From assembly GCF_003762835.1 (NCBI RefSeq), contig NZ_RJWA01000006.1:62001-126000 (forward strand): 64,000 nt of DNA, given 5' to 3'. The notes beneath the pieces are model-generated. The model ran no database searches and was not told the origin of the DNA. It saw only the letters and a list, made by a program, of their open reading frames with translations. Shown here piece after piece: positions 1 through 64,000 of this stretch (the first letter of the stretch is position 1; every line of letters starts with the position of its first letter). Origin of the DNA: Micromonospora sp. HM5-17 (GTDB taxonomy: Bacteria; Actinomycetota; Actinomycetes; Mycobacteriales; Micromonosporaceae). The position numbers and the translations under genes were made by a program.

Positions 1-1
1 C

Positions 2-988
2 ACGCTCGGGCCGATCCTCGAGTCGATCGCGGCCCGGGTCGACGACGTACCCTGCTGCGTCCACATCGGCCCGGGCGGCGCCGGCCACTTCGTCAAGATG
101 GTCCACAACGGGATCGAGTACGCCGACATGCAGCTCATCGCCGAGGCGTACGACCTGCTGCGGGAGCGGCTCGGCGCCACCCCGGCCGAGATCGGCGACA
201 TCTTCGCCGACTGGAACACCGGCGACCTGGAGTCCTTCCTCATCGAGATCACCGCCGACGTGCTGCGGCACGTCGACGCCCGTACCGGACGCCCGTTCGT
301 CGACGTGGTGCTCGACCAGGCCGGGCAGAAGGGCACCGGCCGGTGGACGGTGCAGAGCGCGCTCGACCTCGGCGTACCGATCACCGCGATCGCCGAGGCG
401 ACCTTCGCCCGCTCCCTCTCCGGACACCCGGGGCAGCGGGCCGCGGCGGCCCGCGCCTACCGCGACGCGGCCGGGACGGCCCCGGGCGGAGCCGTGGACC
501 GGGACGCCTTCGTCGAGGACGTCCGGCGGGCCCTCTACGCATCCAAGATCGTCGCGTACGCCCAGGGCTTCGACCAGATCCGGGCCGGCAGCGAGGAGTA
601 CGGCTGGGGTATCAACCTGGCCGCCCTGGCAACGATCTGGCGCGGCGGCTGCATCATCCGGGCCCGCTTCCTCAACCGGATCCGTGAGGCGTACGAGGCC
701 GATCCCGACCTGCCGACGCTGCTGGTGGCGCCGTACTTCGTGCCGCGGGTCGCCGAGAGCGTCGCCAGTTGGCGCCGGGTCGTCGGGTACGCGGCACAGG
801 CCGGCGTCCCGGCTCCCGCCTTCGCCTCCTCGCTCGCCTACGTCGACGGGCTGCGCCGCGACCGGCTGCCCGCCGCGCTGATCCAGGGCCTGCGGGACAA
901 CTTCGGCGCCCACACCTACCGCCGGGTCGACGCCGAGGGCAGCTTCCACACCCGGTGGTCCGGCGACCGGACCGAGATACCCGCCTGA
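2..988 (+). CDS. gnd: 6-phosphogluconate dehydrogenase (decarboxylating), 3' part
   Basis: Oxidative pentose phosphate pathway enzyme converting 6-phosphogluconate to ribulose 5-phosphate with NADP+. The frame is open from base 2, so the N-terminal Rossmann domain lies outside the window; 328 residues are visible. The visible part starts in the substrate-binding signature (GGAGHFVKMVHNGIEY, with the catalytic Lys, Asn and Glu) and continues through the all-helical domain to the family's C-terminal tail (RRVD..GSFHTRW), so the 3' end looks complete. Cytosolic, homodimeric in the family. The next gene starts 145 bases downstream on the same strand. Confidence 0.95.
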   Translation, partial: TLGPILESIAARVDDVPCCVHIGPGGAGHFVKMVHNGIEYADMQLIAEAYDLLRERLGATPAEIGDIFADWNTGDLESFLIEITADVLRHVDARTGRPFVDVVLDQAGQKGTGRWTVQSALDLGVPITAIAEATFARSLSGHPGQRAAAARAYRDAAGTAPGGAVDRDAFVEDVRRALYASKIVAYAQGFDQIRAGSEEYGWGINLAALATIWRGGCIIRARFLNRIREAYEADPDLPTLLVAPYFVPRVAESVASWRRVVGYAAQAGVPAPAFASSLAYVDGLRRDRLPAALIQGLRDNFGAHTYRRVDAEGSFHTRWSGDRTEIPA

Positions 989-1133
989 CCCGGCCCGACC
1001 GGGTGGCCGTCCACCCGCATGTGGGCGGGGGCACCCGGGGTCCGGCCAACCCGCCGCGGCGGCCGGCGGAGCGGATCGGGCAAGTCCCGCACCGGTCGAC
1101 GGCGCACGACCGACCACCGGCCATACTCGCCGG

Positions 1134-1907
1134 GTGCTCCGGGACTTCGCCTACCTCGACGCGCCGACCCCGCTGGCCTTCGCGCACCGGGGCGGCGCCG
1201 CCCGCGGCGACGAGAACACGGTCGAGGCGTTCGCCCGCGCGGTCGCGCTCGGCTACCGGTACGTCGAGACCGACGTACACGCCACCGCCGACGGCGTACC
1301 GGTGGTCTTCCACGACGCGACCCTGACGCGGATGACCGGCGCACGGGGCCGGATCGCCCAGCTACGCTGGGCCGACCTGCGGAGCATCCGGGTCGGCGGG
1401 GCCGCCGCGATCCCCCGACTCGACGATATCCTCGCGGCCTGGCCGCAGATCCGGTTCAACGTCGACGTCAAGGCCGACGACGCGGTCGACCCGACGGTGG
1501 CGACGATCGAGCGGTGCGGCGCCGGCGAGCGGGTCCTGCTCGCGTCGTTCAGTGACGCCCGGCTGGCCCGGCTACGCCGCGCCGCCGGGCCGAAGGTGGC
1601 CACCTCGCTCGGCCTGCGCGGGGTCGCCCGGCTCCGGCTGGCATCGCTGGCGGGCCGTCGTCTGGCGCTGCCGCCGTCGGTGGTCGCCGCCCAGGTGCCG
1701 GTCCGCTACCGCGGGGTCCGCGTCGTCGACCGGCGCTTCGTCGACCACGTGCACCGGCTCGGCCTGCAGGTGCACGTCTGGACCATCGACGATCCTGCCG
1801 AGATGCACGAGTTACTGGATCTGGGTGTGGATGGCATCATGACCGATCACGTCGACGTGCTGCGCGCGGCGTACCTCAGCCGCGGCCACTGGCCCACCGA
1901 CCGGTAG
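1134..1907 (+). CDS. Glycerophosphodiester phosphodiesterase family protein
   Basis: 257 residues, GTG start. It would hydrolyse glycerophosphodiesters to glycerol 3-phosphate and an alcohol. The GDPD TIM-barrel motifs are present: HRGG at residues 18-21, E45 and D47 in VETDVH, and H60 in VFHD, which match the family's metal and catalytic residues. The C-terminal half carries the usual VWTIDDP and LGVDGIMTD barrel strands. No signal peptide is seen, so it is probably cytosolic. It contains one TTA leucine codon at 1812-1814, unusual in this GC-rich setting. A transporter gene follows 44 bases downstream. Confidence 0.9.
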   Translation: MLRDFAYLDAPTPLAFAHRGGAARGDENTVEAFARAVALGYRYVETDVHATADGVPVVFHDATLTRMTGARGRIAQLRWADLRSIRVGGAAAIPRLDDILAAWPQIRFNVDVKADDAVDPTVATIERCGAGERVLLASFSDARLARLRRAAGPKVATSLGLRGVARLRLASLAGRRLALPPSVVAAQVPVRYRGVRVVDRRFVDHVHRLGLQVHVWTIDDPAEMHELLDLGVDGIMTDHVDVLRAAYLSRGHWPTDR

Positions 1908-1951
1908 GTCGGCCTGGGACCGGGCCGCCCGAGCCTTGCCGAAGGACGACC

Positions 1952-3331
1952 ATGGCCGAGACCATTCCCGCGACGGCGGCCGAGAGCACGCCGCCGAGCA
2001 CCCGCCGCGAGCGGGTCGGCTGGTACTTCTACGACTGGGCCAACTCGGCGTTCCAGACCACCGTCATCACGGTCTTTCTCGGCCCGTACCTGACGTCGGT
2101 CGCGAAGGCGGCCGCCGGCTGCGCCGCCGACGACCCGTGCCGCGGAGAGCGGATCAGCCTGGTCGGGATCGACATCGCCCCCGGTTCGCTGTTCCCGTAC
2201 ATGGTGTCGCTGTCGGTGTTCCTCACCGTCTTCGTGTTGCCCGTGGTCGGCGCGGTCGCCGACCGGTCGCCGCGGAAGAAGGAGATGCTGGCGCTGTTCG
2301 CCTACATCGGCGCGGCGGCCACCATCGGGCTGCTGTTCCTGACCGGGGAGCGGTACCTGCTCGGCGCCGCGCTGTTCCTGGTGGCGAACATCGCGTACGG
2401 GGCGAGCATCGTCGTCTACCACTCGTTCCTGCCGCAGATCGCCGGCCCCGAGGAGCGGGACACCGTCTCCAGCGTCGGCTGGGCCATCGGCTACATCGGC
2501 GGGGGCCTGCTGCTGGCCATCAACGTGGCGGCCGTGCTGTTCAAGGGCTCCCTCGGCCTGGACACCGGCGACGTCGCCCGCTACAGCATCGTCTCCGCCG
2601 GCGTCTGGTGGGCGGCGTTCACCACGATCCCGCTGGTCTGGCTCCGCAACCGGCCACCGGTGGCCGGCCCGGCCCAGGGACCGCTGCTGCTCGACGGGTT
2701 CCGCCAGCTCTGGCACACGCTGCGCAGCCTCAGGGCGTACCCGCTGACGCTGTTCTTCCTGGTCGCGTACCTGGTCTACAACGACGGCATCCAGACGGTG
2801 ATCTCGCTGTCCGCGACGTACGCCACCGAGGAGTTGGCGCTCTCCGACGACGTGCTGGTGCCGACGATCCTGATGGTGCAGTTCCTCGCCTTCTTCGGAG
2901 CGCTCGGGATGGGCGCGCTGGCGAAACGGATCGGCGCCTGGAAGACGATCCTGGTCAGCCTGGTGCTCTGGACGACGGTGCTGGCGATCGCGTTCCGGCT
3001 GCCGGCCGGCCAGGCGGTGCCGTTCGTGCTGCTCGGCGGCGGGATCGGCATCGTCCTCGGCGGCAGCCAGGCGCTGAGCCGGTCGCTGTTCAGCCAGCTG
3101 ATCCCGAAGGGGCAGGAGGCCGAGTACTTCGGCCTGTACGAGATCTCCGACAAGGGCACGAGCTGGCTCGGCCCGCTGCTGTTCGGGCTGGCGTACGGAA
3201 TGACGGAGAGCTACCGGGCGGCGATCATCTCCCTGCTGACGTTCTTCGTCGTCGGGTTCGTGCTGCTGCTCGCCGTACCGATCCGCCGGGCGATCGTCGC
3301 CGCCGGCAACGTACCGCCGGCCCGGCTGTAG
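1952..3331 (+). CDS. MFS transporter, UMF1 (Atg22-like) family
   Basis: 459 residues with about 12 hydrophobic membrane segments, in the major facilitator superfamily. The N-terminal YDWANSAF motif is the hallmark of the UMF1/Atg22-like subgroup, and an MFS loop (ADRSPRKKEML) follows the second helix pair. Bacterial members are placed among amino acid or small-solute effluxers; the substrate cannot be read from sequence. It sits 44 bases after the glycerophosphodiesterase gene and may be cotranscribed with it. ATG start preceded by AAGGACGACC. Confidence 0.88.
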   Translation: MAETIPATAAESTPPSTRRERVGWYFYDWANSAFQTTVITVFLGPYLTSVAKAAAGCAADDPCRGERISLVGIDIAPGSLFPYMVSLSVFLTVFVLPVVGAVADRSPRKKEMLALFAYIGAAATIGLLFLTGERYLLGAALFLVANIAYGASIVVYHSFLPQIAGPEERDTVSSVGWAIGYIGGGLLLAINVAAVLFKGSLGLDTGDVARYSIVSAGVWWAAFTTIPLVWLRNRPPVAGPAQGPLLLDGFRQLWHTLRSLRAYPLTLFFLVAYLVYNDGIQTVISLSATYATEELALSDDVLVPTILMVQFLAFFGALGMGALAKRIGAWKTILVSLVLWTTVLAIAFRLPAGQAVPFVLLGGGIGIVLGGSQALSRSLFSQLIPKGQEAEYFGLYEISDKGTSWLGPLLFGLAYGMTESYRAAIISLLTFFVVGFVLLLAVPIRRAIVAAGNVPPARL

Positions 3332-3488
3332 TCCCCCCCCGCACGGCCGCCGGGCCGCGGGTCGTTGCCGACAGCGGGGGGCATCGGGCCGCCGTTCCGG
3401 CCGGGCGCGGCATGGGTGGTCCCAGGCCAGGTGACGATCGGCACGGCGGATCGAACGGAGAACCCCGGTTGCCCTAGGCTCCCCGACC

Positions 3489-4184
3489 GTGACCGACGAC
3501 ATCCACCGCCGCCATCCCCTGCCCGCCGTGGACCCCGCCGCGTCCGCCGTCTGCTCGGTCGCCGGCGACGGGCGGTTGCGCCACGGCGCCGCGCTGAGGT
3601 TCTTCTGGGGGCCCATGGACTGTGGCAAATCGACGATGGCCCTGCAGATGAACTACAACCACGCCCGGCAGGGCCGGCGCGGGCTCGTGTTGACCCGCAT
3701 CGACCGTTCGCTCGGCCCGCAGATCACCACCCGGATCGGGCTGGTACACGAGGCGATCGAGGTCACCGACGACCTGGACCTGTGCGACCTGGTGCGCAGC
3801 CGGCTCGCCGAGGGCGCCCGGATCGACTACCTGATCTGCGACGAGGCCTGCTTCTACACGGTGCAGCACGTCGAGCAGATGGCGGAGCTGGTCGACTGTT
3901 ACGACATCGACGTGTTCGCGTTCGGGCTGGCGACCGACTTCCGGTCCTTCCTGTTCCCGGCCGCCAAGCGGCTGTTCGAACTCGCCGACGAGGTGACCCG
4001 TATCCAGGTCGAGGTGCTCTGCTGGTGTGGCCGGCCGGGCCTGCTCAACGCCCGGGTGGTGGACGGCGCGGTCGCCCGGGAGGGGGAACAGGTCCTCATC
4101 GGGGACACCGCCGACGGGGCCGAGGTGCGGTACCAGGTGCTGTGCCGACAGCACTACCGCAGCGGCGACCTGGGGCGACGCTAG
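3489..4184 (+). CDS. tdk: Thymidine kinase
   Basis: 231 residues, GTG start. Salvage enzyme phosphorylating thymidine to dTMP with ATP. The P-loop GPMDCGKST lies at residues 41-49, the Walker B/general-base segment is ICDEACFYT, and the lasso domain shows CWC and a later C..H pair that fit the structural zinc site of type II thymidine kinases. The roughly 35-residue N-terminal leader before the kinase fold is longer than usual, so a later start cannot be excluded. Convergent with the next gene, 78 bases away. Confidence 0.92.
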   Translation: MTDDIHRRHPLPAVDPAASAVCSVAGDGRLRHGAALRFFWGPMDCGKSTMALQMNYNHARQGRRGLVLTRIDRSLGPQITTRIGLVHEAIEVTDDLDLCDLVRSRLAEGARIDYLICDEACFYTVQHVEQMAELVDCYDIDVFAFGLATDFRSFLFPAAKRLFELADEVTRIQVEVLCWCGRPGLLNARVVDGAVAREGEQVLIGDTADGAEVRYQVLCRQHYRSGDLGRR

Positions 4185-4262
4185 ACCGACCGGCGCCCGG
4201 CGGGGCCAGCCTCCTCGCCGACCCGGTCGGGCGCCCACGGAACTCGTCAGCGTGGTGCCGGG

Positions 4263-4721
4263 TCAGAACGGGTCGCCGCAGACCCGCCACTGGTCGTCCT
4301 CCTTCACCAGCGGAATCTCCCGCCGGTCCACGACTCCGGAGCGGCGGGTCAGCTTCGCCACCACGGTGCCCCGTAGCTGTCCCTGGTCGCTGGCGACCTG
4401 CACGTCCTCGATGTCGTACCTCGTGATCGTCGGTGGCACGGAAAGCTGGCGGACGAAGTCCTCCCGGCTCCACCGCTCGCGGGTGTCGACGCAGAGCCGG
4501 TCGTAGGCGCCGTCCGCGTCGTCGTCGACCACGTCCCGCAGGAACGCCTCGGCCGACTCGCGGGCCTCCCCGGACGACTGCCGGACGTGCTGGTAGTTCC
4601 AGGCACCGAGCCCGGCGGCGCCCACGCAGCACACGAAGAGCCCGGCGGCGGCCAGCGACAGCAGGCCGCGCATCCGCCGCGGCCGCCGGCCCGGGCGGCG
4701 CCACAGCGGCTCGCTCCCCAT
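4263..4721 (-). CDS. Membrane-anchored protein with a DUF4878/Rv0361-like extracellular domain
   Basis: 152 residues. A basic N-terminus (residues 1-18) is followed by one hydrophobic segment (about 19-42) and an outside domain. The FLRDVVDDDADGAYDRLC stretch followed by a short beta domain ending in DDQWRVCGDPF resembles the NTF2-like DUF4878 repeat of actinobacterial anchored proteins. Two cysteines (in DRLCVD and RVCGD) could pair outside the membrane. No enzymatic motif is visible, and a function cannot be assigned. It converges on tdk and diverges from the AidB-like gene. Confidence 0.75.
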   Translation of the reverse strand: MGSEPLWRRPGRRPRRMRGLLSLAAAGLFVCCVGAAGLGAWNYQHVRQSSGEARESAEAFLRDVVDDDADGAYDRLCVDTRERWSREDFVRQLSVPPTITRYDIEDVQVASDQGQLRGTVVAKLTRRSGVVDRREIPLVKEDDQWRVCGDPF

Positions 4722-4885
4722 GGCACCGACGGTAGATACGGTCCGGCGCCCGGCGCAGCGCGTTTCGGCGTGTCCGACCGGCGGTGGACGGTGTGGTGCC
4801 GACGGCCCCGCCGTCGTCTACCGTCGAGATCACCCCAGCCCCTCCGGGCCGGGCACCCCGGCCCATGACCCGCGAGGACCAGACC

Positions 4886-6592
<1,707 letters not shown>

Positions 6593-6661
6593 CCGGGGGC
6601 CGCCGCGTCGCCGTCCTGACCACCGGTGGCGCGCCTCCCCCGGCTTCGGCGGGGCCGACAC

Positions 6662-7180
6662 TCATCCGGCGAGAAGCGTGGCGACGTCGGGGGCGTAGAC
6701 GGTCATCCAGTGCGGGTGCAGCCGGTAGTAGACCACCTCGTTGTCCCAGTCGAAGGCGTCCTCGCCGTAAAAGTCCTTGAGGTACGCCAGCAGCTCCGGC
6801 CAGTCCGCGGCCGGCTCGCCGTGCGGCGGATTGAGGATCTCGACCGTGCCGTGGGTGAACACGCCGAGGTTCTCACCGCGCAGGTGCGCGACGCTGGCGG
6901 CGGGACGGGCGGCGAGGTGGCGGGCCTTGGCGGCGGTGCGGGTGGTGCCGAAGTGCCACCTGCCGTGCAGGAAGTGCCCGTCCACGCCGCTGATCCGCGG
7001 CTCGCCCTTCGCCGTCACCGTGGACAGCGCGAGCGTGCACATGCCGGTCAGGATCCGGGTGAGCTGCGCCGCGGTCACCGTACGCCCGGTGACGATCGCC
7101 CGCAGGTGGGCGGTGGAGCGGGCCAGGGAGGCGTCGAGCAGGGCCTGAAGCTCGGCGAGTTCCTCGGGTGTCTCACGCAT
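6662..7180 (-). CDS. Pyridoxamine 5'-phosphate oxidase-fold protein
   Basis: 172 residues. A short helical N-terminus leads into a split-barrel flavin fold: LALSTVTAKGEPRISGVDGHF is the typical first strand pair, then WHFGTTRTAAKARHLAARP and ASVAHL. Actinobacterial relatives bind FMN or F420, but the cofactor cannot be settled here. The acidic tail with WPELLAYLKDFYGEDAF and the closing YYRLHPHWMTVYAPD segment are seen in F420/FMN-dependent PNPOx-like proteins. Convergent with the AidB-like gene, 69 bases away. Confidence 0.82.
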   Translation of the reverse strand: MRETPEELAELQALLDASLARSTAHLRAIVTGRTVTAAQLTRILTGMCTLALSTVTAKGEPRISGVDGHFLHGRWHFGTTRTAAKARHLAARPAASVAHLRGENLGVFTHGTVEILNPPHGEPAADWPELLAYLKDFYGEDAFDWDNEVVYYRLHPHWMTVYAPDVATLLAG

Positions 7181-7249
7181 CAGGCCAGCCTAGTGCGCCG
7201 GCCGTTGTCCAAGATCCCGCTCGGGCCGGGGGCGCCGGCCGCCGGCCCA

Positions 7250-8245
7250 TCAGCCGCGGCGGCGAGCCCGGGCGGCCCAGATGGCGTACGCCGGATCGCG
7301 GTCGAGGTTGTGTCGGTCGCGGTCGTAGCGGCGGGTGGTTCGGGGGTCGGCGTGGCCCATCGCGTCCTGGACGTCCTCCAGGGGTACTCCCTCGGCTCGG
7401 GCGGCGGTGGCGAACGCGTGCCGCAGCGAGTGCGGCGACAGCTTCGCCCAGGCGGGAATGCCGGCCTCCCGGGCGAGCCGCCGCACCAGCCGGAACACCG
7501 CGTGCCGGTCCAGCCGCGCCCCGGACGCGGTGACCAGCAGCGGGCCGGTCAACTCCGACACGCTCAGGCCCTGGGCGGCGGCCCGGGCGGCCAGGTAGGT
7601 GTCGACCGCGTGCGCGGCGCCGGGGGTGAGGGCGCGGCGCCGCACCTTGCCGCCCTTGCCGACGAAGCGGATGCTGCGATGCCCGCGCTCGGTGCCGAGG
7701 TCGGCCACATTCAGTGAGATCAACTCGCCGACCCGCAGCCCCAGGTCGGCCAGCAGGGCGATGGTGGCCCGGTTCCGCGCGGCCGTCGGGCCGGTGTCGG
7801 CCTCGGCCGCGGCCAGCAGCGCGTCGACCTCCTGCGGGGTCAGCCCGACGGTCGCGGAGTGGTCCCGGTCGACCCGGGGCCGGTCGGCGGCGGCCACCGG
7901 ATTGGTGTCGATCGCGCGCAGCTTGACCAGGAAGTCGTACCAGCTGGACAGGGCGGACAGCCGGCGGGCGACGGTGGCCGGGCTGAGGGGACGGCCGCCG
8001 CGGGCGGTCGGTGTCCCCTCCAGGTGCCGGGCGTAGGCGTTGACGTCGAGGAACGTGGCTCGCAGCGGGTCGAGGTCCCGGCCCGCGCACCAGGTCAGCC
8101 AGTCGGTGATGTCCCGCCGGTACGCGTCGCGGGTGTGCGCCGACAGCCGCCGGTTGGTCAACCAGGCCTCGGTGAATTCGGCCGACCCGGCGGCTGGCAG
8201 CGCAGGACGGCCCGGCTCGCGGAGCATGACCTCGAGACTCGGCAT
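7250..8245 (-). CDS. Tyrosine recombinase, XerC/XerD-like
   Basis: 331 residues from the ATG at 8245. No strong Shine-Dalgarno is seen there; an ATG six codons in is the alternative. An N-terminal SAM-like core-binding domain (about residues 22-115) precedes the catalytic domain with the complete set: R171 (LGLRVGEL), K197/K200 (GKGGK), H272 and R275 (HSLRHAF), H298 (GHADP) and nucleophile Y307 (RRYDR). Size and layout fit chromosomal Xer-like recombinases more than phage integrases. It borders the accessory zone, but no flanking att repeats were found, so a role as that zone's integrase is not supported. Confidence 0.88.
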   Translation of the reverse strand: MPSLEVMLREPGRPALPAAGSAEFTEAWLTNRRLSAHTRDAYRRDITDWLTWCAGRDLDPLRATFLDVNAYARHLEGTPTARGGRPLSPATVARRLSALSSWYDFLVKLRAIDTNPVAAADRPRVDRDHSATVGLTPQEVDALLAAAEADTGPTAARNRATIALLADLGLRVGELISLNVADLGTERGHRSIRFVGKGGKVRRRALTPGAAHAVDTYLAARAAAQGLSVSELTGPLLVTASGARLDRHAVFRLVRRLAREAGIPAWAKLSPHSLRHAFATAARAEGVPLEDVQDAMGHADPRTTRRYDRDRHNLDRDPAYAIWAARARRRG

Positions 8246-8382
8246 GTGAGGAAGATTCTCAGGTGGTACGCGGATTCGCACCCAGGCGCGCCCACAACGT
8301 GGGTCACCGCGGTACCGATGCATCCAAGGTAGTCGTTGTCCTGCCGGCGTACTCTCCCAGGTCAGGGGCTTGTCCCGCCGCG

Positions 8383-9300
8383 TCACGGAGGAGACGCCTC
8401 GGGTACCACCCCGAGCGGGACGTCGGCCACGTCCGCGGGGTGCCGGACTGTGTCGCGGCGACCCGTCTGCGCCAGGTCGGCTGCGGAGAACGGCGGAGCC
8501 CGAAGCAGCGGTCGCGGTGCCGCAACGGACACGACCGGGAGGAGGCACCTCCAGGGGCCTGGTGGGCCGGTCTGGGCTCGGCGGCCGCGGGGCAGCCTGG
8601 CGTCGTCGAGCCCGTCCCGGCGGGCGATGAGGACACCGAGCTCGTACCGGCTGAGGTCGTCGGCGCCGGCGACGTGATGGATCTCCGAGTACGGCGAACG
8701 GCAGAGCTCCAGTAGCGCGGACGCGAGATCGGCGACGTGTACGGGGCAGCGGATGTCGTCCGTGAACAGGACCCCTGTCGCGGTACCGGACGCGAGCGAG
8801 TGGACGTGTTTCTCGTGTGGAGAGTGGCCGTACCCGATGATCAGCGAGGTGCGGGCGATGACGGCGCCTGGGTCGAGGCGTCTGACCGCCGTTTCCGCGG
8901 CGGCCTTGGCCGCGCCGTACGGGGTGATGGGCTCGGGAGGGCAGGTCTCGTCGTAGCGGGCGGCTGACCCGGCGAACACCACGTCACTGGACACGTGCAC
9001 CAGGCGCGATCCGGCCACGACCACCGCCGCGGCCACGTGCGTCGCGCCGTCGGCGGTGGTCGCCCAGTCACTCTGCCGGTAGGCGGCGTTGACGATCGCG
9101 ACGGGTCGGAGTTGCTGGATCAGGGCGGTCACCTCGTGACGGTTCCTGATGTCGAGCTGCCGCCACTGCACGCCGGAGATGGTCGGGCGCCGGCGGTGGA
9201 ACGTCGCCAGGACTCTCGCGCCCTGACGTTGCGCCTGCCGGGTGACCTCCCGGCCGAGGAGCCCGCTGCCCCCGATCACGAGAAGGTTCGGCGCGGTCAT
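8383..9300 (-). CDS. RmlD-like NAD(P)-dependent sugar-nucleotide reductase
   Basis: 305 residues from the ATG at 9300, which has GGAG 8 bases upstream. The N-terminal Rossmann motif (GGSGLLGREV), the YGAAKAAAE catalytic pair and the substrate-side segments resemble dTDP-4-dehydrorhamnose reductases of the extended SDR family. From about residue 240 (after LIARRDGLD) the sequence stops resembling the family and becomes Pro/Arg-rich, which suggests a late frameshift or a decayed 3' end. It is transcribed away from an AT-rich cluster of inverted repeats (9402-9499). The canonical rfbD lies far away at 47.4 kb, so this is a paralogue of unknown substrate. Confidence 0.75.
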   Translation of the reverse strand: MTAPNLLVIGGSGLLGREVTRQAQRQGARVLATFHRRRPTISGVQWRQLDIRNRHEVTALIQQLRPVAIVNAAYRQSDWATTADGATHVAAAVVVAGSRLVHVSSDVVFAGSAARYDETCPPEPITPYGAAKAAAETAVRRLDPGAVIARTSLIIGYGHSPHEKHVHSLASGTATGVLFTDDIRCPVHVADLASALLELCRSPYSEIHHVAGADDLSRYELGVLIARRDGLDDARLPRGRRAQTGPPGPWRCLLPVVSVAAPRPLLRAPPFSAADLAQTGRRDTVRHPADVADVPLGVVPEASPP

Positions 9301-9401
9301 GTCAGGGTCTCCGGAGCTGCTCGGTTGTCGAGGTGCCACCGCCCTCAAGCCCGGGACGTGCGGTGGTGCGACCGGACGCCGTCCACCAACCCGAGCCAGA
9401 A

Positions 9402-9425
9402 ACACCATAACTGTCATTATGGTGT
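9402..9425. promoter_or_regulatory. 9-bp-arm inverted repeat upstream of the RmlD-like gene
   Basis: Perfect arms ACACCATAA and TTATGGTGT around a 6-base spacer, in an AT-rich patch about 100 bases upstream of the start at 9300. The position fits an operator. No T-run follows, so a terminator is less likely. Confidence 0.5.
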
Positions 9426-9471
9426 ATCGCTTTCCCGCGGTCGCGCCACGCCGATCACCGCCCGATGAGCC

Positions 9472-9499
9472 GATTACTGAAATATCAGTAACAGTAATC
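9472..9499. promoter_or_regulatory. Nested inverted repeats TTACTGA-aata-TCAGTAA plus third half-site
   Basis: TTACTGA (9474-9480) and TCAGTAA (9485-9491) form a perfect 7-bp-arm repeat with a 4-base spacer. GATTACTG (9472-9479) also pairs perfectly with CAGTAATC (9492-9499), so three half-sites overlap. The AT content contrasts strongly with the surroundings. The layout suits a dimeric winged-helix regulator, but no regulator gene is adjacent. Confidence 0.55.
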
Positions 9500-9589
9500 C
9501 GATAATTGGGGTCGGTCTCGGCTCGGCCGTGAACGCCTGATCTCGCCGGGGATGGCCCGGTCCGAAGCGGAGACCGTCGCGGATCGACG

Positions 9590-9990
9590 GTGCACGGCCC
9601 CGCGCGTGGAGAGCTGTTCCAGCCCGCTGGTCTGGACGGGCACATCCTCGCCCCGCACGAGCCGTACCGGGCGGCGGAGCATCCTGAGTGCCTGCAGGTC
9701 GTCGAACAGTGGAACTCGAACGTCGCCATCCACTACGGCCGCGAACCCGAGCTGCCCGGCGCCGACCGCGAGGCCCAGGAGATCTCCATGCTCACCCTGC
9801 ACCTGCTCCGGTCCGCGCTCGTGCTGGTCAACACCCGCGTGGTCGACCGGGTTCTCGACAGCCCGGACCGGGCGGCCCGGCTCACTGCGCACGATCTGCG
9901 CGGCCCGACCCGCTTTTCTGGTCCAACCTGGCCCTGCACGGCACGTTCCAGCTCGATCTCGACCAACGCATCGACGACGAGCGGGGCGCC
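9590..9990 (+). mobile_element. Remnant of a Tn3-family transposase (C-terminal end), frameshifted
   Basis: The reading from 9590 gives AEHPECLQVVEQWNSNV, AIHYGRE and EAQEISMLTLHLLRSALVLVN followed by RLTAHDLRG, which match the C-terminal catalytic region of Tn3-family (DDE) transposases, where the usual text is EQWNSANSxIFYGKGGEIA and RGLTPLFW. At about 9901-9911 the frame shifts and the homology continues one frame over as PLFWSNLALHGTFQLDLD. The N-terminal two thirds and the terminal repeats are absent. It is a dead fragment and marks past transposition in this accessory zone. Confidence 0.8.
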
Positions 9991-10121
9991 GACGGAGGAA
10001 CAGCGACGACCCGCCCCAATCGGTCAGTGAATACGCGCTCAACTCTCGGTCGTTGGGCCGGCTGGCAGCCCTGGCTGTTGGTCCAGCGCCACGTTGCGCA
10101 TGAGCCCCCTTACCGGCCTGG

Positions 10122-10316
10122 ATCGGGAAATGGCGTGCGGCCGTGGCGGTGGCGACGCTGGCGGCTGGTCTGGTGGTTGTGGCGCTGACGCCCGCGTCGG
10201 CTCACTTCCTCGGCTAAGACTCCGTAGACGGCGGCGAGATCGCCTGGGAGGACCAGACGACGTGGGACGACGCTCGTACACACGCCGTACGGGTAGCTAC
10301 CCACACGGCCGCTCAG
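10122..10316 (+). pseudogene. Broken 5' end of a secreted protein gene, metalloprotease-like
   Basis: In the frame beginning at 10122 the translation is a typical export signal (WRAAVAVATLAAGLVVVALT then PASAHFLG) with an AXA-type cleavage site, then a TAA at 10215-10217, then DSVDGGEIAWEDQTTWDDA. The mature part resembles the start of secreted actinobacterial matrixin-like proteins as I remember them; that identity is tentative. No start codon in frame is convincing, and the frame loses meaning near 10310. TAA may replace a tyrosine codon by one base change. Confidence 0.5.
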
Positions 10317-10900
10317 CCCGGACCGCAGCGCATGCCCGCCGCCCGGGGAACCGCCGCATGCAGGATCGGCCGTAGCCGGTCGATCTCCGCGCCGAAGAAC
10401 CCCGGGGTCGGATCACCGTTGGAGAACTCCTGCACCAAGACCCGCTCACCAACCGGCCAGGCGGGCGCCCCGACGTGGGCCGCGGGATCGTCCACCGTCA
10501 CGGTCACAGAGCCGCTGGCGTCGGCCGGCTTGAGCGACTCCCCAACCATGATGCTGACCTGCAGCTCACCGACACCAGCCGGACGTACCGCAGTGATCCG
10601 GCCGATCGCGATGAGGCGTGAACAGGCGACACTGCCCTCCGCCGTCCGGCTGCCGGTCTGGCCGTCCGGGGTGCGCTGCTGGAACGGCCACCAACCCACG
10701 CTGACGCCCACGAGGACAACGGCCACCAGGACCGCCACACCCGCCACCGGCACCATCCACCAGCCCCGTCGAGCGCGGACGGCGACGTCCCGCCCCAGCT
10801 CTCCGGGCGGGTCCAGGATCGTTGTCGATATCAGCGCCAGCCCTCGCCCGAGCCGATCAAGATCGACCGCCTCGCTCCGGCGCTTCTCTTCCTCCGCCAC
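10313..10900 (-). CDS. Single-pass membrane protein downstream of a sigma-factor remnant
   Basis: 195 residues from the GTG at 10900, which has GGAGGTGG about 7 bases upstream. A cytoplasmic, charged N-terminus (residues 1-45) precedes one strong membrane segment (about 47-70, WMVPVAGVAVLVAVVLVGVS) and an outside domain of about 120 residues with no recognisable catalytic motif. Its GTG follows the stop of the frameshifted sigma-factor tail by one base, the usual layout of an ECF sigma/anti-sigma pair, so an anti-sigma-like role is possible. No zinc-binding HxxxCxxC anti-sigma motif is present. Confidence 0.65.
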   Translation of the reverse strand: MAEEEKRRSEAVDLDRLGRGLALISTTILDPPGELGRDVAVRARRGWWMVPVAGVAVLVAVVLVGVSVGWWPFQQRTPDGQTGSRTAEGSVACSRLIAIGRITAVRPAGVGELQVSIMVGESLKPADASGSVTVTVDDPAAHVGAPAWPVGERVLVQEFSNGDPTPGFFGAEIDRLRPILHAAVPRAAGMRCGPG

Positions 10901-10901
10901 G

Positions 10902-11019
10902 TCAGCCCACCTCCATCCGGCGCAGCCCCTCGCGCAACATGCCGACCGCTGTGTGCAACCGGCTTGACCGTCCCTTCCGGTATCCGCAGAGCCGTCGCGA
11001 CCTGCTTCACTGAAAGCAA
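10902..11019 (-). pseudogene. Frameshifted 3' end of a sigma-70-family factor (region 4)
   Basis: Read on the minus strand, LLSVKQVATALRIPEGTVK is the helix-turn-helix of sigma region 4. The expected continuation (SRLHTAV...) appears one frame over as RLHTAVGMLREGLRRMEVG and a TGA at 10904-10902. The break is near 10962, between the AAG and CGG codons, where bases of the expected serine codon are missing. The upstream part of the gene (region 2) is not found, so this is a truncated and frameshifted remnant. Confidence 0.65.
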
Positions 11020-11605
11020 ACCTGCTGCACGCCATCAACAAGGCCGTCCACCGGCATCCCGGACAGCCGAAGAACCGCCCGTACCCGCCACTCGTCGCCG
11101 AAATCCGCCAGCCGGTCGGTGGTGGTGTCGCGGCCGATCAGCCGCCTCACCACACCCAGAGTCGTCCACTCCCATCGAGACTTCGACGCTGGACGTAGCT
11201 AAGACGTTCAGATCAACCGCAACCGGCTTAGTACCGCAACGGCACTGTCAGGGGTAGCCGTGTTGTCGGTAGTGGCAGAGTCGGGCTTGGTGTTGGCGTC
11301 GGCGGCGCCAGCCACGGCGGCGGCGATCACCTCGACGGCCGCGATCGGGTCGGCACGGACAGGCGACCCACGCCTGGGCGGGTAGTGCGGCGATCAGTTC
11401 GTCGGCTGCAGGGGCCGGGCGTCAGCGGCAACAACCGGAACCGAATCAAAGTCAAGTATTCGTGGTCCTGGGACAGCTACCCAAGCGCGAGGCCTTCGTC
11501 ATCCCAGCCGCCGCAACCCTGGTCATCTGCCCGTGGTGCGTGACAGCCCAGCCCGGACCGGTGGTCGTCGCCGACCCCGGATGTGACAGGCCGCAACGAA
11601 CCACC
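11020..11605. other. Non-coding or degenerate stretch of the accessory zone
   Basis: Between the sigma remnant and the next small gene no complete gene is recognised. On the minus strand an open stretch of about 55 codons (11020-11190) includes DTTTDRLADFGDEWRVRAVL, which I do not recognise. The segment also contains the 44-bp duplication described separately. Confidence 0.5.
11311..11354. repeat. 44-bp perfect direct repeat shared with the lipid-kinase gene (copy 1)
   Basis: Bases 11311-11354 are identical to 38068-38111, in the same orientation, starting GCCACGGCGGCGGCGATCAC. The second copy lies inside the diacylglycerol-kinase-like gene, where the minus strand encodes ADPIAAVEVIAAAVA. 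Similarity ends abruptly at both sides. Confidence 0.85.
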
Positions 11606-11944
11606 TCAATCGCGCTCAACCTCAGCCTCGGGTGGCGCAAGCCACCGGGTCACCGCGTCGGTCAGGACCACCTCGTACGGAAGGCCGCGCAGGTCTTCCG
11701 CGGTCACGTCCAGGCCGCGAGCCCGGGCCAGCTCGGCCAGCCACGGCCACGGGTGCTCCTCTGTGCATTCGTCGTCGTCGGGAAGCACGACGGTCAACAC
11801 CGTTTGGGTGATGGTGTCCCGTGTCTCGTTGACCGGGGCACCACCAGAATGTGGCTCACCGGTTGATCTCCAGCCGATGGTGAAGCCACGATCCTCATGC
11901 AGGAGGACACGCCGGCCGTTCTCGAGCGTGGCGAACTCACTCAC
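11606..11944 (-). CDS. Small protein of unknown function
   Basis: 112 residues if it starts at the GTG at 11944 (MSEFATLENGRRVLLHEDRG); the frame stays open to 12205 but the upstream part is Arg/Pro-rich and looks non-coding. The protein is acidic with a compact alpha/beta look: a basic beta hairpin start, then TITQTVLTVVLPDDDE, EEHPWPWLAELARARGLDVT and a helical end. I recall similar short actinobacterial hypotheticals without assigned function. No membrane segment or catalytic motif. No clear Shine-Dalgarno, so the start is uncertain. Confidence 0.6.
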   Translation of the reverse strand: MSEFATLENGRRVLLHEDRGFTIGWRSTGEPHSGGAPVNETRDTITQTVLTVVLPDDDECTEEHPWPWLAELARARGLDVTAEDLRGLPYEVVLTDAVTRWLAPPEAEVERD

Positions 11945-12455
11945 CGAAAAGCTCTGGGAGCCGGTACCGCCGGGGTGCTGTGGCCCGAGATCGCAGATGG
12001 CGCCAAGACCTACGACACGGCCGGGTTCGACGGCGTCCGAGTGCGATCGCCAACCGCCTTCCGCACCGTTCACGTGTCCGCTCCGATCTCTTGGTGGTCG
12101 CCGCTGCCGCTCCTCGGGCGGGCGGCGCCACCCGGGCCCTTCAGTATCGGCGTAACCTGCCGCGCATTCGCGGTTCGCTCGATGAGCGAGTACGTTACCC
12201 GACACGGGTCTCGCCGCCCGGCGGTGTGAACCGGTCGTGGGACGTCATGGGCTGCGGCTCTCCTGCTGAGACGCCTGCCCCCGGTGGATCCGCACCACTG
12301 CCCCACCGGCCCCCCCCGCGGCCACCGGAATGCGCCAGGGTACCGCTCAGCGGTCGGGGCCGGCGACGCCGCCCGTCGTGACGGCGGCCGCCATCCGGCT
12401 GCGACCACGGGGGATGCCGCCGAGGAGCCGACGAGCCGTCGCCGCCTGACCTCGA
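11945..12455. other. 511-base stretch without a recognised gene
   Basis: Open frames exist on both strands but give Arg/Pro/Gly-rich translations without recognisable domains, and they overlap neighbours. A minus-strand frame running into this stretch from the esterase gene is a shadow. I see no clear terminator or promoter here. Confidence 0.4.
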
Positions 12456-13679
12456 TCACGCCGTCGGCCACCAGCTTTGCCGCGTGGGGACGTCCTTGAC
12501 GAACACGATCGCGTCGTTGCTGGCCAGGTGGGCCGGATCCAACGGGATGTAGCCGAACCAGGGGGACACCCGGGGAGCGGGTGTCACGTCGCCGAGGAGA
12601 GCGGCCAGTCGGCGGGCGTCGACGACGTACCGGTCCTCCGGAAGCGCGTACAGGAGGCCTTCGATGGTCTCCGGGGGTGGGGTATCCACACCGTGGTGGC
12701 GGATCGTGCCGAGGGCCGTGGCCAGAAAGGCGTACGCCTCGCCGAGGTGGGCGCTGACGAGCGCTCCGGCGCTCCACCATTCCAGCGGCAGGTCGCCCAT
12801 CTGCATCCGGCTTCGGTTCCGCTGGAGATGCCCGTTGTGGGCGAACACCAGCGCCGGGCCCCGGGCGGCGATGGCCAGCAGGTTGGCCGCCATCATCGAC
12901 GCGCGCTGGCCCAGCAGGCGCGCCATCCGGCCCGGTGACGTGTCGGCCATCCAGTAGTGGTACCGCAGCAGCCCGGTGGCGGTGCGCCCGTACAGGCAGG
13001 CCCGTTCCCAGTCGTCCCGGGAGGACACCGCGAGCAGGTGTGGTGTCTGCGTGTCGAGCAGGGCTACCAGGTCGTCGGCGAGCAGCCGCAGCCGTGTGGC
13101 GTCGGGGGTCCGTCCCACGGACCGGGACGGGTCCCGCATGGCGGAGGGGTTGGTCCAGCGGTCGTCGGCGCCGAGCAGACTGTCGAGCGCCTCCACGGTG
13201 CAGGGAAGCAGGTCGGCGTCCACCCGGGCGGCGAGGTAGGCGTGGAGCGCGGTGAGGGCCTCCCGAGGGCTCGCGGCGCCGGTGATCTCCAGCGGGCCGT
13301 CGAAGCCGACGAACCGGACCTGCTCGGACGCCGGCCGGCCGTCGTTGTACGCGCGCATCCAGCGCACCAGCTCCCGGTTGGCCGGGGAGGCGCCGAAACC
13401 GTGGCTGAAGCCCCGCGCCATCACCTCGTCGAGGGTGCCGGCACCCGACGTGACGTAGTCGTCCACGAGCAGACCCATGAGGCAGTCGCTCTCGATCGCG
13501 ATCGTCCGGTAGCCCTCCTGTTCGACCAGGTGCCGGAAGAGATCGTTACGCAGGTCGAGCAGGACGTCCTCGCCGTGGGTGGGCTCGCCCAGGGCGAGGA
13601 GCCGCGGCCGGGTCGGCAGCAGCCCCAGCACGGTGGCGGCGTCGACGGGGTGGGCGGCATCGGTAACAGCAGCAGTCAT
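12456..13679 (-). CDS. Erythromycin esterase-like protein
   Basis: 407 residues from the ATG at 13679. Ere-family enzymes hydrolyse the macrolide lactone ring; other members have unknown substrates. LLALGEPTHGEDVLLDLR with its Glu and His, then TIAIESD and the RVWMRAYN-type helix region carry the family's active-site residues, and ALVFAHNGHLQRN supplies the second histidine pair. The length is normal for the family. It is divergent from the TioE-like regulator across a 9-bp-arm inverted repeat, which suggests that regulator controls it. Resistance to a macrolide is an inference, not shown. Confidence 0.85.
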   Translation of the reverse strand: MTAAVTDAAHPVDAATVLGLLPTRPRLLALGEPTHGEDVLLDLRNDLFRHLVEQEGYRTIAIESDCLMGLLVDDYVTSGAGTLDEVMARGFSHGFGASPANRELVRWMRAYNDGRPASEQVRFVGFDGPLEITGAASPREALTALHAYLAARVDADLLPCTVEALDSLLGADDRWTNPSAMRDPSRSVGRTPDATRLRLLADDLVALLDTQTPHLLAVSSRDDWERACLYGRTATGLLRYHYWMADTSPGRMARLLGQRASMMAANLLAIAARGPALVFAHNGHLQRNRSRMQMGDLPLEWWSAGALVSAHLGEAYAFLATALGTIRHHGVDTPPPETIEGLLYALPEDRYVVDARRLAALLGDVTPAPRVSPWFGYIPLDPAHLASNDAIVFVKDVPTRQSWWPTA

Positions 13680-13682
13680 ATC

Positions 13683-13712
13683 CTCAACCGTATCGTTGAA
13701 CCAACGGTTGAG
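13683..13712. promoter_or_regulatory. Divergent operator between the esterase and the TioE-like regulator
   Basis: CTCAACCGT (13683-13691) and ACGGTTGAG (13704-13712) are perfect 9-bp arms with a 12-base spacer. The spacer holds a further GTTG/CAAC pair (13695-13705). It starts 4 bases before the esterase start codon and lies 26 bases before the regulator's GTG, the expected place for autoregulated MerR-type control. Confidence 0.6.
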
Positions 13713-13737
13713 ACTTTCCCCCGAGGCGTCGATATCA

Positions 13738-14472
13738 GTGCGACAGAACTTTAAAAGCAGCGGACGGCTCAGGCCGGTTGACCTGGCACGTCCGCACGGC
13801 CTGTCCACCCAGGCGGTCCGGAACTATGAGGCGGCCGGGATCCTGCCCGCCGCCGACCGCACCCCGCACGGCTACCGCACCTACACCGTGCGGCACGCGT
13901 ACGCGCTGCGCGCGTTCCTCGCCCTCGTGCCCGGACACGGTCACCAGACGGCCAGCTCGATCATGCGGGCCATCAACCGTGGCGCGATCGACGACGCGCT
14001 CCGACTCATCGACGAGAGTCACGCCCAGCTCCTCGACGACCGTCGCACCCTCCAGGCCGTCGAAGCCGCGCTTGGCGACCTCGATCCCGTACCGCAGGAA
14101 CACGGCGACACGTTCGTCGGCCCCCTGGCCAGAAGGCTTGGCATCCGCCCCGCCACCCTGCGCAAGTGGGAGCGCGCCGGCCTGGTCCAGCCACGCCGCG
14201 ACCCGCGGACCGGCTACCGGGTCTACCGCGCGGCCGACGTCCGCGACGCCCTCCTCGTCCACCAGCTCAGACGGGGCGGCTACCTGCTGGAGCAGATCGC
14301 CCCGCTGATCGCCCAGGTCCGCTCCGCCGGCGGCGTCGCGCCCCTCGAGTCGATGCTGCGCGACTGGCGGGCCCGGCTCTCCGCCCGCGGCCGCGCCATG
14401 CTCACCGGCGCTGCCGCCCTGGAGGCCTACCTCGGCTGCCGGCCGGACCCCGCCCAGAGCCGGGCCGGGTGA
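13738..14472 (+). CDS. MerR-family regulator with two HTH domains, TioE-like
   Basis: 244 residues from the GTG at 13738, with GAGG 11 bases upstream. The first MerR helix-turn-helix (about residues 13-55, DLARPHGLSTQAVRNYEAAG) is followed by a linker and a second MerR-type domain (about 122-185, LARRLGIRPATLRKWERAGL plus GYRVYRAADVRDALLV). Double-MerR proteins of this kind are annotated as TioE-type regulators. No effector-binding GyrI-like domain is present; the C-terminus is a short helical tail. It is divergent from the erythromycin-esterase-like gene and probably binds the repeat at 13683-13712. Confidence 0.85.
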   Translation: MRQNFKSSGRLRPVDLARPHGLSTQAVRNYEAAGILPAADRTPHGYRTYTVRHAYALRAFLALVPGHGHQTASSIMRAINRGAIDDALRLIDESHAQLLDDRRTLQAVEAALGDLDPVPQEHGDTFVGPLARRLGIRPATLRKWERAGLVQPRRDPRTGYRVYRAADVRDALLVHQLRRGGYLLEQIAPLIAQVRSAGGVAPLESMLRDWRARLSARGRAMLTGAAALEAYLGCRPDPAQSRAG

Positions 14473-14487
14473 CGCCGTCGCCCCGAC

Positions 14488-14507
14488 CCGCGGGTGCCCG
14501 CCCGCGG
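14488..14507 (+). terminator. Possible hairpin terminator after the MerR gene
   Basis: CCGCGGG and CCCGCGG form 7-bp perfect arms around a 6-base loop, 15 bases after the stop codon. There is no T-run, as is common in this GC-rich group. Confidence 0.35.
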
Positions 14508-14591
14508 CATGGTGGGTGACAGCCGCGGCGGGCGACGTGCGCCGCCGCCCGCCCGAACCCGGCCCGGGCCGGACACTAGACTTCCCCGGCG

Positions 14592-15740
14592 ATGGATCCG
14601 CAGCCCTCCAGCCCGGACACCGCCACCGAGACCCGGCCGTGTGCCCACTGTGGACGGCCGGTGCCGCAGCGGGCCGCCGCCGGACGGCCGTTCCGGTACT
14701 GCCGCGACAACGACGGCGCCTGCCAGCGCGCCGCCCGGAACCAGCGGATGCGCCAACGCAACGCGCCCGGACTCGCCGGCCAGGTGGCCCGCAGCTGGGA
14801 ACTGGTCGACCGGCTCGAACAAATCGCCGGCACCCTCGCCGAGGCACTACACGCCGAACTGTCCCCGGCGGGAGTCGAACGCCAGCTCGCCGAGGTCCGG
14901 GCCGAGGCCGCCGCCCAGATCGCGGCCGCCCAGACAGAGCGGGACGAGGCGCGCCGCGAGGCCGAGCTGGCTGCGGTGGCGCTGCGCCAGGCGCAGCAGG
15001 CGGCTGAGGCCGCCGCCGCCGACCAGGCGGCCGCGCGGGAGGAATCGGCGCGGGCCACCGCACTCGCCGCCGACGCCCGGGCCGAGGCCGACGCCGCACG
15101 TGCCGCCCGCGACGCGGCCCAGCAGGCGGAGACGGCGGCGGTGGCGCTGCGTACCCAGGCCGAACGGGACCGGGACGCGGCCCGGCGGGAGCTCGCGGCC
15201 CTGCGCGCCGAGGCCGACGCCGACCGTCGGCGGCTGGCCGAGCTGGCCCGGGAACGAGACCTCGCCCGGGCCGCGGCCGAGCAGGCCGAACACACGGCCG
15301 CCGAGGCCCGGACCCGGGCGGATGAGGCGCGCGCCGCCGCCGACGCGGCCCGCGCCGAGGCAGCCGAGGCCCGCGACCAGGCCGCCGAGTTTCGGCGTGC
15401 CGCCGAAACCGCCGCCCGGGAGGCGGAGACAGCCCGCGCCGACGCCGAGACGGTGGCGGCCGCGGCCGCCGAGGCCCGGGCCGCCGCGGAGGAGGCCGCC
15501 CAGGAGCGGGACCGGCTCCGGGCCGAACTGACGCGGCTCCGCGACGGCGTGGCCGCCGCCGAGGCCCGGATAGCCGACCTGACGGCACGGCTGGCCGCCG
15601 CGGAGGCGGACCGGAACGCCGCCCGCGACAACGCCGCCCGGCTCAGCACCCAGGTCAGCGACCTCGCCGCCGCCCTGGCGAGCCTGAGCGCACGCCCAGC
15701 CCCGGCCGCTCCCGCCGTCCCGCCACCCAGCGGCGGGTGA
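14592..15740 (+). CDS. Coiled-coil protein with an N-terminal cysteine motif
   Basis: 382 residues. The N-terminus has a possible zinc site, C17-x2-C20 and C37-x6-C44 (CAHCGRP and YCRDNDGAC). From about residue 75 to 355 it is an almost uninterrupted Ala/Glu/Arg-rich heptad pattern, a long coiled coil of the SMC-arm or tropomyosin kind. It ends in a Pro/Ala tail. No signal peptide or membrane segment. Function unknown; a scaffolding or DNA-associated role is only a guess. ATG start; rbpA follows 238 bases downstream with its own promoter. Confidence 0.8.
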   Translation: MDPQPSSPDTATETRPCAHCGRPVPQRAAAGRPFRYCRDNDGACQRAARNQRMRQRNAPGLAGQVARSWELVDRLEQIAGTLAEALHAELSPAGVERQLAEVRAEAAAQIAAAQTERDEARREAELAAVALRQAQQAAEAAAADQAAAREESARATALAADARAEADAARAARDAAQQAETAAVALRTQAERDRDAARRELAALRAEADADRRRLAELARERDLARAAAEQAEHTAAEARTRADEARAAADAARAEAAEARDQAAEFRRAAETAAREAETARADAETVAAAAAEARAAAEEAAQERDRLRAELTRLRDGVAAAEARIADLTARLAAAEADRNAARDNAARLSTQVSDLAAALASLSARPAPAAPAVPPPSGG

Positions 15741-15840
15741 CCCGCCGCCGCGCAGGCGACGGTCCGGGGGACGAGGTCGGTCGAGCGGCACCGAAGCCGG
15801 CACGAAACCCCACAAAGCCACTCGGGGTCGGTATGACCCT

Positions 15841-15859
15841 GATCACCGTACTGGTGATC
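15841..15859. repeat. 7-bp inverted repeat between the coiled-coil gene and rbpA
   Basis: GATCACC-gtact-GGTGATC, perfect arms with a 5-base spacer, about 100 bases after the coiled-coil gene stop and about 50 bases before the rbpA promoter. It could be a weak terminator or an operator. Confidence 0.4.
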
Positions 15860-15907
15860 CGGATACGCTTCCAGCGTTCAACGACACGGAGGTTTCTCTC
15901 GTCGGGC

Positions 15908-15935
15908 GGGAATCGCCCACCCGGCGCATGTCGTT
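15908..15935 (+). promoter_or_regulatory. SigR-type promoter of rbpA
   Basis: GGGAAT (15908-15913) and CGTT (15932-15935) are separated by 18 bases, matching the oxidative-stress sigma factor SigR consensus (GGAAT-N18-CGTT). The start codon is 44 bases downstream. In Streptomyces rbpA is a known SigR target, which supports the call. Confidence 0.75.
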
Positions 15936-15978
15936 ACAACGATAAGAACCAGCACCACGACCGAGGGGAAAGCCGATC

Positions 15979-16320
15979 ATGGGCGAGCGCATGCTGCGCG
16001 GGAGCCGTCTGGGAGCAGTCAGCTACGAGTCCGACCGCAACACCGAGCTTGCCCCGCGCCAGTCCCGAGAGTACCTGTGCCCCAAGGGCCACCGGTTCGA
16101 GGTACCGTTCGCCGTCGACGCCGAGGTGCCGACCACCTGGGAGTGCCGGTTCGACGGCAACGTCGCCCGGCTGGTCGACGGCAGCGAGCCCGAGCAGAAG
16201 AAGGCCAAGCCGCCGCGTACCCACTGGGACATGCTGCTCGAGCGTCGGTCGATCGCCGAACTGGAGACCATCCTCGCCGAACGGCTCGAGGAGGTCCGGG
16301 CCCGACGCGGACGGTCCTGA
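15979..16320 (+). CDS. rbpA: RNA polymerase-binding protein RbpA
   Basis: 113 residues. RbpA binds the principal sigma factor and RNA polymerase and stabilises the open complex in actinobacteria. The N-terminal RGSRLGAVSYESDR segment, the core domain with CPKGHRFEVPF, and the sigma-interaction end (RTHWDMLLERRSIAELE) are all present. C34, H38 and C56 match the zinc ligands of Streptomyces RbpA, but the expected fourth ligand near residue 59 is Asp. A SigR-type promoter precedes the gene. It converges on fxsA with a strong shared terminator between them. Confidence 0.95.
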   Translation: MGERMLRGSRLGAVSYESDRNTELAPRQSREYLCPKGHRFEVPFAVDAEVPTTWECRFDGNVARLVDGSEPEQKKAKPPRTHWDMLLERRSIAELETILAERLEEVRARRGRS

Positions 16321-16340
16321 ACGCGCGGCCCCCAGCTCCC

Positions 16341-16374
16341 GCCGCCCCCACCGGTAGCCGCCGGTGGGGGCGGC
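16341..16374. terminator. Bidirectional terminator between rbpA and fxsA
   Basis: Perfect 14-bp arms GCCGCCCCCACCGG (16341-16354) and CCGGTGGGGGCGGC (16361-16374) with a 6-base loop, midway between two convergent stop codons. Confidence 0.8.
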
Positions 16375-16401
16375 GCTGTCTACGGCGCCCCACCCGTACG
16401 G

Positions 16402-16914
16402 TCAGGGCGCGGGACGCTCCACGACCTCGCCCTCGATCGCCGGCCCTGGGCGGTTCACCGGTACGTCGTCGTGCGTCGGACGGGACTGGCCCCGCCACAC
16501 CCGCACCCGACGCGGACCAAACAGGTCACCGGCGACCACGGCGGAAACCCGCCGCTCCGCCGCCCGCTGCACCCGCCGGCGCGCCAGCCGTCGCAGCGGC
16601 GGCACCACCAGCAGCAGCCCGGCAGCCCCGGTGACCAGCCCCGGGACCGCGAGCAGCAGCCCGGCGGCGAGCCCGACCAGCCCGTCGGTCACCTGCTCCC
16701 CCGGCGGCCGGCCGGCCTCGACGGCACCCCGGAACCCGCGCCAGGCCCGCACCCCCTCCCGGCGCAACAGCGCCAGCCCGGTCAGCGAGGCCGCCAACAC
16801 CAGCAGCACCGCCCACCCGAACCCGACACCCCGGCCGAGCAGTACGAACACCGCGATCTCCACGATCCCGGTCAGCAGCAGTGCCAGCGGCACGAACCTC
16901 AGTCCTCGACGCAT
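16402..16914 (-). CDS. fxsA: FxsA family membrane protein
   Basis: 170 residues from the ATG at 16914, which has GGGGTG 5 bases upstream; an ORF start 16 codons earlier lacks a site. FxsA proteins are small inner-membrane proteins; in E. coli overproduction counteracts F-exclusion of phage T7, but the normal role is unknown. Two N-terminal hydrophobic helices (about 6-45) and a Gly/Leu-rich pair near 85-115 (GLAAGLLLAVPGLVTG, the family's signature area) are visible, followed by a basic cytoplasmic tail. It lies 60 bases downstream of the ppm stop. Confidence 0.85.
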   Translation of the reverse strand: MRRGLRFVPLALLLTGIVEIAVFVLLGRGVGFGWAVLLVLAASLTGLALLRREGVRAWRGFRGAVEAGRPPGEQVTDGLVGLAAGLLLAVPGLVTGAAGLLLVVPPLRRLARRRVQRAAERRVSAVVAGDLFGPRRVRVWRGQSRPTHDDVPVNRPGPAIEGEVVERPAP

Positions 16915-16974
16915 GTCACCCCATCCCGGACACCGGGTCGCACGTCCCCGCCGGTCCAGCATGACACGCGCCGG

Positions 16975-17772
16975 TCACGGCCACCGCTGCCGCGGGTCGC
17001 GGCCACGACCGGCCGCCGCCCGTCGGTCGAACACCGACCAGAGCGTCACCCGCCACAACGCCTCACCGATGATCACGGGGCTCATCTTGCTCGTCCCACG
17101 TTCCCGCTCGACGAACGTGATCGGCACCTCCACCGTCCGCAGACCCGCTCGGTGCGCCCGCCACGACAGCTCGACCTGGAAGGCGTACCCCTGGGAGGCG
17201 ACCGAGTCGAGGTCGAGCCGACGCAGCGCCGGCACCCGGTACACCCGGAACCCGCCGGTCGCGTCCGACAGCGGCATCCCCAGCGCCAGCCGCGCGTACA
17301 GGTTTCCGCCCCGGGACAGCAGCTGTCGGCGCAGCGGCCAGTTCACCACCCGCCCCCCGGCCATCCAGCGGGATCCGATCACCACGTCGGCGTCCCGGGC
17401 CGCGTCCAGCAGCCGCGGCAACTCCTCCGGAGCGTGCGAGCCGTCGGCGTCCATCTCCACCACCGCGGCGTAGCCGCGCTCGGCGGCCCAGCCGAACCCC
17501 GCCACGTACGCCGCGCCGAGCCCCTGCTTGCCCTCCCGGTGCAGCACGTGGATCCGGCCGTCGGCCTCCGCCATCCGGTCGGCGAGCACCCCGGTGCCGT
17601 CCGGGCTGGCGTCGTCCACCACGAGGATCTCCACCTCCGGCACGGCGTGCAGGATCCGGTCGACGATCACCCGGATGTTGTCGGCCTCGTTGTAGGTCGG
17701 CACCACCACCAGGACCCGGCCCACCCCCGGCCAGCCCGCCGCCCGCTCTGTCGCCCCGAACGCCTCATTCAC
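16975..17772 (-). CDS. ppm1: Polyprenol monophosphomannose synthase
   Basis: 265 residues. A GT2 glycosyltransferase that moves mannose from GDP-mannose to polyprenyl phosphate, the donor for lipoglycan and protein mannosylation outside the membrane. PTYNEADN and VVDDASPDGTG form the nucleotide-binding half, MDADGSHAPE holds the metal-binding aspartates and GGFRVYR / VEVPITFVERERGTSKM is the acceptor half. It has no membrane helices, as in the catalytic domain of mycobacterial Ppm1. Its ATG overlaps the lnt stop by four bases, so the two are translationally coupled. Confidence 0.9.
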   Translation of the reverse strand: MNEAFGATERAAGWPGVGRVLVVVPTYNEADNIRVIVDRILHAVPEVEILVVDDASPDGTGVLADRMAEADGRIHVLHREGKQGLGAAYVAGFGWAAERGYAAVVEMDADGSHAPEELPRLLDAARDADVVIGSRWMAGGRVVNWPLRRQLLSRGGNLYARLALGMPLSDATGGFRVYRVPALRRLDLDSVASQGYAFQVELSWRAHRAGLRTVEVPITFVERERGTSKMSPVIIGEALWRVTLWSVFDRRAAAGRGRDPRQRWP

Positions 17773-19442
17773 CGCTCCTCCGCATCCGCCGGGTCGCCGG
17801 CCGTCGCCGTACCATCCCCGGGGAGCGGCCGGCGACGGAGCACCACCGCCGTCACGAGGGCCGCCACGGCCACCGCCACCAGCGCCACTTCGGGCCAGAC
17901 GCCGACCCGGGTGGCGACCGTACGGGCATCCCCGAGGTGCATCTCGCGGGTCACCACCTCCTGGGTGTTGAACCCGGTCGCCCCGGTTACCCGCCCATCA
18001 GCCCCGACGAACCCGGACACCCCGACGGTCGAGGCCATCAACCCCTCCCGGCCGTGCTCCACCGCCCGCAGCCGTACCATCGCCAGCTGCTGCAACGCCT
18101 CGGCCTCGTTGAACGTGGCGTTGTTGGTCTGCACCGCCAGAAGCTGCGCCCCACCGGTGACGGTGTCCCGCACCACCGAGTCGTACGCCACCTCGAAGCA
18201 GATCACGTCCCCCAGCGACACCCCGCCGACCCGCAGCACTCCCGGCTCCGTACCGGCGACGAAGTCGTTGCGGACCCGGTCAACCTCCTTGCTGACCCTC
18301 CGGGCGATCGACCGCAACGGGACGTACTCGGCGAACGGCACCGGATGCCGCTTGACGTACACCTGGTCGGAGTCCCACCCGCTGCCCGGCATCCACACCA
18401 GCCCCGCGTTGCGCACCTGCCCCTCGCCCGGGCCGAGCAGCACCGCGCCGACCAGGATCGGCGCGCCGACCGCGTCGGCCGCCTCGGAGATCCGGGCCGC
18501 CGCCCGCGGTTCCCGGGTCGGATCGATGTCGCTGGCGTTCTCCGGCCACACCACCAGGTCCGGCCGCGGCGCCGCACCCGCCGCCACCCGCCGGGCGAGC
18601 GCGATCGTCGCGTCGGCGTGGTTGTTCAGCACCGCCTGCCGCTGCGCGTTGAAGTCAAGCCCCAACCGGGGCACGTTGCCCTGCACGATCGCCACCGTCA
18701 CCGTCCCGGCCCCGGAGCCGACCCCGACCGGGACGAGCAGCCCCGCCGCGACGACCGCGACCGCCCCGGCGACCAGGGCCACCGCCCGTCCACCGCCGGC
18801 CACCGTGACCCGCCGCCACGGCCGCCACACCGCCACCGTGAGCAGCCCGCCGACGAACGCCACCCCGAAGGTCACCAGCGGGGCGCCCCCCAATGCGGCC
18901 AGCCGCAGCAGCGGCGAGTCCCCCTGGCTGAACGCCAGCCGTCCCCACGGGAACCCGCCGAACGGGGTCCGGTCCCGCAGCGCCTCCTGCGCCACCCACA
19001 GCACCCCGGTCACCAGCGGCCACGACCAGCGGGCCCGGTCGACCAGGGCGCTGGTGACCGCCACCGCCGCCCCCAACAGCCCCAGGTAGCCCGCCTGCAA
19101 CCCGGACAGCAGCAGCCACGGCAGCTTCCCCGTGTGCAGGTTCGTCCAGGTCAGCATCGGCGCGAAGAACGCCAGCCCGGCCAGCGCCCCCAGCCCGAAC
19201 CCGGCGCGCAGCCGACGGCGGTGCACCGCCAGCGTGAACAGCAGCACACCCAGCGGCGCCGACCACCACCACCCGTACGGTGGGAACGCCAGCAACAGCG
19301 CCACCCCCGCTGCCGGCGCCGCCAGCAGCGCCGCGGCCCGCGGCAGCGGCCGCCCGACCGCCCGGCGCCGCGCACCCCCCGGCTCACCCCGCGGCCCGTC
19401 GCCCTCCGTCACCGCCGCCCCGGCCGTCTCCATCATCGTCAC
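17769..19442 (-). CDS. lnt: Apolipoprotein N-acyltransferase
   Basis: 557 residues from the GTG at 19442, which has GAGG 5 bases upstream; the frame stays open further but without a site. The N-terminal half has about six to seven membrane helices. The C-terminal carbon-nitrogen hydrolase domain holds the expected triad at E301 (WPEN), K364 (YVKRHPVPFAEYVP) and C415 (VICFEV). It N-acylates lipoproteins at the outer face of the membrane. In mycobacteria it works with, or is fused to, Ppm1; here the two are separate genes overlapping by four bases. A final hydrophobic helix anchors the C-terminus. Confidence 0.92.
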   Translation of the reverse strand: MTMMETAGAAVTEGDGPRGEPGGARRRAVGRPLPRAAALLAAPAAGVALLLAFPPYGWWWSAPLGVLLFTLAVHRRRLRAGFGLGALAGLAFFAPMLTWTNLHTGKLPWLLLSGLQAGYLGLLGAAVAVTSALVDRARWSWPLVTGVLWVAQEALRDRTPFGGFPWGRLAFSQGDSPLLRLAALGGAPLVTFGVAFVGGLLTVAVWRPWRRVTVAGGGRAVALVAGAVAVVAAGLLVPVGVGSGAGTVTVAIVQGNVPRLGLDFNAQRQAVLNNHADATIALARRVAAGAAPRPDLVVWPENASDIDPTREPRAAARISEAADAVGAPILVGAVLLGPGEGQVRNAGLVWMPGSGWDSDQVYVKRHPVPFAEYVPLRSIARRVSKEVDRVRNDFVAGTEPGVLRVGGVSLGDVICFEVAYDSVVRDTVTGGAQLLAVQTNNATFNEAEALQQLAMVRLRAVEHGREGLMASTVGVSGFVGADGRVTGATGFNTQEVVTREMHLGDARTVATRVGVWPEVALVAVAVAALVTAVVLRRRPLPGDGTATAGDPADAEER

Positions 19443-19856
19443 GCGTGCCTCACCGTCATGCCGATGCCGCCGCAACCGGCGCGGCGGCGAGGGATCCGTC
19501 CGCGGAAGGCTACCGGCCCGGACACGAAAATCGGGGCGCGACCGACGGCCGCGCCCCGATGCTCCCAGGCCCTTCCCGGCCGGTGCGGTAGGGCGAAGCA
19601 CCACGACCTTCGGACCGACCTGACGCAAACTGGCTGTTCCCGTCGGGCCGTTGTCTACTGGCCGCTCGCACCACCCTGCCCAGACACCGGTAACCGCGGC
19701 CGGTTCGCGCCGCCCCGCCGACCCCCGCCCGCTGGACCTGGCCGCCGCGACGAAATCGGTACGTGTCGCTCGGCCAGCGGACGAAGGGACGAAGCGAACA
19801 ACAGCCGCTTCCCGTTGTAGGACTCAAAGACGGTACGTGGTCCCCCCCGGGCTCTG
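19443..19856. other. Intergenic region upstream of lnt
   Basis: 414 bases between the mutL stop and the lnt start. Apart from the terminator-like hairpin at 19530-19560 I see no gene. The promoter of lnt probably lies at 19443-19525. Confidence 0.5.
19526..19560 (-). terminator. Intrinsic terminator for the minus-strand kam operon
   Basis: ATCGGGGCGCG (19530-19540) and CGCGCCCCGAT (19550-19560) are perfect 11-bp arms with a 9-base loop. On the minus strand the stem is followed by TTTT, a classic intrinsic terminator, about 300 bases after the mutL stop. Confidence 0.65.
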
Positions 19857-21278
19857 TCAACCGTCCTCGGCCAGTCGCGCAGCTCGATCCGGCGTGTCGT
19901 GCCCGGCGGGGCGCCGTCCCGGCCACCGGGCCGGGGCGGCGTCGCCGGCCAGGTGGCGGTGCAGCAACGCCGCCGCCGCCGTCGGGTGCGGCTCCGCCAG
20001 CAGACCGGCCGCCGCCAGCACGTAGGCGACGTCGACGACCGGCCGGGCCGCCCGTGGCACCGGCCACCCGCCGGCGTGATCGGCCAGCACCGCCGCCAGC
20101 ACCTCCGCCGCGCCGGCAGGGCCGGCGTGCCGCAGCACCCCACCCGAGCCGACCAGCAGCCGGACGTCCCGCAGGTTCCGGGCCGGCGTCCCGGCCACCC
20201 CGCGCGCATGCCGGCGGAACGCGATCACCGCGGCGAGCGCCGCCAGCCGACGCTCCACCGCCTGACCCGCCCGGTCACCGACCACCGCGGCCGGATCCGC
20301 CGCCAGCCGACGCGCCGCCGCCGCCAGCGGCTCCTCTTCCCCCGGGGCCAACAACCGCTCGCCAGCCGCCGCCTCGACCACCCCCGGGGCGCTCCACCGC
20401 ATCCCCAGGTCCCCCTCGACCGTCCGGGCCCGCCACAGCAGCCCCGCCGCCGGTGCGTCCGGCCCCCCGGCCCGCTCGTCCGGCACCAACACCGAGTACA
20501 CGTCGGTGGTCGCCCCACCCACGTCCACCACCGCCAGATCCCCACCGACCAGCTCGGCCAGCAGCGCCACCCCCGTCAGCACCGCGTCCGGGGTGGCGGC
20601 CCGGACCAGCCGCGCGAACCGGGGCCCCCGGGACAACCGCTTGCCACCGATCACGTGCCGCAGGAAGACGTCCCGGATCGCCGCCCGGGCCGGGCCAGGG
20701 ACCAGAACCCCGATCGACGGCAACACGTTCGCCGACACCGTCACCGGCACACCCCGCCCGGCGAGCAGCTCCGCCGCCGCCGGCGCCGCCGCGCCGTTCC
20801 CGGCCACCACCACCGGAACCCGCCACCGGGCCCGCGCCAGCCGCCCCGCGTTGTGCAGCAGCACCTCCGCGTCGCCGCCGTCGGTCCCACCGACCAGCAG
20901 CAGCACGTCCGGCCGCGCCGCACGCAGCGCCGCGAGCCCGGACGTGTCGAGCCGGCCCGCCCCCACGTGCACCACCCGGGCACCGGCGGACAACCCCACC
21001 TGGTGACCCGCCCGGGCGGTGATCAGCCGCTCGTAGCCGAGCACCGCCAGGCGCAGCCCGCCCCCCGCCGAGGAGCAGACGTACCACGAGGTCGCGGCGG
21101 TCGTCGGCAGCCCAGTGGTGGCGTCGGCAACCGCCGCGTCCAGGCCGTGCAGCACGTCGGTGGCGGCCGTCGTCGGCCGGGCCGCCGTCGCCACCAGCGC
21201 CCCGTCGGCGAGATCCACCACCGCCACCTTCGTCCAGGTGGAGCCGACATCGGCGCAGATCGCGTACGACGCCGTCAC
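19857..21278 (-). CDS. MutL-type ASKHA protein, probable aminomutase reactivator
   Basis: 473 residues of the glutamate mutase MutL family, ASKHA (actin/Hsp70-like) ATPases that accompany B12-dependent aminomutases. CADVGSTWTKVAVVDL is the phosphate-1 loop, VVDVGGATTDVYSV the phosphate-2 loop and LLVGSGGVLRH the adenosine motif. Being next to kamD/kamE it probably serves lysine 5,6-aminomutase, replacing inactivated cobalamin; that is an inference. No glutamate mutase S or E subunit is in view. Its ATG overlaps the kal stop by four bases. Confidence 0.85.
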   Translation of the reverse strand: MTASYAICADVGSTWTKVAVVDLADGALVATAARPTTAATDVLHGLDAAVADATTGLPTTAATSWYVCSSAGGGLRLAVLGYERLITARAGHQVGLSAGARVVHVGAGRLDTSGLAALRAARPDVLLLVGGTDGGDAEVLLHNAGRLARARWRVPVVVAGNGAAAPAAAELLAGRGVPVTVSANVLPSIGVLVPGPARAAIRDVFLRHVIGGKRLSRGPRFARLVRAATPDAVLTGVALLAELVGGDLAVVDVGGATTDVYSVLVPDERAGGPDAPAAGLLWRARTVEGDLGMRWSAPGVVEAAAGERLLAPGEEEPLAAAARRLAADPAAVVGDRAGQAVERRLAALAAVIAFRRHARGVAGTPARNLRDVRLLVGSGGVLRHAGPAGAAEVLAAVLADHAGGWPVPRAARPVVDVAYVLAAAGLLAEPHPTAAAALLHRHLAGDAAPARWPGRRPAGHDTPDRAARLAEDG

Positions 21279-21748
21279 CGCGGCCCGGCGTCCCGCGTCG
21301 CCCCGGCCGACGACGACGGCGCGTCCAGGCCGGTCGCCGGCGGCACCACCACGGTCCCGACCGCGGTCACCGCCAGCAACGGCGGATCAAGCACCTCCGC
21401 CGCCGACGGACCCCGGTCCGGCCGGCCCCGGCACACCACCCGGCAGGCGAACTCCAGCGTCCGGCTCCGGTTACCGACCCGGGTCACCGTCGCCTCCACC
21501 TCCAGCACATCCCCCGCCCGGACCGGCTCCCGGAACCGCACCTCCGCGTAGCCGGCGAACAGCCCCTCGTCCGCGTCGGTCCGGATACACACCTCGGTCG
21601 CCACGTCCCCGAACAACCCCAGGACGTACGCCCCGTCGATTAGGTTCCCCGCGTAGTGGGCATGCCCGTACGGCACGTACCGGCGATGCGTCACCGACAG
21701 CCCCAGCCGCGGATCCGCCGCCGTCCCGCCGTCCCGCCGGTCGCTCAT
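21275..21748 (-). CDS. kal: 3-aminobutyryl-CoA ammonia-lyase
   Basis: 157 residues, hot-dog fold. It removes ammonia from 3-aminobutyryl-CoA to give crotonyl-CoA, a late step of lysine fermentation. The block HAHYAGNLIDGAYVLGLFGD with VATEVCIRTDADEGLFAGY and the AGDVLEVEATVTRVGNRSR strand match the clostridial and fusobacterial Kal enzymes closely. A Pro/Ser-rich tail of about 20 residues extends beyond the usual end. It overlaps kamE and mutL by four bases at each side, so it is part of one translated unit. Confidence 0.87.
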   Translation of the reverse strand: MSDRRDGGTAADPRLGLSVTHRRYVPYGHAHYAGNLIDGAYVLGLFGDVATEVCIRTDADEGLFAGYAEVRFREPVRAGDVLEVEATVTRVGNRSRTLEFACRVVCRGRPDRGPSAAEVLDPPLLAVTAVGTVVVPPATGLDAPSSSAGATRDAGPR

Positions 21749-22545
21749 CCGCTCACCCCCACCCGCGCCGCCGACCGCGCCCCCGTCGCCTCCCCGTCAC
21801 CGGTGCCGGCCGGTGCCACCAGCCGGTGCACCAGGTAACTCGCCACCTCCCGCGGCGTCGTCCCCCGCCCGAAGATGCGGTCCACGCCGAGCTCCTCGGC
21901 CATCGTCTCGTCGAACCGCGGGCCGCCGACCACCAGCAGCGGCCGTCGGCCCGCCGGCATCGCCTCCCGGAACGCCGCCGACATCTCCCGCACGTTGTGC
22001 AGGTGCGCGTCCCGCTGCGTCACCACCTGCGACACCAGCACCGCGTCCGCCCGCGCCGCCCGGGCCGCCGCCACCAGGTCCGGCACGCTCACCTGCGACC
22101 CCAGGTTCGTCACCGCCATCTCCCGGTAGTACTCCAGCCCCTTCTCCCCGGCGATCCCCTTGACGTTCAGGATCGCGTCGATCCCCACCGTGTGCGCGTC
22201 CGTGCCGATGCACGCCCCCACCACCGACAACTTCCGCCGCAGCCGCCGCCGGATCAGCGCGTTGATCTCCTTCGCCGACAGCAGCGGGAAGTCCCGCTCC
22301 ACCACCCGCACCGCCGACAGATCCACCAGATGGTTCACCCGCCCGTAGATGACGAAGAACGTGAACCGATCCCCCATCTGCCGGGCGTGCACCAGCATCG
22401 CGGGATCCATCCCCATCTTCGCCGCCAGCTGCAGCGCCGCCCCCTCCGCCCGCTTGTCGTGCGGCACCGGCAGGGTGAACGACACCTGCACCATCCCGTC
22501 CCCGGTGCTGTCCCCGTACGGCCGCACCACCGGCCCGCCCGTCAC
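21745..22545 (-). CDS. kamE: Lysine 5,6-aminomutase beta subunit (cobalamin-binding)
   Basis: 266 residues. With KamD it moves the terminal amino group of beta-lysine (or D-lysine) from carbon 6 to carbon 5, using PLP and adenosylcobalamin. The N-terminal dimerisation part (about 15-100) precedes the Rossmann B12 domain. DAHTVG at 116-121 is the DxHxxG base-off motif with H118 as the cobalt ligand, and K129 (NVKGIAG) sits 11 residues later, the spacing of the PLP lysine in the Clostridium enzyme. Start overlaps the kamD stop by four bases. Confidence 0.93.
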   Translation of the reverse strand: MTGGPVVRPYGDSTGDGMVQVSFTLPVPHDKRAEGAALQLAAKMGMDPAMLVHARQMGDRFTFFVIYGRVNHLVDLSAVRVVERDFPLLSAKEINALIRRRLRRKLSVVGACIGTDAHTVGIDAILNVKGIAGEKGLEYYREMAVTNLGSQVSVPDLVAAARAARADAVLVSQVVTQRDAHLHNVREMSAAFREAMPAGRRPLLVVGGPRFDETMAEELGVDRIFGRGTTPREVASYLVHRLVAPAGTGDGEATGARSAARVGVSG

Positions 22546-24176
22546 GACGCATCACCTCCGGTCCGCGACCCGGCCTCCAACAGCTCCGTCGCCGGGTTGT
22601 AGTAGCCGTCCGCCCGCGCCACCACGCCCTCCAGGCCCCGTCCCCGGTCCGCGGGCCGCCGGGTGATCCCGAACGTGCCGGCCCCGATCGCCGTCAGCAG
22701 CCCCTCGTCGACAATCCGCTCCAGCAGGGTCACCGCCTCGGCCAGCACCGTGTGCGCCCGACGCTGGATGAACCCGCCCGGCGCCGGCACGAAGTCCTCG
22801 TGCAGCCCCCCGGCCGCCCCCAGCACGTACCGGACGTTCTGCAACGCGATGTCCCGGTCCGACAACCACGGCGTCATCACCGCCTCGGTCATCATCCCCA
22901 CCAGCAGGATCCCCTGCCCCGTCAGCGTCCCCGCCAGGTTGAAGAACCCGTCGAGCAGGTTGCCCCGGAACACGTCCCCGGTCATGTGCCGGGTCGGCGG
23001 CATCCACTTCAACGGCGCGTTCGGAAACAACTCCCGGGCCAGCAACGCGTGCGCCAACTCCAGCCGGAACGACTCCGGCAGATCCGGGTCGATCTCGAAC
23101 GCGTGGCCCAGCCCCAACTGCCAGTCCGCCAGCCCCGCCTCGTGCGCGAAGTACTCGTTCAACAGCTGCGACACCGTCACCGTGTGCGCGTCCGCCACCG
23201 CGTCCGCCGTCGTCAGGTAGTTGTCCTCCCCGGTGTTGATGATGATCCCCGCCCGGGCGTGCACCTGCCGCGAGAACCGCTGGTCGACGAAGGTCCGAAT
23301 TGGATTGATGTCCCGGAACAGGATCCCGTACATCGAGTCGTTCAGCATCATGTCCAGCCGCTCCAGGCCGGCCAGCACCGCCATCTCCGGCATGCACAAC
23401 CCGGACGCGTAGTTCGTCAACCGCACGTACCGGCCCAGCTCCCGCGACGACTCGTCCAACGCCGCCCGCATCAACCGGAAGTTCTCCTGCGTCGCGTACG
23501 TCCCCGCGAACCCCTCCCGGGTCGCCCCCTCCGGCACGTAGTCCAACAACGACTGACCCGTCGACCGGATCACCGCGATCACGTCCGCGCCCGCGCGAGC
23601 CGCCGTCTGCGCCTGCGGAATGTCCTCGTAGATGTCCCCCGTCGCCACGATCAGATAGATCCACGGACGGCGCGGCGGATCCCCGTAGCGGCGCACCATC
23701 CGCTCCCGCTCCGCCCGGCGCCGGTCGATACGCCGCAGCCCCGCCCCGACCGCCCGCCGGGCCGCCGCCCGGGCCGACCGGGCCGCCCGACCCGACGGCA
23801 CCTCGAACCGCACCGACCCCGCCGCCGCCTTCTGCGCCAGCAACGTCACCGCCGCACCCAGGTCCCCCGACCTGCCGGCCGCGGGCCCGAACTCCCGCAC
23901 CACGGCGTCGAAGACCGGCAGCGCCACCCCGTACGCCAGGCCCACGTCGGCGGCCACCGCGTCCACCAGCCGGTTCACCCACGGAATCCCGTCCGGATCC
24001 GCCCCCGACACCCCGGCCAGCCGCAACACCGCCCGCTCCACCGACACCGTCGTGTGACGCCGGGCCAACTCGACCACCGGCTCACCGGCCCGGCGCGCCA
24101 ACTCCCGCGCCCGCCGCACCAGCACCGGGTCCAACCCCAGCTTCCCGCCCGGCCGCACACCGTCACCGTCGGACAC
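22542..24176 (-). CDS. kamD: Lysine 5,6-aminomutase alpha subunit
   Basis: 544 residues, a TIM-barrel subunit that binds the adenosyl group and substrate and docks onto KamE. The family landmarks DVIAVIRSTGQSLLDYVPEG, GFAGTYATQENFRLMR, YASGLCMPEMAVLAGLERLD and INTGEDNYLTTADAV are all present, and the length fits. The first 130 residues are a less conserved helical region. It starts 24 bases after the amidohydrolase stop and is translationally coupled to kamE. Confidence 0.93.
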   Translation of the reverse strand: MSDGDGVRPGGKLGLDPVLVRRARELARRAGEPVVELARRHTTVSVERAVLRLAGVSGADPDGIPWVNRLVDAVAADVGLAYGVALPVFDAVVREFGPAAGRSGDLGAAVTLLAQKAAAGSVRFEVPSGRAARSARAAARRAVGAGLRRIDRRRAERERMVRRYGDPPRRPWIYLIVATGDIYEDIPQAQTAARAGADVIAVIRSTGQSLLDYVPEGATREGFAGTYATQENFRLMRAALDESSRELGRYVRLTNYASGLCMPEMAVLAGLERLDMMLNDSMYGILFRDINPIRTFVDQRFSRQVHARAGIIINTGEDNYLTTADAVADAHTVTVSQLLNEYFAHEAGLADWQLGLGHAFEIDPDLPESFRLELAHALLARELFPNAPLKWMPPTRHMTGDVFRGNLLDGFFNLAGTLTGQGILLVGMMTEAVMTPWLSDRDIALQNVRYVLGAAGGLHEDFVPAPGGFIQRRAHTVLAEAVTLLERIVDEGLLTAIGAGTFGITRRPADRGRGLEGVVARADGYYNPATELLEAGSRTGGDAS

Positions 24177-24200
24177 CGGCGACCACCCCCACCCGTGTAC

Positions 24201-25838
24201 TCACCCGACACCCTCCTCGAAGATCACCGACCCGCGCAGCACCGTCCGCCGGCACACCGGCAACGGCGTCGGATCCCCCGGCCCCCGCGGCTCCGGATCC
24301 GCCGACACCAGCACCGGCAGGCCACCGTCCACCCCCGCCGGCGTCGACCACACCGCGAACGTCGCCGCCGCACCCGGCGCCAACACCCCCTCCGCCGGCC
24401 GCCCAGCCACCACCCCCGACCCGTCCCACCCCTCCGGCAGCGCCCGCCACCCGCCCCGGGTGTGCGCCGCGAACGCCGCCCGCACGGTCAACCGCTGCGC
24501 CGGGTTGAAGTGCGCCACCGCCGCCCGCACCGACCCCCACGGATCCAGCGGCGTCACCGGCGAATCCGACCCGAACGCCAACGTCACCCCCGTGGCGTGC
24601 ATCGCCCCCAGCGGATTCGACGCCAACGACCGCTCCACCCCCAGCCGCGCCGCGTACATCCCCCGGTCGCCACCCCACAACCGGTCGAACGCCGGCTGCA
24701 TGCTCGCCACGATCCCGAACTCCACGAACCCGGCGATCAACCGCTTGTCCATGAGCTCGGCGTGCTCCACCCGGTGCCGTGCCGCCCGCACCCGGTCCAC
24801 CCCGAGCCGCTCCGCCGCCGCCGCGAACCCCGCCAACACCGTCCCGAGCGCCGCGTCCCCGATCGCGTGGAACCCGCCCTGCACCCCCTGCTCCGCACAG
24901 TCCAGCAGATGGTCCCGGACCTCCTCCGCCGACAGGTACCCGTGCCCACACGCCCCCGGCTCGCCATCCGCGTACGGCTCCGACAGGTGGGCCGTCCGCG
25001 CCCCCAACGCCCCGTCGGCGAACAGGTCACCCCCGGCACCCACCGCACCCAGCTCCCGGGCCCGCGTCGCCCCCCGCAACTCGCCCCAGTAGCCGTACAC
25101 CTCCGGCAACCCGTCCCCCGACCGGGACAGCACGGCGACGAAATCCTCCTCGCCGGAGATCTCCGGGCCACCGCACTCGTGCACCGCCGCGATCCCCAAC
25201 GACGCCGCGCGCCGCAACGCCACCTCCTGCGCCGCCCGCCGCTGCGCCGCCGTCACCGAGCCCAGCGCCACCTCCCGTACCAGGTGGTGCGCCTCCCGCC
25301 GCACCCACCCCGACGGGTCGTACCCCGGCGCCCGCACCACCTGCGGCGCCGCCGCCAACAGCGCCGAGGAACACAGAGCCGAATGGATCGACGCCTGCGA
25401 CAGATAGACCCGCCGGCCCCCAGCCGCCCGGTCCAGCTCCGCCGCGTCCGGCACCCGCCGGTCCGCCCACCCCGACTCGTCCCAGCCGTGCCCCAGCACC
25501 ACCGCGTCCGCCGGCAACGTCGCCGCGGACGCCGCCACCGCCGCCAGCAGCTCCCCCGCCGACCGCACCCCCGACAGGTCCAACCCCGACAACGCCAGAC
25601 CGGTGTCCGTCGTGTGCACGTGCGCGTCCACGAACGCCGGCGTCACCAGGGCGCCGTCCAGCTCCACCACCCGGTCCGCGCGGGGCGCGTCCGCATCGGC
25701 GCCGACCCAGGCGATCCGCCCGCCCCGGACCAGCAACGCCGTCGCCCGCGGCTCGGCCGGACAGTACAACCGCCCACCCCGGTACAGCGTCGAAGGCTCC
25801 GCCGAGGAATCCGTCACCAGCGCCGAAGGGTTCGTCAT
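24201..25838 (-). CDS. Metal-dependent amidohydrolase (Amidohydro_3, YtcJ-type) inside the kam operon
   Basis: 545 residues. The amidohydrolase-3 fold is clear: VDAHVHTTDTGLALSGLDLS with the HxH metal ligands near residue 72, the hydrolase histidines in GFHAIGDAAL and RHRVEHAELMDK, and the terminal metal Asp in FGSDSPVTPLDPWGS. Members hydrolyse cyclic amides, formamides or N-acyl amino compounds. No known step of the beta-lysine route needs such an enzyme. It follows kdd by 4 bases and precedes kamD by 24. A role on lactam or acylated forms of pathway intermediates is a hypothesis. Confidence 0.85.
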   Translation of the reverse strand: MTNPSALVTDSSAEPSTLYRGGRLYCPAEPRATALLVRGGRIAWVGADADAPRADRVVELDGALVTPAFVDAHVHTTDTGLALSGLDLSGVRSAGELLAAVAASAATLPADAVVLGHGWDESGWADRRVPDAAELDRAAGGRRVYLSQASIHSALCSSALLAAAPQVVRAPGYDPSGWVRREAHHLVREVALGSVTAAQRRAAQEVALRRAASLGIAAVHECGGPEISGEEDFVAVLSRSGDGLPEVYGYWGELRGATRARELGAVGAGGDLFADGALGARTAHLSEPYADGEPGACGHGYLSAEEVRDHLLDCAEQGVQGGFHAIGDAALGTVLAGFAAAAERLGVDRVRAARHRVEHAELMDKRLIAGFVEFGIVASMQPAFDRLWGGDRGMYAARLGVERSLASNPLGAMHATGVTLAFGSDSPVTPLDPWGSVRAAVAHFNPAQRLTVRAAFAAHTRGGWRALPEGWDGSGVVAGRPAEGVLAPGAAATFAVWSTPAGVDGGLPVLVSADPEPRGPGDPTPLPVCRRTVLRGSVIFEEGVG

Positions 25839-25842
25839 GGCC

Positions 25843-26892
25843 TCAGTCTGCCGCCAGCCGGTCCTCGAACAGCGCGCGCACCCCCGGGACCTGCCGTACC
25901 AGACCCAGCGCGTACTCCGCGTGACCAGGAACGTACCCGTTGCCGATCAGCATCGTCACGTCCGCCGCCAACCCCTCCGCCCCCAACGCGGCGGCGGCGA
26001 AACTCGTCGCCATCGAGAAGAAGATCACCGTTCCGCCGTCCGCCGTCGCCAGCACCGCCCCGTGCTCGCACCCCGGCACGTCGACACAGACCACCGTGAT
26101 GTCCGCCGGACCCCCCAGCGCCCCGGTCACCGCCGCCGCCAGGCCCACCGGATCGCGCGCGTCGGCCACCACCACCTCCGACGCCAGCCCGGCGGCGACC
26201 AGACGGTCCCGCTCCGCCGTGTCCCGCACCACCCCGACCGTTCGGGCGGCTCCCGCTGCCCGGGCCGCCGCCAACGACAGCGACCCGCTCTTGCCCGCGC
26301 CCCCGAGCACCGCCACCGTCGGTGTCCCGTGCCTACGGACCGTCCGGGCGGTCAACGCCGGTGCCCCGCAGACGTCCAGCACCGCCAGGCTGAGCCGGGG
26401 ATCCAGATCGTCCGGCAGCACCGCCACGATCGATCGGGCGAACAGGATCGCGTGCCCCGCGCACGGCACCTGTTCGCCACGGCCGTCCCACCGGGACAGG
26501 TCGTCGGTGATCGCCAGCGGCGTCAACGTCAGCGACACCAGCGTCGCGACCCGGTCGCCGGGCGTGACCGGTAGCGGCGATTCCGGCCCCACCTCGTCGA
26601 CGACACCGACCAGCATCCCACCCGAGCCGGTGACCGGATTGTGCATCTTGCCGCGGGTGGCGATGATGTCGCGCACCTCCGCCCGGACCGCCGCCCCGTC
26701 CCCGCCGTGCTTCTCCGACAACTGCCGGAAGCTCGCCGCGTCCAGGTTCAGCCGCTCCACCGTCACCCGGACCTCGTCGGGCCAGATCTCCGGGCGCGCA
26801 TCCAGCCGGTACGCCGCCTGCGGCAACACCCCGACCGGCTCCACCACCCGGTGCAGCCCCACCGGCGAGGAGGTCGACCACTCTCGCGCCAT
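25843..26892 (-). CDS. kdd: L-erythro-3,5-diaminohexanoate dehydrogenase
   Basis: 349 residues from the ATG at 26892, with AAGGGG 8 bases upstream; a GTG three codons earlier is possible but badly spaced. NAD-dependent oxidative deamination of 3,5-diaminohexanoate to 5-amino-3-oxohexanoate. The N-terminal GLHRVVEP segment, the KMHNPVTGSGGMLVG block and the Rossmann motif VAVLGGAGKSGSL match the Kdd family. IGNGYVPGHAEYALGLVRQ near the end is also typical. It is the first gene of the minus-strand operon, divergent from kamA. Confidence 0.92.
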   Translation of the reverse strand: MAREWSTSSPVGLHRVVEPVGVLPQAAYRLDARPEIWPDEVRVTVERLNLDAASFRQLSEKHGGDGAAVRAEVRDIIATRGKMHNPVTGSGGMLVGVVDEVGPESPLPVTPGDRVATLVSLTLTPLAITDDLSRWDGRGEQVPCAGHAILFARSIVAVLPDDLDPRLSLAVLDVCGAPALTARTVRRHGTPTVAVLGGAGKSGSLSLAAARAAGAARTVGVVRDTAERDRLVAAGLASEVVVADARDPVGLAAAVTGALGGPADITVVCVDVPGCEHGAVLATADGGTVIFFSMATSFAAAALGAEGLAADVTMLIGNGYVPGHAEYALGLVRQVPGVRALFEDRLAAD

Positions 26893-26959
26893 GGCACACA
26901 CCCCTTACCGCCGGTACACCCCCGGGCCGGCACCCCGCGATCCAACACCACAATCTGAC

Positions 26960-26994
26960 GGAAAACTTCCGGCAGGATATTTCCTTAGCCGGAA
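26960..26994. promoter_or_regulatory. Regulatory region between kdd and kamA with inverted repeats
   Basis: TTCCGGC (26967-26973) and GCCGGAA (26988-26994) are perfect 7-bp arms around an AT-rich 14-base spacer. An overlapping GGAA-AAC-TTCC lies at 26960-26970. In the 159-base divergent gap these fit binding by an Lrp/AsnC-type dimer, and such a gene lies at 29.5-30.1 kb. Confidence 0.5.
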
Positions 26995-27051
26995 ATTCTC
27001 CAGTAGCGTTCGCGGTGAGGCTGCCATCCGCCCGACAGTTCAGGAGGCCCC

Positions 27052-28476
27052 GTGACCCAGATCCAGGAACCCGCCGCCACGGTCCTCACCACCCGCCGCG
27101 CACCCACCCCGCCCCGCGCCGGCACCCCCGGGCAGCCGTACGAGTACCGCCGCCGCCCCCTCGTCGAACCCGACTGGACCCGCTTCCCGGGCTGGCGCCA
27201 GGTCACCCGAGACCAGTGGGAATCCGCCCAGTGGCAGCGCGCCAACTGCATCAAGAACGTCCGGCAGCTCCACGCCGTCCTCGGCGACACCATCGACGAG
27301 GACTGCTACGCCGAACTCACCGCCGACCAGGCCCGGTACGCCACGATGTCGATGCTCGTGCCGCCACAGATGATCAACACGATGATGCCGGACGGGCCGC
27401 CCACCACCGACGTCTTCCGCGCCGACCCGATCCGGCGCTACATGCTGCCCCTGGCCAGCGACCGTCGCACCGACTGGCCCTCACACCCCTACGCCACCCG
27501 CGACTCGCTCCACGAGCACGACATGTGGGTCGCCGAGGGCCTCACCCACCGCTACCCGACCAAGGTCCTCGCCGAACTCCTCGCCACCTGCCCGCAGTAC
27601 TGCGGGCACTGCACCCGAATGGACCTGGTCGGCAACTCCACCCCGACCGTCGACAAGCTCCGGCTCAGCCTCAAGCCCCTCGACCGGTACGACGCCCACA
27701 TCGCCTACCTCCGCGCCCACCCCGAGGTACGCGACGTCGTCGTCTCCGGGGGCGACGTCGCCAACGTCCCCTGGCGGCACCTGGAGTCGTACCTGATGCG
27801 ACTCCTGGCGATCGAGACCGTCCGGGACATCCGCCTCGCCACCAAGGCGCTCGCCGCCCTGCCCCAGCACTGGCTCCAGCCCGAGGTGGTGGAGGGTCTG
27901 GAACGCGTCGCCCGTACCGCCGCCCGGCGCGGTGTCAACCTCGCCATCCACACCCACGTCAACCACGTCCAGTCGCTCACGCCACTGGTCGCCCGGGCCG
28001 CCCAGACCGCTCTCGAGGTCGGCGTACGCGACGTCCGCAACCAGGGGGTGCTGCTGCGGGGGGTGAACGCCACCGCCTCCGACCTGCTCGACCTCTGCTT
28101 CGCGCTCCAGGGCGAGGCCGGGATACTCCCGTACTACTTCTACATGTGCGACATGATCCCCAACGCGGAACACTGGCGCATCCCGGTCTGGCACGCCCAG
28201 CAACTGCAGCACGACATGATGGGCTACCTGCCCGGCTACGCCACCCCGCGGATCGTCTGCGACGTGCCGTTCGTCGGCAAACGCTGGGTCCACATGGTCA
28301 CCGAGTACGACCGCGAGCGCGGCATCTCGTACTGGACCAAGAACTACCGTACGTCGCTCGAGGCCGGGGACGAGAGCGCATTGGACCGGCGCTACGCCTA
28401 CTACGACCCGATCGACACCCTGCCCGAGGCCGGCCGGGCCTGGTGGGCCCGGCACGGCGCTCAGCAGGTCCACTAG
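27052..28476 (+). CDS. kamA: Lysine 2,3-aminomutase, radical SAM
   Basis: 474 residues, GTG start with GGAGG 5 bases upstream. Converts L-lysine to L-beta-lysine with SAM, a [4Fe-4S] cluster and PLP. The cluster motif is C180-x3-C184-x2-C187 (CPQYCGHC). D367 (YMCDMI) and D404 (VCDVPF) align with the two aspartates that hold the lysine side-chain amino group in the Clostridium enzyme. The PLP lysine would be K410 in DVPFVGK, where the usual motif is DAPGGGGK, one residue shorter here. No C-terminal zinc-cysteine tail is seen. It is divergent from kdd. Confidence 0.92.
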   Translation: MTQIQEPAATVLTTRRAPTPPRAGTPGQPYEYRRRPLVEPDWTRFPGWRQVTRDQWESAQWQRANCIKNVRQLHAVLGDTIDEDCYAELTADQARYATMSMLVPPQMINTMMPDGPPTTDVFRADPIRRYMLPLASDRRTDWPSHPYATRDSLHEHDMWVAEGLTHRYPTKVLAELLATCPQYCGHCTRMDLVGNSTPTVDKLRLSLKPLDRYDAHIAYLRAHPEVRDVVVSGGDVANVPWRHLESYLMRLLAIETVRDIRLATKALAALPQHWLQPEVVEGLERVARTAARRGVNLAIHTHVNHVQSLTPLVARAAQTALEVGVRDVRNQGVLLRGVNATASDLLDLCFALQGEAGILPYYFYMCDMIPNAEHWRIPVWHAQQLQHDMMGYLPGYATPRIVCDVPFVGKRWVHMVTEYDRERGISYWTKNYRTSLEAGDESALDRRYAYYDPIDTLPEAGRAWWARHGAQQVH

Positions 28477-28485
28477 GGAGCGACG

Positions 28486-28680
28486 TCACCGGTCGAACGT
28501 CTGCGTGACGTCCCGCCCCGCCTCCTTGACGTTCTGTCCGGCCTGCTTCGCCTTGGCCTGCGACTGTTCCATCGCGCCCTCGGCCCGCTTCTGCTCGTTG
28601 TCGGTCCGGTCGCCGATCCGCTCCTTCGCGGCGCCCTTCAGCTGCTGGGCCTTGTTCTTCATCTTGTCCATGGCACTCAT
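28486..28680 (-). CDS. CsbD-like small stress protein
   Basis: 64 residues from the ATG at 28680, with GAGGAG 10 bases upstream; a longer frame upstream looks non-coding. The sequence KNKAQQLKGAAKERIGDRT is the CsbD-family core, followed by a Lys/Gln/Ala-rich helical tail. CsbD proteins are sigma-B or stationary-phase induced in Bacillus, with unknown molecular function. It converges on kamA with only 9 bases between the stops. Confidence 0.85.
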   Translation of the reverse strand: MSAMDKMKNKAQQLKGAAKERIGDRTDNEQKRAEGAMEQSQAKAKQAGQNVKEAGRDVTQTFDR

Positions 28681-28858
28681 GGCGCGTCCGCTCCTCACTC
28701 CGGCAACCCACTCGGGCCGGCCGGTCCCCCGTGAGGTTGCCCTCTGGCCGACGGCTGAAACCCGGCCACTCGCGTCATAGGCGACCGAAGCAGGGTGTTC
28801 GTGACCTGGTGTCGGAGCGGGTGTTTTGTTGGTTGTCGGGGAGCTCACGTTGTCTCAT

Positions 28859-28872
28859 GCATCCTAGGATGC
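28859..28872. promoter_or_regulatory. Perfect 14-bp palindrome upstream of the phosphatase gene
   Basis: GCATCCTAGGATGC, a perfect palindrome in a 328-base divergent gap (28681-29008), about 137 bases before the phosphatase start. Its ATCCTAGGAT core resembles GntR-type operators; no GntR gene is in view. Confidence 0.5.
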
Positions 28873-29008
28873 TAGTGCGGATGTCGGGGTTGGAGCTGAC
28901 GGGGCACGGTGGACGGGTAATACGGGTTCCGCGGACATTCGCGGGACGCTACCCGGGCGGGCCCGACGAAACCGCAACCGCACCGACGGCAGGTGGTTGA
29001 CTGGCGAG

Positions 29009-29623
29009 ATGGGAGAGATCGTTCTCGTCCGGCACGGGGAGACCACCTGGAGCGCCAGCCACCGGCACACGTCGTACACGGATCTGGAGCTGACGGCGGA
29101 CGGTGAGCGGCAGGCCCGGGAGATCGCCGCGGAACTCGCCGACCGGCGGTTCGCCGCCGTCCTCTCCAGCCCGCGGCGCCGGGCGCGGCGCACCGCGGAG
29201 CTGGCCGGCCTCACCGTGACGGAGACGGTCGAGGACCTCACGGAGTGGCACTACGGGTCGTACGAGGGGCTGACCACCGCACAGATCCGGCACCGAGCCC
29301 CGGGGTGGCAGCTCTGGACCGACGGCTGCCCCGGCGGCGAGTCACCGGAGCAGGTCGCCGAACGGCTGGACCGGGTGCTCGCCCGGGCGAGGGCCCGGCT
29401 GGAGGTCGGGGACGTCGCCCTGGTCGGACACGGACACAGCCTGCGGGTCGCCGGTGCCCGGTGGATCGGGCTGCCCGCCAGCGCCGGCGGCCTGCTGCGG
29501 CTGGACACCGCCACTGTCTCCGTCCTCGGCCACGAGCACGGACGTCCGGTCATCCTGCGCTGGAACTCGCCGGTGGGTCGCCCGGCAGGACGCGCGACCG
29601 GGAGCCCTCCCGAGCCGAGGTGA
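29009..29623 (+). CDS. Histidine phosphatase family protein
   Basis: 204 residues from the ATG at 29009 (MGEIVLVRHGETTW); AGGTGG lies 12 bases upstream, and a TTG at 28997 is the alternative. The phosphoglycerate-mutase-like phosphatase fold has the phospho-accepting histidine H9 in VRHGET, the second arginine in SSPRRRARRTAEL, the E of LTEWHYGSYEG and the second histidine in LVGHGHSLRV. The substrate is not readable; actinobacterial relatives include acid phosphatases. The last 74 bases overlap the convergent AsnC gene. Confidence 0.9.
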   Translation: MGEIVLVRHGETTWSASHRHTSYTDLELTADGERQAREIAAELADRRFAAVLSSPRRRARRTAELAGLTVTETVEDLTEWHYGSYEGLTTAQIRHRAPGWQLWTDGCPGGESPEQVAERLDRVLARARARLEVGDVALVGHGHSLRVAGARWIGLPASAGGLLRLDTATVSVLGHEHGRPVILRWNSPVGRPAGRATGSPPEPR

Positions 29624-30062
29624 CGATCTTCGGTGGACGGCCCTCGTACGGCGTGGAGAGGACGACGGTGGTCCGGGTGGTGACGTTGGCCGCGGTCCGG
29701 ATCTCCTGTAGCAGCCGTTCCAGGTCGACCGGGCTCGCCACCCGGACCAGCAGCAGGTAGAAGTCCTCCCCCGCCACCGAGTAGCAGGAGTCGATCTCCG
29801 GCAGGTGGGCCAGGCGTTCGGGGGCGTCGTCCGGCTGCGACGGGTCCAGCGGCCGGATCGCGACGAAGGCGGTCAGCGGCAGGCCCAGGGCCTCGTAGGA
29901 GACCCGGGCCCGATATCCCTTGATCACCCCGCGCTGCTCCAGCCGCCGGACGCGCTGGTGCACCGCGGAGACCGACAGCCCCACCCGCTCCGCCAGATCG
30001 GTATACGACAGCCGGCCGTCGGCGGTCAGCGCCGCGACAATGGCCCGATCGATCTCCTCCAC
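29550..30062 (-). CDS. Lrp/AsnC family transcriptional regulator
   Basis: 170 residues from the GTG at 30062, with an AGG 9 bases upstream; a TTG two codons earlier is possible. N-terminal winged HTH (about 2-50, LSYTDLAERVGLSVSAVHQR) and a RAM ligand-binding domain (about 65-140). The C-terminal 20 residues are Ser/Pro/Arg-rich and overlap the phosphatase gene on the other strand, so the true stop region may be recent. Amino-acid-responsive regulators of this family often control catabolic genes; the kam cluster nearby is a candidate target (inference). Confidence 0.88.
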   Translation of the reverse strand: MEEIDRAIVAALTADGRLSYTDLAERVGLSVSAVHQRVRRLEQRGVIKGYRARVSYEALGLPLTAFVAIRPLDPSQPDDAPERLAHLPEIDSCYSVAGEDFYLLLVRVASPVDLERLLQEIRTAANVTTRTTVVLSTPYEGRPPKIVTSAREGSRSRVLPGDPPASSSAG

Positions 30063-30183
30063 GACGTGCAACCTACCGGGCCGGCCCGCCCGGCGGCGAT
30101 CCGCCGTGGGGCGCGTCGCCGTCCTCGGCGCAACGTGCGGCGGGGCTGGCGGCGGTCCGCGCGTCACCCCGCCCCGCGCGCGT

Positions 30184-30217
30184 CGCCGGCCGGGTCGCCG
30201 GGGCGACCCGGCCGGCG
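30184..30217 (-). terminator. Strong hairpin terminator after the acyl-CoA dehydrogenase gene
   Basis: CGCCGGCCGGGTCGCC (30184-30199) and GGCGACCCGGCCGGCG (30202-30217) are perfect 16-bp arms, 29 bases after the dehydrogenase stop on the minus strand. No T-run. Confidence 0.7.
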
Positions 30218-30245
30218 CGCGACGGCGCTGGTGGGGCGACCGGGG

Positions 30246-31385
30246 TCAGCGGGCGAGCGAGCGGGCGATGACCAGGCGTTGGATCTGGTTGGTCCCCTCC
30301 ACGATCTGCAGCACCTTCGCCTCGCGGAAGTAGCGCTCGACCGGGTGGTCCACCACGTAGCCCGCGCCGCCGAGGACCTGGACCGCCTCGGTGGTGACCC
30401 GCATCGCGGTGTCGGTGGCGAAGAGCTTCGCCTTGGCCGCTTCCGCGGAGTACGGACGGCCCGCGTCCCGCAGCCGGGCGGCGGCCAGCGTCATCGCCCG
30501 GGCCGCCGCCACCTGGGTGGCGAGGTCGGCGAGGAGGAACCCGAGCCCCTGGAACTCGATGATCGGCCGGCCGAACTGCTCCCGCTGCCGTGCGTAGGTG
30601 ACCGCGTAGTCGAGAGCCGCCTGCGCCAGCCCCACCGCGCAGGCGGCGATCCCGAGCCGGCCGGCGTCGAGCGCCGTCATGGCGATCCGGAAGCCGGCGC
30701 CCTCCGCACCCACCAGGCGGTCGGCCGGGACCCGGGCGCCGTCGAAGGCGATCTGCGCGATCGGAGAGGAGCGCAGCCCCATGGTGCGCTCCGGCTTCTG
30801 CGGCACGATGCCGGGGGTGGCGGCGTCCGCGAGCAGACAGGAGATGCCGCCGGGTCCGGGGCCGCCGGTGCGGCAGAAGACAGTGTAGAAGTCGGCGACG
30901 CCGGCGTGGGTGATCCAGGCCTTGGTACCGGAGACGACGTACTCGTCGCCGTCCCGGACCGCCCGGGTGGCCAGGGCTGCCGCGTCCGAACCGCCCTGGG
31001 GCTCCGAGAGGCAGTACGCGCCGAGCAGGTCGCCGCCGATCATGTCCGGAAGCAGCTTGCGCACCTGCTCGCCGCCGTAGGTGGCCGCCGGGTAGCAGGC
31101 GAGGGTGTGCACGCTGACCGCCTCGGCCACCGCCAGCCAGCGGCTCGCCAGGATCTCCAGCACCTGGAGGTAGACCTCGTACGGCTGGGCCGCGCCGCCG
31201 TACTCCTCCGGGTAGGGCAGGCCCAGCAGACCGGCCCCGCCGAGCCGGCGGAGCACCTCGCGGGGGAAGACCCCGCGGGCCTCGAAGTCGGCCACCTGCG
31301 GGGCGAGTTCCCCGTCGGCGATCTCGGTGACGAGGCCGAGGAGCTCGTACGCCTCCTCGGTGGGCAGAACACGTTCGACGTTCAC
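30246..31385 (-). CDS. Acyl-CoA dehydrogenase
   Basis: 379 residues, GTG start. FAD enzyme forming the 2,3-double bond of acyl-CoA thioesters. LSEPQGGSDAAAL and the KAWITHAG strand form the flavin region, ALDAGRLGIAACAVG and REQFGRPIIEFQGLGFLLAD the helical domain, and the catalytic glutamate lies in the VEGTNQIQRL segment near the C-terminus. The chain-length class cannot be read. Its GTG overlaps the stop of the M24 peptidase gene (GTGA), so the two are coupled. The product would suit catabolic flux from amino acid breakdown. Confidence 0.92.
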   Translation of the reverse strand: MNVERVLPTEEAYELLGLVTEIADGELAPQVADFEARGVFPREVLRRLGGAGLLGLPYPEEYGGAAQPYEVYLQVLEILASRWLAVAEAVSVHTLACYPAATYGGEQVRKLLPDMIGGDLLGAYCLSEPQGGSDAAALATRAVRDGDEYVVSGTKAWITHAGVADFYTVFCRTGGPGPGGISCLLADAATPGIVPQKPERTMGLRSSPIAQIAFDGARVPADRLVGAEGAGFRIAMTALDAGRLGIAACAVGLAQAALDYAVTYARQREQFGRPIIEFQGLGFLLADLATQVAAARAMTLAAARLRDAGRPYSAEAAKAKLFATDTAMRVTTEAVQVLGGAGYVVDHPVERYFREAKVLQIVEGTNQIQRLVIARSLAR

Positions 31386-32494
31386 AGCTGGACCAGCTCC
31401 CTGGAGGTGGTGTTGAGCCGCTCCACCCCGTCCGGGGTGCAGACCACGATGTCCTCGATCCGGGCGCCGTGCCGCCCGGCGAGGTAGATGCCGGGCTCGA
31501 TCGAGAACGCCATCCCGGGCTCGAGCGGCAGCGCGTTTCCGGCGACCAGGTACGGGTCCTCGTGTCCGTCCAGCCCGATGCCGTGGCCGGTGCGGTGCAG
31601 GAACGCCGCCCCGTACCCGGCCTCGGTGATGACCTCACGCGCAACCGCGTCCACCGCCTCGGCGGTGACGCCGGGGCGGACCGCCGCGACGGCGGCGCGC
31701 TGGGCCTCGTGCAGGACCCGGTAGTGGTCGACGAACTCCGGCGGCGGGGTGCCGAGCACGTAGCAGCGGGTCGAGTCGGAGCAGTACCCGGAGGGCATGG
31801 TCCCACCGATGTCGACCACGACCGGCTCGCCCACCCCGATCGGCCGGTCCGAGCTGTCGTGGTGCGGACTGGCCGCGTGCGGGCCGGCGGCGACGATGGC
31901 GAAGTCCGCACGGGCGTGCCCGACCTCCCGGATCGCCCCCGCGATGTCGGCCGCGACCTCGGCCTCGGTGCGGCCGGGGCGTAGCCACTCGGCCATCCGG
32001 GCGTGCACCGCGTCAATCGCCGCCCCGGCCTCGCGGAGCGCGGCCACCTCGGCCGGCGATTTCCGCAGTCGCAGCGCGCGGAGCACGTCGCCGGCGAGCC
32101 GCTGGGTGGCGTCGGGCAGGGCCGCGCGCAGCGCGAGGACCTGCTCGGCCCACATCCGGTTGCCGAGGCCGACGGTCCGAACCGGTCCGGCCAGGGCCCG
32201 CGCCACCAGCGGGTACGGGTCGGTACCGTCCGGATAGTCGACGATCCGAACCCCGGTACGGGACGCCGGCGACGCCTCGGCGGCGGGTCGCTCCAGGGTG
32301 GGGACGATGAGGGTGGGTTCGCCCTGGGCGGGCAGGACCAGCAGGGTGAGCCGTTCCTGCGCGTGGGCGTGGTAGCCGGTCAGGTAGCGCAGATCGGATC
32401 CGGGCGAGATGAGCAGGGCGTCCAGGCCGGCCTCGGCGGCGGCCCGCTGCGCGGTCGCGAGCCGCTGCGGCGGATAGAGATCGTCGTAACCCAC
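31382..32494 (-). CDS. Xaa-Pro dipeptidase/aminopeptidase, M24 family
   Basis: 370 residues, GTG start. N-terminal creatinase-like domain (about 1-140) and a pita-bread catalytic domain. Metal ligands are the two aspartates of VVDIGGTMPSGYCSDSTR, the histidine of HRTGHGIG, and the glutamates of FSIEPGIYL and GARIEDIV. It would release amino acids from proline-containing peptides in the cytosol. No Shine-Dalgarno is seen; a TAAGCT (-10 type) hexamer ends 6 bases before the GTG, suggesting a leaderless transcript. Confidence 0.92.
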   Translation of the reverse strand: MGYDDLYPPQRLATAQRAAAEAGLDALLISPGSDLRYLTGYHAHAQERLTLLVLPAQGEPTLIVPTLERPAAEASPASRTGVRIVDYPDGTDPYPLVARALAGPVRTVGLGNRMWAEQVLALRAALPDATQRLAGDVLRALRLRKSPAEVAALREAGAAIDAVHARMAEWLRPGRTEAEVAADIAGAIREVGHARADFAIVAAGPHAASPHHDSSDRPIGVGEPVVVDIGGTMPSGYCSDSTRCYVLGTPPPEFVDHYRVLHEAQRAAVAAVRPGVTAEAVDAVAREVITEAGYGAAFLHRTGHGIGLDGHEDPYLVAGNALPLEPGMAFSIEPGIYLAGRHGARIEDIVVCTPDGVERLNTTSRELVQL

Positions 32495-32500
32495 GTCACT

Positions 32501-32506
32501 AGCTTA
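32501..32506 (-). promoter_or_regulatory. Possible -10 element of a leaderless promoter
   Basis: Reading the minus strand, TAAGCT fits TANNNT and ends 6 bases before the GTG at 32494, with no ribosome binding site between. Confidence 0.4.
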
Positions 32507-32630
32507 ACGGTCGTTTGGGAAGGTGGAACCGCCCCCGCCGCGGATCTGATCACCCCTGGCGGACGCGTGGCCCCTGGGCGGCGCGACACCGGGATGGCCG
32601 CCGCGGGCCGCCCTGTGCCAGGCTGTCCGG

Positions 32631-33560
32631 GTGAGTCACCGCCCGCTGCTCCTCGTCGACGCCCCCAGCCTCTACTTCCGGGCCTACTTCGGCGTTCCCG
32701 AGTCCGCCGCCACCGCGCCCGACGGCAGCCCGGTGAACGCCGTCCGCGGCTTCCTGGACATGCTCGCCACCCTGGTACGCAGTCGCCGACCGGACCGGCT
32801 GGTCTGCGCCCTCGACCACGACTGGCGCCCGGCCTGGCGGGTGGCGCTGCTGCCGTCGTACAAGGCACACCGGCTCGCCCCCGACGGCGGCGAGGTGGTG
32901 CCCGAGACCCTCGCCCCGCAGGTGCCGCTCCTGCTCGACCTGCTCGCGGCGTTCGGCATCCCGGCCGTTGGCGCCACCGGTTACGAGGCCGACGACGTCC
33001 TCGGCACCCTCGCCACCCGTGAGCCGGCGCCGGTCGAGGTCGTCTCCGGCGACCGGGACCTGTTCCAGCTCGTCGACGACACCCGCCCGGTCCGGCTGCT
33101 CTACTGCGGCCGGGGCGTGACGAAGCTGGACGACTGCGACGAGAGCGCCGTCCGGGCCCGGTACGGCGTTCCGGCCGCCGCGTACGCCGACTTCGCCACG
33201 CTGCGCGGCGACCCCAGCGACGGCCTGCCCGGGGTCCCCGGCGTCGGGGAGAAGACCGCCGCCCGGCTGGTCGACCGCTACGGCGGCCTGGACGGCATCC
33301 TGGCGGCGCTGGACGACCCGGCCTCCGGCCTCGCGCCGGGACTGCGGGCCCGGCTCGCCGCCGCCCGCGACTACCTGGCGGTCGCGCCGACGGTGGTGCG
33401 GGTGGCCCGGGACGTCCCGCTGCCCCCGCTGGAGACCGCCCTGCCGGCGGTGCCCGCCGACGCCGACCAGCTGTTCGCGCTCGCCGAGAAGTGGAACCTG
33501 GCCGGTCCGTGTCGTCGTCTGGTCGACGCCCTGGCGGCGGCGTCCACTTCGGACGCGTAG
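32631..33560 (+). CDS. 5'-3' exonuclease, Pol I N-domain type
   Basis: 309 residues, GTG start. Stand-alone relative of the 5'-nuclease domain of DNA polymerase I. LLLVDAPSLYFRAYFG is the N-terminal metal Asp, GYEADDVLGTLA the central acidic block, VVSGDRDLFQLV the third, and GDPSDGLPGVPGVGEKTAARL the helix-hairpin-helix DNA-binding segment. The protein ends after a short helical tail. The active-site acids are complete, so an active flap or RNA-primer nuclease is expected. Confidence 0.92.
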   Translation: MSHRPLLLVDAPSLYFRAYFGVPESAATAPDGSPVNAVRGFLDMLATLVRSRRPDRLVCALDHDWRPAWRVALLPSYKAHRLAPDGGEVVPETLAPQVPLLLDLLAAFGIPAVGATGYEADDVLGTLATREPAPVEVVSGDRDLFQLVDDTRPVRLLYCGRGVTKLDDCDESAVRARYGVPAAAYADFATLRGDPSDGLPGVPGVGEKTAARLVDRYGGLDGILAALDDPASGLAPGLRARLAAARDYLAVAPTVVRVARDVPLPPLETALPAVPADADQLFALAEKWNLAGPCRRLVDALAAASTSDA

Positions 33561-33692
33561 GCCCGCGTCAAAGACGGTGGAACCGACATCCGCGCATCGG
33601 TCCGGCTGATTCCCGGCGGCAGATCCGGCGCGCTCCGGTCGGCCGCCCGCTCTCTCGTCGCCGGTCAGGGCACACGATGCCGGCCCGCCACC

Positions 33693-36509
33693 TCACACCG
33701 CGCCGGCGTACGCGAGAACGCCCCGGTTGATCGCCGTGATCGCCTGCCGCGCGGTACCCCGCAGCTCAACCGAGGCCCCGGCGGAGTCGGCGATCTGCCC
33801 CAGCAGGTCCGCCACCTGGCGGGCCCACCGGACGAAGTCGCCGGCGGGCATGTCGCCGTCCAGGTCGTGGCCGCTGGCCAGCACCTTCGCCAGCGCCTCG
33901 CCCCGCGCCCAGCGGTAGATCGGCCAGACGAACCCGAGATCCGGCTCGCGGGTCACCTCCAGGCCCCGGGCCGCCTCGTCGGCCTCCAACTCGGCCCAGA
34001 GCTTCAGCGTCGCGTCCACCGCCGTCTGGACGGCGCCCCGGGGAACCGAGGCCCGCTCGTCGGTGTCTCGCCGTGCGTCGTACACCACCACCGAGACGGC
34101 GGCGGCCAGTTCGGCCGGGGACAGCCCGTCCCAGACGCCCCGCCGCAGGCACTCCGCGACCAGCAGGTCGGCCTCGGTCCAGATCCGGGCGAGCATCCGT
34201 CCCGCCTCGGTGACCTCCCCGGTCGGGGAGAGGTAGCCGCGGGCGGTGAGGATTCCGCAGACCCGGTCGAAGGTGCGGGTCAGTGATCCGGTCCGGCCGG
34301 CCACCCGCTGGCGCAGCTCCGCGGTGTCCTGCTCCAGCCGCCGACGCCGCTCCGCCCAGCGGGCGTGCTCCTCCCGCTCCGGGCAGGCGTGGCAGGGGTG
34401 CCGGCGCAGCTCGGCACGGAGCTGGGCGAGCCGCTCATCCTCGACACCGCCTCGGGACCGGCCGCGGCGCCGGCCCGCGTGTCGGTCGAGGCCGGTGCTG
34501 GTCACCGCGGCCGCCAGATCTCGACGGGCCGCGGGCGAGCGGTGGTTGAAGTGCTTCGGCACCCGGATCCGGGCCAGCACCTCGGCCGGGGTCGTGAAGT
34601 CGCCGGAGGTGATCCGCCCGGCCCAGCGGTCCTGGGTCAGCACCAGCGGACGGGGCTCCCCGAAGCCTCCGACGCCGGGATCGAGCACCACGGCTAGGCC
34701 GGCCCGGCGGCCGGACGGCACCCTGATCACGTCACCGACCCGCAGCCGCTCCAGCGAGGCCACCGCCGCGGCCCGGCGCTGGGCCTGCCCCTGCCGGGCC
34801 AGGGCCCGCTCCCGGTCGGCGATCGCCACCCGCAGCGCGAAGTACTCGTCAAAGTCGCCGCGGTGGCAGCGCACCTCGGCGTCGTACTGCGCGATGGTCT
34901 CGACGTTGCGCTGCACCTGCCGGGCCAGCCCGACCACCGACCGGTCCGCCTGGAACTGGGCGAACGACGACTCCAGCAGCTGACGGGCGGGTGCGGCGCC
35001 GACCGAGCCGACCAGGTTCACCGCCATGTTGTACGACGGTCGGAAGCTGGACCGGAGCGGATACGTCCGGGTGGAGGCGAGCCCGGCGACGTGTCGCGGG
35101 TCGACCTCCGGCGACCAGACGACGACCGCGTGCCCCTCCACGTCGATGCCCCGGCGGCCGGCCCGGCCGGTCAGCTGGGTGTACTCCCCCGGGGTCAGGT
35201 CGACGTGCGCCTCGCCGTTGAACTTCACCAGCCGTTCCAGCACCACGCACCGGGCCGGCATGTTGATCCCGAGCGCCAGCGTCTCGGTGGCGAAGACCGC
35301 CTTCACGAGGCCGCGGACGAAGAGTTCCTCGACGACCTCCTTGAACGCCGGCAGCATGCCCGCGTGGTGCGCGGCCAGCCCGCGTTCGAGGCCGTCGAGC
35401 CACTCCCAGTAGCCGAGCACCGCCAGGTCCTCGCCCGGGACACTGGTGATCCGGCTCTCCACGATCCGCCGGATCTCGGCGCGCTCCTCCGGCGTGGTCA
35501 ACCGCAGGCCGGCGGCCAGGCACTGCTGGACGGCGGTGTCGCAGCCGGCCCGGCTGAAGATGAACAGGATCGCCGGCAGCAACCCCTCCCGGTCCAGCCG
35601 CTCGACGATCTCGTGCCGCAGCGGGCCACGCCAGCGTGGCCTCCGGGCGGGCCGGCCCCAGCCCGGGCCACCGGAGGCCCGATCCCCCAGCTCCAGCCGG
35701 CGCAGCAGCTCCCGGGTGTAACGCAGCAGCTCCGGATGCACGTCGTGCTTGCGGGCCGCGTCGGCGTCGTGGAACAGGTCGAACATCCGCCGGTTGACCA
35801 GCATGTGCTGCCAGAGCGGCACCGGCCGGTGCTCGCTGACCACCACCGCGGTCTCGCCGCGTACGGTGACCAGCCAGTCGGCGAACTCCTCGGCGTTGGA
35901 GACCGTGGCGGAGAGCGAGACCAGCGTCACCGACTGCGGGAGGTGGATGATCACTTCCTCCCAGACCCCACCTCGGAACCGGTCGGCGAGGTAGTGCACC
36001 TCGTCCATCACCACGTAGGCGAGGCCGTCCAGGCTCGACGAGCCGGCGTAGAGCATGTTCCGCAGCACCTCGGTGGTCATCACCACCACCGGTGCGTCCC
36101 CGTTGATCGCGTTGTCCCCGGTCAGCAGGCCGACCCGGTGCGAGCCGTACCGGTCCACCAGGTCGTGGTACTTCTGGTTCGACAACGCCTTGATCGGCGT
36201 GGTGTAGAAGCACTTCCGGACCGGGGCGGCGCCCGACGACGCGCCGGCGTCGTCCACAGACGCGGCCCGGGTGGCGGGACCACCGCGGAGCGCCAGGTGG
36301 ACGGCGAACTCCCCGACCACCGTCTTGCCGGCACCGGTCGGGGCGCAGACCAGGACGCCACTGCCCCGCTCCAGCGCCTGGCACGCCTCGCGTTGGAAGT
36401 CGTCGAGCTCGAACCCGAGCTGCTGGGCGAACTCGGTAAGCGCGGGAAACATGGAGGCCTGCGCGGCCCGGCGGCGCGCCGCGGCGTACCGCTCGGCGGG
36501 GCTCGACAT
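33693..36509 (-). CDS. helY: ATP-dependent RNA/DNA helicase HelY
   Basis: 938 residues of the Ski2/Mtr4-like group. Walker A is APTGAGKTVVGEF, the DEVH box is VMDEVHYLADRF, and motif VI is QLTGRAGRRGIDVEG. A Ski2-type helical C-terminal domain ends near residue 900. HelY is an actinobacterial helicase of unclear in vivo role. It lies at the low-coordinate end of the tat-paf neighbourhood, as in mycobacteria, though a HAD gene and a lipid kinase separate them here. Convergent with the exonuclease. Confidence 0.93.
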   Translation of the reverse strand: MSSPAERYAAARRRAAQASMFPALTEFAQQLGFELDDFQREACQALERGSGVLVCAPTGAGKTVVGEFAVHLALRGGPATRAASVDDAGASSGAAPVRKCFYTTPIKALSNQKYHDLVDRYGSHRVGLLTGDNAINGDAPVVVMTTEVLRNMLYAGSSSLDGLAYVVMDEVHYLADRFRGGVWEEVIIHLPQSVTLVSLSATVSNAEEFADWLVTVRGETAVVVSEHRPVPLWQHMLVNRRMFDLFHDADAARKHDVHPELLRYTRELLRRLELGDRASGGPGWGRPARRPRWRGPLRHEIVERLDREGLLPAILFIFSRAGCDTAVQQCLAAGLRLTTPEERAEIRRIVESRITSVPGEDLAVLGYWEWLDGLERGLAAHHAGMLPAFKEVVEELFVRGLVKAVFATETLALGINMPARCVVLERLVKFNGEAHVDLTPGEYTQLTGRAGRRGIDVEGHAVVVWSPEVDPRHVAGLASTRTYPLRSSFRPSYNMAVNLVGSVGAAPARQLLESSFAQFQADRSVVGLARQVQRNVETIAQYDAEVRCHRGDFDEYFALRVAIADRERALARQGQAQRRAAAVASLERLRVGDVIRVPSGRRAGLAVVLDPGVGGFGEPRPLVLTQDRWAGRITSGDFTTPAEVLARIRVPKHFNHRSPAARRDLAAAVTSTGLDRHAGRRRGRSRGGVEDERLAQLRAELRRHPCHACPEREEHARWAERRRRLEQDTAELRQRVAGRTGSLTRTFDRVCGILTARGYLSPTGEVTEAGRMLARIWTEADLLVAECLRRGVWDGLSPAELAAAVSVVVYDARRDTDERASVPRGAVQTAVDATLKLWAELEADEAARGLEVTREPDLGFVWPIYRWARGEALAKVLASGHDLDGDMPAGDFVRWARQVADLLGQIADSAGASVELRGTARQAITAINRGVLAYAGAV

Positions 36510-36595
36510 ACCGCCAAGATTAATGCGTACCGGGTGGTCGCACCGGGGCAGGCCGTCAAGCGAGCCCCCGAGGGGCGGTCGGTAGGGTGCACGTC

Positions 36596-37372
36596 GTGCC
36601 GGACCATGCCGAACCGCCCAAGCCTCGTACCTCGAGCGGAATCCCCGACGCCACCGCCCCGAAGCCGCCCCGGCGGCCGATCGACGCGGTGCTCCTCGAC
36701 TTCCACGGCACTCTCGCCCAGGTGGAGGACCCGGTCGCCTGGGTCATGGCCGCGGCAGCGACGTGCGGGACGGCGCTGGACCGTGCCCGGGCCACCGCGC
36801 TGGCCGACCGGTTGGTCGCCGCCGGGCGCCCCGGTGGCCCGCCCCCCGCCCGGGTGCCGCCACACCTGGCCGAGGTGTGGGCGGAACGGGACCTGTACCC
36901 GCCCGCCCACCGCGCCGCGTACGTCGGCCTGGCCGCCACCGTGAACAGCGGGGTGGACGGGCTCCCGGAGGCCCTCTACGAGCGGGTGCTCCGCCCGGAG
37001 GGCTGGCTGCCGTACCCGGAGACCGCGGCGACCCTGCAGGCGCTCCGGGCGGCCCGGGTCCCGGTCGCGGTGGTCAGCAACATCGGATTCGACCTCCGGC
37101 CCCACTTCGACGCCTGGGGTCTCACCGACCTGGTCGACGCCTTCGTTCTGTCGTACGAGGTCGGCCGCTGCAAGCCCGACCCGGCGATCTTCTACCGGGC
37201 CTGCGGGATGCTCGGCGTGGACCCGGAACGGACGCTGATGGTCGGCGACATGTCGGCCGACGCCGGTGCGGTCCGGGTCGGCTGCGCCGCACTGATCCTC
37301 CCGACCGCCGAGGCGGGCCAGAGCAACGGTCTCGCCGCCGTTCTCGACCTGGTCCTCCCCCACCACACCTGA
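36596..37372 (+). CDS. HAD-superfamily hydrolase with unusual motif I
   Basis: 258 residues from the GTG at 36596, which has GGTAGG 9 bases upstream; another GTG at 36587 is too close. HAD fold with motif I at D35-F36-H37-G38-T39, where the usual second Asp of DxDGT is His; motif II VVSNIG, motif III CKPDPAIF and motif IV VGDMSADAG are normal. The cap is about 80 residues long. Loss of the acid/base Asp makes ordinary phosphatase activity doubtful. Divergent from helY and convergent with the lipid kinase. Confidence 0.85.
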   Translation: MPDHAEPPKPRTSSGIPDATAPKPPRRPIDAVLLDFHGTLAQVEDPVAWVMAAAATCGTALDRARATALADRLVAAGRPGGPPPARVPPHLAEVWAERDLYPPAHRAAYVGLAATVNSGVDGLPEALYERVLRPEGWLPYPETAATLQALRAARVPVAVVSNIGFDLRPHFDAWGLTDLVDAFVLSYEVGRCKPDPAIFYRACGMLGVDPERTLMVGDMSADAGAVRVGCAALILPTAEAGQSNGLAAVLDLVLPHHT

Positions 37373-37523
37373 TCCGGGACAGGATCGGCGGGCGGGCCAG
37401 CGACACGTCCCACGCGGGCCCGGGGCACCCGGCGCCGGGATCGGAGGCGCGGCCCCGGGGTCGCGGGCGGGAGCCGGCGGACCGCACCGCGGTCGCCGGG
37501 ACGACCCGTGCGGGCCGGACCGG

Positions 37524-38471
37524 TCAGCGGAGCAGGCGGAGCGCGCCGGGAACCGCCGTCACGGTCACCGGCAGCGGCAGGGAGCGCTCGCCGTCGGCGT
37601 ATCCCACGATCCCCTCGGCCGAGAGTTCCACCGTCCGGGCCCGGTGGTGGTGCACCATCGGGTGTGCCAGGTGGGTGCCCCGGTAGACCCGCGGCGCGAT
37701 CCGGGCCAGCGTGGCCCGGCCGACCGGTCCGGCGTACACCACGTCGAGCAGTCCGTCGGTCGGGTCGGCGTCGGGGCAGATGCGCATCCCGCCGCCGTAG
37801 CTCGGGCAGTTGCCCACCGCGACGAGCACCCCGTCGAACTCGTGGGGCACACCGTCCAGCCGCAGCGCGTAGTACCGGGGCCGAAGCCGGGCCAGCTCGA
37901 CCAGGATCGCGAGGTCGTACCGCCGGGGTCCGCGCGGCCAGGACATCCGGTTGGCCCGCTCGTTGACCAGCGCGTCGAAACCGGCGGCCAGCACCGCGCC
38001 GAACCAGCGGGAGCCGCCGTCGGGATCGGTCGACCGGGCCAGGTCCACCGGCCGGGTCCGGCCGGCGGCCACGGCGGCGGCGATCACCTCGACGGCCGCG
38101 ATCGGGTCGGCGGGGAAGCCGGTGCCGGCGGCGAAGTCGTTGCCGGTGCCGGCCGGGACCGGCGCGAACGCCACGCCGGTGGCGGCGACCGCCTGGAGCG
38201 CCAGGTGGACCGTACCGTCGCCGCCGACCGTGACCAGGGCGGCGGCCCCGTCGACGACCGCGGCGCGGCAGGCGGCCGCGGCCTGGGCGGCGGTGTCGGC
38301 GGCGAGCAGCTCGACCGGCCGGCCCGCCGCGGCGAGCCGGTCGAGGACGACCGGGAGAAGTCCCCGGTACCGGCCCCGGCCGGCGCCGGGGTTGGCCAGC
38401 ACCGCCAGGTGGCCCTCGGCCAACCCGCCTTCGGTGGCGGCTCCCTGATCATGGACGGTCACGGCGAGCAC
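37524..38471 (-). CDS. Diacylglycerol kinase family lipid kinase
   Basis: 315 residues from the GTG at 38471; a GTG three codons later is an alternative and neither has a clear Shine-Dalgarno. AVLANPGAGRGR is the nucleotide loop, VTVGGDGTVHLAL the GGDGT catalytic motif and PVPAGTGNDFA the conserved lipid-kinase block. It would phosphorylate diacylglycerol or a similar lipid at the inner membrane face. The segment 38068-38111 inside this gene has a perfect 44-bp copy at 11311-11354. It follows the tat terminator. Confidence 0.9.
   Translation of the reverse strand: MLAVTVHDQGAATEGGLAEGHLAVLANPGAGRGRYRGLLPVVLDRLAAAGRPVELLAADTAAQAAAACRAAVVDGAAALVTVGGDGTVHLALQAVAATGVAFAPVPAGTGNDFAAGTGFPADPIAAVEVIAAAVAAGRTRPVDLARSTDPDGGSRWFGAVLAAGFDALVNERANRMSWPRGPRRYDLAILVELARLRPRYYALRLDGVPHEFDGVLVAVGNCPSYGGGMRICPDADPTDGLLDVVYAGPVGRATLARIAPRVYRGTHLAHPMVHHHRARTVELSAEGIVGYADGERSLPLPVTVTAVPGALRLLR
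38068..38111. repeat. 44-bp perfect direct repeat (copy 2, inside the lipid kinase gene)
   Basis: Identical to 11311-11354. Here it is coding on the minus strand (ADPIAAVEVIAAAVA), an ordinary stretch of the kinase, so this is probably the original copy. Confidence 0.85.
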
Positions 38472-38499
38472 GGTACCGGCCGTTCGGGCAACAGCGACA

Positions 38500-38531
38500 G
38501 AGCCGACCCGGGCGACGGCCCGGGTCGGCTC
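38500..38531 (-). terminator. Terminator after tatC
   Basis: GAGCCGACCCGGGC (38500-38513) and GCCCGGGTCGGCTC (38518-38531) are perfect 14-bp arms with a 4-base loop, 19 bases after the tatC stop on the minus strand. Confidence 0.75.
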
Positions 38532-38550
38532 ACGCGTCGTCAGCGATCGG

Positions 38551-39486
38551 TCAGGTGACGTCGTCGTAGCCCCGGTCGATCGGCTTCGGCGCGGCGACGG
38601 GCTCCGGCGGGGCGATCCGCTCCCCGGCGGTGACCGGTTCCGGGGTGAGGTCGAGTGGCGACGCCTCGTCGTCGGCCAGGCCGGCGTAGATCTCCCGGCC
38701 CCGGCCTCGGCGGCGGTCGTTGACGAAGGCCACCCCCACCGCGGCGAAGTAGAGCGCGCAGAGGCAGAGCGCCAGCGCGGTCATCCCGAACGGGTCGGGG
38801 GTCGGCGTGACGATCGCCGCGAAGAGGAAGAAGAGGAAGACCGCGACCCGCCACCAGCCGAGCAGTCGCCGGGCGCTGGCGATGCCGACGAAGTTGAGCA
38901 TCAGCACGATCAGCGGGAACTCGAACGCCACCCCGAACATCAGGATCATGTTCGTGACGAACGAGATGTAGCGGGTGATCTCCAGGGTGTTGGTGACGTC
39001 CTCACCCGCGAGCCCGACCAGGAAGCCGAGGCCCTTCGCGATCACGAAGTAGGCGAGGACCGCACCCGCGACGAAGAGCGGCGCCGCCAGGGCGGTGAAG
39101 ATGTAGGCGTAGCGCCGCTCGTGCTTGTGCAGACCCGGGGCGATGAAGGCCCAGAGCTGGTAGAGCCAGATCGGGGCGGCCAGGATCAGCCCGACCCAGA
39201 GCGCGATCTTCAGATTGAGCAGGAAGAGGTCGGCGGGGCCGAGCTGGGTGAACTGGCATCTGCCGTTCGGGGCCGAGCCGGGCAGCTCGCAGTACGGCTG
39301 TTGGAGCAGCCGTCGGACCGGCGAGGCCAGCCAGATGCCGAACCCGAAGCCGACCACGATGGCCAGCGACGCCCGAAACAGGCGGGTGCGGAGCTCCCGA
39401 AGGTGCTCGACCAGGGTCATGGAGCCGTCGGCGGCCCGCTGGAAGTTGCTCGGACCACGCCGACGGCGGCGCAGTGCGAAGGCCAC
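38551..39486 (-). CDS. tatC: Sec-independent protein translocase TatC
   Basis: 311 residues with six membrane segments, the signal-peptide receptor of the twin-arginine pathway. MTLVEHLRELRTRLFRA near residue 22 is the family's N-terminal signature with the invariant glutamate, and the helices follow in the usual order. The C-terminus is a 60-residue Pro/Glu-rich cytosolic tail, common in actinobacteria. The spacing to tatA is 15 bases, so they form one unit. tatB is not adjacent. Confidence 0.95.
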   Translation of the reverse strand: MAFALRRRRRGPSNFQRAADGSMTLVEHLRELRTRLFRASLAIVVGFGFGIWLASPVRRLLQQPYCELPGSAPNGRCQFTQLGPADLFLLNLKIALWVGLILAAPIWLYQLWAFIAPGLHKHERRYAYIFTALAAPLFVAGAVLAYFVIAKGLGFLVGLAGEDVTNTLEITRYISFVTNMILMFGVAFEFPLIVLMLNFVGIASARRLLGWWRVAVFLFFLFAAIVTPTPDPFGMTALALCLCALYFAAVGVAFVNDRRRGRGREIYAGLADDEASPLDLTPEPVTAGERIAPPEPVAAPKPIDRGYDDVT

Positions 39487-39501
39487 GGTGCCGGGCCCGG
39501 A

Positions 39502-39789
39502 TCAGTTGTCGCGGACGCGCTGCACTGGGTCGTTCGCCGACGCCGCGGGCGGCTGGTGGATGCTGGTCGGCTGCACGGGCGAGTCTCCGGGAAGCGGGCG
39601 CCGGGCCACCTGGGCGTCGGCCTTCTCGGCCAGGTCCCGGTCGTCGTCGGCGAGGCTCTTGGTCTCGGCCTTGATGATGCGCAGCGAACGGCCGAGCGAG
39701 CGGGCCGCGTCAGGGAGCCGCTTCGCACCGAACAGCAGGACGAGCACCGCCACGAGTACGAAGATGTGCCACGGCTTCAGGGCGCCCAT
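39502..39789 (-). CDS. tatA: Sec-independent protein translocase TatA
   Basis: 95 residues. A single N-terminal membrane helix (about 6-24) is followed by [19 protein letters not shown], the amphipathic helix signature of TatA, and an acidic Pro-rich tail. It forms the pore of the twin-arginine pathway with TatC. A 147-base gap upstream, rather than tight coupling to the 87-residue gene, suggests its own promoter. Confidence 0.95.
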
Positions 39790-39936
39790 GGAGACTCCAG
39801 TTCGAATGTGTCCAACAGAGGGGTGTCTCGGCCCATCGTACGTGCGTCGACGGCGAGCGCCACCCGCCAGGTTGGTGACTTTCCGGCGCGATGGGTGAAG
39901 TTTTGACCAACGACGGGTACGCGTCCGCCAGGGACG

Positions 39937-40200
39937 TCACCGCGGCCCGGGGCGGGCGCCACGGCGGGCGCGGATCAGGTCGACCCGCCGCTGGGCGGTC
40001 GCGATCCGGTCCTGGAGTTCCTCGGCGCGCCGTTGCAGCGCGGTCGCCGCCTCCCGCAGGTGGACGGCCTGGTCCTGCCGCTCCTGAAGCGCCAGCGCGG
40101 CACGCTGCAGCCCCGGCAGCCGGGTCAGCACCCGCCGACACGCCACCGCGAGCACCAGCAGGCCGACCAGGAGCGCCCCGAGCACGATCCACCTCGCCAC
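39937..40200 (-). CDS. Small membrane protein with coiled coil
   Basis: 87 residues, GTG start. One N-terminal membrane helix (about 5-23) and a Gln/Arg/Leu-rich helix with heptads (about 30-78). Function unknown. It starts 10 bases after the pafC stop, so it is probably cotranscribed with pafB-pafC. Confidence 0.75.
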   Translation of the reverse strand: MARWIVLGALLVGLLVLAVACRRVLTRLPGLQRAALALQERQDQAVHLREAATALQRRAEELQDRIATAQRRVDLIRARRGARPGPR

Positions 40201-40210
40201 GCCGGACAGC

Positions 40211-41227
40211 CTAGTGGCTCGCGGCTCCGGCCGGCGGGACGGCGTACGCGTCGAGTGCCGCCGCGGCCCGGTCGCGGACCTGTTCGACGAGGTCGGGCGG
40301 GGAGACGACGGTGACCTCCGGACCGAGGCCGAGCACGAACCGGCGGGCCCAGTCCAGGTCGGTCACCCGCAGCGAGACCAGCCACTCCCGGCCGGTCGCC
40401 CCGGTGGCGTCCGGGTCGGGTTCGACCCGTTCACACGGGTAGTACTCGGTGATCCACCGGGCGGACCGCCCCACCCGGAGGGTGACCAGCGGCAGGTCCG
40501 CCGAGGGTCGGAAGATGCCGTCGCTGAGGTCGGGTAGTTCGGCCTGCGGCGGGGGCGCGGCCGGCTCGTCCAGTTCGACGAGGGCGTCGATCCGGTCGGC
40601 CCGGAACATCCGCACCGACTCCGCCCGGCGGCACCACGCCTCCAGGTAGGCGTGGCCATCGATGATCGACACCCGGATCGGGTCGACGATCCGTTCGGTG
40701 GTCTCGTCCCGGGTCGCCGTGTAGTAGGTGATCCGCAGCGCCCGCCGGCGCCGCACCGCGCCGCGCAGCGCCTCCACCCGCTCGCTGTCGCCGGGGAGCC
40801 GGACCGCGACCGGGGCGTCGGCGTGCTCCCCGGCGGCGTTCTCGATCTTCGCCAGCGCCCGCTCGACCGCGTCCCGGTTCGCCACGCCGGGGGTCTCGGC
40901 GAGCATCCGCAGCGCGACCACCAGGGCGAGCGCCTCGTCGGGGGTGAGCCGCAGCGGGCGGTCGATGCCGGCGTCGTAGGTGATGGTGACCCGGTCGCCG
41001 TCGAAGGCCATGTCGATCAGGTCGCCCGGCCCGTACCCCGGCAGTCCGCAGACCCAGAGCAGCTCCAGGTCCTCCCTAAGCTGCCGCTCGGTCACCCCGA
41101 GGTCGGCCGCCGCCTCGGCCAGGGCGATGCCGGGCCGGGCCAGCAGGTACGGCACCAGGTTGAGCAGCCGGCCGAGCCGGTCCGCCGAGGCCCGGGATCC
41201 ACCGGACCGTTGCGCCGGGCGAGTCAC
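40211..41227 (-). CDS. pafC: WYL-domain transcriptional regulator PafC
   Basis: 338 residues from the GTG at 41227, which has GAGGAGG 7 bases upstream. PafBC is a heteromeric activator of the LexA-independent DNA-damage response in mycobacteria. An N-terminal winged HTH (about 14-75) is followed by a WYL domain around ITYYTATRDETTERIVDP and ending in a WCX segment with the beta-rich C-terminus. It lies 50 bases downstream of pafB, same strand. Confidence 0.9.
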   Translation of the reverse strand: MTRPAQRSGGSRASADRLGRLLNLVPYLLARPGIALAEAAADLGVTERQLREDLELLWVCGLPGYGPGDLIDMAFDGDRVTITYDAGIDRPLRLTPDEALALVVALRMLAETPGVANRDAVERALAKIENAAGEHADAPVAVRLPGDSERVEALRGAVRRRRALRITYYTATRDETTERIVDPIRVSIIDGHAYLEAWCRRAESVRMFRADRIDALVELDEPAAPPPQAELPDLSDGIFRPSADLPLVTLRVGRSARWITEYYPCERVEPDPDATGATGREWLVSLRVTDLDWARRFVLGLGPEVTVVSPPDLVEQVRDRAAAALDAYAVPPAGAASH

Positions 41228-41277
41228 ACCGACACCTCCTCTGGTCAGTCTCGGGGCGGGAGCCGACGCCGCCGGGC

Positions 41278-42279
41278 TCAGGCCGACAGCCGGGCGGCGA
41301 CCACCTCGTCGTGCCGGGCGACGATCTCCTTCAGCCGCTGGATCACGGCCTCCCGGACCTCCGGCGGGTCGAGCACCCGGACATCGGGACCGTAGCCGAC
41401 GAGCCGACCGGCGAGGGACTCGGCGTCGGCGTACGCCAGGACCAGCCGGTCGCCGTCGGGGCCGCTGGTCACCTCGCGGGCCCACCGGCGCAGCCCGGCC
41501 GCCCGACCGGGCCGGACCAGCACGGTGGCCCGACCGGACCGCTCCACCGGGCCGGACCAGGCGGCAACGTGGCTGATCAGATCGACGTCGGCGGGCGGTT
41601 CGAAGGCGCCCGGCCGGCCGACCGGGCGGACCGCCCCGCCGACGATCCGGGACAACCGGAAGCACCGGGGCGCCTCGCGGTCGAGGTCGTGGCCGACCAC
41701 GTACCACCGGCCGCGCCAACAGACCACCCCCCAGGGCTGCAACCGGCGGCTCGCCGGGGCGTCGTGCTCCGGCGCGCGGTAGTCGAAGGTGACCGTCCGG
41801 CGCTCCCGGGCCGCGGCCGTGAGCGGTGCGAAGGCGGGGTCGACGGTGACCACGGGCTCCACGTCGAGGGTCGCCCGGGGATCGACGTCGATACCGCCGG
41901 CGCGCAGCTTCGCCAGTCCGGAGGAGGCGGCGGCGGCGAGCCCGGCGTGCCGCCAGAGCCGGGCGGCGATCCCGACCGCGGCCGCCTCGTCGGGCTCCAG
42001 CGGAATCTCCGGCAGCGCGTACTCCCGGTGAGCGATCCGGTAGCCCGGCTCGGTGTCGAAGGCGCTGGCGGTGCCGGTTTCCAGCGGCACGCCCAGCTCC
42101 CGCAGTTCGGCCTTGTCCCGCTCGAACTTGCGCTGGAAGGCCTCGTGGTCCCGCGGGTCGTCAGGATCATGCTCGTAACCCGGTACGGTCGCGGCGATCT
42201 GCGCGGCGGTCAGGAACCGTCGCGTGGAGAGCAGACAGATCACCAGGTTGACCAGGCGTTCGGTACGGCTCCGCGACAC
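41278..42279 (-). CDS. pafB: WYL-domain transcriptional regulator PafB
   Basis: 333 residues, GTG start at 42279 (MSRSRTERLVNLVICLLSTR). An N-terminal HTH (about 5-75) and a WYL domain with RGRWYVVGHDLDREA, which in this family senses a single-stranded DNA or nucleotide signal, and a C-terminal WCX region. Partner of PafC in the DNA-damage response. Unlike in mycobacteria it does not directly follow pafA; a DUF3866 gene and a small membrane protein separate them by 1.4 kb. Confidence 0.92.
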   Translation of the reverse strand: MSRSRTERLVNLVICLLSTRRFLTAAQIAATVPGYEHDPDDPRDHEAFQRKFERDKAELRELGVPLETGTASAFDTEPGYRIAHREYALPEIPLEPDEAAAVGIAARLWRHAGLAAAASSGLAKLRAGGIDVDPRATLDVEPVVTVDPAFAPLTAAARERRTVTFDYRAPEHDAPASRRLQPWGVVCWRGRWYVVGHDLDREAPRCFRLSRIVGGAVRPVGRPGAFEPPADVDLISHVAAWSGPVERSGRATVLVRPGRAAGLRRWAREVTSGPDGDRLVLAYADAESLAGRLVGYGPDVRVLDPPEVREAVIQRLKEIVARHDEVVAARLSA

Positions 42280-42465
42280 GCTACAGACGCTAGCAGTGTC
42301 GCCGGCGGGGCGCGGACGCCCCACGCGCCGGACGAGCCACTTCCGCCGGGCGCGGGCTACTCGGTTGGCCGTGTCGCCTCGTCGCCGCTGCCCCGCGGTC
42401 CGGTTTGTCGTCCTCGGTGCGCCCCACGGCCCGCCGCGGGAGCCGCTCCGGTTACCCTGCCGGCC

Positions 42466-43581
42466 ATGGTGCGATGGCGGTCCGGCACGGTCACGGCGGT
42501 ACGGCGGCAGTGGCACGGCGCGGTCGAACTCGACGTCACCCAGAGCGACGGCACCGAGGTCCGCGCACTCGCCTACCCGGCGCTGGTCGGTACGCCCCGC
42601 CCCGGCGACCGGGTCTTGCTCAACGTCGGTGCGCTGGTGATGGGGCTCGGGACCGGGGGCTACGCGCTGGTGGTGGCGTTGCCGGACCGGCTGCCGGCCG
42701 ACCCGCCCACCCCGGGTGAGAGCCGCGACGGCGGGCACCTGGTCAAGGCGCGGTACACGCCGTTGCAGCCGATCGTGCTCGGCGCGGACGAGGAGGCGTC
42801 ACCGTACCGGGAGGTGCTCGCCGACGCCGACGACCTGGCGGGGCTGCCGGTGGTCACCGCCGACCTGCACTCGGCCCTGCCGGCGATCGTGGCGGGCATC
42901 CGGGCGGACGCCCCGGACGTCCGGATCGCCTACGTGATGACCGACGGCGGCGCGCTTCCGGCCTGGTTCTCCCGGACACTCGACGGGCTGCGCGACGAGC
43001 TGGTCGGGACGGTGACGGTGGGCCAGGCGTTCGGCGGCGACCTCGAGGCCACCAACGTGTACAGCGGGCTCCTCGCCGCGCGGCACGCGCTGGGCGCGGA
43101 GGTGGCGGTGGTGACGCAGGGACCGGGCAACCTCGGCACCGGCACCCGATGGGGGTTCTCCGGTGTGGCGGTCGGTGAGGCGGTCAACGCGGTGGCGGCC
43201 CTGGGTGGGCGGCCGATCGGCTCGCTGCGGATCTCTGACGCCGACCCGCGGGTCCGGCACCGCGGCGTCTCCCACCACAGCCTCACCGCCTACGGCCGGG
43301 TGGCTCTGGCCCGCGCGGACCTCGTGGTCCCGGACGGACTGCCGCCGGAGCTGGCGACGGTGGTGGACGCCGCCCTCGCGCCGCTGGCCGCGCGGCACCG
43401 CGTCGTCCGGGTGGACGTCGCGGGACTCGACGCGGCGCTGCGGTCGACCGCGGTTCCGCTCTCGACGATGGGGCGTGGTCTCGACGCCGACCACGCCTAC
43501 TTCCTCGCCGCGGCGGCCGCCGGCCGGCACGCCGCCGCGCTGCGCGCGGGGTCACCGGCGGGCGGGATCACCGCCGACTGA
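42466..43581 (+). CDS. DUF3866 family protein
   Basis: 371 residues from the ATG at 42466; the 186-base gap to pafB is a divergent promoter region. An N-terminal beta-rich part (about 1-70) precedes an alpha/beta domain with DGGALPAWFSRTLDGLRDEL, VGQAFGGDLEATNVYSGLLA and VVTQGPGNLGTGTRWGFSG. The many conserved Gly-rich loops suggest an enzyme, but no known catalytic triad or nucleotide motif is recognisable. It is a usual neighbour of the proteasome accessory genes in this group, as I recall. Function unknown. Confidence 0.78.
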   Translation: MVRWRSGTVTAVRRQWHGAVELDVTQSDGTEVRALAYPALVGTPRPGDRVLLNVGALVMGLGTGGYALVVALPDRLPADPPTPGESRDGGHLVKARYTPLQPIVLGADEEASPYREVLADADDLAGLPVVTADLHSALPAIVAGIRADAPDVRIAYVMTDGGALPAWFSRTLDGLRDELVGTVTVGQAFGGDLEATNVYSGLLAARHALGAEVAVVTQGPGNLGTGTRWGFSGVAVGEAVNAVAALGGRPIGSLRISDADPRVRHRGVSHHSLTAYGRVALARADLVVPDGLPPELATVVDAALAPLAARHRVVRVDVAGLDAALRSTAVPLSTMGRGLDADHAYFLAAAAAGRHAAALRAGSPAGGITAD

Positions 43582-43697
43582 CCTGCCGCCGCCAAGGCGG
43601 GTCGGCATGGCGCCCTGGGCGACGACGCGCGGAGTCGCGGGCACCGGGATGCGACGTGGGCGTCCTGGGAGCGTGGCGCCACGGGGCCGCGACGGGC

Positions 43698-43901
43698 TCA
43701 GCTGAGGAAGATCAGCGCGAGCCAGCCGGCGACCAGGAGGACGAGGATCGCCGTCAACACCCAGGTCGGTACCCGGTACTCACCGCGGCGGTTCCGCTCG
43801 ATCTCCTCCCGGATCCGGGCACGGCGACGCTCGAGACGGTTCAGCCGTACCTGCTCGGGACGACGCTCCTCGGGCTCCCGGCCCGCACCTGGCTCTGTCA
43901 T
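43698..43901 (-). CDS. Small single-pass membrane protein
   Basis: 67 residues. A highly charged, Arg/Glu-rich cytosolic stretch (1-42) with heptad spacing ends in one membrane helix (about 45-65). A C-tail-anchored layout. Function unknown. It is 66 bases downstream of the pafA stop on the same strand. Confidence 0.7.
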   Translation of the reverse strand: MTEPGAGREPEERRPEQVRLNRLERRRARIREEIERNRRGEYRVPTWVLTAILVLLVAGWLALIFLS

Positions 43902-43933
43902 GGCGGGCCCAGCCTAACCAACCGAACCGCCCG

Positions 43934-43965
43934 GCGTGGGCGCCACCTCGCCTCGGCGCCCACGC
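43934..43965 (-). terminator. Terminator after pafA
   Basis: GCGTGGGCGCC (43934-43944) and GGCGCCCACGC (43955-43965) are perfect 11-bp arms with a 10-base loop, 2 bases after the pafA stop codon on the minus strand. Confidence 0.7.
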
Positions 43966-43967
43966 GG

Positions 43968-45326
43968 CTACATGCTGGCGATGAGCCGCTCGACCCGCTC
44001 GTCGTACGCCCGGAAGGGGTCCTTGCAGAGCACGGTGCGCTGGGCCTGGTCGTTCAGCTTGAGGTGCACCCAGTCGACGGTGAAGTCCCGGCGCCTCTCC
44101 TGGGCGTGCCGGATGAACTCGCCGCGCAACCGGGCCCGGGTGGTCTGCGGCGGGGTCTCCTTGGCCTCGAAGATCTCCGGGTCGGTGGCGACCCGGTCCA
44201 CCTGGCCGCGCCGCTCCAGCAGTCCGTACAGGCCCCGCCCCCGACGCAGGTCGTGGTAGGCGAGGTCCATCTGGGCGATTCTCGGGTGCGACAGCGGCAG
44301 GTCGTTCTTGCGCTGGTACCGCTCGATGAGCTGGAGCTTCGTCACCCAGTCGATCTCCCGGGCCACCGGGTCGAGGTCGCCGGTCTCGACGGCCCGCAAC
44401 ACCCGTCCCCAGAGCTCGACCACCCGCTTCGCGGTCTGGTCGCCGCCCCGCCGCTCGACGAACTCCGTCGCCTTGGCCAGGTACTCCTGCTGGATCTCGA
44501 GGGCGCTGATCTCCTTGTTGGAGGCGAGGCGAACCTTGCGACGGCCGGTGATGTCGTGGGAGACCTCCCGGATCGCCCGGATCGGGTTCTCCAGCGACAG
44601 GTCCCGCATCACGACCCCGGCCTCGATCATCCGCAGCACGATGTCGGCGCTGCCCACCTTCAGCAGCGTGGTGACCTCGTTCATGTTGGAGTCGCCGACG
44701 ATGACGTGCAGCCGGCGGTACCGCTCCGCGTCGGCGTGGGGCTCGTCCCGGGTGTTGATGATGGGACGGCTCCGGGTGGTCGCGGAGGAGACCCCCTCCC
44801 AGATGTGCTCGGCGCGCTGGGAGAGGCAGTAGACCGCCCCCCGCGGCGTCTGCAGCACCTTCCCGGCACCGCAGATCAACTGTCGCGTCACCAGGAACGG
44901 GATCAGGACGTCGGCGAGGCGGCCGAACTCGCCGTGCCGGGAGACGAGGTAGTTCTCGTGGCAGCCGTACGAGTTGCCGGCGGAGTCGGTGTTGTTTTTG
45001 AACAGGTAGATCTCGCCGGCGATGCCCTCGTCGTGCAGGCGCTTTTCCGCGTCGACGAGCAGCCCTTCGAGGATCCGCTCACCCGCTCGGTCGTGGGTGA
45101 CCAGGTCGGTGACCGAGTCGCACTCCGGGGTGGCGTACTCCGGGTGCGAACCGACATCGAGGTAGAGCCGAGCGCCGTTGCGCAGGAAGACGTTGCTCGA
45201 TCGCCCCCAGGACACCACCCGGCGGAAGAGATACCGGGCGACCTCGTCCGGAGACAGGCGCCGCTGGCCGCGGTAGGTGCAGGTGACGCCGTACTCGGTT
45301 TCGAGACCGAAGATTCGCCGCTCCAT
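43968..45326 (-). CDS. pafA: Pup-protein ligase PafA
   Basis: 452 residues of the carboxylate-amine ligase fold. It links the C-terminal glutamate of Pup to substrate lysines with ATP. The N-terminal GLETEYG (E9, E11) and D57 in [15 protein letters not shown] are the ATP/Mg and catalytic residues. [15 protein letters not shown] and [20 protein letters not shown] are the other conserved blocks. It lacks the long loop found in Dop. The dTDP-rhamnose genes separate it from prcA. Confidence 0.96.
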
Positions 45327-45489
45327 GGTTGGAGATTAGTCGCCCGAGGGGCCGGTTAGTCACTGTCGGAGGTCGGGCGTTGCGCGGGACGGCGTGCCGG
45401 GCCGGAACGGGCCCGCGCCGGCGGGTTCCCGGCCGGCCCGGGGCGGGCGCCACCTCGGGTACGGGCGGTCGCGACCGCCAGCACCGCGC

Positions 45490-46362
45490 TCAGCGTCCCG
45501 GGTCCTCGAGGATCCCGTAGAGGTATTCGCCGTACCCGCTCCTGACCAGTGGCGCCGCCAGGTCCCGGAGCTGCTCGTCGCTGATCAGTCCGCTGCGCCA
45601 CACCACCTCCTCGATGCAGCCGACCTTCAGCCCCTGCCGCTCCTCGATCACCCGGACGAACTCGCCGGCCTGCATAAGGGAGGTGAAGGTGCCGGTGTCC
45701 AGCCACGCCGTGCCACGGTCCAGGGCCGTCACCTGGAGCCGACCCTGGCGCAGGTACGTCTGATTCACGTCGGTGATCTCCAACTCGCCCCGCGCGCTCG
45801 GGGTGAGCCCTTTCGCGATCTCCACAACGTCGTTGGCGTAAAAGTACAGGCCCGGCACCGCATAGCGTGACTTCGGTTTCTCCGGCTTCTCCTCGATCGA
45901 CAACGCCGTGCCATCCTCGTCGAACTCGACGATTCCGTAACCCTCGCAGTTCGCCACGGGATAGGCGAAGATCCGGCCGCCCTCCGGTGGTTCCTGCTGG
46001 GCCAGACTCCGCCCCAGTCCCCCGCCGTAGAAGATGTTGTCACCGAGGATCAGGGCGACGGAGTCGCCGGCCAGGAAATCCTCGCCGATGAGGAACGCCT
46101 GGGCGATGCCGTCCGGGCTCGGCTGCACCGCGTACTGCAGACACAGCCCCCACTGGGACCCGTCGCCCAGGAGACGCCGGAACTGCGGCTGGTCCTCCGG
46201 CGTGGTAATGATGAGGATTTCTCGCACTCCCGCCATGACCAAGGTGGACAACGGGTAATAGATCATGGGTTTGTCGAAAACCGGCATGAGTTGCTTCGAA
46301 ACAGCCTGCGTGATCGGCCAGAGCCGCGAGCCGGTGCCTCCGGCCAACAGGATTCCGCGCAT
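45490..46362 (-). CDS. rfbA: Glucose-1-phosphate thymidylyltransferase
   Basis: 290 residues. Makes dTDP-glucose from dTTP and glucose 1-phosphate, the first step of the dTDP-L-rhamnose pathway. [16 protein letters not shown] is the nucleotide-binding loop, [18 protein letters not shown] the metal/substrate part and [10 protein letters not shown] the Asp for catalysis. Length fits RmlA. It is divergent from rfbB with a 93-base shared promoter region at 46363-46455. Confidence 0.95.
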
Positions 46363-46455
46363 TCGCGCAGGCTACCAACGACAGCACCGGTTTACCGTCG
46401 CATCGCCGACGAAATCCGACCCGGATTTCCGCCCACGACGTAGACTCCCCGGATC

Positions 46456-47451
46456 ATGAGGATCCTCGTCACCGGTGGAGCCGGATTCATCGGATCTGAA
46501 TACGTTCGCATGCTGCTCACCGGGACCGGACCGCAGCTGGCCCCCGACGCGGTCACCGTCCTCGACAAGCTGACCTACTCCGGCAACCTCGCGAACCTCG
46601 ACCCGGTGCGCGACGACCCCCGGCTCACCGTCGTGGTGGGGGACATCTGCGACCCGGTCGTGGTCGACGAGGTGGTCGCCGGGCACGACGTCGTGGTGCA
46701 CTTCGCCGCCGAGTCGCACGTCGACCGCTCCATCGCCCGCGCGGCGCCGTTCGTCACCACCAACGTGCTGGGCACCCAGACCCTGCTCGACGCCGCGCTC
46801 CGGCACGGCACCGGGCGGTTCGTGCACGTCTCCACCGACGAGGTCTACGGGTCGATCGACTCGGGATCCTGGACCGAGTCCGCCCCGCTGGCGCCGAACT
46901 CGCCGTACGCGGCGACCAAGGCCAGCTCCGACCTGCTCGCGCTGGCCTACCACCGGACGTACGGGCTGGACGTGGTGCTGACCCGCTGCTCCAACAACTA
47001 TGGGCCGTACCAGTTCCCGGAGAAGATCATCCCGCTCTTCGTCACCAACCTGCTCGACGGCGGCACGGTGCCGCTCTACGGCGACGGTGGCAACGTCCGC
47101 GACTGGCTGCACGTCCACGACCACTGCGTCGGCGTCGCGCTGGTCCAGGACAAGGGCCGGCCGGGCGAGGTGTACCACATCGGCGGCGGCACCGAGTTGA
47201 CCAACCGGGAGCTGACGGCCCGGCTGCTCGCGGCCTGCGGCGCGGGCTGGGACCGGGTTCGGCCGGTTCCCGACCGCAAGGGCCACGACCGCCGGTACTC
47301 GCTGGACATCACGAAGATCACCGAGGAGCTCGGGTACGCACCGCGGATCGACCTCGACCGCGGGCTCGCCGAGACGATCGCCTGGTACCGGGACAACCGG
47401 GCCTGGTGGGAGCCGCTCAAGGCCCGGCTCGGGCCGGAGCTCCAGGCGTGA
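46456..47451 (+). CDS. rfbB: dTDP-glucose 4,6-dehydratase
   Basis: 331 residues. NAD-dependent extended-SDR enzyme that makes dTDP-4-keto-6-deoxyglucose. GGAGFIGSEYVR is the NAD loop, STDEVYGS holds the dehydratase Thr-Asp-Glu triad, and SPYAATKASSD holds the catalytic Tyr and Lys. Second step of dTDP-rhamnose synthesis. Its stop overlaps the rfbD start (GTGA). Confidence 0.96.
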   Translation: MRILVTGGAGFIGSEYVRMLLTGTGPQLAPDAVTVLDKLTYSGNLANLDPVRDDPRLTVVVGDICDPVVVDEVVAGHDVVVHFAAESHVDRSIARAAPFVTTNVLGTQTLLDAALRHGTGRFVHVSTDEVYGSIDSGSWTESAPLAPNSPYAATKASSDLLALAYHRTYGLDVVLTRCSNNYGPYQFPEKIIPLFVTNLLDGGTVPLYGDGGNVRDWLHVHDHCVGVALVQDKGRPGEVYHIGGGTELTNRELTARLLAACGAGWDRVRPVPDRKGHDRRYSLDITKITEELGYAPRIDLDRGLAETIAWYRDNRAWWEPLKARLGPELQA

Positions 47452-48401
47452 CCGGGAACGGGCGGGCCGGCCTCACCGGGCCGCCGCGATGGCTGGTCAC
47501 CGGCGCGGGCGGGATGCTCGGGCGGGACCTGCTGGCCGTCCTGGCCGGCCGGCCCGCCGAACAGGTCACCGCCGCCACCCGGACCGACCTCGACGTCACC
47601 GACCCGGCGGCGGTCCGGGCCGGCGTCGCCGGGCACGACATCGTGGTGAACGCGGCCGGCTGGACCGACGTCGACGCGGCGGAGGAGCACGAGGCGGAGG
47701 CGACCGCGGTCAACGGGGACGGGGTGGCCCACCTGGCCCGGGCCTGCGCCGCGCACGGCGCCCGGCTGCTGCACGTCTCGACCGACTACGTCTTCGCGGG
47801 CGACGCCACCACCCCCTACCCGGAGGAGGCCGCGACCGCACCGGTCAACGCGTACGGCCGGAGCAAGCTCGCGGGCGAGCAAGCGGTGCGACGACTGCTG
47901 CCGGAGACCGGGTACGTGGTCCGGACCGCGTGGCTGTACGGAGCCCACGGCCCCAACTTCGTCGCCACGATGCTGCGGCTGGCGGCGCAGCGCCCGTACG
48001 TCGAGGTGGTCGACGACCAGCACGGCCAGCCGACCTGGTCGTACGCGCTCGCCGAGCGCCTGGTCGAGTTGGGCGAGGCGGCGGTACGCGGAACCGCCCC
48101 GGCCGGGACCTACCACGGCACCGCCGCCGGGCAGACCACCTGGTACGGCCTGGCCCGCGAGGTCTTCCGGCTGGTCGGGCTGGATCCGGGACGGGTCCGG
48201 CCCACCACCAGCGACCGCTTCCCGCGCCCGGCCCGACGACCGGGGTTCAGCGTGCTGGGGCATGCCGGCTGGGGCCGGGCCGGGCTGCCACCGCTGCCGG
48301 AATGGCGGGTGCAGCTGGCTGCGGCGCTCGGGCCGGACGGCCCGCTGCGGGCGCTGGCCGGCTCGCCGGCACCGCGGTCGCCGCGGCCGGTGGGTCGCTG
48401 A
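47448..48401 (+). CDS. rfbD: dTDP-4-dehydrorhamnose reductase
   Basis: 317 residues from the GTG at 47448, overlapping the rfbB stop by four bases. NADPH-dependent final step of dTDP-L-rhamnose synthesis. TGAGGMLGRDLL is the Rossmann loop, TDYVFAGD and NAYGRSKLAGE the catalytic parts. The epimerase rfbC is not seen next to it. Two overlapping hairpins follow the stop directly. Confidence 0.93.
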   Translation: MTGNGRAGLTGPPRWLVTGAGGMLGRDLLAVLAGRPAEQVTAATRTDLDVTDPAAVRAGVAGHDIVVNAAGWTDVDAAEEHEAEATAVNGDGVAHLARACAAHGARLLHVSTDYVFAGDATTPYPEEAATAPVNAYGRSKLAGEQAVRRLLPETGYVVRTAWLYGAHGPNFVATMLRLAAQRPYVEVVDDQHGQPTWSYALAERLVELGEAAVRGTAPAGTYHGTAAGQTTWYGLAREVFRLVGLDPGRVRPTTSDRFPRPARRPGFSVLGHAGWGRAGLPPLPEWRVQLAAALGPDGPLRALAGSPAPRSPRPVGR

Positions 48402-48434
48402 GCGCCGCTGCGTGGCGCTCGCCTGGTAGGCGAG
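48400..48434 (+). terminator. Two overlapping hairpins after rfbD
   Basis: GAGCGCC-gctgcgt-GGCGCTC (48400-48420) and CTCGCCT-ggt-AGGCGAG (48418-48434) share three bases, so only one can form at a time. The first overlaps the rfbD stop codon. Confidence 0.5.
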
Positions 48435-48559
48435 AAAGCCCAGGACGTCCGCCGGCAGGGCCGGCCGGCGCGGGTCCACGGCCCGCCGCCGGCGTGCCGT
48501 TGGCCGGAGCCGGCCGGACGAGCGGGGACGGGCCCCGGGGGCCGCCGCGGCGCCGCCCG

Positions 48560-49414
48560 TTACGCGTCCTTCCCCTCGCCCTGGTCGGTGCGGGCGGGCG
48601 GCTCGCCCGAGGTCTCCAGGTCGGCGGAGGCGGCGGACTCGGCCGGCTTGTCCGGACCCGGGCCCGGGGTCTTCGGCTCCGACTGCAGCCCGTCGCCGCC
48701 GTCGGCCTGGGTCGGGGTCCCGTCGAGCAGCGCGGCCAGGGCGGCGCCCGTGATCCGCCGGAAGGTGCGGCCCACCCGGCGCCGGTCCAGGATCGCCACC
48801 TCGAGCTGGGTCGCCGCGATGGTGCGGGGCGCCCCGCCCTCCCCACCGACGCTGCCCAGGGCCCGAACCGCCAGCCGGACCGCGTCGCCGAGCGACATGT
48901 CGGGCCGGTGGTCCGACCGGAGCGCCCCGGCGACCGCCTCCGCCTGGCCACCCATCGCCATCCGGCCGGGCTCGTCGTTGACCGAACCGTCGTAGGTGAT
49001 CCGGTACAGCTCGTCGTCGTCCGGGGTGGCACCCACCTCGGCGACGCAGATCTCCACCTCGAACGGCTTCGACTGCTCGGTGAAGATCGCCCCGAGGGTC
49101 TGGGCGTACGCGTTCGCCAGCGCCCGGCCGGTCACGTCGCGCCGGTCGAAGCTGAGCCCGGTGGCGTCGGCCATCCGGACGCCCGCCCGGCGAAGGTTCT
49201 CGAACTCGTTGTACCGGCCGACCGCGGCGAAGGCGATCCGGTCGTAGATCTCACTGACCTTGTGCAGGGCGGTGGAGATGTTCTCCGCCACGAAGAGCAC
49301 TCCACCCTCGTAGCTGAGCGTCACGGCGCTACGACCCCGGGCGATGCCCTTGCGGGCCAGCTCGGAGCGATCACGCATGATCTGCTCGGGGGAGGCGTAG
49401 AACTGCATGGCCAC
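48560..49414 (-). CDS. prcA: Proteasome subunit alpha
   Basis: 284 residues from the GTG at 49414, which has AAGGAG 10 bases upstream; ATG two codons later is the alternative. Ring-forming alpha subunit of the 20S core. [20 protein letters not shown] is the gate-forming N-terminal helix, and [20 protein letters not shown] is within the Ntn fold. The C-terminus is a 50-residue Pro/Glu/Asp-rich extension of low complexity. It follows prcB by 58 bases. Confidence 0.95.
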
Positions 49415-49472
49415 GGCGGCGATTCTCCTTACCGGTTACGCGGACGGCGGGTAACGGACTGCGGTGGCGGCG

Positions 49473-50312
49473 TCAGCCGCCCGGGTTCTCCATCCGGGCA
49501 GCGACCACCGCCTCGGCGACCGACGCCGCCTCGTCGTCGGTGAGCCGTCTGGTCCCCTCTGCGGTGGCCGTCATCACCACCGGGTAGATCCGCCGGGTCA
49601 GATCGGGACCGCCGGTGGCGCTGTCGTCGTCGGCGGCATCGTAGAGCGCCTCGACGGCGACCCGGATCGCCTCCTCGGTGCTGAGGCCGGGCCGGTACCG
49701 CTTCTTTAGCGCGGCCTTGGCGAACAGCGCCCCGGAGCCGATGCCGTCGAACCCGGTCTCCTCGTAAGGCCCACCGGCCACGTCGAAACTGAAGATCCTC
49801 CCGGCCCGGGCCGGGTCGGTGGCGGCGAGGTCGTACCCGGCGAAGAGCGGAATCACCGCGAGCCCTTGCATCGCCGCGCCGAGGTTGCCGCGGATCATCG
49901 CGGCCAGCCGGTTCGCCTTACCGTCGAGGGAGAGCATCGTCCCCTCGATCTTCTCGTAGTGTTCGAGTTCCACCTGGAAGAGCCGCACCATCTCCAGGGC
50001 GATACCGGCCGTGCCGGCGAAGCCGACCAGCGAGTACGCGTCGGCGGGGTGCACCTTCCGGATGTCGCGGCTGGAGATGATGTTTCCCATCGTGCCGCGC
50101 CGGTCGCCGGCCATCACCACGCCCTCGGCGGTGGTCAGCGCGACGATGGTGGTGGCGTGCGGAGCCATGTCGGCGGCCGATCCGGGCGGCAGCGGGCGAC
50201 GACCCGGCAGCAGGTCGGGCGCCGCCACGCTGAGGAACTGGGTGAACGAGGACGTGCCCACGTTGAGGAACACGTCTGGTAGACGCCCGGTGGGATCAAA
50301 AGCCGCTGCCAC
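49473..50312 (-). CDS. prcB: Proteasome subunit beta
   Basis: 279 residues from the GTG at 50312, with GAGAGGA 6 bases upstream. Proteolytic subunit of the 20S core. A propeptide of about 50 residues precedes the cleavage site: the mature protein would begin at the first Thr of [20 protein letters not shown], the N-terminal nucleophile. [20 protein letters not shown] and [16 protein letters not shown] match the mycobacterial PrcB. Its stop is 58 bases before the prcA start. Confidence 0.95.
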
Positions 50313-50638
50313 GTGCTTCCTCTCAGGTCTGTCATCGCGTCGTCCCGGCACGCGACCTCGGCGCGGTCCGGCCGGGGCGACCGTTGCGGTTGAAGCAGAC
50401 TATCGTCCTGGTCCACCCGGTGCGATGATCTCCGTCCCCGTGTTGCCGGCGACCGGGTGGTCGGGCGACGGCACGGCCGACGGGCGGACCCGGCCGGGCC
50501 GTCGGGTGGCTGCGTCACGGCGTCGCCCCGGCACGCCAGCGGCGCCGAGCGGGCCGGGGAGCACGCCCGGCCGACGGGTGCGAGGACACCGCCGGTCGGG
50601 GTCGGTCACGGGCCGGCCCCGACGCACCGGCACCGCGG
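50313..50638. other. Intergenic region between pup and prcB
   Basis: 326 bases with no convincing gene or terminator. A promoter for prcBA could lie here. Confidence 0.4.
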
Positions 50639-50854
50639 CTATTGTCCGCCCTTCTGGACGTAGCCTCGGACGAACTCCTCCGCGTTCTCCTCCAGCACCG
50701 AGTCGATCTCGTCCAGCAGGTCGTCGACGTCCTCGGTGATCTCGGCGTGCCGCTCGGCGACCTCCGGGTTCGCCTGGGCGGTGACCTCGTCGATCTCCTC
50801 GTCCCGGCGGGCCCGGCCCGACTGGGACTGGCCGCCGGTGTCACGGGTAGCCAT
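50639..50854 (-). CDS. pup: Prokaryotic ubiquitin-like protein Pup
   Basis: 71 residues from the ATG at 50854, preceded by GGAGGAGG. Pup is the tag added to proteasome substrates. The sequence is acidic and intrinsically disordered up front, with the EEFVRGYVQKGGQ end. The last residue is Gln, so Dop must deamidate it to Glu before PafA can use it. The helix near residues 38-62 is the Mpa-binding region. It starts 104 bases after the dop stop. Confidence 0.96.
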   Translation of the reverse strand: MATRDTGGQSQSGRARRDEEIDEVTAQANPEVAERHAEITEDVDDLLDEIDSVLEENAEEFVRGYVQKGGQ

Positions 50855-50958
50855 GCTGCCTCCTCCACGATCGCCTGGAAGAAACTTACCTCGGATGCGC
50901 GACGAAACCTGCCCGTCGCGGCCGGCCGGGTCGATCTCCGGAGGGCCGGCCGACGCCG

Positions 50959-52476
50959 TCAGCCGCCGGTGATCGTCTCCAACAGGTCCTTCGCGCTCGC
51001 GCAGCGGTCGAAGAGCGCGCCGACGTGCTTGCGCGTCCCCCGCTCGGGCTCCATCATCGGCACCCGGACCAGCGACTCCCGGCCGACGTCGAAGATGACC
51101 GAGTCCCAGCTCGCCGCCACCACCTCCGAGGCGTACTGCGCCAGGCACCGGCCGCGGAAGTAGGCGCGGGTGTCCTCGGGCGGCTCGGTCATCGCCGAGC
51201 GGGTCAGCTCCTCCGGCAGGAGTGTCGCCATCGCACCCCGGCTCACCAGCCGGTGGTAAAGGCCCTTCTCCGGCCGTACGTCGGAGTACTGGAGGTCGAC
51301 CAGTTGCAGCTTGTGCGACGCCCAGCCGAGCTTCTCCCGCTCCCGGTAGCCCTCCAGCAGCCGCAGCTTCGCCACCCAGTCGAGCTCGCCGGCGCAGAGC
51401 ATGATGTCGCGGCCCAGCCGGTCCAGCACGCTCTCCCAGCGGTCCAGCACGTCGGCGGTGTCCGGGTCGACGTCGTCGCCGTACCGCTGGTCCACAAAGG
51501 AGCGGGCCCGTTCGAAGTAGGCCCACTGGAGGTCCAGGGCGGTCAGCCGGCGTCCGTCGCGCAGCCGCATCAGGTGGGTCAGCGAGGGGTCGTGGCTGAC
51601 CGCCTTCAGCTCGCCGACCGGGTCCGCGATGGACAGGTCCGGACTGAGCGCCTTCTCCTCGATCATCGTCAGCACCAGCGCCGTCGTGCCGACCTTGAGG
51701 TACGTCGAGATCTCCGACAGGTTCGCGTCGCCGATGATGACGTGCAGCCGACGGTACTTGTCGGCGTCGGCGTGCGGCTCGTCCCGGGTGTTGATGATCG
51801 GCCGCTTCAGCGTCGTCTCCAGCCCGACCTCGACCTCGAAGAAGTCGGCCCGCTGGGAGATCTGGAACCCCGGCTGGGAGCCGTCCTGTCCGATGCCGAC
51901 CCGACCCGCGCCGCAGATGATCTGCCGGGTCACGAAGAACGGCGTCAGGTACGTCACGATGTCCGCGAACGGCGTCTGCCGGCGCATCAGGTAGTTCTCG
52001 TGCGCGCCGTAGCTGGCACCCTTGTTGTCGGTGTTGTTCTTGTAGAGGTGGATCGGGTGGGCGCCGGGGATGCTGGCCGCCCGGCGGGCCGCCTCGGCCA
52101 TCACCCGCTCCCCCGCCTTGTCCCACCGAACCAGGTCCAGCGGGTTCGTCACCTCGGGAGTCGAGTACTCCGGGTGGGCGTGGTCGACATAGAGCCGCGC
52201 GCCGTTGGTGAGGATGACGTTGGCCAGCCCCAGGTCCTCGTCGGCCAGCGCCTCCGCCGGGTCGTACGCGGCCCCGGAGTAGGTGAAGCCGCGGGCGTCC
52301 CGCAGCGGGGACTCCTCTTCGTAGTCCCACCGGGCTCGCCCGCCCCGGGCCAGCTCGGGACGCGCGCCGTAGGCGTTGACCACCTGGGACGAGGTCACCA
52401 TCGGGTTGGCACCGGCCTGGCCGGGCACGGAGATGCCGTACTCCACCTCGGTGCCCATGATCCGCCGTACGCTCAT
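50959..52476 (-). CDS. dop: Deamidase of Pup, Dop
   Basis: 505 residues. It converts the Pup C-terminal Gln to Glu and can remove Pup from proteins. [10 protein letters not shown] is the N-terminal ATP-binding motif, D98 in [14 protein letters not shown] the catalytic Asp, and residues about 38-65 ([17 protein letters not shown] and following) form the Dop-specific loop absent from PafA. It lies between mpa (185-base gap) and pup, same strand. Confidence 0.96.
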
Positions 52477-52616
52477 GCCGCCGCCTCGCTTCGCTCACCC
52501 ATGGCGTCGAGGGTAGTCTGCGCCGTCGCCGGATCCTCGCCCGGTGTGTCGACACGGCCACCGTACGCCCGCCCGGCCGCCACGAGCCGTCCCCGTGGAA
52601 GGGCCGCCGAACAGCA

Positions 52617-52647
52617 TCGTGGGCGCCGCACGGTGCGACGCCCACGA
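52617..52647 (-). terminator. Terminator after mpa
   Basis: TCGTGGGCG (52617-52625) and CGCCCACGA (52639-52647) are perfect 9-bp arms with further inner pairing CGCAC/GTGCG, 14 bases after the mpa stop on the minus strand. Confidence 0.65.
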
Positions 52648-52661
52648 CGACGACGCTCGCC

Positions 52662-54443
52662 CTACAGGTACTGGCCGGTGTTGCTCGCCGTCTCGATGGA
52701 GCGGCCGGCCTCCGCGCCCTTCCCGCCGGAGACGAGGGTACGGATGTAGACGATCCGCTCCCCCTTCTTGCCGGAGATCCGGGCCCAGTCGTCGGGGTTG
52801 GTGGTGTTCGGCAGGTCCTCGTTCTCGCGGAACTCATCGACGCAGGCGTCGAGCAGGTGCTGCAGTCGCAACCCCTTACGCCCGGAGGAGAGGTACTCCT
52901 TGATCGCCATCTTCTTGCCCCGGTCGACGATGTTCTGGATCATCGCACCGGAGTTGAAGTCCTTGAAGTACAGGACCTCCTTGTCACCGTTGGCGTAGGT
53001 GACCTCGAGGAATCGATTCTCCTCGGTCTCCGAGTACATCCGCAGCACCACCGCCTCGATCATGGCCGCGACGGTCGCCTTCGGGTCGTTGCCGTGCTCG
53101 GCCAGGTCGTCGGGGTGCAGCGGAAGGTCGGGGCGGATGTACTTCGAGAAGATGTCCTTCGCCGCCTCGGCGTCCGGGCGCTCGATCTTGATTTTCACGT
53201 CGAGCCGGCCGGGCCGTAGGATCGCCGGGTCGATCATGTCCTCCCGGTTCGAGGCGCCGATGACGATGACGTTCTCCAGCCCCTCCACACCGTCGATCTC
53301 GCTGAGCAGTTGGGGCACGATGGTGTTCTCGACGTCGGAGGAGACCCCGGAGCCCCGGGTCCGGAACACCGAGTCCATCTCGTCGAAGAAGACGATGACC
53401 GGCGTCCCCTCGCTGGCCTTCTCCCGCGCCCGCTGGAAGATGAGGCGGATGTGCCGCTCGGTCTCGCCGACGTACTTGTTGAGCAGCTCCGGGCCCTTGA
53501 TGTTGAGAAAGTAGCTGGTGTGCTTCTCCTCGCCCCGCCGTTCGGCGATCTTCTTGGCCAGCGAGTTCGCGACCGCCTTGGCGATCAGCGTCTTGCCGCA
53601 GCCCGGAGGACCGTAGAGCAGAATGCCCTTGGGCGGGCGGAGGTGGTGCTCCCGGAACAGGTCGGCGTGCAGGAACGGCAGCTCGACGGCATCCCGGATC
53701 TGCTCGATCTGGTGCTGAAGGCCGCCGATGTCGGAGTAGTCGACGTCCGGCACCTCCTCGAGGACCAGTTCCTCGACCTCACTCTTCGGAATCCGCTCGT
53801 ACGCGTACGCCGAGCGGGGCTCGATCATGAGCGAGTCGCCGGCCCGCAGCGGTGCACCGATCAACGTGTCCGCGAGGTGGACGATGCGTTCCTCGTCCGC
53901 GTGTGAGATCACCAGCGCCCGGTCAGCCGGGCCACCGGAGGGGTTCTCGAGCACCTCCTTGAGCATGACGACCTCGCCGACGCGCTCGTAGCCGAGCGCG
54001 TCCACGACGTTGAGCGCGTCGTTGAGTAGAACTTCCTGCCCGCGTCGGAGTTCGGTCGCGTCGAGCGACGGAGAGACAGCCACCCGAAGCTTGCGGCCGC
54101 CGGTGAAGACGTCCACCGTCCCGTCGTCGTGCCGGCCCAGGAAGACACCGTAACCGCTGGGCGGCTGCGCCAGCCGGTCGATCTCCTCCTTGAGGGTGAC
54201 GATCTGGGCGCGTGCCTCCTTGAGGGTGTTCACGAGCCGCTCGTTGTTCTCGGTGAGCCGAGCCAGTTGGGCCTGTGCTGCCGCCAGCCGTTCCTCAAGC
54301 TGCCGGACGTGTCGAGGGCTTTCGGTCAACTTGCGCCGCACCAGAGCGAGTTCCTCTTGAAGAAACGCGACCTGGGTGGAGAGATCGTGGGCCTCCTTCT
54401 CCCACCGTGCGGCGCGCGAGTCCGCGTCGTCGCTGCGTGCCAC
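52662..54443 (-). CDS. mpa: Proteasome-associated AAA+ ATPase (Mpa/ARC)
   Basis: 593 residues. It unfolds pupylated proteins and feeds them to the 20S core. An N-terminal coiled coil (about 15-80) captures Pup, then two OB folds, then the AAA+ domain with Walker A GPPGCGKT, Walker [11 protein letters not shown] and sensor residues in [21 protein letters not shown]. The C-terminus ends GQYL, with the penultimate Tyr used to open the core gate in mycobacteria. First gene of the minus-strand proteasome block. Confidence 0.96.
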
Positions 54444-54755
54444 GTCCCACCTCCCCGGGGGCTCGAACGTTCTGCCCTAACACTAACCGCTATGACGCTG
54501 ATTCGGTTCCACGCAACACCCTCGCCGCCGAACCTTGATCACATCGCTCGACGACCATGATCGACCGCCGGTAACGGCTGGTTCGACGGGCGCGGTTGTG
54601 GGTACCAGTCGCCGGTGGCACAGGACGGAGACGGGAACACGGTCAGCGGCCGGACGGCGCGGAGGCCGAACGGACGCGCGGCGACGGACGACGCGGTACC
54701 GGCCGCCGAGGGCCGGACGGCGGAGCGGTGGCGGGATCGGGCGGGCGGCCGTCGG
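54444..54755. other. Intergenic region upstream of mpa
   Basis: 312 bases without a convincing gene; presumably holds the mpa promoter near 54450-54540. No clear inverted repeat seen. Confidence 0.4.
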
Positions 54756-55328
54756 TCAGAGCAGCGGCCGGCCGATGACCGAGGCCACCAGGCGGGCGAA
54801 CTCCTCCAGCCGGGCGATCTGCCCCGGTCCGCCGTCGTCGAGCGTCTTGCCGAACCGCAGGGCGTCGTGCCGGGGCGGGGCATGCGTGTCGTCGCCGGGT
54901 ACGCCCTCGTCGAGCGAGCTGAGCAGCAGGTAGACGTCGATGCTGTCGACCCGGATCTGGCCGTCGGGGCGCCGGCTCAGCCGACGTCGGCACCCGACCT
55001 CGCTCACCGTCGATACCGGCACCACGCGCAGCGATGACGTCATCGAGCCGGCCGGGCCGTCGTCCGGCGGCACGTCCTCGCCGTGCCACAGGATCAGGCG
55101 GCTGCCGTCGCAGATCGCGACCTCCTGCCAGACGCCGTTCACCTCGTTCACGAACCGTTCGAGGGTGAAGCCGAGCACGGTGGCGCCCCGGAGCACCCCG
55201 TTCAGCGCCTCCATCGCCACGTCCGGGTCACGCAGGTAGGCCCGGGCCGCGGACTCCAGGTCCCGATACGGCGACCAGTCGGGGAAGACGGCGGGAAGCT
55301 CCCCGTTGCCGAACGCCGGCCGGCTCAT
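54756..55328 (-). CDS. Conserved actinobacterial protein of unknown function
   Basis: 190 residues from the ATG at 55328; the frame is open for 28 more codons of Arg/Gly-rich text. Mixed alpha/beta with VLGFTLERFVNEVNGVWQEV, SSLRVVPVSTVSEVGCRR and IDVYLLLSSLDE. I do not recognise a catalytic motif, membrane segment or signal peptide. It sits between trmI and mpa on the same strand, a position I recall as conserved in actinobacteria. Confidence 0.7.
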   Translation of the reverse strand: MSRPAFGNGELPAVFPDWSPYRDLESAARAYLRDPDVAMEALNGVLRGATVLGFTLERFVNEVNGVWQEVAICDGSRLILWHGEDVPPDDGPAGSMTSSLRVVPVSTVSEVGCRRRLSRRPDGQIRVDSIDVYLLLSSLDEGVPGDDTHAPPRHDALRFGKTLDDGGPGQIARLEEFARLVASVIGRPLL

Positions 55329-55401
55329 GCCACCCCCTCGCCCCGCTCGGCCGCCCTCCGGACGCCCGGGCCGTCCCGGCCGCTCCGTCCGGCGCACCCA
55401 C

Positions 55402-57509
<2,108 letters not shown>

Positions 57510-57656
57510 CGCTTCGATGCTACGGAACACCGAGGCCGCGCCATCCGTCGGTTGTGCCGGACCGTTCGTTGCGGGCGGATACCCGGCAGACCGGACGTCC
57601 CCACGGCCGGGCGGGCGCGGCCCGTTCGGCCGTACCCGTGCCTTAGCCTTCCGGAC

Positions 57657-58700
57657 ATGACGGCGGAGACGGTGACAACGCAGACGACGGCAGCGGATCC
57701 GGCGGCGGAGGCGACGGACACCGGCCCGGTCACCGCCTCGCTCTCCCCATCCCGGGCCGCCGACTTCAAGACCTGTCCGCTGCTCTATCGCTTTCGCAGC
57801 ATAGACCGGCTGCCGGAGCGGCCCAGCGCGGAGCAGGCCCGCGGCACCCTCGTCCATGCGGTCCTGGAACGGCTCTTCGACCTTCCCGCCGAGGAGCGGA
57901 CCCCGGCCACGGCGGCGAGCCTGGTGGCACCGGAGTGGTCACGGCTGCTGGCCGAGCAGCCCGAGCTGGCCGAGTTGTTTCCCGCCGAGGACGCCGCCGG
58001 CGCGGCCGAGTTCCTGGACTCGGCCCGCGACCTGCTCGACGGCTACTTCCGGGTGGAGGATCCCCGGCGGCTGGAGCCCGCCGAGCGGGAGAGCCTGGTC
58101 TCCGCCGTGGTCGACGACCGTCTGCTCATCCGCGGCTACATCGACCGGCTGGACGTCTCGCCCGACGGCGCGCTGCGGGTGGTCGACTACAAGACCGGCG
58201 GTGCGCCCCGGGAGGCGTTCGAGGCCCGGGCGCTGTTCCAGCTCAAGTTCTACGCCCTGGTGCTCTGGCGGACCCGTGGGGTGGTGCCGGCCGTGCTGCG
58301 GCTGCTCTACCTCAAGGACGCCGAGGTCTGCGACTACCGGCCCGACGCGGACGAACTGGTCCGGTTCGAGCGCACGGTGGTGGCGCTCTGGCGCGCGATC
58401 GAGCAGGCCACCGCCGCCCGGGACTTTCGCCCCAAGCCGAGCCGGCTCTGCGACTGGTGCAACTACCAGGCGCACTGTCCGGCCTTCGGCGGTACTCCCC
58501 CGCCGTTCCCAGAGCCGCTCGCGGCGGATCCATCGTCGCCGGCTCCGCCAGCCCGGGTCACCCGGCGGGCGGCCGGCGCCACCCCGCCCGCCCAGCCGGT
58601 CGGCCCCGGACCGGCCGGGACGCCGCACGGACCCGCGTCCTCCGGTGACGGCCCGGGCGCACCTCCCGAGTCGGCCGGCGCCGCAGCTCCCGCGCGATAG
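57657..58700 (+). CDS. RecB-like exonuclease with an iron-sulfur motif
   Basis: 347 residues. PD-(D/E)xK nuclease fold: the segment RLDVSPDGALRVVDYKTGG carries the metal-binding Asp and the catalytic DYK. C40, C265, C268 and C274 are spaced like the cluster ligands of AddB and Cas4 nucleases, so a [4Fe-4S] cluster is likely. The last 70 residues are Pro/Ala-rich and low in complexity. Stand-alone members of unknown biological role occur in most actinobacteria. Divergent from the site-2 protease gene. Confidence 0.88.
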   Translation: MTAETVTTQTTAADPAAEATDTGPVTASLSPSRAADFKTCPLLYRFRSIDRLPERPSAEQARGTLVHAVLERLFDLPAEERTPATAASLVAPEWSRLLAEQPELAELFPAEDAAGAAEFLDSARDLLDGYFRVEDPRRLEPAERESLVSAVVDDRLLIRGYIDRLDVSPDGALRVVDYKTGGAPREAFEARALFQLKFYALVLWRTRGVVPAVLRLLYLKDAEVCDYRPDADELVRFERTVVALWRAIEQATAARDFRPKPSRLCDWCNYQAHCPAFGGTPPPFPEPLAADPSSPAPPARVTRRAAGATPPAQPVGPGPAGTPHGPASSGDGPGAPPESAGAAAPAR

Positions 58701-58854
58701 GCAGCCGACGCGGAGCGCCGGCCGGGGTGGCCGCCGGATTCCGGGCAGGCGGGTGTGTCAGACTCCCGCCGCGGGCGGGCTCCTCCTCCAGGAGGATCCG
58801 AGACTCGCCGTCGCCGACGACTTCCGGCCCGAAACAGCGGCTACCGTCGCCTCC

Positions 58855-60159
58855 ATGACCCGCAGCGACGCCCCCACGCCGGTCGCCACCGTGGACCAAC
58901 CCCGTCCGACCCGGTGGCTCCGCTGGCCGGGTAGGCTCCGGCTCTCCGCCCGGCAGCGCCAGGTGCTGTCGCAGGACGCCCTGCTGGCCCTGGCCGCGGT
59001 CGCCATGGAGGCGGTGATCCTGCTCGTCGACCCCGCGGGGGTCCTCGCCGGATACCCCGAACCGCCCCCGTTCGGGGTCGGCACGACGGTGGCCTGGAGC
59101 ATCGCCTGTGCGGCGCCGATCGTGCTGCGGCGGCTGCTCCCCTGGTCGTCGGTGGTCCTGGCGTCCCCGATCGTGTCCGCAGCCGCCCTCTTCCAGGTAC
59201 GCGTGGTCAGCGCCGCCATGACCGTGATCACGTTGAGCTACACCACCGCGTCCCGGCTCCCGCTGTGGCAGGCGGCGCTCGCCGGCATCGTTGTCTGGGC
59301 TCCCAGCCTGGTCGTCGCGGCCACCGCACCCGTCCCGTCCGGGCCCGTCGCGGTCTCCACCGGCTACGTGCTCGTCACCCAGCTGCTGGTGGCGCTGGTC
59401 TGCTTCTTCGTGGGCCGCACCGTGCACGCCCGCCGTGCCTCCGTCCGTGCCCTGGAGGAACGGGCCCGGGTCGCGGAGGAGAACCAGCGGGCCCTCGCCG
59501 ACCAGGCCGTGGCCGACGAGCGGCGGCGGATCGCCCGGGAGTTGCACGACGTGGTGGCCCACCATGTCAGCGTGATGGGGGTACTGGCGACCGGGGCCCG
59601 CCGGGTGCTGCCCCGGGATCCGAGCGCCGCGGACGGCGCGCTGGGGACCATCGAGGAGACCAGCCGAACCACCCTCCGCGAACTGCGCCGGCTCCTCGAC
59701 GTGCTCCGCACCGACGCCGAGCCGGCCGCCGACCTCGCTCCCCAGCCGGGGCTGGCCGGGATCGAGGCCCTGGTCGAGCAGGTTCGGGAGGCGGGTCTGC
59801 CGGTGACGCTGCGGGTGGAGGGCAACCCGGGGCCGCTGGACCCTGGTGTGGCGCTGACCATCTACCGGATCGTGCAGGAGGCGCTCACCAACACGCTCAA
59901 GCACGCCGGGAACGCCACCGCCCAGGTCCGGTTGAGCTTCGGGACCCACTGGCTGATCGTGGAGGTCTCCGACACCGGCCGGGGGCCGGCTCCGGAGAAC
60001 GGCCGGGTGGGGCACGGCCTGGTCGGGATGCGGGAGCGGATGGCCCTCTACGGTGGAACCCTGCGTACCGGACCGCGCCCCGGCGGCGGCTACCGGGTGT
60101 ACGCCAAGATGCCGATGGAGCAGCTGGGCGCACCAGCCAGCGAACGGAACGAGAGGTAG
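58855..60159 (+). CDS. Sensor histidine kinase, NarL-type
   Basis: 434 residues. About five to six membrane helices (residues 40-190) make a sensor domain, then a coiled-coil link and the HisKA_3 box with H231 (RRIARELHDVVAHHVSV), and an ATPase domain with DTGRGPAPE and GHGLVGMRERM. It phosphorylates the response regulator that starts 6 bases after its stop. The stimulus is unknown. The ABC exporter downstream is a candidate target. Confidence 0.93.
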   Translation: MTRSDAPTPVATVDQPRPTRWLRWPGRLRLSARQRQVLSQDALLALAAVAMEAVILLVDPAGVLAGYPEPPPFGVGTTVAWSIACAAPIVLRRLLPWSSVVLASPIVSAAALFQVRVVSAAMTVITLSYTTASRLPLWQAALAGIVVWAPSLVVAATAPVPSGPVAVSTGYVLVTQLLVALVCFFVGRTVHARRASVRALEERARVAEENQRALADQAVADERRRIARELHDVVAHHVSVMGVLATGARRVLPRDPSAADGALGTIEETSRTTLRELRRLLDVLRTDAEPAADLAPQPGLAGIEALVEQVREAGLPVTLRVEGNPGPLDPGVALTIYRIVQEALTNTLKHAGNATAQVRLSFGTHWLIVEVSDTGRGPAPENGRVGHGLVGMRERMALYGGTLRTGPRPGGGYRVYAKMPMEQLGAPASERNER

Positions 60160-60165
60160 GGCGGC

Positions 60166-60852
60166 ATGACGGACGGAGGGGCCCCGAAGCGACCGGTACG
60201 GGTCCTGCTCGCGGACGACCAGCCGCTGCTGCGTACCGGCTTCCGGATGGTGCTCGGCGCCGAGGAGGACCTCGACATCGTCGGCGAGGCGGGGGACGGG
60301 GTCGAGGCGGTCGACCTGTCTCGCCGGCTGCTGCCCGACGTGGTCCTGATGGACATCCGGATGCCCCGGATGGACGGGGTCGCCGCGACCCGGGCGATCG
60401 TCGAGGCCCGGCTGCCGGTACGGGTGTTGATCCTGACCACCTTCGACCTGGACGAGTACGTCGTCGGCGCGCTGCGGGCCGGGGCCAGCGGCTTCCTGGC
60501 CAAGGACGTGCCGGCCGAGGACCTGGTCACCGCCATCCGTACCGTGGCGGCCGGCGAGGCGGTCGTCGCCCCGCGAATCCTCAAGCGGCTGCTGGACCGG
60601 TTCGCCGAGTCGCTGCCCGACCCGACGGCGACACCGCCGAAGGAGATCGGGGTGCTGACCGAGCGGGAGCGGGAGGTCCTGGTCCAGGTGGCCCGGGGCC
60701 TCTCCAACGCCGAGATCGCCCGGGTCCTCTCGGTGAGCGAGACGACCATCAAGACCCACGTCGGGCACGTGCTCACCAAGCTCGGGCTACGGGACCGGGT
60801 GCAGGCGGTCGTGCTGGCGTACGAGACCGGGCTGGTTCGGCCGGGGGCGTGA
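60166..60852 (+). CDS. Response regulator, NarL/LuxR family
   Basis: 228 residues. Receiver domain with D63 (VVLMDIRMPRMDG) and the acidic pair in LLADDQ, and a C-terminal LuxR HTH (about 160-215, LTEREREVLVQVARGLSNAE). Partner of the histidine kinase upstream. A hairpin (60855-60882) directly follows the stop. Confidence 0.95.
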   Translation: MTDGGAPKRPVRVLLADDQPLLRTGFRMVLGAEEDLDIVGEAGDGVEAVDLSRRLLPDVVLMDIRMPRMDGVAATRAIVEARLPVRVLILTTFDLDEYVVGALRAGASGFLAKDVPAEDLVTAIRTVAAGEAVVAPRILKRLLDRFAESLPDPTATPPKEIGVLTEREREVLVQVARGLSNAEIARVLSVSETTIKTHVGHVLTKLGLRDRVQAVVLAYETGLVRPGA

Positions 60853-60854
60853 GC

Positions 60855-60882
60855 GGGGCGCGCGGTCGCCCGGCCGCGCCCC
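60855..60882 (+). terminator. Hairpin after the response-regulator gene
   Basis: GGGGCGCG (60855-60862) and CGCGCCCC (60875-60882) are perfect 8-bp arms with a 12-base loop, directly after the stop codon. Confidence 0.5.
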
Positions 60883-61323
60883 GGGACCCGGTGGGGCCGG
60901 GTACGCCCGGAGTAGGCGAGACGGACGACCCGGGCCGGGCGGACTCGTCCTGACGGAGGAGAGTTCGGCCGGATCGGGGCGGAGCCGGCAACCCTCCCGG
61001 CGCAGGACGGTCGACGGCGTCCCGGCACCTATCGTGAGAAACGAGCCGAGCGCGTCGGTTCACCCGCCGTTATGCGGCGGCAATCAGTCGGAAACCGCCG
61101 GGACACCGCGGCGTAAGGCAGTCGAACCGCCACGGATATTCGCGGCGGAACAGATAATCGGGCGGTGACATCCGGTCCACCGGGCAATAACCGTCGGTTT
61201 GACCGGCTTGCGGAACCGGGGTGGACGAGCGATCGCGGGAATGGGGGGTCCGCGGCCGAACGGTACCAGTCAGGGGCAACCCTGATTCGCCCTCGGGGCT
61301 GACCCGCACCGGGAAATCCGCGT

Positions 61324-61349
61324 CGGCCTCCACCCCGGGGTGGAGGCCG
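61324..61349. promoter_or_regulatory. 26-bp perfect palindrome upstream of the ABC exporter
   Basis: The palindrome is centred between 61336 and 61337 with the left arm CGGCCTCCACCCC and its exact reverse complement, starting 111 bases before the GTG. It could be an operator or an attenuator hairpin; no T-run follows. Confidence 0.6.
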
Positions 61350-61434
61350 CGTGTGTCGGCCGCATTGACGATGGAAACCGCCGGCCGACCGATGATCCGG
61401 CCGAGCGGAAGATCTTTGATCAGGGGGAAAAGAC

Positions 61435-62205
61435 GTGACGGCAACGGTGACGCACGGTGCCGCGATAGCGGCGCGGGCCAGCGACGTATGGAAGGTGTAC
61501 GGCAGCGGTGAGGCGCAGGTGGTCGCGCTACGGGGGGTGAGCGTGGAGTTCGAACGCGCCCGTTTCACGGCCATCATGGGTCCGTCCGGATCCGGTAAGT
61601 CCACCCTCATGCACTGCCTGGCCGGGCTCGACTCCGTCACGCGCGGAACGATTCACATCGGCGACACCACCGTCACCGGGCTCGGCGACGCTGGCCTCAC
61701 CAAACTGCGCCGCGACAAGGTCGGTTTCATCTTCCAGCAGTTCAACCTGCTGCCGACGCTCACCGCCCAGGAGAACATTCTGCTGCCGCTGTCCATCGCC
61801 GGCCGGAAACCCGACCCCGAGTGGTTGGCCACCGTCATCGACACCGTGGGGCTCCGCGACCGGCTCAACCACCGTCCGGCCCAACTCTCCGGCGGCCAGC
61901 AGCAGCGGGTCGCCTGCGCCCGGGCGCTCGCGTCCCGGCCCGAGGTCATCTTCGCCGACGAGCCCACCGGCAACCTCGACTCCCGGGCCGGCGCCGAGGT
62001 GCTCAACTTCCTCCGCCGCTCGGTCGCCGAGTACCGGCAGACCATCGTGATGGTCACCCACGACCCGGTCGCCGCCTCCTACGCCGACCGGGTCGTCTTC
62101 CTCGCCGACGGCCAGATCGTCTCCGAGCTGGTCGAGCCGACCCCGGACACCGTGCTGGACACCATGAAGAAGCTCGACAGCCTCACCTCCGAGGCAGGTC
62201 AGTGA
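61435..62205 (+). CDS. ABC transporter ATP-binding protein (MacB/LolD type)
   Basis: 256 residues, GTG start with GGGGGA 6 bases upstream. Walker A GPSGSGKS at 49-56, the signature LSGGQQQR, and Walker B VIFADEPTGNLDS. This class works with FtsX/MacB-type permeases that move lipids, peptides or drugs outward by a mechanotransmission mode rather than by channelling. Its stop overlaps the permease start by one base (TGATG). Confidence 0.95.
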   Translation: MTATVTHGAAIAARASDVWKVYGSGEAQVVALRGVSVEFERARFTAIMGPSGSGKSTLMHCLAGLDSVTRGTIHIGDTTVTGLGDAGLTKLRRDKVGFIFQQFNLLPTLTAQENILLPLSIAGRKPDPEWLATVIDTVGLRDRLNHRPAQLSGGQQQRVACARALASRPEVIFADEPTGNLDSRAGAEVLNFLRRSVAEYRQTIVMVTHDPVAASYADRVVFLADGQIVSELVEPTPDTVLDTMKKLDSLTSEAGQ

Positions 62206-64000
62206 TGCTGCGCACCACTCTGAAGAGTCTCCTCGCCCGCAAACTCCGGCTGGTCCTCTCCGGGCTGGCCGTCGTGCTCGGCGTCATGTTCGTCTCCGGC
62301 GCCTTCGTTCTGACCGACACCCTCAGCCGGTCCTTCGACAGCCTGTTCAGCGACGCGTACGCCACCACCGACGTCGGGGTGAGCGCCAAGCCGAAGATCG
62401 ACGTGGCCGAGTTGGAGGGCGAAGCGGTCCCCACCCCGTTCCCGGCCGCCACCCTCGATCGGGTCCGGGCGGTGCCCGGGGTGGCCGCGGCCACCGGAAG
62501 CGTCACCGCCGACGGCGCCCAGGTGATCGGCAGCAACGGAAAGGTGTTGACCTCCTTCGGCCCACCGCAGATCGGTCTCAACTGGACCGGGGAGAACGAG
62601 CTCGTCCAGCTCCGCACGGGGCGCGGCCCGACCGCCGACACCGAGGTGACGATCAACCAGGCCGTGGCCACGGCGGCGAAGCTCAGCGTCGGTGACCGCG
62701 TCGCGGTGCTGACTCCGCACCGGCCCAAGCAGGAGTTCACCGTCGTCGGCATCTTCGGCTACAGCGGCAACCGGGACAGCCTCGGGGGCGTCCAGGAGGT
62801 GGCGTTCACCGAACGGGTCGCGCAGGAGTCGATGGTCGGCCAGACCGGGGTCTACACGCAGATCTCGGTGAAGGCCGCCGACGGCGTCGACCCGGCGGTG
62901 CTGCGGGACCGGGTGGCGGCGGCGCTCGGCGACGACTACGTGGTGAAGACCGGCGAACAGCTCTCCGCCGACGCCGCGGCCGGATTCGACGAGGCGCTCG
63001 GCTTCTTCAACAACATCCTGCTGGGCTTCGCCGGCGTGGCGCTCTTCGTCGGCGTCTTCCTGATCCTGAACACCTTCTCGATCATCGTCGCCCAGCGCAC
63101 CCGAGAACTGGCCCTGCTGCGGGCCATCGGGGCCGGACGCAGCCAGGTGATCGGGTCGGTGCTGACCGAGGCCGTGGTGATCGGCCTGATCGCCTCGGGG
63201 CTCGGGCTGGCCGCCGGCATCGGCGTCGGCGCCCTGCTGGCGTACGCCTTCGGACAGTTCGCCGGCGGCCTGCAACTGGCCGGCATCGGCGTACCGGTCA
63301 GTGCCGTGGTCAGCTCGTTCGTCGTCGGTCTGTTCGTCACCGTCGTCGCGGCGGTGCTGCCGGCGCTGCGGGCCGCCCGCATCCCCCCGGTGGCCGCGAT
63401 GCAGGACGTGGCGACGCCCGACCGGCCGCTGACCAGGATCACCACCGCCGGGGCGCTGGTCGCCGCGCTTGGCGGCGCCCTGCTGGCGCTGGGGCTGAGC
63501 GGCAACGCCGGCGACAACACACTGTGGACGGTGCTCGGCGGCGTGCTGCTGACGTTCATCGGGGTCGCGCTGCTGACCCCGATGATCAGCCGCCCGGTGG
63601 TCTCCCTCCTCGGCCGGCTGTTCGCCTGGTCCGTGCCGGGCAAGCTGGGCCGGCTCAACTCGGGCCGCAACCCGCGCCGTACCGCCATCACCGCCGCCGC
63701 CCTGATGGTCGGGATCGCCCTGGTCACCGGCGTGACCGTGATCCTGGACTCGGCCAAGAGCAGCGTCACGGCGCTGGCCGACGACACCATCCAGGCCGAA
63801 CTCGTCATCTCCGGGGCCCAGACCGGACCCCGGATACCGAGCTTCGAGCCGTCCGTGCTCGAGCGGGCCGCCGAGGTGCCCGGCGTGGCGACGGTCGCCG
63901 GGGTGTACGCCGATCAGGCGCAGATCGGAGGCAAGCGGACCTGGGTCCAGGCGACCAACGACGTCGCCGCGCTCCGGGAGATCTTCAAGGTCACCCCGAG
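62205..64000 (+). CDS. ABC transporter permease, FtsX/MacB family, 5' part
   Basis: The frame opens at the ATG at 62205 and is still open at the window end, giving 598 codons. One N-terminal membrane helix (about 15-38) is followed by a MacB-type periplasmic domain (about 40-260), then a three-helix core (about 260-395) and a further helix pair (about 410-460). The next MacB-type outside domain begins near 515 and continues beyond the window. Duplicated FtsX cores make the usual protein about 840 residues long. Substrate unknown; coupled to the ATPase gene. Confidence 0.93.
   Translation, partial: MLRTTLKSLLARKLRLVLSGLAVVLGVMFVSGAFVLTDTLSRSFDSLFSDAYATTDVGVSAKPKIDVAELEGEAVPTPFPAATLDRVRAVPGVAAATGSVTADGAQVIGSNGKVLTSFGPPQIGLNWTGENELVQLRTGRGPTADTEVTINQAVATAAKLSVGDRVAVLTPHRPKQEFTVVGIFGYSGNRDSLGGVQEVAFTERVAQESMVGQTGVYTQISVKAADGVDPAVLRDRVAAALGDDYVVKTGEQLSADAAAGFDEALGFFNNILLGFAGVALFVGVFLILNTFSIIVAQRTRELALLRAIGAGRSQVIGSVLTEAVVIGLIASGLGLAAGIGVGALLAYAFGQFAGGLQLAGIGVPVSAVVSSFVVGLFVTVVAAVLPALRAARIPPVAAMQDVATPDRPLTRITTAGALVAALGGALLALGLSGNAGDNTLWTVLGGVLLTFIGVALLTPMISRPVVSLLGRLFAWSVPGKLGRLNSGRNPRRTAITAAALMVGIALVTGVTVILDSAKSSVTALADDTIQAELVISGAQTGPRIPSFEPSVLERAAEVPGVATVAGVYADQAQIGGKRTWVQATNDVAALREIFKVTP

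Follow-up and report, generated by a model that had tools for sequence, protein, structure and literature searches.

Micromonospora belongs to an aerobic group of actinomycetes, which raises the question of what a block of lysine-fermentation genes does in Micromonospora sp. HM5-17 (Micromonosporaceae; GCF_003762835.1), and how such a block could serve lysine breakdown with no kce gene beside it. We considered the block within a 64-kb stretch of the forward strand (NZ_RJWA01000006.1, positions 62,001-126,000, hereafter the window), and compared it with the kam loci of 80 named relatives (flanks of at most 10 kb, some ended by contig edges), with a class sample of 296 genomes and with a family (Micromonosporaceae) sample of 200 genomes. 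In anaerobes (Clostridium, Fusobacterium), lysine fermentation is described as running through KamA, KamDE, Kdd, Kce, Kal, butyryl-CoA dehydrogenase and AtoDA (PMC3149608). Our main reading, to which we give a probability of about 0.8, is that the block would encode the first and central steps of an aerobic lysine degradation built from lysine-fermentation enzymes, with an unlinked Kce and an oxidative end.

A first, sequence-only reading had recognized kamA, kamD, kamE, kdd and kal in a divergent and largely coupled block, and all five genes were confirmed in place (Table 1). KamD, KamE, Kdd and Kal score above their curated NCBIfam cut-offs, which supports the idea that a group regarded as aerobic carries genes for beta-lysine catabolism. 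The plus-strand kamA diverges from kdd, an amidohydrolase gene, kamD, kamE, kal and a mutL/glmL-like gene (minus strand, 26901-19857), and the coupling is borne out by three 4-base overlaps (mutL/kal, 21275-21278; kal/kamE, 21745-21748; kamE/kamD, 22542-22545) and by gaps of only 24 bases (kamD-amidohydrolase) and 4 bases (amidohydrolase-kdd). These gene identities, like the conserved order, co-occurrence, key residues and end-step enzymes (found or not) described below, are read from sequence. The Amidohydro_3 and MutL/GlmL-family genes of the block had not been named in the sequence-only reading. Several other reading frames that were scanned are probably not genes and had no family match, and Rfam returned nothing at gathering score within positions 15000-36000 of the window.

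Table 1. Features of the kam block, with positions in the window and supporting matches.
Feature	Position	Strand	Evidence
kamA, probable divergent lysine 2,3-aminomutase (radical SAM, PLP)	27052..28476	+	2A5H alignment; below NCBIfam cut-offs
Divergent intergenic region	26902..27051	.	conserved 48-bp block inside
kdd, L-erythro-3,5-diaminohexanoate dehydrogenase	25843..26901	-	NF052381, 263 bits vs cut-off 200
Amidohydrolase (Amidohydro_3)	24201..25838	-	PF07969
kamD, beta-lysine/D-lysine 5,6-aminomutase alpha subunit	22542..24176	-	NF052384, 674 bits vs 600; PF09043
kamE, 5,6-aminomutase beta subunit, B12-binding	21745..22545	-	NF052385, 350 bits vs cut-off 280
kal, 3-aminobutyryl-CoA ammonia lyase	21275..21748	-	NF052388, 189 bits vs cut-off 160
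mutL/glmL-like accessory protein	19857..21278	-	PF13941, 432 bits; TIGR01319, 222 bits vs cut-off 204

KamA itself reached 170 bits against TIGR00238 (cut-off 199.2) and 158 bits against TIGR03820 (AblA, cut-off 525). It can be aligned with the Clostridium lysine 2,3-aminomutase 2A5H across 368 residues, and the CxxxCxxC motif, R189, D367, D404 and K410 are kept in 77 of 77 KamA sequences (78 aligned, one gapped there). The counterparts of R134, D293 and D330 of 2A5H are kept and an invariant lysine lies close by; in the 2A5H numbering, we take these to be the carboxylate-binding arginine, the two aspartates for the epsilon-amino group and the PLP lysine. Matching this lysine requires a one-residue loop gap that is absent from the phmmer alignment with 2A5H. 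Judged by these alignments, the protein is probably a lysine 2,3-aminomutase of a divergent type, its key residues kept despite the sub-cut-off scores. For KamE, the DxHxxG motif and Lys129, presumably the PLP lysine, are present in all 85 sequences.

Between kamA and kdd, a conserved 48-bp block (26959-27006) carries three GGAA/TTCC-type dyads, recognized by eye, and was recovered by pattern in 35 of the 77 intergenic regions compared. This block is probably a shared operator/promoter, still putative, of the kamA and kdd sides; a scan of 26800-27150 for sigma-70 promoters and terminators gave nothing.

The sequence-only reading had described the cluster as lacking kce, which is correct within the 64 kb but not across the genome. 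None of the 80 named relatives' kam loci holds a match to either BKACE protein of this genome, and a genome-wide search for DUF849 (PF05853) found two places, both on contigs other than that of the window. One of these (G000:C23:70688-71497), unlinked to the kam block, encodes a Kce-like protein with 314 bits against PF05853 (cut-off 24.8), for which the best-scoring model is Kce (NF052387, 276 bits, cut-off 382; 211 for the 3-oxoadipate model) and the nearest solved structure is 2Y7D (E 4e-62). At what we take to be the Thr106 position this protein has a Ser, residue numbers other than that of Glu14 being our assumption. Glu14 is found in 33 of 33 distinct orthologues (its own sequence included), with Ile there in all three paralogues, and in Kce this glutamate is reported to touch the 5-amino group (PMC10470551). 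The curated Kce model reached its cut-off in none of the 296 class-sample genomes, and a paralogue from genome G281, 37-39% identical to the Kce of this genome (KCE1), scored 284 bits, above the 276 of KCE1, so we dropped the model as a separator. Orthologues were called by identity to KCE1, which is bimodal (at least 54% vs. at most 39%). That KamA and KCE1 both fall short of their curated models counts against the main reading.

By this definition, Kce and kamD were found together in 61 genomes of the class sample (n = 296), with kamD only in 3, Kce only in 3 and neither in 229; the corresponding counts for the family sample (n = 200) were 190, 0, 2 and 8. The exceptions include G222 (80% complete), G348 (68% complete) and G458 for kamD without a Kce orthologue, and G268, G441 and G487 for the reverse. 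The gene also adjoins kam-pathway genes in two other genomes, as a Kce orthologue (68%) divergent from kdd-kamD-kamE-kal (locus L104) and in the order kdd-kal-kce (locus L110, 55%). KamD and Kce identities are correlated (r 0.70), which is weak evidence as it comes from six genomes and 15 non-independent pairs. A kce gene is probably present, away from the kam block, given its co-occurrence and co-absence with kamD and its linkage in other genomes. The same near one-to-one pattern, the two linked loci and the conserved Glu14 make it unlikely that this BKACE is a housekeeping enzyme of another specificity and that 5-amino-3-oxohexanoate is handled by a different enzyme, for example with the amidohydrolase, which has a match in 67 of the 80 named loci and none in 13. 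What speaks for such a housekeeping role is that the protein falls below the Kce cut-off, that its gene is unlinked in this genome, and that it adjoins ygfZ-like and asparaginase-like genes, with an asparaginase-like neighbor in 22 of 30 orthologue loci.

Co-regulation of kce with the kam genes is a lead only; a kam-like operator site precedes kce in just a few relatives, which speaks against the main reading. The kam operator block is absent upstream of kce in this genome. In a set of 31 kce loci from Micromonosporaceae, every same-locus control window was outscored by the left half in three (L121, L177, L183), by the right half in five (L121, L174, L182, L183, L184) and by both halves in two.

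Genome G458, rated 100% complete, has kamA-kdd-kamD-kamE near genes for an AMP-binding ligase, a luciferase-like monooxygenase and an ATP-grasp protein, with no kal in the 19-kb locus and no Kce orthologue genome-wide, and the front half of the kam set can therefore serve another purpose, which weighs against the main reading. This would fit a cluster that supplies beta-lysine or 3,5-diaminohexanoate as a natural-product building block rather than degrading lysine. For the block studied here we regard such a role as very unlikely: the kal and kamE genes overlap and a Kce is encoded elsewhere in the genome, a Kal match is found in 80 of 80 named loci, and the presence of kamD in 190 of 200 family genomes is unlike most secondary metabolism.

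In the lysine degradation that we favor, KamA would convert L-lysine to L-beta-lysine, KamDE (B12 and PLP) would turn this into L-erythro-3,5-diaminohexanoate, and Kdd would oxidatively deaminate the latter to 5-amino-3-oxohexanoate. From 5-amino-3-oxohexanoate and acetyl-CoA, the unlinked Kce would then form acetoacetate and 3-aminobutyryl-CoA; Kal would strip ammonia from the latter, leaving crotonyl-CoA. From here the route would probably depart from fermentation, crotonyl-CoA being hydrated and then oxidized via ordinary beta-oxidation, and acetoacetate would be activated with ATP by acetoacetyl-CoA synthetase, not by a butyryl-CoA:acetoacetate CoA transferase, for a net yield per lysine of three acetyl-CoA and two ammonia. 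We infer the substrates, direction and aerobic operation of these steps from the encoded proteins.

For this last part, a CoA transferase, which the sequence-only reading had thought worth seeking elsewhere in the genome, was not found (no match to PF01144 or TIGR02428), although this absence is not final since the assembly is 96% complete. Present instead is an acetoacetyl-CoA synthetase above its cut-off (reached by 0 of 14 controls), together with a 3-hydroxybutyryl-CoA dehydrogenase-like protein below its subfamily cut-offs. As PF01144 was not found and the synthetase is present, an oxidative end is likely, in line with the earlier proposal of crotonyl-CoA followed by beta-oxidation. The acyl-CoA dehydrogenase noted 2 kb away did not hold up as part of the pathway: homologues lie within the flanks of only 31 of the 80 named loci, none of them from Kribbella or Nocardioides, and crotonyl-CoA oxidation does not need such an enzyme, so that we rejected it as a pathway part and consider it probably a bystander. 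The adjoining M24 peptidase was likewise rejected. The best NCBIfam match of the dehydrogenase is acryloyl-CoA reductase, far below cut-off (352 vs. 640 bits), which would suit a true fermentation or redox balancing at low oxygen with butyryl-CoA made from crotonyl-CoA; given the patchy homologues and the lack of a PF01144 match in the genome, we allow this only the slimmest of chances.

The two remaining genes of the block would have supporting roles. The amidohydrolase is probably auxiliary, perhaps in lactam or acyl-amide clean-up; its predicted structure (mean pLDDT 88.5) best matches 3icj and 3igh (uncharacterized hydrolases), then generic amidohydrolases, and these matches give no hint of substrate. 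The mutL/glmL-like gene is the sole PF13941 place in the genome, with a match in 55 of the 80 named loci. Like the GlmL/MutL accessory proteins that go with glutamate mutase and ornithine aminomutase, both B12-dependent, it belongs to PF13941 and is encoded beside a B12 aminomutase; unlike these equivalogs, it falls below NF040745 (311 vs. 475) and NF040744 (210 vs. 600), and its neighbor is KamDE. It is probably a reactivase or chaperone maintaining KamDE, but it adjoins kamD in only 2 of 12 MutL-bearing genomes checked, both Micromonosporaceae, which we count against the main reading.

Taken with known systems, the block apparently represents a conserved variant of a known pathway, for life with oxygen. 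It would share with lysine fermentation the first five steps, with KamDE, Kdd and Kal passing curated models and the Kce specificity residue kept, and differs from it by an aerobic host group, an unlinked kce, no PF01144 found, an inferred ATP-dependent activation of acetoacetate, an extra amidohydrolase and a MutL-type gene in the cluster. A fermentation variant described in Cloacamonas uses a 3-aminobutyryl-CoA aminotransferase (Kat; PMC3149608). Our route resembles that variant in leaving the classical one after Kce, but differs in that Kal is present. According to Barker and colleagues, a Pseudomonas reportedly degrades beta-lysine aerobically via 6-N-acetyl-beta-lysine; beta-lysine would be used aerobically in both cases, but the Pseudomonas route goes through other intermediates, with neither 5,6-aminomutase nor 3,5-diaminohexanoate. 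As of 2009, enzymes such as 5,6-LAM were stated to be known from only 2 to 26 organisms (PMC2667541). Among the literature matches listed, titles and abstract openings do not describe the route in actinomycetes, most subscription journals being outside this scope.

It is tempting to speculate, though we find it doubtful, that a large part of the Actinomycetes uses the route regarded as anaerobic lysine fermentation as its standard way of breaking down lysine in air, with an unlinked, sub-cut-off Kce clade, ATP-dependent acetoacetate activation and, as helpers gained in the oxygen era, a MutL-type reactivase for KamDE and a pathway-specific amidohydrolase rescuing a cyclized or acylated intermediate (e.g., the lactam of 5-amino-3-oxohexanoate). 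If the main reading is true, actinomycetes such as Micromonospora, Nocardioides and Kribbella would degrade lysine without decarboxylase, transaminase or oxygenase, and radical-SAM and B12 enzymes would work with oxygen present, raising the question of how radical enzymes survive air. It would also account for the near-universal kamD in the sampled family and give a function to an unlinked, sub-cut-off BKACE gene, and lysine would feed the crotonyl-CoA and acetyl-CoA supply of polyketide producers.

The lysine-fermentation type genes (kam block) that the sequence-only reading had recognised in the window are borne out, with KamD, KamE, Kdd and Kal each scoring above the cut-off of the curated NCBIfam model for its lysine fermentation enzyme. 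The block occupies positions 19857-28476, with kamA divergent from a row of six minus-strand genes (see table). Within this row, neighbouring genes overlap by four bases at three junctions and lie 4 and 24 bases apart at the other two, an arrangement that suggests one transcription unit. Elsewhere in the window are an apolipoprotein N-acyltransferase-like gene and then a family 2 glycosyltransferase, just past mutL (16975-19628, minus strand), and an erythromycin esterase family protein (PF05139; 12456-13808, minus strand).

Genes of the kam block (window positions)
Gene	Position	Strand	Assignment
kamA	27052-28476	+	divergent lysine 2,3-aminomutase, below NCBIfam cut-offs
kdd	25843-26901	-	above curated NCBIfam cut-off
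amidohydrolase	24201-25838	-	PF07969
kamD	22542-24176	-	above curated NCBIfam cut-off
kamE	21745-22545	-	above curated NCBIfam cut-off
kal	21275-21748	-	above curated NCBIfam cut-off
mutL (MutL/GlmL family)	19857-21278	-	PF13941

KamA, for which both relevant NCBIfam cut-offs were missed, aligned with lysine 2,3-aminomutase 2A5H over 368 residues (E 3e-40). Its iron-sulphur motif (C180, C184, C187), R189, D367, D404 and K410 were invariant in 77/77 sequences (78 were aligned, and one gapped at these sites was left out). The alignment partners of R189, D367 and D404 are R134, D293 and D330 of 2A5H, while K410 falls one residue off K337. The DxHxxG motif and Lys129 of KamE are kept in 85/85 sequences.

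The earlier statement that kce is missing holds for the window, and fails for the genome: the whole-genome DUF849 search it proposed, once run, placed BKACE proteins (PF05853) at two sites, one Kce-like and predicted to have that activity (KCE1, on another contig, G000:C23:70688-71497, corresponding to L001:1486-2325) and a second, distant one. The top model for KCE1 was Kce at 276 bits, short of the cut-off of 382, against 211 for the 3-oxoadipate model, and among solved structures its best match was the Kce structure 2Y7D. Neither protein had a match in the kam loci of 80 named relatives (80 of 572). Glu14 of Kce, described as contacting the 5-amino group of the substrate (PMC10470551), is matched by Glu in all 33 distinct orthologues examined, KCE1 included. 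All three paralogues examined carry Ile at that place. The other Kce positions considered are kept in KCE1 except Thr106, replaced by Ser. KCE1 is adjoined by a ygfZ-like gene and by one that we take to be asparaginase-like (NCBIfam gave no match), which recurs next to 22/30 orthologues. At one locus (L104, genome G472), a 68% KCE1 orthologue is divergent from kdd-kamD-kamE-kal, at the position kamA occupies in the window, with no kamA match within the 19-kb stretch.

KCE1 matches in the class sample (296 Actinomycetes genomes) are bimodal, at 54% identity and above or at 39% and below, and the upper group was taken as orthologous. kamD and KCE1 occurred together in 61 genomes, kamD only in three (G222, 80% complete; G348, 68%; G458, 100%), KCE1 only in three (G268, 94%; G441, 81%; G487, 100%) and neither in 229 (Fisher p ~1e-55, relatedness ignored), with both present in 23 of the 25 kamD-bearing families. 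Among 200 Micromonosporaceae genomes, KCE1 was found in 190/190 with kamD (E 4.4e-112 or better; 189 kamD matches above cut-off). Eight genomes lacked both, six of them rated 93% complete or more; in two of the eight (G033, G163) the only matches were near 1e-47, the paralogue range. Two many-contig drafts (G002, G104) had KCE1 without kamD. The unlinked KCE1 would serve the kam pathway, the strongest argument being the joint absence of both genes within one family.

Two of the discordant genomes hold partial loci. G487, where the search for kamD gave nothing, has a 55% KCE1 orthologue in a kdd-kal-kce row adjoining a TetR gene (L110, G487:C1:4767000-4782000); might 3,5-diaminohexanoate be supplied from another source? 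In G458, the vicinity of kamA-kdd-kamD-kamE encodes an AMP-binding ligase, an ATP-grasp protein and a luciferase-like monooxygenase (L105, G458:C1:599000-618000), with no kal in the locus and no Kce orthologue genome-wide; this is perhaps a locus for a product from beta-lysine or 3,5-diaminohexanoate.

Overall, kamD was detected in 64/296 class-sample genomes (61 above cut-off; G306, G348 and G358 below). The 80 loci from 572 named relatives, including Micromonospora, Plantactinospora, Asanoa, Kribbella and Nocardioides, keep the gene order and contain kamE and kal (80/80 each), kdd (75/80), kamA (73/80), amidohydrolase (67/80) and mutL (55/80), several loci ending at contig edges. Kribbella and Nocardioides loci are without mutL, and the amidohydrolase-free loci belong to Nocardioides and Marmoricola, other Nocardioides loci carrying that gene. 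The closest named KamD among the matches listed is from Plantactinospora endophytica (90%), which makes that genus or its kin the probable source of the window.

Lysine fermenters are described as finishing with butyryl-CoA dehydrogenase and acetoacetate:butyrate CoA transferase (PMC3149608). No PF01144 or TIGR02428 protein representing a CoA transferase was found in the window's genome (matches in 6/14 and 7/14 control genomes, respectively). An acetoacetyl-CoA synthetase is present (scoring 793 bits with the cut-off at 521, which 0/14 controls exceeded; NF002937, 940 against 639), as is a 3-hydroxybutyryl-CoA dehydrogenase-like protein, above the PF02737 cut-off and below those of subfamilies NF004474 (321 vs. 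408) and NF005875 (301 vs. 319). From this combination we infer an oxidative end, which would give three acetyl-CoA per lysine. The acyl-CoA dehydrogenase at 30246-31385 is taken as a neighbour, since crotonyl-CoA oxidation requires no such enzyme and homologues flank only 31/80 loci.

The 5,6-aminomutase is described as subject to suicide inactivation (PMC12429584). PF13941-family models describe accessory proteins for other B12 mutases, and mutL is the genome's sole PF13941 place. Among the 20 genomes checked for PF13941, 19 of which carry kamD, only 12 had such a protein, adjoining kamD by coordinates in only two of the 12, both Micromonosporaceae; such patchy presence and rare adjacency count against a firm MutL role. 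In another genome, a second MutL-family gene adjoins a distant aminomutase alpha-like match (G280:C1:2598382-2602379; NF052384, 146 bits), possibly an ornithine-type aminomutase. Sequence and fold comparison gave no clue to the amidohydrolase substrate.

Between kamA and kdd, a 48-bp block (26959-27006) holds three GGAA/TTCC-type dyads by eye, and a pattern search recovered it in 35/77 such regions. By eye, a TAGGAT box sits right before the presumed kce start in 24/31 Micromonosporaceae upstream stretches, a position suggesting leaderless starts. Sequence like that of the kam block occurs upstream of kce in a few relatives (L121, L183, L184), hinting at a shared regulator, but was not found there in the window's genome.

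Our literature search met no published description of an aerobic actinomycete route, which does not exclude that one exists. The kam block and KCE1 would form a conserved, apparently aerobic variant of the known lysine fermentation pathway. Its parts are ordinary; what is of interest is how widely it occurs, that its Kce clade is unlinked and that two genes have been added.
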